From the NCBI GenBank assembly GCA_030620115.1, contig JAUXFG010000038.1:1-29378 (forward strand): a stretch of 29,378 nt of DNA. Direction: 5' to 3'. This stretch comes from Candidatus Fermentibacterota bacterium (GTDB lineage: Bacteria; JAFGKV01). Positions 1-29,378 of this stretch are shown one piece after another. Each line of letters opens with the position of its first letter. The first letter of the stretch is position 1. The notes under the pieces are model-generated. The model was given only the letters and a program-made list of their open reading frames with translations, was not told the DNA's origin and did not search any database. The position numbers and the translations under genes were made by a program.

Positions 1-41
1 GCCAAGGCTCCGCCGTGGCAGGCCCGTCTACGCCAAGGCTT

Positions 42-116
42 CCGTCTACGTATGACTACGCCGTGACAAGCCGTCGAGGCAGGCCCGTCTACGTTTGACT
101 ACGCCGTGACAAGCCG
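42..116. repeat. Two-copy tandem repeat, 43-bp period
   Basis: Positions 42-73 and 85-116 are near-identical 32-base copies with one mismatch, offset by 43 bases. The shared core contains GACTACGCCGTGACAAGCCG. A further partial echo (AGGCCCGTCTACG) is at 20-32 and again at 81-93. There are only two full copies and no uniform spacer, so this is not a CRISPR array. It lies directly beside the family C repeat, and the whole 1-210 stretch looks like composite non-coding repeat DNA. Confidence 0.75.
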
Positions 117-118
117 GC

Positions 119-208
119 GGGCACGGCATGCCGTGCCCCTACATGAGGGAGACCAATTCTGTGGCAAATCTGTGCGCCAAAAATGCGAACTCATTCTTGC
201 GCGAACCC
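119..208 (-). repeat. Dispersed repeat family C, copy 1
   Basis: Read on the - strand, this 90-base stretch aligns almost end to end with 16366-16454 on the + strand. By eye it is about 85% identical with a single one-base gap. It starts with GGGTTCGCGCAAG and ends in the perfect 20-bp palindrome GGGCACGGCATGCCGTGCCC (119-138). No open reading frame is shared by the two copies, so it appears to be a non-coding mobile or structured element. The rest of the leader, 209-423, shows no gene and no convincing promoter. Confidence 0.8.
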
Positions 209-423
209 TGACTATCCCAGCGTCCATAATATCGTTCGGCTGAGGACACCGCAAGCCGCAGCGTCTACATTCATTCCGCCGTATTCGATTTTGTGGCTCC
301 ACCGGATTGTTCAGCGGCGAGTTGCCACGGAAGTTGGACGCATCTAAGTTGGAGCCTCTTGTGCATCGATCCGATTCGGCTCAGTGATCATGGATCTTGT
401 GCATGAGCTATGGGGAGGTAACT

Positions 424-2034
424 GTGTTAGTCCGAACTTCTTATCAGTCCCGCGTCTGCCGCGTGACTGCGTTGCGCTTCGTCGGGGCTAAGAGGGTAAT
501 TCGTGGTGTGTTGTGTCTTGCACTCCCCGTGCTGCTGGCAGGATGTGGAGGGGGTGCGCGAGATGTCACGATTCTTTTCACGAATGATATTCACGCGCAC
601 TACTCAAGTTCCCAGGCTTCTTGGCTGCCCGAGAAGCCGCCCGCAGGCGGCTATGTTGCTCTTGCTCGTGAAGTCGCCATTCAACGTGAGAGAGCACCAC
701 ACAGCGTTCTGTTGGATGCCGGCGATCTACTCACAGGGAATCCCGCAAGCGACATGTCTCGGGCTGGGGTGAAAGGCGGCCATCTCATCCATTTTATGAA
801 CCTCCTGGGTTATGATGTGATGACCGTTGGCAATCATGACTTTGATCTCTCTCTCGCGAATCTGCGCGCCATGGCACGGATGGCCTCCTTCCCCATGTTG
901 GCGGCCAACTTGTGTGAACCGGATGGGTCTCTTCTTCTTGGTAATGGTTGGACAATCCTGGAACGGGGCGGCGTTCGGATTGCGATCATCGGCCTGGTTA
1001 CCGATTATCTGCGCGGTGTGCTGGCTCGAGACGTGGCATCGAGGATTGCCGTAAGGAGTTGTATCGATGTGGGCGACTCGCTTGCCCAGATGCTGGATCG
1101 CAGGAGTGACGTGATCCTTCTTCTCACACACTGTGGCCTTAGATTCGATCGCGTACTTGCCAAGGCGCTGGGACCCCGAGTCGATGTGATCATCGGTGGG
1201 CACAGCCATGACCGAGTTGATCCACCAGAGGTGGTCAATGGGGTAATCCTCGCCCATGCGGGAAGTAAGCTCTACCATCTGGGGAGATTGGACCTTGTGA
1301 TCCATGATGATCGGGTCATAGAGCACGATGGGAAGCTTATCCTTCTCAAGTCGCCGGCGGAGGAGCAGCCCGTGGATGACGCGATAGTGCGCCTTGCGGA
1401 TTCACTGGATGTGGTGATCGAGCAAGCATTTGGAGATACTATTGGATACCTTGTCACCGATTGGATCCGAGAATACCACGCCGAAAGCAACGTCGGCGAT
1501 TGGGTGGCGGATATCATAAGGGATTACGCGGGGGCAGAAGTGGCATTCATCAATGCCGGTGGTCTGAGGCGAAATATCGCTGCCGGTCCAATAACGAAGA
1601 GAGAAATCAAGGAGCTCCTGCCGTTCAGCAACTCCGTGGTGGTTTTTTCTTGTTCCGGTTCCAAGCTTTTTGAAATACTTTTGCACAATGCGCGAGCTGC
1701 TTTGAAAGGAACCCATGGAATCCTTCAGGTGTCGGGCGTGACGTGCACTTATGAGAGGGAGGGACCAGGATCGGTTCGAATCAAAAGCGCGACAGTTGGG
1801 GGCGCGCCCCTTGATATGAGCAGGACATACGAATGCGCGACGGTCGATTTTATCGCTTCCAGCAACCCGGAGAAGTATCTGGGTTTTCAGCCTGCACATG
1901 TATATGATTATCAGATGCCCTTAAGCCAGCTCGTAGAACGAGCCATTGAAAAGATCGGCAGGATCGATTCAAGGGTCGAAGGACGGCTGGTTGAGGTTTG
2001 TGGATCGCACATGCGTGAGAGGAGGAGTGAATAG
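424..2034 (+). CDS. 5'-nucleotidase-family metallophosphoesterase lipoprotein
   Basis: Predicted two-domain 5'-nucleotidase (UshA/YfkN-like) that would strip phosphate from nucleotides or related phosphoesters outside the cytoplasm. The N-terminal calcineurin-like metallophosphatase domain shows the metal-ligand series TNDIHAH (about residues 53-59), DAGDLL, GNHDFD, LLTHCG and GGHSHD. The C-terminal substrate-binding domain contains NVGDWVADIIRDY, NAGGLRRNI and LPFSN. A hydrophobic segment ends in LLAGC, a lipobox with Cys at about residue 41, so the protein is probably a membrane-anchored lipoprotein. I chose GTG 424 because GGGGAGG (412-418) sits 5 bases upstream; an in-frame TTG 397 and ATG 403 lack such a site. 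The gene heads the co-directional block and ends 2 bases before the dipeptidase gene. The exact substrate cannot be read from sequence. Confidence 0.9.
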   Translation: MLVRTSYQSRVCRVTALRFVGAKRVIRGVLCLALPVLLAGCGGGARDVTILFTNDIHAHYSSSQASWLPEKPPAGGYVALAREVAIQRERAPHSVLLDAGDLLTGNPASDMSRAGVKGGHLIHFMNLLGYDVMTVGNHDFDLSLANLRAMARMASFPMLAANLCEPDGSLLLGNGWTILERGGVRIAIIGLVTDYLRGVLARDVASRIAVRSCIDVGDSLAQMLDRRSDVILLLTHCGLRFDRVLAKALGPRVDVIIGGHSHDRVDPPEVVNGVILAHAGSKLYHLGRLDLVIHDDRVIEHDGKLILLKSPAEEQPVDDAIVRLADSLDVVIEQAFGDTIGYLVTDWIREYHAESNVGDWVADIIRDYAGAEVAFINAGGLRRNIAAGPITKREIKELLPFSNSVVVFSCSGSKLFEILLHNARAALKGTHGILQVSGVTCTYEREGPGSVRIKSATVGGAPLDMSRTYECATVDFIASSNPEKYLGFQPAHVYDYQMPLSQLVERAIEKIGRIDSRVEGRLVEVCGSHMRERRSE

Positions 2035-2036
2035 AT

Positions 2037-3491
2037 ATGCTCCAGCTTGAGCCTTCCCTTCTTTGGAAGCATTTCGAGGCCCTTTCAGAGATTCCCCGAT
2101 GCTCCGGCAACGAGGCGTCGGCTGCCCAATATGTCATTGACACTGCCACACGATTGGGTCTTCGGGCGCGATCAGATAAGAAGGGAAATGTGGTGGTCTC
2201 GAAGGCGGGAAATGGAAAGAATGCCGATGCAGCCACCGTCGTATTGCAGGCCCACTTGGACATGGTTGGCGAAAAGACCCGGGAGAGTGCGCATGATTTT
2301 GCAACGGACCCGCTTCGGCTCAACGTCAGAGATGGATGGGTGAATGCTGATGGCACCACTCTGGGAGCCGACAATGGGATTGGGGTTGCGGCGGCATTAG
2401 CGATCCTTGAGGATGACTCATTGATCCATCCGCCCATTGAGTTCCTCGCCACGGTGGAGGAGGAGGTCGGGCTGAAGGGCGCCGCACATATTGATGCCGA
2501 CTTCGTCACGGGGCGTATCTTGTTGAATCTTGATGGCGAGGAAGAGGGAACGATCCTGGTGGGATGTGCCGGCGGCATTGATGTGTCGGCTACGCGGATG
2601 TGCAAATGCATTCCACCGGTGATGGCTGATGGAAGAGCATTACATGTCAAAGTCTCGGGCCTTGCGGGTGGTCACTCCGGTATCGATATCCACAAGAGAA
2701 GAGGCAATGCCATCAAGGTGCTTTCCCATTCGCTTCTTTCCCTTCAACAGGATGACGAGTCGCTTTCGCTGCTCTCGTTCTCCGGAGGGACGAGGAGTAA
2801 TGCCCTTCCGAGGGATGCGGAGGCGTTCCTTCTTGTGGGTGCTCATCTGACAGATGAGGCGGTCCAGCAATGGGCTGCGGGAGAGACGGCTCGGTGGAGG
2901 AAGATCATAGATGCGGGCGATCCAGGTGTTCTTGTCCAAGCCCAGATTGCTCCAAAGCAAGGGCTTGTCTATACCGCTGAGTCCACGCGGAGGTTTCTCG
3001 AACTCCTGACCGCCCTTCCGGATGGGGTTGCCGCCATCGATGCCGAGCTTGGTGGCATGGTCGAAACCTCATCGAATCTAGCGGTGGCCACCGCTAATGC
3101 CGGACGTGCGCATGTATTGGTGTCCATCCGGAGTTCTCGCCCAGGTGATCTCACTCTCTTGGCGGAACGAGTACGGGCCACCACAAGGCTATTCGGCATG
3201 GAGACAGCAAGCAGCGATCGGTATCCTCCTTGGCCCAGAGATCCTGATTCGCCGCTCGTAGAGCTTGCCTTGGCAGTGCACAAGCAGGTCCTGGGGACAG
3301 ACGCAATTGCTACCACAATTCATGCGGGGTTGGAATGTGGGATACTGTCCGAGCGCCTTTCCGGGCTTGACGCCATCTCCGTGGGGCCGTGGATCGTAAA
3401 TCCTCATTCCCCCGATGAGGGTGTGGAGGTACGCTCGGTGGAGCGGTTTTTCGATCTCCTCAAGGGGCTTCTGACCAGGTTGGCGCAGTAG
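2037..3491 (+). CDS. pepD: Aminoacyl-histidine dipeptidase (Xaa-His dipeptidase, M20 family)
   Basis: Zinc dipeptidase of the M20 family, PepD type, expected to hydrolyse Xaa-His and other dipeptides in the cytoplasm. Visible family motifs in order are LWKHFEALSEIPRCSGNE at the N terminus, the metal-binding HLDMVGEK, the bridging aspartate in GTTLGADNGIG, the catalytic glutamate pair in TVEEEVGLKGA, NLDGEEEG, the lid-domain GLAGGHSGIDIH, and HAGLECG near the C terminus. The 484-residue length matches the usual PepD length of about 485. ATG 2037 is preceded by a purine-rich GAGAGGAGGAG about 7 bases upstream, and only 2 bases separate it from the upstream nucleotidase gene, so the two are probably co-translated. 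No active-site residue looks missing. Confidence 0.95.
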   Translation: MLQLEPSLLWKHFEALSEIPRCSGNEASAAQYVIDTATRLGLRARSDKKGNVVVSKAGNGKNADAATVVLQAHLDMVGEKTRESAHDFATDPLRLNVRDGWVNADGTTLGADNGIGVAAALAILEDDSLIHPPIEFLATVEEEVGLKGAAHIDADFVTGRILLNLDGEEEGTILVGCAGGIDVSATRMCKCIPPVMADGRALHVKVSGLAGGHSGIDIHKRRGNAIKVLSHSLLSLQQDDESLSLLSFSGGTRSNALPRDAEAFLLVGAHLTDEAVQQWAAGETARWRKIIDAGDPGVLVQAQIAPKQGLVYTAESTRRFLELLTALPDGVAAIDAELGGMVETSSNLAVATANAGRAHVLVSIRSSRPGDLTLLAERVRATTRLFGMETASSDRYPPWPRDPDSPLVELALAVHKQVLGTDAIATTIHAGLECGILSERLSGLDAISVGPWIVNPHSPDEGVEVRSVERFFDLLKGLLTRLAQ

Positions 3492-3570
3492 CGGGCTCAC
3501 CGACCTTCCCCGGGAAATCGCTTGGAGAAGCATGGGTTGATTCTTTGAGATGCCGTCAGAAAGGAAAGCC

Positions 3571-4218
3571 ATGATTGGGGAGTTTGACGAGGAGCTCTTC
3601 TCATTCTTGAGCTCCCACCATGAGCCGGGTCGATTCTGTTTGGTGGGTGCCGATGATATCGTGGGTGCGGCCATCCGTGAGGCCCAGAGATCATTGACCA
3701 TGGATGCACAAGCATCCAAGTGGTCACATGCATTTCTGATGGGCGAGGTGAGGGCGGACGGGAAGCCGTATATTTTTGAGAGTGATCTCGATCCGGATTT
3801 CGAGCGTCCTCAAGTACGGAATGGGGCCCAAGAGAATAGGCTCTCGAAGTGGGCCCTCAAGCAGATCGAGCACGCCGCCGTTCTCGAAATCGGTGTGCCG
3901 AACGAATCGGTACACAATCTCATGGGAGCTGCGCTCGACTTTGTCCACGATGAGGCTTTTGCCTACCCCATCATTCAACTGGTGGGAACGTGGTGGCAGA
4001 TGATTCGCGCACAGGTGTGGAGACCCAATCCATTTCACGACGGTATGGCGTTGTATTGTTCCAGCTTTGTAAGATACTGTTATCAGCAGGTGGGAATTGA
4101 CCCGGTTCCGGACAGTATTCATCTCAGCAACACCTCACCGGAACATCTCTGGCAGAGCCCGAAGATCATCGAACGATTCGTATGGAGGAGGAAGGAGACA
4201 AAAGGTCTAGATGAGTAG
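3571..4218 (+). CDS. Permuted NlpC/P60-like (YiiX/YaeF-type) papain-fold protein
   Basis: Small protein of 215 residues that looks like a circularly permuted NlpC/P60 (papain-fold) hydrolase. The candidate catalytic His lies early, in KWSHAFL (His about 53), and the candidate Cys lies late, in ALYCSSFVRYCY (Cys about 163). This is the reverse of classical NlpC/P60 order and typical of the YiiX/YaeF/poxvirus-G6R group. The substrate is unknown; peptides, amides or lipid acyl groups are all possible. There is no signal peptide. ATG 3571 is chosen because AAGGAAAG sits just upstream; ATG 3550 in the same frame lacks a well-spaced ribosome site. The last 8 bases overlap the start of pnp, implying translational coupling. 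The family call rests on the order of His and Cys and the local motifs, not on a search. Confidence 0.65.
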   Translation: MIGEFDEELFSFLSSHHEPGRFCLVGADDIVGAAIREAQRSLTMDAQASKWSHAFLMGEVRADGKPYIFESDLDPDFERPQVRNGAQENRLSKWALKQIEHAAVLEIGVPNESVHNLMGAALDFVHDEAFAYPIIQLVGTWWQMIRAQVWRPNPFHDGMALYCSSFVRYCYQQVGIDPVPDSIHLSNTSPEHLWQSPKIIERFVWRRKETKGLDE

Positions 4219-6298
4219 TGCACGAGAAGTCTCTGTCTCAACCAGGATTGGGAACTGGACTCTCGATTTTGAATCGGGAGCTTTGGCACGACAGGCAGAT
4301 GGCGCTGTTATTGCGTGCCAAGGGGATACCGTGGTCTTGGCAACCGTTGTCTCTTCTCCCAAAGCGCGCGATGACATTGGGTTTTTCCCATTGACCGTAG
4401 ACTACCGGGAAAAGATGGCTGCAACGGGGAGAATCCCGGGTGGATACCTGAAGCGAGAGGGGAGGATAACGGATCGCGAGATCCTGGGGAGTCGTCTCAT
4501 CGATCGAACGTTGCGTCCGCTTTTCCCCGATGGCTATCGCAATGAGACCCAGATTCTGGCCACCTTGCTGAGCTACGAACCGGGCACAGATCCGCAGGTG
4601 ATTGCCATAAATGCGGCTTCTTGTGCATTGTTTTGTTCCGACATCCCCTGGAGAGGGCCGGCAGCGGCCGTACGCGTCGTTTTGGGAGAGAATGGCTTTG
4701 TGGCTTTCCCAAACACCGAGGAGCGGAGCGCAGCTCGTCTTGAGTTCGTGGTTTCGTTCACCTCATCGGGTCTCGTCATGGTGGAAGGGAAGGCTACCGA
4801 AGTGGGCGAAGATGAAGTCCTGGCGGCCTTGGAATTCGCCGAAGCACAGGGGTCGTCACTTCTCGAACTCATGGAGAGGATGCGAGCTCAATCGGACAAA
4901 GAGAAGCGCGAATGGGAACCCATCTCCTCTTCTCCCGGTCTTGTGCAACAAGTGGCGAAGCTCGTAGAGGAGAGGATTTCGTCCGGGTTGACCGCGGAAG
5001 ACAAACGGACGAGAAGCCGATTGCTCCGGAGCATCACGGAAGAGACAATTGAGACCATGGCCGAGACCGCCACCGCAGAGATGGTGAGCCAGGCGGTTGT
5101 GGAGCTCACGAAGAAGCTGATACGCAAGAAGGTCCTGTCGGGTAGCGGAAGAATGGACGGGAGGAGTCCGGTGGAGGTCAGACCGATTCACTGCAAGGTC
5201 GGGTGGCTTCCACGAGCCCATGGATCGAGCCTGTTCACGAGAGGAGAAACGCAAGCCGCAGTCACGTGTACACTTGGCGCCGGTCGCGACGAGCTAGAGG
5301 CGGAGACACCTGATGGCGCCTGTCGGAAGCGATTCTTTCTTCACTACAATTTCCCCCCCTATTCGGTGGGAGAAACGAGGCCTCTTCGTGGTCCGGGAAG
5401 GCGGGAGATTGGGCATGGGAATCTCGCTTCCATGGCGCTGGAGCCGGTGCTGCCAACTGCTGCCCTGTTCCCGTACACGATTCGAATAGAATCGGAAATC
5501 ACTGAATCAAACGGCTCGTCCTCCATGGCCACGGTCTGCGGTGGCACACTGGCGTTGATGGACGCGGGTGTGCCGATTCGCTCGCCGGTGGCCGGTGTGG
5601 CCATGGGCCTTGTCGCGGATGCGGAGCAGGCGCTCATTCTTACCGATATCCTTGGTGATGAAGATCATGCCGGGGATATGGACTTCAAGGTTGCCGGGAC
5701 GGCCCAGGGTGTTACGGCAGTGCAGATGGATAATAAATTGGGGGCGTTGCCGCGCGATCTTCTCTCTCAAGCCTTTGCTCAGGCAAAAGAAGCTCGGTTC
5801 GAGATACTGGAGAAGATGGCGATTTCGCTTGCATCGCCGCGACCCCATCTCGGAGAACACGTGCCCAGAGTGGAACGGATGAAGATTCGCCCGAACAGGA
5901 TCAGGGAGCTCATTGGTCCTGGTGGCCGAATAATACAGGAGCTCCAGAAGAGCACCGGTGCTCGGGTGGAGGTCAAGGATAGCGGTTTGGTCACGGTGTA
6001 TGCCGGCGATGCGGCGATGTTGAGTGCGGCGAAAAGGCGAATCAAGGAGCTTACTTCGCACGCGGAAGTCGGAAAGGCGTACTCAGGGACGGTGGCGAAA
6101 GCAATAGACGCCGGCTTTTTCGTGCGTCTATTCGGCTCCATAGAGGGGTTTCTTCCAGCCCATGAATGCGGAGGGACCCGTCCTTCCGAGGGCAGCACAT
6201 TGGTTGTTCTTGTGACGGGTGTGGACGGACGAGGGAGGATTCAGCTCACCATGCCTGAACCGGAAAGCCTCGACACCGCAGATATTGTTCGGTTCTAG
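4211..6298 (+). CDS. pnp: Polyribonucleotide nucleotidyltransferase (PNPase)
   Basis: PNPase degrades RNA 3' to 5' phosphorolytically, as a trimer and often within an RNA degradosome. All domains are present. RNase PH domain 1 (about residues 10-145) has VDYREKMAATGRIPGG and RLIDRTLRPLFP. An all-helical linker follows. RNase PH domain 2 (about 315-540) has LFTRGETQA, YNFPPYSVGE, SNGSSSMATVCGG and the catalytic GDEDHAGDMDFKVAGT stretch followed by AVQMDNKL. The KH domain (about 555-618) has IRELIGPGGRIIQ, and the S1 domain (about 620-690) has GTVAKAIDAGFFV and GFLPAHE. The 695-residue length is normal. ATG 4211 overlaps the preceding gene by 8 bases. The usual upstream partner rpsO is absent. 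The stop codon TAG (6296-6298) is also the first three bases of a family A repeat. Confidence 0.98.
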   Translation: MSSAREVSVSTRIGNWTLDFESGALARQADGAVIACQGDTVVLATVVSSPKARDDIGFFPLTVDYREKMAATGRIPGGYLKREGRITDREILGSRLIDRTLRPLFPDGYRNETQILATLLSYEPGTDPQVIAINAASCALFCSDIPWRGPAAAVRVVLGENGFVAFPNTEERSAARLEFVVSFTSSGLVMVEGKATEVGEDEVLAALEFAEAQGSSLLELMERMRAQSDKEKREWEPISSSPGLVQQVAKLVEERISSGLTAEDKRTRSRLLRSITEETIETMAETATAEMVSQAVVELTKKLIRKKVLSGSGRMDGRSPVEVRPIHCKVGWLPRAHGSSLFTRGETQAAVTCTLGAGRDELEAETPDGACRKRFFLHYNFPPYSVGETRPLRGPGRREIGHGNLASMALEPVLPTAALFPYTIRIESEITESNGSSSMATVCGGTLALMDAGVPIRSPVAGVAMGLVADAEQALILTDILGDEDHAGDMDFKVAGTAQGVTAVQMDNKLGALPRDLLSQAFAQAKEARFEILEKMAISLASPRPHLGEHVPRVERMKIRPNRIRELIGPGGRIIQELQKSTGARVEVKDSGLVTVYAGDAAMLSAAKRRIKELTSHAEVGKAYSGTVAKAIDAGFFVRLFGSIEGFLPAHECGGTRPSEGSTLVVLVTGVDGRGRIQLTMPEPESLDTADIVRF

Positions 6299-6372
6299 CC
6301 CGGACCTCTCACTGGGTTTCGAAGCGAAACGGCGAAGGTGTCCGAGGATGCGAGGCTTGCGACGGGAGGGGT
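6296..6372 (+). repeat. Dispersed repeat family A, copy 1 (left part only)
   Basis: This stretch begins TAGCCCGGACCTCTCAC and continues with TTTCGAAGCGAA and GATGCGAGGCTTGCGAC. It matches the left half of the family A copy at 17254-17399 almost base for base. The right inverted end seen in other copies is missing here. The first TAG is the stop codon of pnp. The sequence runs up to, and may include, the start of the following TPR gene. Confidence 0.8.
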
Positions 6373-6373
6373 T

Positions 6374-7441
6374 TTGACACGGGAGCAACTTAGCAAGGCT
6401 TTCCAGGGTTTTCTCTCTGAGAAGTATGACTCCGCCAGGGAGTCCTTCGAGGCTTATTTGAACGGCCATGGCGGTGATTGGCGGGCGCGACTGTGGTTTG
6501 CCCGAACTCTGGCCGAGCTCGGAAACACCGAAAGGGCTTTGGAGGAGCTTGAAACTGTAGCGAAGATGAGGCCGGAGAGTACACTTCCCGCAGCTTTTGG
6601 CGCCCTTGTGCTGCATGATAGCCGGCGCTTCGAGGAAGCGACGGAGTACTGGGCCTCCGGTGCCTGGAAACAGTCGTGTGTTCTGGGAGATGCAATTGCC
6701 CGGATTTCTGCTGTCTGGAACGGGGAGCATCCTTCGACCGAGATCGTGAACCTGATGCGGGCAGCGAATCCCGATATCAGGGGTAGGGCGCTGCATATTG
6801 CCGAAACAAGGCTTTCCGGTTTGCCTGAACCGGTTCTCCGTGACTTCATGGACGAGATCGGTTTGGGATGGCCAGGATACAAGATACCTCCACCATGGTT
6901 CTCTCATCTGAATCGAACCGAGCGGAGGATCTGGCGTCTTATGGCCCAGGGTCGGACTGAGGAGGCATTCGAGGAAGCCGCCGCATGTGTGGAGCGCCTG
7001 GGCGGACCGCGCAAGAAAGCACAAACCTTTGTGGCCGCGGCGATAATGGTCGGAAGATGGGAAATAGCCCTCAAGTGGGCCTGCGCCATCAAGGAGTATG
7101 CGGCATTTGTATCATCGGACATGCCGCCATCAGGGTATGCGGCATACCAGCTTCGTCTATTCCGGGGTTTCTGCACATTGTTTGCCGGCTCCCCTGCGGA
7201 TGCCTTGGATGACTTGTCTCTTTCCGCTCTCGGTGATAGAACGTCATACCTTCCCCACTATGCCTTGGGAAGGGCGTTCGTGATCAACGAAGATTGGACA
7301 GCCGCACGCAGGGCTTTTGTTGCGACGAACGCACGGGTGAATCCATCTCTTGCCACCGAACGGTGGAAGGAGCTTGTGCATCAAGGATTTCCTGCCATAA
7401 CCAATAGCGATCATCAGCTCAATATTGCGCATCAGGAGTGA
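6374..7441 (+). CDS. TPR-like repeat protein of unknown role
   Basis: Cytoplasmic helical-repeat protein of about 355 residues with no signal peptide or membrane segment. Helix pairs resembling tetratricopeptide repeats are visible near the N terminus: the segments around KYDSARESFEAYLNG, ARLWFARTLAELGNTERALEELE and AFGALVLHDSRRFEEATEYW. A second group lies near the C terminus (PADALDDLSLSALGD, LPHYALGRAFVINEDWTAARRAF). Such proteins are usually scaffolds. The start is uncertain. TTG 6374 follows GGGAGGGG (6364-6371), while GTG 6338 gives a longer product whose first 12 residues would be encoded by the family A repeat, so I prefer 6374. The stop TGA (7439-7441) is followed directly, in the same frame, by the sugar-kinase reading frame. 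Confidence 0.7.
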   Translation: MTREQLSKAFQGFLSEKYDSARESFEAYLNGHGGDWRARLWFARTLAELGNTERALEELETVAKMRPESTLPAAFGALVLHDSRRFEEATEYWASGAWKQSCVLGDAIARISAVWNGEHPSTEIVNLMRAANPDIRGRALHIAETRLSGLPEPVLRDFMDEIGLGWPGYKIPPPWFSHLNRTERRIWRLMAQGRTEEAFEEAAACVERLGGPRKKAQTFVAAAIMVGRWEIALKWACAIKEYAAFVSSDMPPSGYAAYQLRLFRGFCTLFAGSPADALDDLSLSALGDRTSYLPHYALGRAFVINEDWTAARRAFVATNARVNPSLATERWKELVHQGFPAITNSDHQLNIAHQE

Positions 7442-7447
7442 TCTCTG

Positions 7448-8404
7448 CTGAGCGAGAAAAAATGCTGGGCCATTGGGCTCGATCTTGGTGGAACGGCGCT
7501 GAAATCGGGGCTGGTCTCAGAGATCGGAGAGCTCTTGTTTCCCTCTACGGTTCCGAGCCATGCGTCCCGCGGCCCCAGGATAGTGCTGGGACAGATGCAC
7601 GCCGTGGTTCTGAAGGCGCTTGAGCAATCACGTGCCGAGGGCATTCACCTCGCAGCTGTCGGCCTTGGAACTCCGGGCACGGTCACTGCTGACGGGGTCG
7701 TCACCGGCGCCCTGCCCAATATGCCGGATTGGGAAGGTGTGCCTATTGTGCAAGAGTTGGAACACGCGTCCGGCCTCCCATCCATTGCCGAGAACGACGC
7801 GAATCTCATGACGCTGGCTGAAGCGCTGGTGGGAGCAGGGCGAGGATTTGGAATCGTATGTGGCGTGACTTTCGGGACGGGAATCGGCGGGGGCCTCGTG
7901 ATTGATGGAGAGATCTATCGTGGTGTCGCCGCCGCGGGCGAGATTGGGCATATGACCGTGGTTTTGGACGGACGACCCTGCTTGTGTGGAGGCAAGGGGT
8001 GTTTTGAGCGATATGCGGCAGCCGGGTCTCTGGAAGAGGGCTATCTATCTCAAACCGGACAACTCGTTGCGGCCAAAGAAGTGCTCTCACGATGGCTCCA
8101 TGGTGACCCTGTTGCCGCAGTGGCGGTGGCGAGATTCGCCCGTTTTGCAGGCATGGGCCTTGGAAATGTCCTGAATCTTCTCCATCCAGAGTGCTTGGTC
8201 TTGGGTGGTGGGCTCTTGCAGGCAGGCACGAAGCTGTTTGATCTCCTGGCTGATGAAGTCAGGCAGGCCTCGCTCCCGGTGATCAGCAGCACGGTGGAGA
8301 TTCGTGCGACAAGCCTGGGGATGTTTGCCGGTGTCGTGGGGGCCGGGCTCCTCTGCCTTCGTCCAGCTCCTCTCGCCGCAGTCGGTCCGAAATCGGAAGG
8401 ATGA
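7448..8404 (+). CDS. ROK-family sugar kinase (glucokinase-like)
   Basis: ATP-dependent sugar kinase of the ROK family, expected to phosphorylate glucose, N-acetylglucosamine, N-acetylmannosamine or a similar sugar. The phosphate-binding motif AIGLDLGGTALKSGLV is at the N terminus, the catalytic Asp is in ENDAN (about residue 117), ATP-site motif FGTGIGGGLVIDG and GEIGHMTV follow, and the ROK zinc site CLCGGKGC is intact (Cys about 178, 180 and 185). No ATG, GTG or TTG lies upstream of the essential GLDLGGT motif in this frame. The best start is CTG 7448, giving MSEKKCWAIGLDLGGT, or CTG 7445, behind AGGAG (7434-7438). An automatic start at TTG 7535 would delete the phosphate-binding motif. An alternative is a one-base error or shift in the A6 run 7457-7462, joining a frame that opens at GTG 7438. 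The resulting length, about 318 residues, is normal for the family. Confidence 0.88.
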   Translation: MSEKKCWAIGLDLGGTALKSGLVSEIGELLFPSTVPSHASRGPRIVLGQMHAVVLKALEQSRAEGIHLAAVGLGTPGTVTADGVVTGALPNMPDWEGVPIVQELEHASGLPSIAENDANLMTLAEALVGAGRGFGIVCGVTFGTGIGGGLVIDGEIYRGVAAAGEIGHMTVVLDGRPCLCGGKGCFERYAAAGSLEEGYLSQTGQLVAAKEVLSRWLHGDPVAAVAVARFARFAGMGLGNVLNLLHPECLVLGGGLLQAGTKLFDLLADEVRQASLPVISSTVEIRATSLGMFAGVVGAGLLCLRPAPLAAVGPKSEG

Positions 8405-8420
8405 GGTTGCAACGAACGCG

Positions 8421-10139
8421 ATGAATGATGGTCCCTCGTTGGACTCTTCTGGGCCGCAAGGATTCTTGAAGTCGGTCATCCAGTTCGACCGATATCAAAG
8501 GCTACATGCGCTTTCTGTGGCAGTTCGCGACATCTGCCCCAACAGAGGCGCCCGTGTCCTTGATGTCGGGGGTTATCCTGGAGAACTAGGCTCGTTCCTC
8601 CCGGAGTTTACCATTGTGGTTGCGGATCTCCCCTCTCGAACATGTTGCCCTCGGTATGTCTGTGCCAGCGGTCTGAATCTTCCGTTTCTCGACGAAATGT
8701 TCGACGTGGTTGTCTGCTCTGATGTGTTGGAGCACATCGCCCGTGAATCGAGGAGGCAGCTCATTCTGAACCTGTTCCGAGTATCCCGAGGTTGGGTCTG
8801 TCTTGGTGTGCCGCGGGGCGAGGATGATGTACGAGAAGCGGAACACGCCTTGGACATGTACTTCCGATTCCTTCATGGGACAGGCCACCCTTGGCTGGCT
8901 GAACATTTTACCCACGGGCTCCCGGCCCCTTCGGAGGTTGAGGACCTGCTTCGCTCGGCAAAGGCGCGTTTTGCCGTGCGACCCAACGGATATCTCAATC
9001 GTTGGGTTGTTGCGATGATCATCAATAGGTATCTGGAAACCCTTGATGAAGCGGAGCAGCGTCTATCGAGGTTCAATGCGCTCTACAACAAGTTCTTCAC
9101 AGCAGCGGACTCGAGAAGCCCGGCATATCGTGATATCTACATTGCGACCATCACGGCGAAGCCAATCCCCGAGATCTTGCCTTGCCGCGAGGAAGATCCT
9201 GGATTCGACTGCCTTATGCGTTCTTTTCTGGCATCGGGGGAGGAAGGTGATCTATTTTTGAGGACACCTCCCATGGTTTCAGTAGTCATAGTCACCTACA
9301 ACCATGAAGCAACTCTGGGCCCATGCATCGATGCGCTTCGTGCCAGCCGCGGTCTCACTCCCGAGCTAATTGTCGTCGACAACTCATCGAATGATGCAAG
9401 CCCTGCCATCGCTTTCGAATCCAGTGTTACGTTTGTGCGCACGGGGAGAAATCTGGGCTTTGCCGCTGCCTTCAATCTGGGCTGGAGACTGAGCAGTGGC
9501 GACATAGTCGTCTCAGTGAATCCGGATATTCTTGTGGACCCTTGGGCACTGGACGAGCTTGTGTGGGCGTGCCTGGAGCATCGGGAGGCGGCGGTAGTGG
9601 GGGCCAAGCTTCTGGATTGGGATGGCAATGCTTTGCAGCATGCAGGGGGCGCCATTCTCCCGAACTACTGCTCCGTGCATGTCGGGCGCGGACAGAATCC
9701 TGATCAGTATCATGAATCGGCCTACGTTGACTATGTGACCGGAGCACTCATGGCGATGAAACGCCACGTGTTGGAGCGGCTCGAAGGGCTGGACGAGCGC
9801 TATTGGCCCGCCTATTATGAAGAGACGGATTATTGTTTCAGAGTGAGGGAGCATGGCTTGCGTGTTCTCTACTGGCCGTGGGCAATGGCGAGGCACAGGG
9901 AGAATAGCGCTCTTGGCGCGGCCAGTGAGTCCTTTTTCTGGGCGTATCACCGGTCACGATTGCGTTTTATAGGGCGACATTTGAAGCTCAGGGACATTGC
10001 GGCCTTTGTGCGGGCCGAACGTGGATTTCGAAGAGGGAGAGATGACGCCGATGTTGAGTTGTCTGGTATCAGACGGGCGTGGAAAGGCTGGTGGTGGAAG
10101 CTCCCCATGATGCTGATTTGTCGCATCGGGAAGAAGTGA
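8421..10139 (+). CDS. Fusion: SAM methyltransferase + GT2 glycosyltransferase
   Basis: About 572 residues with two enzymatic halves. Residues about 20-160 look like a class I SAM-dependent methyltransferase, with motif I VLDVGGYPGELG and the post-motif stretch FDVVVCSDVLEHIA. From about residue 285 a family 2 glycosyltransferase begins (VSVVIVTYNHEATLGPCI, LIVVDNSSNDAS, GRNLGFAAAFNLG, VNPDILVDPWAL, GALMAMKRHVLERL, DERYWPAYYEETDYCFRV). This resembles rhamnosyltransferase-type (WbbL-like) enzymes, which use NPD in place of a classical DxD. A single polypeptide may both transfer a sugar and methylate the glycan, though the methyl acceptor is unknown. ATG 8421 is the first usable start downstream of the kinase stop; an upstream in-frame GTG (8304) lies inside the kinase gene. 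It opens the glycosyltransferase run. Confidence 0.88.
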   Translation: MNDGPSLDSSGPQGFLKSVIQFDRYQRLHALSVAVRDICPNRGARVLDVGGYPGELGSFLPEFTIVVADLPSRTCCPRYVCASGLNLPFLDEMFDVVVCSDVLEHIARESRRQLILNLFRVSRGWVCLGVPRGEDDVREAEHALDMYFRFLHGTGHPWLAEHFTHGLPAPSEVEDLLRSAKARFAVRPNGYLNRWVVAMIINRYLETLDEAEQRLSRFNALYNKFFTAADSRSPAYRDIYIATITAKPIPEILPCREEDPGFDCLMRSFLASGEEGDLFLRTPPMVSVVIVTYNHEATLGPCIDALRASRGLTPELIVVDNSSNDASPAIAFESSVTFVRTGRNLGFAAAFNLGWRLSSGDIVVSVNPDILVDPWALDELVWACLEHREAAVVGAKLLDWDGNALQHAGGAILPNYCSVHVGRGQNPDQYHESAYVDYVTGALMAMKRHVLERLEGLDERYWPAYYEETDYCFRVREHGLRVLYWPWAMARHRENSALGAASESFFWAYHRSRLRFIGRHLKLRDIAAFVRAERGFRRGRDDADVELSGIRRAWKGWWWKLPMMLICRIGKK

Positions 10140-10149
10140 GGTTGGAGTT

Positions 10150-11559
10150 GTGGCACGAGTAGCAGTATTTGGCATGGCGCCCCTGCCATGGGAGCGGACT
10201 CTTCGGCATTTCGGTTTGGGAACCAGAACCTGGCAGTTTACCCTGCCTCTTTTAGAGGCGGGGCACCATGTGTTCCTGGTGGCGAAGAAAATGCTGGACG
10301 CCTATGCGGATGCGGAGGAGTCACCGCCGGACCATGATACGCCGGCATTTCCCAATCTGACCATCGAACGATTCGATGCAGAGGTTTTCCATGACGTCGG
10401 ATCGATCCGAGTCGTGATGGAGAAGGCAGAGCCCGATTGTGTTCTGGGCATCAATATGGAAGCAGCATCCATGGCATGTCTGGCTGATCCCGCAGTTCCC
10501 ATTTGGGCTGATCTGAACGGCTACACCATGGGCGAGGCGCAGGCGAGGCATAAGGCCATAGGCGATCAGGATGATCCTTTCATTCTGTGGGGGCAGCTTC
10601 TTCCCATCTTGCTGCGGGCGGATGTGTTCAGTGCGGTCAGTGAGCCTCAGAGATTGGCACTCATTGCCGAGCTAGGCAGCGTGGGCCGTCTCACAGGCGA
10701 GACGTTCGGGTACGAATTCGTGTATCGAATACAGAATGCAGTGCCGCCTCATTCGGAAGACGAATGGGAGCAATCTGTAGGCAGTGGACTGAGGGAGTCG
10801 GAGGATGAGTTTTGGGTCCTTTGGAGTGGTGGCTTCAATACATGGGCGGATGTTGAGACGCTGGTAGCAGGAGTGGAAGGCGCCATGGCTCAGGCGCCTG
10901 ATCTCCGGTTCGTTTCCTCCGGTGGTGGCCTTGGAGATCATGACCCAAAGACGTATCGGCGGTTTTGCGCACTGGTGAATGCCAGTGCATTTAAGGAGCG
11001 CTTTCACATCCTCGGATGGGTCCCTGGTGATCGTGCGATGGACTTGTATCGTCAAGCTGATTTGGGGATCAACATCGATTTCTCTTGCTATGAGACGGAA
11101 TTCGGCGCGCGGAACCGCATCAACAGCATGCTTCGCTTCGGCCTTCCAGTGTTGACCACTTACGGCACTGAGATCAGCAGAATCGTCGAAGGGAATGGAC
11201 TCGGTTTGGTGATTGATTGTGAAGAGCCCAAAGCTCTGACCAGCGCCCTGGTCTGGGCGTGCCGCAATCGGGATCGTCTTCAGGATATGGGGAATCGAGG
11301 GCGAGAGCTCGTGCTGGAGAGATTCACCTACGCTCGGACCACTAAGAGAGTCCAATCCTGGGTGGCAGCGCCCACATTCTCTCCCGACAATCTGCGGAAA
11401 CGCGCGGAGGGGAAAGGATTTGGCTCTGAGCTGGAACGTAGAGCTTCACTGTTTGGACGCATTGGGGAGTTGGAGGAGGATAGTGAAGAACTCCGTCGGA
11501 TTTACGATACGCGTGCTTTCAGGCTCTATCATAGGCTGAAAGAGCTTCTGCGGCTATGA
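10150..11559 (+). CDS. GT-B glycosyltransferase (GT4-like) with helical C-terminal tail
   Basis: Predicted retaining GT-B glycosyltransferase of 469 residues. The C-terminal Rossmann half is recognisable: EFWVLWSGGFNTWADVETLV opens it, FHILGWVPGDRAMDLYRQADLGIN gives the usual G-W-V-P and D-L-G-I-N landmarks, and LRFGLPVLTTYGTEISRIVEG with GLGLVID forms the nucleotide-sugar end. The N-terminal acceptor half starts VAVFGMAPLPWERTLRHFGLG. After about residue 420 there is a charged, coiled-coil-like tail ending RAFRLYHRLKELLRL, similar in style to the tail of the next gene. GTG 10150 follows TTGGAG and is 10 bases after the previous stop. The stop overlaps the next ATG (ATGA). Donor and acceptor cannot be assigned. 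Confidence 0.85.
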   Translation: MARVAVFGMAPLPWERTLRHFGLGTRTWQFTLPLLEAGHHVFLVAKKMLDAYADAEESPPDHDTPAFPNLTIERFDAEVFHDVGSIRVVMEKAEPDCVLGINMEAASMACLADPAVPIWADLNGYTMGEAQARHKAIGDQDDPFILWGQLLPILLRADVFSAVSEPQRLALIAELGSVGRLTGETFGYEFVYRIQNAVPPHSEDEWEQSVGSGLRESEDEFWVLWSGGFNTWADVETLVAGVEGAMAQAPDLRFVSSGGGLGDHDPKTYRRFCALVNASAFKERFHILGWVPGDRAMDLYRQADLGINIDFSCYETEFGARNRINSMLRFGLPVLTTYGTEISRIVEGNGLGLVIDCEEPKALTSALVWACRNRDRLQDMGNRGRELVLERFTYARTTKRVQSWVAAPTFSPDNLRKRAEGKGFGSELERRASLFGRIGELEEDSEELRRIYDTRAFRLYHRLKELLRL

Positions 11560-13169
11560 TCGAAGACGGTTCCTTCTCCCCACGCCGGATTCTGATTTTC
11601 TGTCAGGATATCCCGCCTAGCTGGGGACATCCTACTGCAGGGGGTGGTGTGCGCTGCTGGGGGCTCACAAAGGGGCTCGAGAGCAGGGGGCACCGCGTCC
11701 TCGTTTCCGTTCCTCGACCCAATGTGGTCAATGTTTCCGGGGCCCCTGCCGAAGCGCTTGAACTCAGCCACCATCCTGGAGAGCTTTTGCCCGTGGTGCG
11801 TGATGTGGATCCCGATGTCGTGCTCACCGTGCAATGGCCCCTGGCAGCGATGCTGGATGGCCTCAGCGTTCCACTGGCAATAGACCTCTATGGTCCACTT
11901 CTCCTCGAGAGCCTCTACTTCTCATCAGTTCATTGGGAGAGTCTGGTGGCGCGCAAGATGCGTGCGCTCTATCTCGGGGATTTCTACCTCTGCGGAAGCC
12001 AGCGACAGTTGGCATACTTCCTTCCTTGGCTTCTCCAGGCGGGCGTGCAACTGGACAGCTCTCCGGTGCATGTGGCGCCGCTCACCATGCCACCCCCCTC
12101 ATCTGCTCCTGTGCGGTGCCCGTCCGGTGAACCTCATTTCGTGGCTGCGGGGATCTTCTGGCCATGGCAGAATCCCAGTGCGGCCCTTCTAGCGCTTCTT
12201 GATGCGCTAGATGAGGTAGGAATGGGGAAGCTCACTATTGTGGGAGGTCCGCATCCCCAGTGGAAGCAGGGGTTTTTTCCCGGCAGGGCTCCCGAGTGGC
12301 CCGAGGAGCTGCTCTCTCATCCCCGAGTTATTCGCCGCGACCTCATGCCATGGGAAGAACTGGCCGACTTGCTGAGTACTGCCCATTTCGGTGTGGATCT
12401 TTCATTGCCGAATGTGGAGCGATTTCTGGCGGCTCCAACCAGGGTCTACCACTATCTATGGAGTGGTCTACCTGTTTTGCTGAGCAATTACCTCGAGCTT
12501 GCTCCCGTGGTGATTGCGGCCGGAGCTGGGTGGGCAGTCGACCCCACCGATGGAATACAGGTTCGGGATGCCGTACATCGGGCAATTCGGATGTTGGAGA
12601 ACTGGGAGACGATGAGTGGGAATACGAGCGGCCTTGTGTCTGATTGGGAGTCCGAGCCGCAGCCACTGTATGATTTCTGCAACAATCCCCGGGGAAGGGA
12701 GCGAAGCCCTTCGCTCGAGCAACGCCTCGTGGGGGAACTTGTCAAGGTGTACAAGGGGCTCGGCAATGCAGAGGCTGAGTTGGAGCATCTTCACAAGGAT
12801 GTTCGTGATCGAGATACATGGCTGCTCGAAGCAAATGAGCGTTGCCAGGGAGCAGAGGCAAGGCTCAGGGGTGCACTCGAGGATATCGGTGTCCTGTCGG
12901 ACCGTCTTGTTGGTGCGCAGGAACGTCTTGCGAAAGTCAGGAACTCGGTGCCGTATAGGATCTATAGGGCCATGCAAGTGTTAATCAGTGGCCCTGATGA
13001 GGTTCAGCAGAGGACGGGCGACAGGAGGAAACGACGTCGATCATTTGCTAGCTGGTTTCTCCTCTTGCGGCTGACCGCAGTGGGAATGCATCAACTTCTT
13101 ATCCAGGGAGTCAGGAAATGGAAGAGCGTAATGGCGCAAAGGGTGAAAGCCCGCGCCTCCACGTCTTGA
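11556..13169 (+). CDS. GT-B glycosyltransferase with long coiled-coil tail
   Basis: Predicted glycosyltransferase of 537 residues, start overlapping the previous stop (ATGA). The N-terminal half begins RILIFCQDIPPSWGHPTAGG and includes GLTKGLESRGHRVLV, a GT-B acceptor-side pattern. The donor half contains FVAAGIFWPWQNPSAALLAL, KLTIVGGPHPQW, the LADLLSTAHFGVDLSL segment and HYLWSGLPVLLSNYLELAPVV. Residues about 395-470 form a likely coiled coil (NAEAELEHLHKDVRDRDTWL and following), then the SVPYRIYRAMQVL motif and a strongly basic C terminus (DRRKRRR and a hydrophobic-basic helix). That tail could hold the enzyme at the inner membrane or in a complex; this is inference. The last 52 bases overlap the next gene. 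Confidence 0.82.
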   Translation: MIEDGSFSPRRILIFCQDIPPSWGHPTAGGGVRCWGLTKGLESRGHRVLVSVPRPNVVNVSGAPAEALELSHHPGELLPVVRDVDPDVVLTVQWPLAAMLDGLSVPLAIDLYGPLLLESLYFSSVHWESLVARKMRALYLGDFYLCGSQRQLAYFLPWLLQAGVQLDSSPVHVAPLTMPPPSSAPVRCPSGEPHFVAAGIFWPWQNPSAALLALLDALDEVGMGKLTIVGGPHPQWKQGFFPGRAPEWPEELLSHPRVIRRDLMPWEELADLLSTAHFGVDLSLPNVERFLAAPTRVYHYLWSGLPVLLSNYLELAPVVIAAGAGWAVDPTDGIQVRDAVHRAIRMLENWETMSGNTSGLVSDWESEPQPLYDFCNNPRGRERSPSLEQRLVGELVKVYKGLGNAEAELEHLHKDVRDRDTWLLEANERCQGAEARLRGALEDIGVLSDRLVGAQERLAKVRNSVPYRIYRAMQVLISGPDEVQQRTGDRRKRRRSFASWFLLLRLTAVGMHQLLIQGVRKWKSVMAQRVKARASTS

Positions 13170-14302
13170 TGGTCCATCCCCACGACCTGTACTCCCCGCA
13201 GGAGCCCTGGACGGTTCGCATCAGATTCCTCGCAAGAGAGCTCGTGAAGCGTGGTCACAGGGTGACCCTGGCCTATCATCGTTTGGAGGGCTCTCGGGAT
13301 TTGGATGTGCCTGGCTTTCCCGGGGTGGAGCTTCTCGAATTGGGCAGGAATCTTACGGCATTGGGACGAAATATGCGAATACTGCGTTCGTGTGCGAAAT
13401 CTTGCGATGTGGTGCATGTGCAGAAATGCATGCCTCACTCCACGATCCCTGCGCTTTGGGCTGCGTATACGACGGGGCGACCAATCCACTATGATTGGGA
13501 TGATTGGGAATACAAGATACAAGAAATCGAGACCAACGGGCGGGCGCCAGGATGGCTGAAGTGGATGGAAACGAGGCTGCCCCGGCTTGTCGATACGGTT
13601 TCCGTGGCCAGTGAGGTTCTCAAGGGTTTGGCTTTGCGCGCCGCAGTTCCGGAAGACCGTATCTTTCCCGCACCTGTGGGGGCGGATATCGAGTTCTTCG
13701 TCAAGGGCCGAGACCCCGGACGCATTCGATCAGAACTACAACATGACGGGCCCCTGGTGCTCTATCTGGGACAGCTCCATGCCACGCAATATGTGGGTCA
13801 GTTCTTGGAGGCAGGGGCACAGCTGCTCAAGAAAATGCCCGATGTGCTCCTGATGGTTGTGGGCGCAGGATGGCGTCTCCCCGAACTCGTAGAGAAGGCT
13901 GAGTCCATGGGGATCAGCGAGCGGGTAGTGTTTACAGGGGCGGTGCCTTATGCCCGGATCCCGGACTACTTGTCTGCTGCAGATGTGGCCGTTGCTTGCT
14001 TCGAAGACAACGAAGCCACTAGAGCGAAAAGCCCACTTAAGGTCGTGGAGTACCTTGCAGCAGGTAAGGCCATCGTGGCTAGTTCAGTGGGGGAGGTGGA
14101 GCGTATGGTTTCCGACTGCGGTGTTCTGGTCCCGCCCGGAGATGTCAGTGCGCTCAGCGCCGCCATCTTTGATCTTCTCAGCGATCCAGAGGAGCGTGCA
14201 CGTCTTGGAAGGCTCGCGAGAGAGAAGGCAGAAGAACTCCACAGCTGGAGCGCAGTTGCGGTGAATCTGGAAAAGGCCTATCTCAGGGCACTGTCACTCT
14301 GA
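13118..14302 (+). CDS. GT4-family glycosyltransferase
   Basis: Classic GT4-type enzyme of 394 residues. The N-terminal domain shows LHVLMVHPHDLYSPQEPWTV, then FLARELVKRGHRVTLAYH; the donor domain shows LVLYLGQLHATQYVGQFLEA, VLLMVVGAGWRLPELVEKAE, RVVFTGAVPYARIPDYLSAA and the nucleotide-sugar-binding SPLKVVEYLAAGKAIVAS followed by a GEVERMV turn. ATG 13118 overlaps the preceding gene by 52 bases. A second in-frame ATG at 13169, overlapping the upstream stop, would remove part of the first beta strand, so 13118, which has AGGAA just upstream, is preferred. The next gene starts 2 bases after this stop. Likely role is one sugar-addition step of the glycan made by this cluster. Confidence 0.9.
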   Translation: MEERNGAKGESPRLHVLMVHPHDLYSPQEPWTVRIRFLARELVKRGHRVTLAYHRLEGSRDLDVPGFPGVELLELGRNLTALGRNMRILRSCAKSCDVVHVQKCMPHSTIPALWAAYTTGRPIHYDWDDWEYKIQEIETNGRAPGWLKWMETRLPRLVDTVSVASEVLKGLALRAAVPEDRIFPAPVGADIEFFVKGRDPGRIRSELQHDGPLVLYLGQLHATQYVGQFLEAGAQLLKKMPDVLLMVVGAGWRLPELVEKAESMGISERVVFTGAVPYARIPDYLSAADVAVACFEDNEATRAKSPLKVVEYLAAGKAIVASSVGEVERMVSDCGVLVPPGDVSALSAAIFDLLSDPEERARLGRLAREKAEELHSWSAVAVNLEKAYLRALSL

Positions 14303-14304
14303 CC

Positions 14305-15450
14305 ATGGCGCCCAAGACGGTCCAATTTGTGGGCCTGAGCGGGTATGCATATCCCCACACCCGCGTGCGCTGCTACCACTTCGCCGGGGAGCTCGCAAAG
14401 TACGGCTATAAGACCAGGGTACTCTCCTTTCACGATCGATTAGCGCCCGACCTTCCCGAAGCGGAGATGTATGGTTTGCCCGACCACCGAAGGCTTGCCC
14501 TGATAGTGCGGGGAGCCACCCGTCTCCTGCCATACCGGGGCTCACTGCTCTACATACAGAAGATCCACTATCATGCACTCGCGCCACTCCTGGTGAGCCG
14601 GATCACCGGCAGGCCATACGTGTTGGACTATGATGACTATGAAGTGCGGAACGATCCTTACGGCGTACCTCTCTTCTGCGGGTTCAAGAGTCCACGGATC
14701 ACAAAATTGCTGTTTGGCACAGAGAACGCGGAGGAGATACTGGCGAACACTGTCCAGGGTGCGCAATTCACTGTTGCCGCGAGCCACTTCCTTTTCGAAC
14801 AGCTGCGGCGGCTAAACGAACGAGTTGTCTATATTCCGACTGGTGTTGATGTCACGCTGTTCAGACCGCGGCCTGAAGAGCATCAGGACCACGTGGTGCT
14901 GCTCTGGAACGGTGTAGTATGGGGTGAGGCAATTCGTGACAATCTTCTCTTTCTTTTGGATGTGCTGGAAGCTGTGGTCGCACGAAAACAGAACGTGCTC
15001 CTGCGTAGCGTGGGAGGGGGGCCTTTCATGGATGAGGTTCGCCGAGCGGCTCAGAGGAAGCGATTGGATCGCTTTGCTGAGTTCAGAGACTGGGTTTCTC
15101 CGGACGAGATGCCCAGAGAACTCGCCTCCGCTGATATCGGACTTCTGCCTTTGGCCCACAGTGATTCTTGGACTCGCGGGAAGAGTCCCACGAAGCTCTT
15201 TGAGTATATGGCTGCAGGGTTGGCCGTGGTGGTCTCAGGGAAAGGAGAAGCCGCACGCGTGATCGAACATGGTGTGGATGGTTTTGTGGCGGATGACAGG
15301 ACCAGCTTCACCAAGGGGGTGTTGGCACTGGTGGATTCCGTGGCAATGCGAAATCAGCTAGGCCGCGCGGCACGACGAAAGGCAGAGGAACGTTATTCGC
15401 TTCCCGTACTGGGAAGAGGCCTGGCCTCTGCACTGGAACGATTCTGTTAA
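14305..15450 (+). CDS. GT4-family glycosyltransferase
   Basis: Predicted GT-B glycosyltransferase of 381 residues. N-terminal features are VQFVGLSGYAYPHTRVRCYH and FAGELAKYGYKTRVLSFH. In the donor domain VVLLWNGVVWGEAIRDNL, VLLRSVGGGPFMDEVRRAAQ, EFRDWVSPDEMPRELASADI, GLLPLAHSDSWTRGKSPTKL and FEYMAAGLAVVVSGKGEAAR give the standard GT4 order, including the acidic turn near the end (GEAARVIEHGVDGFVADD). Unlike the two genes before last, it has no long coiled-coil tail. It begins 2 bases after the previous stop, so translation is probably coupled. It is the last glycosyltransferase of the run. The sugar transferred is unknown. Confidence 0.9.
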   Translation: MAPKTVQFVGLSGYAYPHTRVRCYHFAGELAKYGYKTRVLSFHDRLAPDLPEAEMYGLPDHRRLALIVRGATRLLPYRGSLLYIQKIHYHALAPLLVSRITGRPYVLDYDDYEVRNDPYGVPLFCGFKSPRITKLLFGTENAEEILANTVQGAQFTVAASHFLFEQLRRLNERVVYIPTGVDVTLFRPRPEEHQDHVVLLWNGVVWGEAIRDNLLFLLDVLEAVVARKQNVLLRSVGGGPFMDEVRRAAQRKRLDRFAEFRDWVSPDEMPRELASADIGLLPLAHSDSWTRGKSPTKLFEYMAAGLAVVVSGKGEAARVIEHGVDGFVADDRTSFTKGVLALVDSVAMRNQLGRAARRKAEERYSLPVLGRGLASALERFC

Positions 15451-15478
15451 GAGTTCGCGTTTGGAGGTTGTTGATCCT

Positions 15479-16384
15479 ATGAGAGATACACGATGCCTGA
15501 TCCTTGGACTTGTTGTCTTGTGGAGTCTGCCGGCAGTAGCATGGGGCGTGGATGCCCAAGATGAGTGGTCTTGCTTCCCGGAGATTCCGGGTTGGACGCA
15601 TGATTCGAAGCCAACATTCTACACGCCGCAAACCCTGTTCGAGTACATCAATGGCGCTGCTGAACTGTATCTGCGCTATGATTTCCGGGAACTGGCAGTG
15701 ATGAACTACGAGACCGAGGATGGTCGATTTCTCAGCATTGACATCTATCGTCATGGTGACGTGACCAATGCCTTCGGAGTCTATAGCCGCGAGAGGTCCA
15801 CCCGTGGGTTTTTCCTCTCAATCGGATCTCAGGGTTATGCGGCAGATGGCAGTCTCAACCTTCTCAAGGGGCAGTATTATGTGAAACTCTCCAGCTATGG
15901 TCTTGGAGAAAGCGCTGATTCCCTGCTGACAGAGGTGGCGACTGAGGTGGCCGTGCAGCTTCCTGGCGAGACGGACTTTCCCCTCCCCCTACAATGGTTT
16001 CCCCTAGAGGGCAGAATCAAAAACACGGAACAGTACGTGTCTCGGGATTTCCTCGGTCACGAGTTCCTCCACTCTGCATTTGTGGCCGATTATGAGTTGG
16101 AAGGTGAGGAGGTGGAATTCTTTCTTCTCGTGGCAGAAGATAGAGTCAATGCCCAAACCATGGTGAGCCAGTATCTGCGGTTGGCAGGAGAGGATCTGCC
16201 GGAAGATATTGACATTGAAGGACACTGCAGAATCACCGATCCCTATGATGACTCCCATGGGCTGATGAATCTCAGGTGGCGCGAGAGGTATGTCTGGGGG
16301 CTTTTTTGTGACAATGCCTCAGTCTATGAACTCCTTCTCGAGAGGATGGCCCAGAACATTCCTAAGGGTTCGCGCAAGGATTAG
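15479..16384 (+). CDS. Secreted DUF6599-like protein
   Basis: About 301 residues beginning with a clear cleavable signal peptide (positively charged start, hydrophobic core LILGLVVLWSLPAVAW). The mature part opens FPEIPGWTHDSKPTFYTPQT and then LFEYINGAAELYLRYDFREL, IDIYRHGDVTNAFGVYSRER, a pattern I associate with DUF6599, for which no function is established. ATG 15479 is preferred over TTG 15461 because GGAGG (15463-15467) lies 11 bases before it and because it gives a compact signal peptide. It is 28 bases downstream of the last glycosyltransferase and may belong to the same operon, so a role in the exported glycan or its envelope machinery is possible but unproven. The final codons (KGSRKD) and the stop TAG lie inside family C repeat copy 2, so the C terminus may have been reshaped by insertion. 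Confidence 0.82.
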   Translation: MRDTRCLILGLVVLWSLPAVAWGVDAQDEWSCFPEIPGWTHDSKPTFYTPQTLFEYINGAAELYLRYDFRELAVMNYETEDGRFLSIDIYRHGDVTNAFGVYSRERSTRGFFLSIGSQGYAADGSLNLLKGQYYVKLSSYGLGESADSLLTEVATEVAVQLPGETDFPLPLQWFPLEGRIKNTEQYVSRDFLGHEFLHSAFVADYELEGEEVEFFLLVAEDRVNAQTMVSQYLRLAGEDLPEDIDIEGHCRITDPYDDSHGLMNLRWRERYVWGLFCDNASVYELLLERMAQNIPKGSRKD

Positions 16385-16454
16385 TTCGCAGTTCTGGCGC
16401 AGGGATTTGCGTAGAATTGTTCTCCGCCATGTAGGAGCACGGCATGCCGTGCCC
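16366..16454 (+). repeat. Dispersed repeat family C, copy 2
   Basis: Aligns end to end with the reverse complement of 119-208 (GGGTTCGCGCAAG at the left, palindrome GCACGGCATGCCGTGC at 16437-16452). The first 19 bases are coding, ending the DUF6599-like gene at TAG 16382-16384. The palindrome lies between two convergent genes; without a following T-run it is not a standard terminator, though it could form a cruciform or hairpin. Confidence 0.82.
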
Positions 16455-16515
16455 ACCGGAGGCGAAGCCTCTCGTTTCGCGGTTCTCTTGATGCCCCTTG
16501 GGGCCAGCCCCTATG

Positions 16516-17214
16516 TCATCCCGATCGCGATAGGAGCCACACGGGGAGTGAACCTCCGATATTGAAGAGCATGTGGACGATGACGGCAGGGATCAGGCTC
16601 CCTGTCTGCTGGCGGTAGTATCCCGCAACTAGACCGAGGAGAGTCGCCAGAATCACCACTATTGGTCCCATCTCTCTTGCCACGGGGATGTGCATCAGGC
16701 CGAAAAAGAGAGCGCTGAAAAGCACGGGCGCACCCAAGAACCATCGCCGGAAGAGCATGAAGCCCGTGCCAGATAGGGGAGAGAGGAGGCTCTGAAGCAG
16801 ACCGCGCGTGAAACACTCCTCGCAAATGCTCGCAAAGATCCAAATGAATACGACCTCATGGAAGAAGGCGGATTGCGTCTGGCTGGGAATAGCTTCGGCT
16901 GAGCGGGAGACCAAGGTGCCGATGGTGGACAAGATGGCCATAGGGAGGACCCAGAGGAACAATCCTACTGTAGGGCGGAATGTTCCCATGGCGAAGCCGC
17001 ACTCTCCGAGCTTCCGTCCGGGAAGGGCGCTCCATATCGCCAAGGTCAGCAATAGAAACATCGTGTGGATGATGGTTCTCTCGCTGAGCCACGATGGCTT
17101 GAGTTCAGCCAGACCGGGAATACGTGATGCATTCCCTGCCACCAGAAGCACCATGAGCCCGAGAAGCAGGATGCCTATGATACGGACAATAGCATGACTC
17201 AGTGGAACACCCAT
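16516..17214 (-). CDS. CPBP-family intramembrane metalloprotease
   Basis: Polytopic membrane protein of 232 residues from the CPBP (CAAX protease/Abi) family of intramembrane glutamic metalloproteases. The three conserved motifs are present: EECFTRG (Glu about 132 and 133, Arg about 137), FFGLMH (His about 175) and HMLFN (His about 214, Asn about 218). At least six hydrophobic segments are visible, beginning with IIGILLLGLMVLLVA near residue 12. Bacterial members are variously linked to protein maturation, bacteriocin immunity or signalling, and no substrate is indicated here. ATG 17214 has GGAGG 6 bases upstream. It converges on the DUF6599-like gene and is separated from the TetR gene by about 300 bases of repeat-rich spacer. 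Confidence 0.88.
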   Translation of the reverse strand: MGVPLSHAIVRIIGILLLGLMVLLVAGNASRIPGLAELKPSWLSERTIIHTMFLLLTLAIWSALPGRKLGECGFAMGTFRPTVGLFLWVLPMAILSTIGTLVSRSAEAIPSQTQSAFFHEVVFIWIFASICEECFTRGLLQSLLSPLSGTGFMLFRRWFLGAPVLFSALFFGLMHIPVAREMGPIVVILATLLGLVAGYYRQQTGSLIPAVIVHMLFNIGGSLPVWLLSRSG

Positions 17215-17253
17215 CTTGGTCCTCCGTCAGTTTTGATGACCGATGCTCTTTTC

Positions 17254-17399
17254 TAGCCCGGACTTCTCACCGGCTTTCGAAGCGAAGCCGCCGAGATGGT
17301 TCTGAATGCGAGGCTTGCGACTGAGGACCCCGCAGGCGTATCCTCTGTCCCGCGTCTGACGCGGGACTACAGCCGAAAGGTGGTGAGAAGTTCGGGCTA
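17254..17399. repeat. Dispersed repeat family A, copy 2 (complete, inverted ends)
   Basis: A 146-base element with imperfect terminal inverted repeats. The left end (17254-17280) begins TAGCCCGGACTTCTCACC; the right end (17373-17399) ends GGTGAGAAGTTCGGGCTA. The two 27-base arms match at about 23 positions when one is reverse-complemented. Inside are two further short hairpins: GAGGA/TCCTC around 17323-17345, and CCCGCGTC/GACGCGGG at 17349-17365. It has no reading frame and resembles a MITE- or REP-like element. It lies just upstream of the CPBP gene. Confidence 0.85.
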
Positions 17400-17410
17400 A
17401 GCATGATCTC

Positions 17411-17458
17411 AAGAAGTCGGGGCATCCGATCTCCTTTCTCCTTTGCGAAGGGCGATTG
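17411..17458 (+). repeat. Dispersed repeat family B, copy 1
   Basis: This stretch contains AAGTCGGGGCATCCGAT followed by a CCTTT...GAAGG hairpin and GGCGATTGAG. It aligns with 26895-26942 over about 48 bases with roughly 80% identity by eye. It abuts the family A copy. The rest of the spacer, 17459-17517, is a GC-rich stretch with no recognisable gene. Confidence 0.65.
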
Positions 17459-17517
17459 AGGCCTCCGGCTCGTAGAGCCTACGGCTCGGTGAGGGGATAT
17501 CTCGATAGTGCCCGCAT

Positions 17518-18129
17518 TCATTGAGCTGTTGCTTTGCTGAGCAGGATCCACATGTTGCGAAACAGATCTTCCCCAATCGCATCCACGTCTACTGACTTGT
17601 CGAGATAGCTGATTACGGAAAGCCCTTCGATCAGGGCGTGAATGTGGAGCGCCATGATCTCGGGGTCGAGATCGCTTCGAATCTCGCCCCTCTGCTGAGC
17701 CTTGCTCAATGCTTTGGCGAGATGCTCCCGGGTGATCATGAACGATTCTCCGATCTTCTTCTGAATCTGGGGATCCCTCTTGCTGGCAGCCAGGATGAGT
17801 TCGAGGAAGCTATATTCAGAGGGCACTGATTTGCCCCGCAGGACTGTGTCCGTCACCTCCCGGAATGATCGCAATGATTGAAAGAAGGCATGGAGCAGAT
17901 CATGGGTGGTGGTGCATGCGGCGAAGCGCTTGATGCTCCATTCTTTCATTTGCTCGAAGAAGAAGTCCAAGACCTCCTGGAAAAGAATCTCCTTGCTCTG
18001 GAAGTGATGATAGATCCCTGGCTTCGAAATCCCTGCATGTCGGGCAATCTGAATCATGGATGTTCTCTCATACCCATGACGCAGGAAAAGATCCAGAGCA
18101 GATCGAAGAAGTTTTTCTTTGGTATGCAT
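17518..18129 (-). CDS. TetR/AcrR-family transcriptional regulator
   Basis: Regulator of 203 residues. The N-terminal TetR helix-turn-helix is clear (residues about 5-50: LLRSALDLFLRHGYERTSMI then IARHAGISKPGIYHHFQSKE and ILF). The C-terminal ligand-binding and dimerisation region is all-helical and variable, so the inducer cannot be named. ATG 18129 (MHTKEKLL) is preceded by GGAGATCACCT; a TetR-type palindrome lies 20 bases before the start. It follows the NAD(P)H-hydrate repair gene by about 90 bases in the same direction. No efflux pump or fatty-acid gene is adjacent, so the regulated set may be only itself or genes elsewhere. Confidence 0.93.
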   Translation of the reverse strand: MHTKEKLLRSALDLFLRHGYERTSMIQIARHAGISKPGIYHHFQSKEILFQEVLDFFFEQMKEWSIKRFAACTTTHDLLHAFFQSLRSFREVTDTVLRGKSVPSEYSFLELILAASKRDPQIQKKIGESFMITREHLAKALSKAQQRGEIRSDLDPEIMALHIHALIEGLSVISYLDKSVDVDAIGEDLFRNMWILLSKATAQ

Positions 18130-18148
18130 AGGTGATCTCCAGGGCTGA

Positions 18149-18175
18149 CCGACCGGACGGTCGGGTTTCTGTCAA
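18149..18175 (-). promoter_or_regulatory. TetR-type operator and -35-like element
   Basis: CCGACCG (18149-18155) and CGGTCGG (18158-18164) form a perfect 7-bp inverted repeat with a 2-bp spacer, a layout typical of TetR-family operators. On the - strand TTGACA (18170-18175) lies immediately upstream, so the operator would sit between the -35 and the start of the regulator gene. No good -10 hexamer is visible at the usual spacing. Autorepression by the adjacent TetR protein is the natural inference. Confidence 0.65.
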
Positions 18176-18217
18176 ACAAAATACTCACGCCAGAAGGCAC
18201 GTCAAGAGAAGCGCGAT

Positions 18218-19792
18218 CTAGACGATGGTGACTCCTTGATATCGTTCCTGGAAGTCGCGGTCATAGCCCTCGCGGCAGCCGCGTACGGCCAGAGGGAGGT
18301 AGTCGAGGAGATCTTGGGCCGTGATGCCATCTTCCCCAAGATCCCGGGCTGCCAAGTCGCCTGCAACGCCATGGATGAACACACCTTGTCGTACTGCGTC
18401 AGAGAGTGGGAGAGCGAGGCCAAACATTGCCGCAATGGCGCCGGTCAGGACGTCTCCTGATCCGGCACTGGCCATGCCGGGATTGCCGCTCATATTGATG
18501 AAAACTCTCCCGTCAGCGTAGCCGATGAGGGAATGCGCTCCTTTCAGCACGATGGTGGAGCGAAGCGCACGAGCAGTCTTCTGAAGATGGGCGATCTTGT
18601 GGATATCCAGTTCAGAGACTGTCTCGCCCGTAAGACGGGCCATTTCTCCCAGGTGGGGAGTCAGGACTGTCTCGCCCTGTCGTTCCTTAATGATGTCGAG
18701 ATGGGGGCAGAGCGCGGTAATGCCATCGCCGTCCAGGAGTAATGGCACATGTATCTCGCGAACCAACTCTCGTACCAGTCGCTGTGTTTCCTCGTGAAGA
18801 GAGAGGCCGGGGCCGAGAACAACCATGTCCATCCTTTCCGCTAACTCCAGCAAGGTTTCCTTGTTCTTCAAGGAGATGCTTCCTGCCGCGGTTTCCTCTT
18901 GTGGTACGAAGACGATCTCGCTCCCTTTCGCCGCAATGAATGAGGTGATGGACTTCGGGGCTGCGAGGCGAGAGTAACCGCCACCGGCCTTGAGAAACGA
19001 AAGCGCCGCGAAATAGGGAGCACCGAGGTAGCTTGCCGCTCCTGCGATGAATAGTGCCTGCCCAACACTGCCCTTGTGCGCATGTTGGGCCCGGGAGGGA
19101 AGTTCCGCAGGACGATTGATCTCCACCAGCAATTCCTTCTTCTCGTACATGGCTGGAGGAAACGAGATAAAAGACACATGGAGTTTGCCGCAATGCTCAT
19201 ATCCCGGATAGAGCATATTGCCGAACTTGGGTAGACCGAATGTGACCGTATGGTCCGCATGTACGGCGTAACCCATAGGTTGGCCCGTATCACCATGGAT
19301 CCCGGAGGGTATATCGAGACTGAAGATGGGTTTTCGACTCTCATCCATGCTTTCCAATACCTGGCGATAGAGTCCATCCACTTTCCGGGTGAGCCCTGTT
19401 CCGAACACGGCATCGACAATGCAGTCGCAGTCAGCGACCGCGGATTTCAGTGTTTCCACGTTCTCAAGTTCCGCGAGTTCGATGGGGAGCTGGCGGATGA
19501 TATCGAGATTGAGCTTGGCAGGGCCTTTGAATTTGCCGCAGTCGCCCAGAACGTGGATCTTGGCGATGCCGCCGGCAGAATGGATCTTCCGCGCAACCAC
19601 GAATCCGTCCCCTCCATTATTGCCAAGCCCACATACGATGAGGAATACCTTGCCTTTGATGCCGATCTCCCTTGCCAGGACCGTGTACGATGCCAGGCCG
19701 GCGTTTTCCATGAGAAGTTCGGCAGGGATACTGAACTTCTCGATTGCCGTTCTATCCAGTTCTCGCATCTCGGTTACGCTGGTGACTTTCAT
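18218..19792 (-). CDS. nnr: Bifunctional NAD(P)H-hydrate epimerase / ADP-dependent dehydratase
   Basis: Metabolite-repair enzyme of 524 residues that epimerises R/S-NADHX and NADPHX and dehydrates the S form back to NAD(P)H. The N-terminal epimerase domain (YjeF-N type, about residues 1-210) shows GLGNNGGDGFVVAR, DAVFGTGLTRKVDG and DIPSGIHGDTG. The C-terminal ribokinase-fold dehydratase domain (about 230-510) shows GSVGQALFIAG, LKAGGGYSRLA, VLGPGLS, LLLDGDGI, TPHLGEMARLTG, VLKGAHSLI and NPGMASAGSGDVLTG (catalytic Asp about 447). ATG 19792 (MKVTSVTEMRELD) is preferred because AGAGGAG lies just upstream; an in-frame start at 19846 would add 18 residues with no domain match. Cytoplasmic. It is the first gene of a probable two-gene unit with the TetR regulator. 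Confidence 0.96.
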   Translation of the reverse strand: MKVTSVTEMRELDRTAIEKFSIPAELLMENAGLASYTVLAREIGIKGKVFLIVCGLGNNGGDGFVVARKIHSAGGIAKIHVLGDCGKFKGPAKLNLDIIRQLPIELAELENVETLKSAVADCDCIVDAVFGTGLTRKVDGLYRQVLESMDESRKPIFSLDIPSGIHGDTGQPMGYAVHADHTVTFGLPKFGNMLYPGYEHCGKLHVSFISFPPAMYEKKELLVEINRPAELPSRAQHAHKGSVGQALFIAGAASYLGAPYFAALSFLKAGGGYSRLAAPKSITSFIAAKGSEIVFVPQEETAAGSISLKNKETLLELAERMDMVVLGPGLSLHEETQRLVRELVREIHVPLLLDGDGITALCPHLDIIKERQGETVLTPHLGEMARLTGETVSELDIHKIAHLQKTARALRSTIVLKGAHSLIGYADGRVFINMSGNPGMASAGSGDVLTGAIAAMFGLALPLSDAVRQGVFIHGVAGDLAARDLGEDGITAQDLLDYLPLAVRGCREGYDRDFQERYQGVTIV

Positions 19793-19844
19793 ACGTTGTG
19801 TCTCCTCTTTGGAGCCAAGCTCCGTTCCGCAATTAGGATTTTCC

Positions 19845-19876
19845 AATGATGGAATAGTGGAATGCTGGATTGCCGG
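19845..19876. repeat. Degenerate 8-bp tandem repeat (four units)
   Basis: Four consecutive 8-base units read AATGATGG, AATAGTGG, AATGCTGG and ATTGCCGG, a short degenerate satellite just upstream of the NAD(P)H-hydrate repair gene. It is non-coding. Confidence 0.55.
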
Positions 19877-19881
19877 TCAAG

Positions 19882-19903
19882 TCCTTCGTGCGCGAACGAA
19901 GGA
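19882..19903. repeat. 8-bp perfect hairpin
   Basis: TCCTTCGT (19882-19889) pairs perfectly with ACGAAGGA (19896-19903) across a 6-base loop. There is no T-run after it on either strand, so it is not a standard terminator. It sits between two divergent genes. Confidence 0.5.
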
Positions 19904-19975
19904 TCTGGTCGCGGTTGCCTGTCCTGCTTTTCGGGCGTTGCTTGACGTCTACAGCCCTGCCTGCCTCGAGCCGCT

Positions 19976-20142
19976 TAACCCGGACTTCTCACCGGCTTTC
20001 GTCGCGAAACGGTGTAGTTGGCAGTGGCTGCAAGGCTTGTGACCGAGGATGACACAGGCGTATCCTCTGTCCGCCAGCCGGCGGAAAGCAGGCGTTTCCA
20101 GATGCGGCGTTATTGCCGGAAGTTGGTGAGAAGTTCGGGCTA
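19976..20142. repeat. Dispersed repeat family A, copy 3 (complete)
   Basis: A 167-base copy beginning TAACCCGGACTTCTCACC and ending GGTGAGAAGTTCGGGCTA, matching copy 2 at both ends. The internal block containing CAGGCGTATCCTCTGTCC is also shared with copy 2. The right-hand interior differs and is longer. It is non-coding and occupies most of the divergent spacer between the repair gene and the parvulin gene. Confidence 0.85.
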
Positions 20143-20174
20143 GAATGTTGCTTACACCTCTCCCCCGTTTGGTG

Positions 20175-20204
20175 TTGACAACTCAGAAATGGGCCACTTA
20201 ACAT
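20175..20204 (+). promoter_or_regulatory. Candidate sigma-70-type promoter for the parvulin-sulfatase pair
   Basis: TTGACA (20175-20180) is followed 18 bases later by TAACAT (20199-20204, four of six consensus positions). It lies about 80 bases before the parvulin start and just after the family A repeat. The -35 is perfect and the -10 only fair. Confidence 0.4.
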
Positions 20205-20285
20205 GTGTCATCCACAAGAATCACTCAACTGGAATTGGGTTATGGGAAGTCTCGAAGAAAATGAACACACGGAGGAAGGTCATTG

Positions 20286-21980
20286 ATGCCAAAATACGGT
20301 ACCAGTATACGTGCTGAGTCGCGGCCGGGAAGATGGATGACAGCCCGGCTGAACAGAATTCTGGTAGGTGTCTCTATCACTCTATGCTTCGTTATGTCAT
20401 GTGGTCCGGATAAGGATGTGGTTGCCACCTACCGAGGAGGTGAAATAAGGGCGAAGGATCTTGAGCTCAGGATCATGAGCTTGCCCGAAAGTCAAAGGCA
20501 TCCCGGTAAGAGCCAAAGCATGGAGGATTGGAAACGAAGGATAGCCGCTCAGCTATCACTTGAACGGACCCTCATACCTCCGGAGCGTCTTGTACCGGAA
20601 GACGGAGTTCTGCTGAGACCGGGCCCACGGCGACGACTGTTGGTCCGAGAGATGATGCAACGAGAAGGAACGAGACAGGTCGACGTTCCGGAAGACAGCC
20701 TTTTGGCCTACTACGAGCGGAACTGGGCACGGTTTTTCATACCGCCAGGTGTTACATTCCAACACGTCTTTTTACCCCTCTCGCAAGCTGCAACGCAAGC
20801 TGAGCGAGCACATGTGCGCGCCAGGGCTGAGTCGGTTCGTGCCCTTGCCGACGCCGGCGCCGACTTCGATGAGCTCGTTCAGCAGTTCTCGTCATCAGAA
20901 AGCAGAGGCTGGCAGGGGAGGGTCGGGATGATGTTCCGCGGCCAACTCCCCCCATCAATCGAGTCAGTGGTTTTTGCGCTTGACGAAGGAGACATGGGAG
21001 GCCCGCTCGTGACCGAGCATGGCTACCACATCTTCAAGGTCATCGAGCGCAGCCCCGAAGAGATGAAGCCATTCAAGGAAGTTGCGCCCAGGATCAGACG
21101 AGAACTGATGACGGCGCAGCTGGACTCCATGAGGGACGCTTTTGTGGATAGTCTTAGGCAGGAGATTACGGTGGAGCTCAAAGTGGGAGCGCTCATCGCT
21201 GATATTCCAGAGACGACTACGGTGTTTCGGGTGGGCGACGAGGCGGCAACAAAGGGTGAAGTCATGAGCTGGCTGGCCGCCCATGAAGTGATACCCAAAG
21301 ACCATGACGAACTCGAGCAGATTCTGCGAGGGGTTGCCATGGAAAGTCAGCTGTATCAGAAGGCGCTGGCGCTGGGGTTTGCTGAGGATGAGATCGCCAG
21401 GGAGCGATATCGAGCATGGATCGGCACGTCCTTCGTAGACAGTGTGCTCGGAAGCGGCCTCAACGCTGTGGCAATTGAGGCAGATATTCTACGCGGACAC
21501 TACGCCAAGCACCGTACAAGATTCGCCAAGCCCCAGACATGGCATGTTCGAGAAATAGTGATCCAGGGGACTGAGGATCAGCGTCTGCAGGCCTGGGAGA
21601 AGGCCAATGAGGTAGTCAAGCGTCTGCGGGACGAATCGTTTGCCGATTTGGCAAGAGCGCATTCATCGGCAGCCTCGGCGGGCAACGGTGGAGATCTAGG
21701 CGAGCTTACACTCCGCGAAACGGCCAAGCGAGGGCCAGGGTTTCAGAAGAGCCTGTTCTCTCTTGAGGAAGGTGAGATGAGCGATGTGGTGCGCATTGAC
21801 GGAGGGTATCTCATCTTGAAGTTGGAGAGCATCTCCGAGCCCGTAGAGAGAGACTATGCGGAGGTCATGGATCTGGTTCGCAACGACTATGTTGACAGGA
21901 ACAGGAGTTCGCTCCTCACAGAGTCGTTGGATCAACGGTTGCGCGAAATGACATTCCGCTACCATGGGGCGGGAACTTGA
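20286..21980 (+). CDS. Parvulin-type peptidyl-prolyl isomerase lipoprotein (two PpiC-like domains)
   Basis: Envelope folding factor of about 564 residues with two parvulin-like domains, in the SurA/PrsA manner. Domain 1 is near residues 150-260 (VTFQHVFLPLSQ, FDELVQQFSSSESRGWQGRV and GPLVTEHGYHIFKVIE). Domain 2 is near 410-520 (TWHVREIVIQ, FADLARAHSSAASAGNGGDL, FSLEEGEMSDVVRIDGGYLI). The N-terminal hydrophobic stretch ends in CFVMSCGPDKD, so a lipobox Cys and membrane anchoring are likely. ATG 20286 follows GGAGGAAGG (20271-20279). A later ATG at 20334 would give a shorter, more standard signal peptide. The stop overlaps the start of the following sulfatase-like lipoprotein gene (TTGA), so the pair is translationally coupled and this chaperone may help that protein fold. 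This last point is inference. Confidence 0.88.
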   Translation: MPKYGTSIRAESRPGRWMTARLNRILVGVSITLCFVMSCGPDKDVVATYRGGEIRAKDLELRIMSLPESQRHPGKSQSMEDWKRRIAAQLSLERTLIPPERLVPEDGVLLRPGPRRRLLVREMMQREGTRQVDVPEDSLLAYYERNWARFFIPPGVTFQHVFLPLSQAATQAERAHVRARAESVRALADAGADFDELVQQFSSSESRGWQGRVGMMFRGQLPPSIESVVFALDEGDMGGPLVTEHGYHIFKVIERSPEEMKPFKEVAPRIRRELMTAQLDSMRDAFVDSLRQEITVELKVGALIADIPETTTVFRVGDEAATKGEVMSWLAAHEVIPKDHDELEQILRGVAMESQLYQKALALGFAEDEIARERYRAWIGTSFVDSVLGSGLNAVAIEADILRGHYAKHRTRFAKPQTWHVREIVIQGTEDQRLQAWEKANEVVKRLRDESFADLARAHSSAASAGNGGDLGELTLRETAKRGPGFQKSLFSLEEGEMSDVVRIDGGYLILKLESISEPVERDYAEVMDLVRNDYVDRNRSSLLTESLDQRLREMTFRYHGAGT

Positions 21981-24082
21981 AGAAGTTCCGGTTCGGTCTT
22001 GTCTTTGGCGCTCTGGTCGCCGTGGGATGTAACGGGGGCCAACGTCCGAATCTGGTGCTTGTCACCATCGACACCTGCCGGGCGGACCGGCTCAGCTGCT
22101 ACGGTTATCAGCGAGAAACGACACCGAACCTTGATCGACTTGCGTCGGAAGGAGTTCTGTTTGAAGATGCGCGGACATGTGTTCCGATAACGCTTCCATC
22201 ACACGTCTCAATCATGACCGGACTCTATCCTGCCTTTCACGGAGTTCATGAGAATGGCCTCTACAAGGCTGCTGATTCGCTGCTGACCTTGGCAGAGATC
22301 TTGAAAGGGAACGGCTATGCCACGGCAGCGTTTGTAGGGTCGTTCCCCTTGGATTCCCGGTTCAATCTTGACCAAGGGTTCGACCATTACGGCGACTCTT
22401 TCGGCCAGCGGGAGGGACAAGACAAGCCGGCCATGGGCGGCGTCTCCATCTTTTTCGCGGAACGACCCGCCGATGAAGTGAATTGGGAGTTTTTTCACTG
22501 GCTCGAGGATCACGTCAAGGAACCGTTCTTCGTCTGGATCCACTACTTCGATCCCCATCAGCCCTTTGAGCCACGGCCCCCGTACGACGCCATGTTTGCC
22601 GGCAGGCCATACGACGCAGAGATCGCGTTTGTAGATGCGTGTGTCGGTCAACTGAGAGAACGACTTGAAGACACAGGTCTTCTGGAACGAACAATCCTGG
22701 CGATCACCGCGGATCACGGTGAGGCGCTTGGTGAACATGGCGAGCTCACCCACGCGCTTCTCCTCTACGATAGTACCCTACGGGTTCCCCTGATCTTGCG
22801 GTTCCCGCGACCTATGGGGATCATTGGCACAGTCAGAGAACCGGTGAGGACGGTGGATCTTGCTCCCACCCTCTTGGAACTGCTTGGGCTCGAGCCGCCG
22901 AGGACACTGCATGGAACGAGCGTCGTTGATCTTATCCACGGGGGGAAAAGGGCCGAGCATGATCATTATTACGAGACCTTTTATGGGAGACTACATTTTG
23001 GGTGGAGTGTGCTCTTGGGCTTTCAATCGGGCCCGTGGAAATACATCTATGGGCCAAAGCCTGAGCTCTATGATACCGTGGCCGATCCGGAGGAAAACAA
23101 GAATCAGGTTCACGCTTACCCTGATACCGCTGAAGCGCTCAAGGAGAAGCTGTTCTCGTTGATCTCACAGGCGCCTGAGGAAGGCCACGCAGCATTCAGC
23201 GATCCTGACAAAGAAACCGAGGCACGGCTCATAGCCCTCGGCTACGTGGGTTCATGGGAAAAGGCAGGGCACAAGACAAGTTGGTTCGATGGCGCCAATC
23301 CTATGGATATGATGGAAGCTCACGAATGGTATAACCTTGGGAGAGGATACGTTCACCAGGGACAGTGGCTCGAGGCGGCGCTTGCGTTCCGTCGAGCGTT
23401 ACAGGCAAACGAGCACAACAAGGATGCTCGTATCGGCCTTGTGAGTACGTTGCTGCATAGTGGTGATCATTCCGCCGCGCTGAAAGAGGCGGAAAAAACC
23501 GTAGCGCTATATCCAGAGCAAGGCGACGTGTGGATGATGCTCGCAGGATTGCTCTTTTTGCACGGGCGACATGACGAGGCGTTGCGCGCATCCCACAAAG
23601 GATTGGACAACGGTGGGGATCCGGTTGACGGCTGGATGATGGTCGGGCGATGCACGGAGCAGGCGGGGGATCATGCCAAAGCCGTTCAGGCCTACGAACG
23701 TATCCTGGAGATAGACCCGACGATTCTTCCAGCCCGGCTACGATTGGCTACCTGCCTGGCAAGGCTGGGGGGCATAGAGAACGCAGAGAACGAGTTCCGG
23801 TTGGCCATCCAAAACAGTCCATACTGGGCACCAGTGCACTACAACTTCGGTGTCTTCCTGCTGGATCACGACCGGACGGAGGAGGCGACGACCTCGTTCG
23901 AGCGCGCCGTACAGCTCAGTCCTACATACGCGGCGGCACATCACGCGCTTGCCATACTGTATCGTAAGGATGGCAAGAACGAGGCTGCTTTGCAGCACGT
24001 CGAAGCGGTGATTCGGTATGCCCGGGATCAAGAACGGCGCCACTCGGCTCTGACGCTCAAGAAGCAGCTCAAGGCGGGCTAA
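21977..24082 (+). CDS. Sulfatase-like alkaline-phosphatase-superfamily lipoprotein with TPR domain
   Basis: About 701 residues. A lipoprotein signal ends VAVGC (Cys 18). The sulfatase-fold domain (about residues 24-330) has LVLVTIDTCRADRLSCYGY (metal Asp about 32), TLPSHVSIMTG, and the second metal site ADHGEALGEHG. The position that carries Cys or Ser (later formylglycine) in true sulfatases is Thr 72 here, in T-L-P-S-H. Residues about 445-695 are tetratricopeptide repeats (AHEWYNLGRGYVHQGQWLEA, DVWMMLAGLLFLHGRHDEAL, APVHYNFGVFLLDHDRTEEA, AAAHHALAILYRKDGKNEAA). Thr nucleophiles occur in phospho-transferring relatives such as LtaS, so a phosphoester or phosphoglycan substrate is as plausible as a sulfate ester. 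It starts at TTG 21977 overlapping the parvulin stop. It is predicted to sit on the envelope, with TPRs for protein contacts. Confidence 0.85.
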   Translation: MKKFRFGLVFGALVAVGCNGGQRPNLVLVTIDTCRADRLSCYGYQRETTPNLDRLASEGVLFEDARTCVPITLPSHVSIMTGLYPAFHGVHENGLYKAADSLLTLAEILKGNGYATAAFVGSFPLDSRFNLDQGFDHYGDSFGQREGQDKPAMGGVSIFFAERPADEVNWEFFHWLEDHVKEPFFVWIHYFDPHQPFEPRPPYDAMFAGRPYDAEIAFVDACVGQLRERLEDTGLLERTILAITADHGEALGEHGELTHALLLYDSTLRVPLILRFPRPMGIIGTVREPVRTVDLAPTLLELLGLEPPRTLHGTSVVDLIHGGKRAEHDHYYETFYGRLHFGWSVLLGFQSGPWKYIYGPKPELYDTVADPEENKNQVHAYPDTAEALKEKLFSLISQAPEEGHAAFSDPDKETEARLIALGYVGSWEKAGHKTSWFDGANPMDMMEAHEWYNLGRGYVHQGQWLEAALAFRRALQANEHNKDARIGLVSTLLHSGDHSAALKEAEKTVALYPEQGDVWMMLAGLLFLHGRHDEALRASHKGLDNGGDPVDGWMMVGRCTEQAGDHAKAVQAYERILEIDPTILPARLRLATCLARLGGIENAENEFRLAIQNSPYWAPVHYNFGVFLLDHDRTEEATTSFERAVQLSPTYAAAHHALAILYRKDGKNEAALQHVEAVIRYARDQERRHSALTLKKQLKAG

Positions 24083-24117
24083 TGCTCATTATTCTGAGCG
24101 CCGGAAGAGATCTACCC

Positions 24118-24150
24118 AAAAAGAGCCTCCAGCCAGGAAGCCGGAGGCTC
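24118..24150 (-). terminator. Rho-independent terminator for the secreted-protein gene
   Basis: On the - strand GAGCCTCC (24143-24150 by complement) pairs perfectly with GGAGGCTC (24123-24130 by complement) across a 12-base loop, followed by a run of five T (24118-24122 by complement). It starts 25 bases beyond the stop codon of the 24175-25173 gene. Read on the + strand the stem lacks a T-run. Confidence 0.8.
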
Positions 24151-24174
24151 CGATTGCCAGAGAGCTAGTACTCT

Positions 24175-25173
24175 CTACTTGAACTCTGCCTTGATCTCAC
24201 CCCATGAGGAGGCGAAATTATTGCCGACCGGCACTGCCAACGGGCCGTGGAACGTGCTTGCGCCGTCCGTGGCAACGTCTTCGACCTTGTAGTAGTAGGT
24301 CTGGCTGCGCTCAACGTGGTAGTCGGCGAACGCGTAATCATGCGGTTCAGCACTTGTTCCGTGACCAAGGATCAGCTGATCGTTGATCTTGGTGTACTGG
24401 CCATCCTCCACATCGCTCCGGTATACATTGAATCCGTAGTTGGCCTGCTCTGACGCGGTCCGCCAGCTTAACGCAACATAGCCGCGACGCACCTTGCCCT
24501 CGAGGCCATATAGCTCAACAGGCACGGTCTCGCCCGAAACAAGTACTCTGAAGGATGCGACGGAGGTGGTCGGGTAGGTAGAGAGAGTGGTGGACCAGCC
24601 TGTGGTGGCGGCGCTCGTCTGTCCTCCGACAAAGATGAACGGACTATTATTGCCAACAGGCCAATATGGGCCGGGCCAGAGGCCAAAGTCGACAGTCCCC
24701 TGGTTTGGCGAGTCCATGTCGTCCAGCCAGCCACCTGCATAGAAGGGGTCACCGGTCAGAACAACGGGCGGGGCGGCTGCAGTGAGCGTCTGCCAGACAT
24801 TGACGGTCGCGGGCAGGCCGACCCACTCTGTGACCGGAGCCGGAACGGCGTCGAAAACGCGGACGCGGCTGACTGTCCCCGCTCCGGTTGTGTTCCCCTC
24901 CAGTTTGCCGTACAAAAATTGAACCTTGCTGACCTGGAACGGATACCAACTGATGTCACGAGGGAAGAACAGGTTGCACATGTACGTCCCCTCGCTGGAC
25001 CAGGTATAGTCCCAGTCGCCGTCGTCATAGATGATCCACTCATCGCCTCTGGTGTCCTCTGGAAAACCGGATTCACCAGTGTACTGAACCTCACGGTCCT
25101 TCTGGGTCACCCCAAAAACCAGACTCGGCAGCAGAAGCAGAGCGAGCATCACGCACGTAAGTCGTGATGTCAT
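24175..25173 (-). CDS. Secreted protein with C-terminal fibronectin-III-like domain
   Basis: 332 residues with a textbook signal peptide (MTSRLTCVMLALLLLPSLVF, cleavage near residue 21). The N-terminal two thirds are rich in Trp, Tyr, Gly and Asp (YDDGDWDYTWSSEGTYMCNL, GLWPGPYWPVGNNSPFIFVG) and look like a beta-sandwich of unknown function. The C-terminal part (YVALSWRTASEQANYGFNVY then RSDVEDGQYTKIN and YYYKVEDVATDG) is the fibronectin-III-like module often found at the end of secreted proteins in FCB-type candidate phyla. It ends EIKAEFK with no obvious sorting signal. ATG 25173 has AAAGGAG 6 bases upstream. Own promoter (25224-25252) and terminator indicate an independent, probably strongly expressed gene. 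Role unknown; extracellular or cell-surface. Confidence 0.85.
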   Translation of the reverse strand: MTSRLTCVMLALLLLPSLVFGVTQKDREVQYTGESGFPEDTRGDEWIIYDDGDWDYTWSSEGTYMCNLFFPRDISWYPFQVSKVQFLYGKLEGNTTGAGTVSRVRVFDAVPAPVTEWVGLPATVNVWQTLTAAAPPVVLTGDPFYAGGWLDDMDSPNQGTVDFGLWPGPYWPVGNNSPFIFVGGQTSAATTGWSTTLSTYPTTSVASFRVLVSGETVPVELYGLEGKVRRGYVALSWRTASEQANYGFNVYRSDVEDGQYTKINDQLILGHGTSAEPHDYAFADYHVERSQTYYYKVEDVATDGASTFHGPLAVPVGNNFASSWGEIKAEFK

Positions 25174-25223
25174 GCAAATCTCCTTTCTTGAAGATATCCC
25201 ACATGCAATTCACACGATCGAGA

Positions 25224-25252
25224 AGTATAAGAACTACGATGAAGCCTGTCAA
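25224..25252 (-). promoter_or_regulatory. Strong sigma-70-type promoter
   Basis: On the - strand TTGACA (25247-25252) and TATACT (25224-25229) are separated by exactly 17 bases. The -35 is perfect and the -10 matches five of six positions. The predicted leader before the secreted-protein ATG is about 45 bases. This is the best promoter in the window. Confidence 0.75.
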
Positions 25253-25428
25253 GGGCTATTCGCCTCGAGATTCCATTGTTCGGGCTGCTGGGCGTCGAGC
25301 TTGGCAAGGAGACGGGAGAGATCCTCTTGTAGCAGCTTAGCCGGGGATAATATATACATCTGGGGATCATATTCGTGTATCTTTTCGCCATCATTGACGT
25401 CTGCAGCCGCAGAATCGTAGGTTGGCAT
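25249..25428 (-). CDS. Possible small acidic protein, 59 residues
   Basis: An open frame from ATG 25428 encodes a 59-residue product beginning MPTYDSAAADVNDGEK and containing ILSPAKLLQEDLSRLLAKLD, a plausible amphipathic helix. Composition and codon choice look gene-like, but the ribosome site is weak (AGG only), and I recognise no family. The stop overlaps the -35 of the secreted-protein promoter. Could be a genuine small gene lying between two divergent genes, or chance. The remainder of the 25174-25475 spacer shows nothing else beyond the promoter. Confidence 0.3.
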   Translation of the reverse strand: MPTYDSAAADVNDGEKIHEYDPQMYILSPAKLLQEDLSRLLAKLDAQQPEQWNLEANSP

Positions 25429-25475
25429 CTTGGCCTGAATGCTCGAGTTGACTCCATGAACAAGGATCGCGTGCA

Positions 25476-26882
25476 ATGAGACCGAAGCTTTCTGGAGTGT
25501 GGGCGGTACCAACAGTTGTGGGGCTCATCGCGATCGTCTCAATTGTCCTGCATCGATCGGTTTTCCACAGCGCTCACTACCGGTTTCGAGACTGCAATGT
25601 ACTGCTCATATCCATTGACACCTTAAGGCCGGATCATCTCCACTGCTATGGCTATGACCGGCGCACCAGTCAAGCCGTGGACCAGCTTGCGGCCGACGGC
25701 GTATTGTTCAAAACAGCCATTGCCCAGGCGCCATCAACCCTGCCTTCGCATGCCTCCATGTTCACGTCACTGATCCCCTCGCACCATGGCGCGTTTCACC
25801 ATGCTGGTGCACGCGTGGCATCAAGCGTGCCGACCATGGCGGAGATTCTATTGTCTCATGGGTATCGAACCGCGGGCTTCCACGGCGGTGGTCAGATGTC
25901 CCCAGCCTATGGTCTGGATCGAGGCTTTGAATCCTACAAGCTGATTCTAGGAGAACACCTCGAACAGGTCGTGGATGAGGCGACGGCGTGGTTGGAGTCT
26001 TCCGGGTCAGAGAAGTTCTTCATGTTCCTCCATACTTATGAGGTTCATGTTCCCTATCGTGCACCACCAGAATATCTGGCTCGATTCGAGGACCACTACG
26101 CCGGAGATCTTCCGGATACGATCAGAATAGACCTTCTTGACGAGATCAACTTTGGTGATCGTGCAATAGATGAGCAGGATCTGGGTCATATTGTCAGCGC
26201 ATACGATACAGCCATCTTCACCATGGATCGAGCACTCGGACGGCTCATAGATTTTCTGAAGAGGAACGAGATTTACGATAATACGATAATCATCTTCACG
26301 TCAGACCATGGTGAGGAGTTCAGAGAGCATGGGAAAGTTGGGTATCATTGTCATACGGTATATGATGAACTTATCAAGGTTCCTATGATCACGAAGTTTC
26401 CGCGAAGCATGTTTGCGTCGACCGTCATTGAGGAGCAGGTTCGAAGCATTGACATCTTGCCTACCATCCTCGATCTCCTCGCCATGAACTCCAGCACTGG
26501 ATTCGATGGAGCCAGCATGCTCCCTTTGATGGTTCGGGGACGAACGCAGTCAATGCCACGACGCTTGGAGGATGATGATCTCTTCGCACTCAGCGAACGC
26601 GATGACGCAGCCGGACCGCACCATATTATGTCGATTAGGACGGGTGAGATGAAGTTGTATGTTATCAAGAAAGGAGACAAGATCGTAAGAAGGATGCTGT
26701 ATTATTTGAGCGATGATCCGAAGGAGGAGCGGAATCTATTGAGTAGTCACAAGCAGCTTGCGGATTCGCTCTGGCGTCAATTTGAAAGAATGAAAGCCCA
26801 AAGAAGCTGTCCACCACTTGAGTCTGCCAAAATCGATGAGGAAACACGCGAAAGGCTCAGGAGTCTTGGGTACGTTCAGTAG
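25476..26882 (+). CDS. Membrane-anchored sulfatase-like hydrolase or transferase
   Basis: 468 residues with an N-terminal membrane anchor (VWAVPTVVGLIAIVSIVL, about 8-25) and an external sulfatase-fold domain. Motifs: NVLLISIDTLRPDHLHCYGY (metal Asp about 48), STLPSHASMFTS with Thr 88 at the position of the formylglycine precursor, FLHTYEVHVPY, and SDHGEEFREHGK. Like the 21977-24082 product it therefore lacks Cys/Ser for formylglycine, so chemistry through Thr (as in phosphoglycerol or phosphoethanolamine transferases) should be considered. It ends with the familiar RLRSLGYVQ tail of this subfamily; there is no TPR domain. ATG 25476 lacks a strong ribosome site. It is transcribed away from the secreted-protein gene and converges on the receiver-DnaA gene. 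The substrate is unknown. Confidence 0.85.
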   Translation: MRPKLSGVWAVPTVVGLIAIVSIVLHRSVFHSAHYRFRDCNVLLISIDTLRPDHLHCYGYDRRTSQAVDQLAADGVLFKTAIAQAPSTLPSHASMFTSLIPSHHGAFHHAGARVASSVPTMAEILLSHGYRTAGFHGGGQMSPAYGLDRGFESYKLILGEHLEQVVDEATAWLESSGSEKFFMFLHTYEVHVPYRAPPEYLARFEDHYAGDLPDTIRIDLLDEINFGDRAIDEQDLGHIVSAYDTAIFTMDRALGRLIDFLKRNEIYDNTIIIFTSDHGEEFREHGKVGYHCHTVYDELIKVPMITKFPRSMFASTVIEEQVRSIDILPTILDLLAMNSSTGFDGASMLPLMVRGRTQSMPRRLEDDDLFALSERDDAAGPHHIMSIRTGEMKLYVIKKGDKIVRRMLYYLSDDPKEERNLLSSHKQLADSLWRQFERMKAQRSCPPLESAKIDEETRERLRSLGYVQ

Positions 26883-26894
26883 ATCGTGCTCTTC

Positions 26895-26942
26895 AATAAG
26901 TCCGGGCATCCGACCTTCTCTCCCTTTCGTAAAGGGGGATTA
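26895..26942 (+). repeat. Dispersed repeat family B, copy 2
   Basis: Contains AAGTCCGGGCATCCGACC and a perfect CCCTTT/AAAGGG hairpin (26922-26936 region), then GGATTAA. It aligns with 17411-17458. Here family B is immediately followed by family A, whereas at 17254-17458 A precedes B. Confidence 0.65.
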
Positions 26943-27170
26943 ACCCGCACTTCTCATCCCGCGTCCGCCGCGGGATTGCCGCAATCCAAGAAGATCAATT
27001 GGTTGACTTCCCGGTGACCTTGTCAGTCGGTAGTGCTTATTGGAGTCCCGACGGCACGGAATGAGTCGAGCAGATCCTGGCCGAGGCTGATCGACGGATG
27101 TATGAGGCGAAAAGAAGTCTCCCGCCTGAATGATCCCGCTGGAAGCGGAATTTGGGAGAAGTCCGGGTTT
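26941..27170. repeat. Family A-like inverted ends bracketing a gene fragment (copy 4)
   Basis: The left end TAACCCGCACTTCTC (26941-26955) and right end GAGAAGTCCGGGTTT (27156-27170) are inverted copies of each other with two mismatches and match the termini of the other family A elements. A CCCGCG/CGCGGG hairpin (26959-26975) matches the internal hairpin of copy 2. Between the ends lies a decayed GGDEF coding fragment, so this may be a composite or a chance capture. Confidence 0.6.
26984..27133 (+). pseudogene. Decayed GGDEF (diguanylate cyclase) C-terminal fragment
   Basis: In one frame the sequence reads VDFPVTLSVGSAYWSPDGTE, then TGA (27062-27064), then VEQILAEADRRMYEAKRSLP to a second TGA (27131-27133). 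This is the characteristic C-terminal end of a GGDEF domain (VTLSVG, then AEADRRMYEAKR). The in-frame stop and the loss of everything upstream, including the GGDEF motif itself, mean it cannot encode an active enzyme. The frame remains open on both sides of the stop, so decay appears recent. It lies between family A-type inverted ends. Confidence 0.75.
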
Positions 27171-27184
27171 GCTACACGATCAGA

Positions 27185-29032
27185 CTATCGATTCCCATGA
27201 TGCAAGGCTATTCGAAGCCATTCTCGACAATCGTGTCCATTCACAACAGAAGCCAAGACAAGGGGAGCTTCCTCTGGGATTCTGAACAATTTCCGCATGC
27301 TGGTCAACAGGATTCCCCTGGCTCCCTTGTCCTGGTAGTATTCAACAAGACTCGCAACGAAGACAACAACCAGACCTCTATCGGAAGGAATCGAAGCGAT
27401 TAGGTTGCGGACTTCCGGGATTCTTGGCGTAGGACTGTCGAGCATCACAAGGAACACGGGCTTCTTGTTTCCATCAATCGCTTTATCAAGCTCGTCGCCT
27501 TTGCGCCACTGGTTCGTGCCCATGAGAATCCACTTGGGCCGGCTGCAATCTCTGTGCACCAGGTATGCCCACCGATCACCTTCAGGGATTAGAGACATCT
27601 GCCCTTCAAGCCCTGACAATGCGTCAACAACGTCCGCCACCAATGCTCCAGAGGTTCCCAGCACAATGACTGGCTGCGCTCCGACCCGTGGGATCTCCGG
27701 GCCGACTTCTTCAGGAAGTCCCCATGCTCTCATCACCTGAAGTTCGCGTGACAGTTCCTTGACCAGGTGACCGGCAGCCTCCGCTGTTCTGTCCATTGAA
27801 TCTGATACTTTATCGGCGCCTGCCGCCGCACTCCCTCGATCTCGAGTCTCCCCGGATCCCGGCGTCGGGTCCGACTTGACGCTCGTCTCGCTTACCTGTC
27901 GTATGACATCGTCGACGATCTTCTCATCGATCGACACTCCTCCCAGGGCTTGCATAGCCACCAGCTTCTTGGCAATTCCTTCGAGCGTTCGGACATCCGA
28001 TATGACACGATTGGCTATGCGGTCGAGCAGAAGATCCGGGATCGGCCAGTTCTTCTTTCTTGCTTTTGTCCGCAATATTGTTGATCTCAAAGCAGCCGTG
28101 GGGGGACCAATCTCGCCGACGAGGCCAACGCCGAATCTGCGGCTGATCTCCGTCGTGATGGAACGTATCTCTTCAGGCCGTCTGTCACTGCATATCATGA
28201 TTTGCCTCTCGTTGTTGTACATCGCCGAGAGGATATCCGCAGCCACTGCTTGAAGGCTTGGCGATATGGCAAGAAACTGAATATCATCTATGAAGAACAT
28301 ATCGGATTGTAGATACGATCTCTTGAGTTCCTCCACCTTCCGGTTCTCATAAGCATCCAGGATCTGATCGCTGAAGACCTGTGACGTGAGATACAAGGCC
28401 CTGATGGAGTTGTCCCTCTCAAAGGCCGCGTTTGCCACGGCACACATCAGATGTGTTTTTCCTCTGCCGGGTCCTCCGTAGAGGAACAGAGGATTGAATC
28501 GCCAGCCGGGGCGCTCTGATACATCCTTTGCTGCTTCGTATGCCTTCCGATTCTCATCACCGATAATGAAGTCCTCGAACTTGTGGCTCGCGAACAGTTC
28601 TAGGCCCTCCTCAGCAAATGGACCTTGTGCGGCTGTCTCGGTTTTTTTCTTAAGAAGCTCCACCTGCCTGAGCATGGCTTTCACTCTGACGACCAACAGA
28701 TTCATCTCGAATGGCTTCGCGATGTAGTCATCAGCGCCAAGCTCCAGGCCTTTGATCTGATCGGCGATCGTGCCTTTTCCGCTCAACATGATGAAGGGGG
28801 TACTCGCAATGAAAGGATCTTTCCGCATCATCTGAATGAGTTCAAGGCCGTCGATTCTCGGCATCAGGATATCACTGATGACCAGATCCGGGTGTTCGGT
28901 TCTGATCGTTTCGAGGCCTTTCTCTCCATCTGTCGCGGTCAGCACTTCGAATCCTTCATTCTCCAATGCACGGGTGAGCAGGCTCAGGATGCTGACTTCA
29001 TCATCGATGGCCAGGATTCTTCCGGTGGTCAC
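27185..29032 (-). CDS. Response-regulator receiver fused to DnaA-type AAA+ ATPase
   Basis: 615-residue fusion. Residues 5-120 are a complete receiver domain: acidic pair Asp10-Asp11, phospho-acceptor Asp54 (VISDILMP), Ser84 and Lys106 (AKPF). Residues about 150-385 are a DnaA-type AAA+ core: FEDFIIGDENRKAYEAA, Walker A GGPGRGKTHL (186-195), Walker B FFIDDIQFL (246-254), sensor 1 QIMICSD (277-283), arginine finger SRRF (297-300) and sensor 2 Arg348 in DVRTLEG. There is no sigma-54-activator GAFTGA loop and no DnaA domain IV helix-turn-helix. A Ser/Gly/Asp-rich linker (about 395-430) leads to an unrecognised alpha/beta region (about 430-615). GTG 29032 has GGGGAG 8 bases upstream. Probably cytoplasmic, ATP-dependent and phosphorylation-controlled. 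The partner kinase is not in the window. Its targets, whether replication, transcription or another AAA+ protein, are unknown. Confidence 0.92.
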   Translation of the reverse strand: MTTGRILAIDDEVSILSLLTRALENEGFEVLTATDGEKGLETIRTEHPDLVISDILMPRIDGLELIQMMRKDPFIASTPFIMLSGKGTIADQIKGLELGADDYIAKPFEMNLLVVRVKAMLRQVELLKKKTETAAQGPFAEEGLELFASHKFEDFIIGDENRKAYEAAKDVSERPGWRFNPLFLYGGPGRGKTHLMCAVANAAFERDNSIRALYLTSQVFSDQILDAYENRKVEELKRSYLQSDMFFIDDIQFLAISPSLQAVAADILSAMYNNERQIMICSDRRPEEIRSITTEISRRFGVGLVGEIGPPTAALRSTILRTKARKKNWPIPDLLLDRIANRVISDVRTLEGIAKKLVAMQALGGVSIDEKIVDDVIRQVSETSVKSDPTPGSGETRDRGSAAAGADKVSDSMDRTAEAAGHLVKELSRELQVMRAWGLPEEVGPEIPRVGAQPVIVLGTSGALVADVVDALSGLEGQMSLIPEGDRWAYLVHRDCSRPKWILMGTNQWRKGDELDKAIDGNKKPVFLVMLDSPTPRIPEVRNLIASIPSDRGLVVVFVASLVEYYQDKGARGILLTSMRKLFRIPEEAPLVLASVVNGHDCREWLRIALHHGNR

Positions 29033-29079
29033 TATGGTCTCTCCCCTTAGGTCGTGAGATCAAAGATTGGCACGGTGTA

Positions 29080-29107
29080 ATCATATGGAAGAATCCGTTC
29101 TTGGCAA
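29080..29107 (-). promoter_or_regulatory. Candidate sigma-70-type promoter for the receiver-DnaA gene
   Basis: On the - strand TTGCCA (29102-29107) and TATGAT (29080-29085), each five of six consensus, are separated by 16 bases. The -10 lies about 48 bases before the GTG start. The spacing is one base short of optimal. Confidence 0.45.
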
Positions 29108-29167
29108 CTCTGACCTTTGATACTGTCGCGAACTTCGCCGAATTCCTCAGTCCCGATCCTAGCGAAG

Positions 29168-29220
29168 CTGCGCCTCAAACCGACGAGTGATGATGCTGTG
29201 GCGCATTGATTGAGGCGCAG
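29168..29220. repeat. 11-bp perfect inverted repeat
   Basis: CTGCGCCTCAA (29168-29178) and TTGAGGCGCAG (29210-29220) are perfect inverted copies with a 31-base loop. They lie upstream of the receiver-DnaA promoter. It could be a binding site or a hairpin. Confidence 0.55.
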
Positions 29221-29221
29221 C

Positions 29222-29315
29222 GATACTGGTTGCTGGTCGCTGGATACTGGATGGAATCTGGAGTTGTTCCGTTCTCGTTCCAACATCAAGCATCCAGAAA
29301 CCAGCATCCAGCATC
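29222..29315. repeat. 32-base imperfect inverted repeat of CTGGAT-type units
   Basis: The arm at 29222-29253 and the reverse complement of 29284-29315 match at about 26 of 32 positions across a 30-base loop. Each arm is itself built from degenerate (G)CTGGATA/CTGGTTG units of 7-8 bases. It is non-coding. The rest of 29033-29378 holds only the candidate promoter and the adjacent 11-bp inverted repeat. Confidence 0.6.
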
Positions 29316-29378
29316 ACCTCGCAGCTAACCCACATATGTCGTTGCAAAACTTGACTCGTTTGTGAAGTTTCCAACCTA

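Follow-up and report, generated by a model that had tools for sequence, protein, structure and literature searches.

What is a response regulator for when its receiver is joined to the ATPase of a replication initiator? DnaA is usually regarded as an initiator of replication that is essential and has few relatives (Hda, DnaC/IstB), and neither DnaA nor Hda carries a receiver; a reading frame of a Candidatus Fermentibacterota bacterium encodes this combination. It lies in a stretch of 29,378 nucleotides (here the window) that is the complete contig C65 of a 4.1 Mb genome, 98% complete. The first-pass annotation described an intact receiver followed by a DnaA-clade AAA+ ATPase, and suggested that phosphorylation may switch its assembly in replication or a DnaA-related process. 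The minus-strand open reading frame at 27185-29032 is intact in translation and in an alignment of 12 family members, and has the following features.

27185..29032, minus strand: whole gene, 615 aa with a GTG start; receiver, DnaA-type AAA+ and predicted C-terminal G-domain-like region.
28682..29017, minus strand: receiver domain, residues 6-117 (Pfam PF00072 Response_reg, E 3e-29).
28871..28873, minus strand: D54, predicted phosphorylation site, placed by receiver-family alignment; invariant in 12/12.
28589..28681, minus strand: linker, residues 118-148, less conserved (mean pairwise identity 0.40 over residues 124-145).
27893..28588, minus strand: DnaA-type AAA+ core and lid, residues 149-380 (PF00308, E 1e-43; DnaA in the PDB, E 1e-42).
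28451..28477, minus strand: Walker A GGPGRGKTH, residues 186-194; G186, G189, G191, K192 and T193 invariant in 12/12.
28280..28300, minus strand: Walker B MFFIDDI, residues 245-251; D249/D250 invariant.
28253..28270, minus strand: AISPSL, residues 255-260, in place of the basic ssDNA-binding segment of DnaA.
28133..28150, minus strand: box VII EISRRF, residues 295-300; R299 is the R285-equivalent, and E295 stands at the R281-equivalent.
27989..27991, minus strand: sensor 2 arginine R348, invariant in 12/12.
27734..27892, minus strand: variable linker, residues 381-433 (residues 385-433 with 0 invariant columns and mean pairwise identity 0.19).
27197..27733, minus strand: C-terminal domain, residues 434-612, 20 of 179 positions invariant; predicted Ras/TRAFAC-like G-domain fold without a P-loop.

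Domain searches recovered both parts of the fusion. The receiver is intact, as first described: D10, D11, D54 and K106 are invariant across the 12 relatives, and S84 is Ser or Thr. The ATPase matched Bac_DnaA at residues 149-305 (Pfam, E 1e-43) and the NCBIfam DnaA model over residues 128-384 (E 4e-67, with a score under the equivalog cut-off), and the PDB chains nearest to it were the DnaA proteins of B. subtilis, T. maritima and A. aeolicus. Neither Bac_DnaA_C nor Sigma54_activat was matched in the protein with Pfam, in agreement with the reported lack of domain IV and of the GAFTGA loop, and the domain search gave no HTH. We rejected an NtrC-type AAA+, because Sigma54_activat has no match here while PilR-like controls match it clearly. 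A single-sequence structural model of the whole protein had a pLDDT of 38 and was set aside.

The receiver-DnaA architecture is real and conserved. Twelve full-length members, the window protein included, were found, four in each of three genomes of its family (the window genome, G000, and two relatives, G001 and G002), and they are 43-56% identical to the window protein; by sequence comparison, the conservation of the receiver-DnaA-C-terminal family is far above chance. Since both family relatives hold the same protein set, contamination or an assembly artefact was ruled out. Each genome also encodes two further proteins with a receiver and a DnaA module but without the C-terminal domain. In all, the two near-complete genomes of this small lineage hold 12 and 13 DnaA-type domains, only one of which in each carries domain IV. 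Outside the family, 383 genomes gave no receiver-DnaA fusion at E 1e-47, a cut-off that a divergent fusion could escape, and no copy of the C-terminal domain with a 12-row profile; nor did the small phyla to which G026 and G240 belong yield the fusion. A scan of genome contigs matched a single DnaA of an uncultured Bacilli bacterium, and a scan of viral contigs gave one weak AAA+ match. A literature search among open-licence papers found neither receiver-DnaA nor MshEN-DnaA proteins described.

The C-terminal domain had gone undescribed in the first-pass annotation, which was right that domain IV is missing from this end but overlooked a separate conserved domain at residues 434-612. It has no Pfam match. 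A profile of the 12 sequences weakly matched the GTPase Der (E 0.01), and in profile comparison the domain scored 27 against GTPases, versus 11-19 for three control domains. A single-sequence model of low confidence (pLDDT 48.6) had the strand-helix order of small GTPases; with this model the best Foldseek rows were Rab/Arf/Sar-type GTPases, and with a second structural aligner nearly all rows shown were G-domain proteins, B. subtilis Der coming first (Z 8.3). The resemblance to a Ras-like G domain is weak, and we take that fold as likely. The P-loop GxxxxGK[ST] is absent from the alignment, where all 12 members have a GTSGALVAD-like sequence instead.

We then compared AAA+ motifs in an alignment of the 12 relatives with 41 DnaAs having domain IV, to which DnaA and Hda of E. 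coli were added. All 12 relatives keep both Walker motifs and sensors 1 and 2, with K192/T193, D249/D250, D283/R284 and R348 (sensor 2) invariant. Box VII arginines of DnaA (R281 and R285 in E. coli numbering) serve assembly. The R281-equivalent, present in 41/41 true DnaAs, is lost from every relative, which have Glu or Gly there; the arginine finger equivalent to R285, likewise present in 41/41, is kept in 3 of the 12, the window protein (R299) among them. Basic residues of DnaA in the region of E. coli K243/R245 serve ssDNA binding. The K243-equivalent is Lys in 39 of the 41 true DnaAs and Ser in all 12 relatives; the R245-equivalent is also Ser in 12/12, at a position that varies among true DnaAs too, and the DnaA segment "GKERTQ" reads "ISPSLQ" in the receiver-DnaA family. 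The motif set that had been called complete is therefore so for the Walker motifs and sensors, but not for the arginine finger (3/12) or the R281-equivalent (0/12). Because the ATP motifs are kept, while R281 and the basic ssDNA-binding residues are lost and R285 mostly so, the family looks able to bind ATP and unable to form a DnaA filament on DNA.

The same residues bear on the possibility that the phosphorylated protein oligomerizes through its AAA+ module and works at promoters. Most response regulators control transcription, and NtrC-type regulators resemble the window protein in having a receiver and then an AAA+ ATPase; the window protein differs from them in the DnaA clade of its ATPase and in its lack of Sigma54_activat and HTH. 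As no DNA-binding domain was found among those sought (HTH, Bac_DnaA_C, Sigma54_activat) and the family has lost the basic residues by which DnaA binds ssDNA, a role in transcription seems improbable.

In a quick tree, the receiver-DnaA-C-terminal proteins formed one group (support 99), and the non-replicative DnaA modules of several phyla clustered (support 87-91), with the organism's own dnaA falling outside them. The MshEN-DnaA proteins described below grouped with the receiver-DnaA proteins. Their kinship is not proven, because a tree in which the organism's own dnaA joins the receiver-DnaA proteins was not rejected (p-AU 0.46).

We also inspected the gene neighbourhoods of such modules. 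The window copy is an orphan: the 29 kb window holds no kinase, pilus or MglA genes. HisKA or Hpt genes adjoin three other ortholog groups of the family. A HisKA-HATPase gene ends 3 bases before the paralog on contig C253, an arrangement conserved in both relatives; upstream of the pair G001:C126/G002:C168 lies a REC-REC-Hpt gene, and downstream of it a gene for a PAS protein; and a cNMP-HisKA-HATPase gene lies directly downstream of the pair G001:C78/G002:C49. The other genes noted in the window, at 20283-24082 and 25476-26882, encode a tandem PPIase protein together with two members of the sulfatase family, of which one has TPR repeats; all are ordinary by Pfam.

Related modules have a different input domain. 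MshEN is known from PilB/MshE-type ATPases, and some of its members bind c-di-GMP. The window genome encodes several MshEN-DnaA proteins, mostly within its type IV pilus cluster, together with pilB, pilT, pilC, pilS, pilR and a prepilin peptidase gene. In other phyla, an MshEN-DnaA gene is found directly upstream of pilB-pilT-pilS-pilR-pilC in three genomes (G026, G173 and G311), and in two more (G118 and G255) it shares one operon with genes for MglA (by an Arf/Ras match), Roadblock and DUF4388. The fusion occurs also in G131, G268 and G382. Elsewhere, G107 has twin-DnaA proteins, one of them near a DUF4388 gene, and G240 has a DnaA-type protein near a T2SSE (PilT-like) gene. Like the window protein, the MshEN-DnaA proteins of pilus clusters pair the same class of AAA+ with an input domain that precedes it at the N-terminus; the input is MshEN, not a receiver, and several of them retain the DnaA arginines. 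The window protein may also share with MglA/Roadblock/PATAN(DUF4388) modules, alongside which DnaA-type modules are encoded in G118, G255 and G107, the Ras-like fold suspected in its C-terminal domain. It differs from them in having no P-loop, and MglA was not found in the window genome, although it is present in both family relatives.

Several individual proteins of this class were recorded along the way. A protein of 1993 aa in the window genome (contig C14; L018:9942-15923), inside the pilus cluster, carries MshEN and a DnaA-type AAA+ at both ends, with a long repetitive charged region between. Proteins of 1750-2132 aa (L123:9958-16356, L133:8725-14085, L134:4480-9732) have a C-terminal DnaA-type AAA+; that of L123 contains long TPR arrays, and its N-terminus looks by eye like a DnaG-type CHC2 zinc finger. 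Twin-DnaA proteins with two AAA+ modules each are encoded at L124:5392-7497, close to a DUF4388 gene, and at L125:5924-8017. In the protein at L127:5729-7588 a DnaA-type AAA+ leads into a long region of low complexity, and a hydrophobic segment at the C-terminus looks as if it spans the membrane. At L128:6293-8155, L129:5932-7767, L130 and L132 are DnaA-type proteins of 530-620 aa that lack domain IV and have an N-terminal region with no assignment; receivers are encoded nearby at L128 and L129, and a T2SSE gene at L129. At L211:8363-13521 and L215:6337-11502, in two genomes of one family, the operon runs AAA_22, Roadblock, MglA, DUF4388, MshEN-DnaA, DUF4388.

Does the window protein nevertheless act in replication? 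A normal dnaA with domain IV and a clear Bac_DnaA_C match is present on contig C78 of the same genome, and the genes around it read, by sequence, as dnaN, recF and gyrB. We therefore rejected the idea that the window gene is a true or misannotated dnaA: domain IV is missing and the real dnaA is elsewhere. In the two relatives, one pair of orthologs (G001:C126 and G002:C168) is 12-14 kb away from dnaA, with other genes between; for this reason we considered whether the window gene lies beside dnaA across a contig break; the compared neighbours gave no support.

Compared with DnaA (TIGR00362; PF00308 + PF08299), with which it shares an AAA+ module having Walker A/B and sensors 1/2, the window protein has a receiver for domains I/II, no domain IV (the part that binds DnaA boxes) and an extra C-terminal domain; its family has neither the R281-equivalent nor the basic residues for ssDNA binding, and its gene is not at the dnaA locus. 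It resembles Hda in being a DnaA-type AAA+ without domain IV, but adds the receiver and the C-terminal domain, and the clamp-binding motif, which Hda bears on a small protein of one domain, is not conserved at the N-terminus of the family, which is a receiver (alignment, by eye). The arginine finger with which Hda stimulates ATP hydrolysis by DnaA, and which an Hda-like role requires, is present in the window protein (R299) and absent from 9 of the 12 relatives. A brake of the DnaA/Hda kind or a helicase loader, gated by phosphorylation and acting on the organism's DnaA, would fit the DnaA-clade ATPase with intact ATP motifs, the retained R299, the ortholog pair near dnaA and shared ancestry with the dnaA of its own genome, which the tree test allows. 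Such a role is hard to reconcile with the residues lost across the family, the receiver where domain I would be, the additional C-terminal domain, the four paralogs in each genome, and AAA+-class relatives that sit with pilus, MglA/Roadblock/DUF4388 or PilT-like genes. We consider it very doubtful. The replication/Hda reading is thus weakened; of the proposed phospho-switched assembly, phospho-control stays plausible, with kinase and Hpt genes adjoining several paralogs, and the tie to replication is not supported.

Instead, we tentatively favour, at just short of an even chance, a non-replicative, phosphorylation-gated DnaA-type ATP switch that acts on proteins, probably those of a surface or polarity machine. 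We infer for the window protein an orphan response regulator whose effector would be a non-replicative DnaA-type AAA+ ATPase. A partner histidine kinase would phosphorylate D54, which would alter either the nucleotide-bound form of the AAA+ module or the faces it exposes; this module would serve as a protein-directed ATP switch and not as a DNA-bound filament, and the C-terminal G-domain-like region, lacking a P-loop, may provide a docking surface. Type IV pili or MglA/Roadblock-type systems are the likely clients, because AAA+ relatives of the same class are encoded with those genes; it is these relatives, not the neighbours of the window gene, that suggest the link to surface and polarity.

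A phosphorylation-gated AAA+ chaperone or remodeller, with paralogs serving different pathways and no common link to surface machines, would account for paralog neighbourhoods that are unrelated (a subtilase/amidohydrolase operon, glycosyltransferase/polysaccharide genes, sulfatases) and kinases that differ, as well as for the variety of partners to which DnaA-type modules are fused, among them the long TPR arrays of other phyla. Against it stand the repeated linkage of MshEN-DnaA relatives to pili or MglA and the G-domain-like C-terminus, which fits a polarity/surface theme, if weakly. We regard this alternative as unlikely, though a serious one.

The switch acting on surface or polarity proteins may belong to a broader pattern. 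With its DNA-working parts gone and related proteins encoded beside pilus and cell-polarity genes, the engine of replication seems to have been turned into a switch for signalling. Possibly, though at somewhat less than an even chance, the DnaA AAA+ engine has been reused across several phyla as a general non-replicative switch, fused to receivers, MshEN, G-domain-like or TPR partners and coupling two-component and perhaps c-di-GMP signals to type IV pili and MglA polarity, with the window protein as its two-component-controlled form. Among the DnaA-type domains without domain IV are some with an input for phosphorylation or, judged by the domain type, for c-di-GMP. If the reading is true, response regulators would gain a type of output for which the literature search found no description, and an AAA+ engine known for its work on DNA would have become a signalling switch for surface machines.
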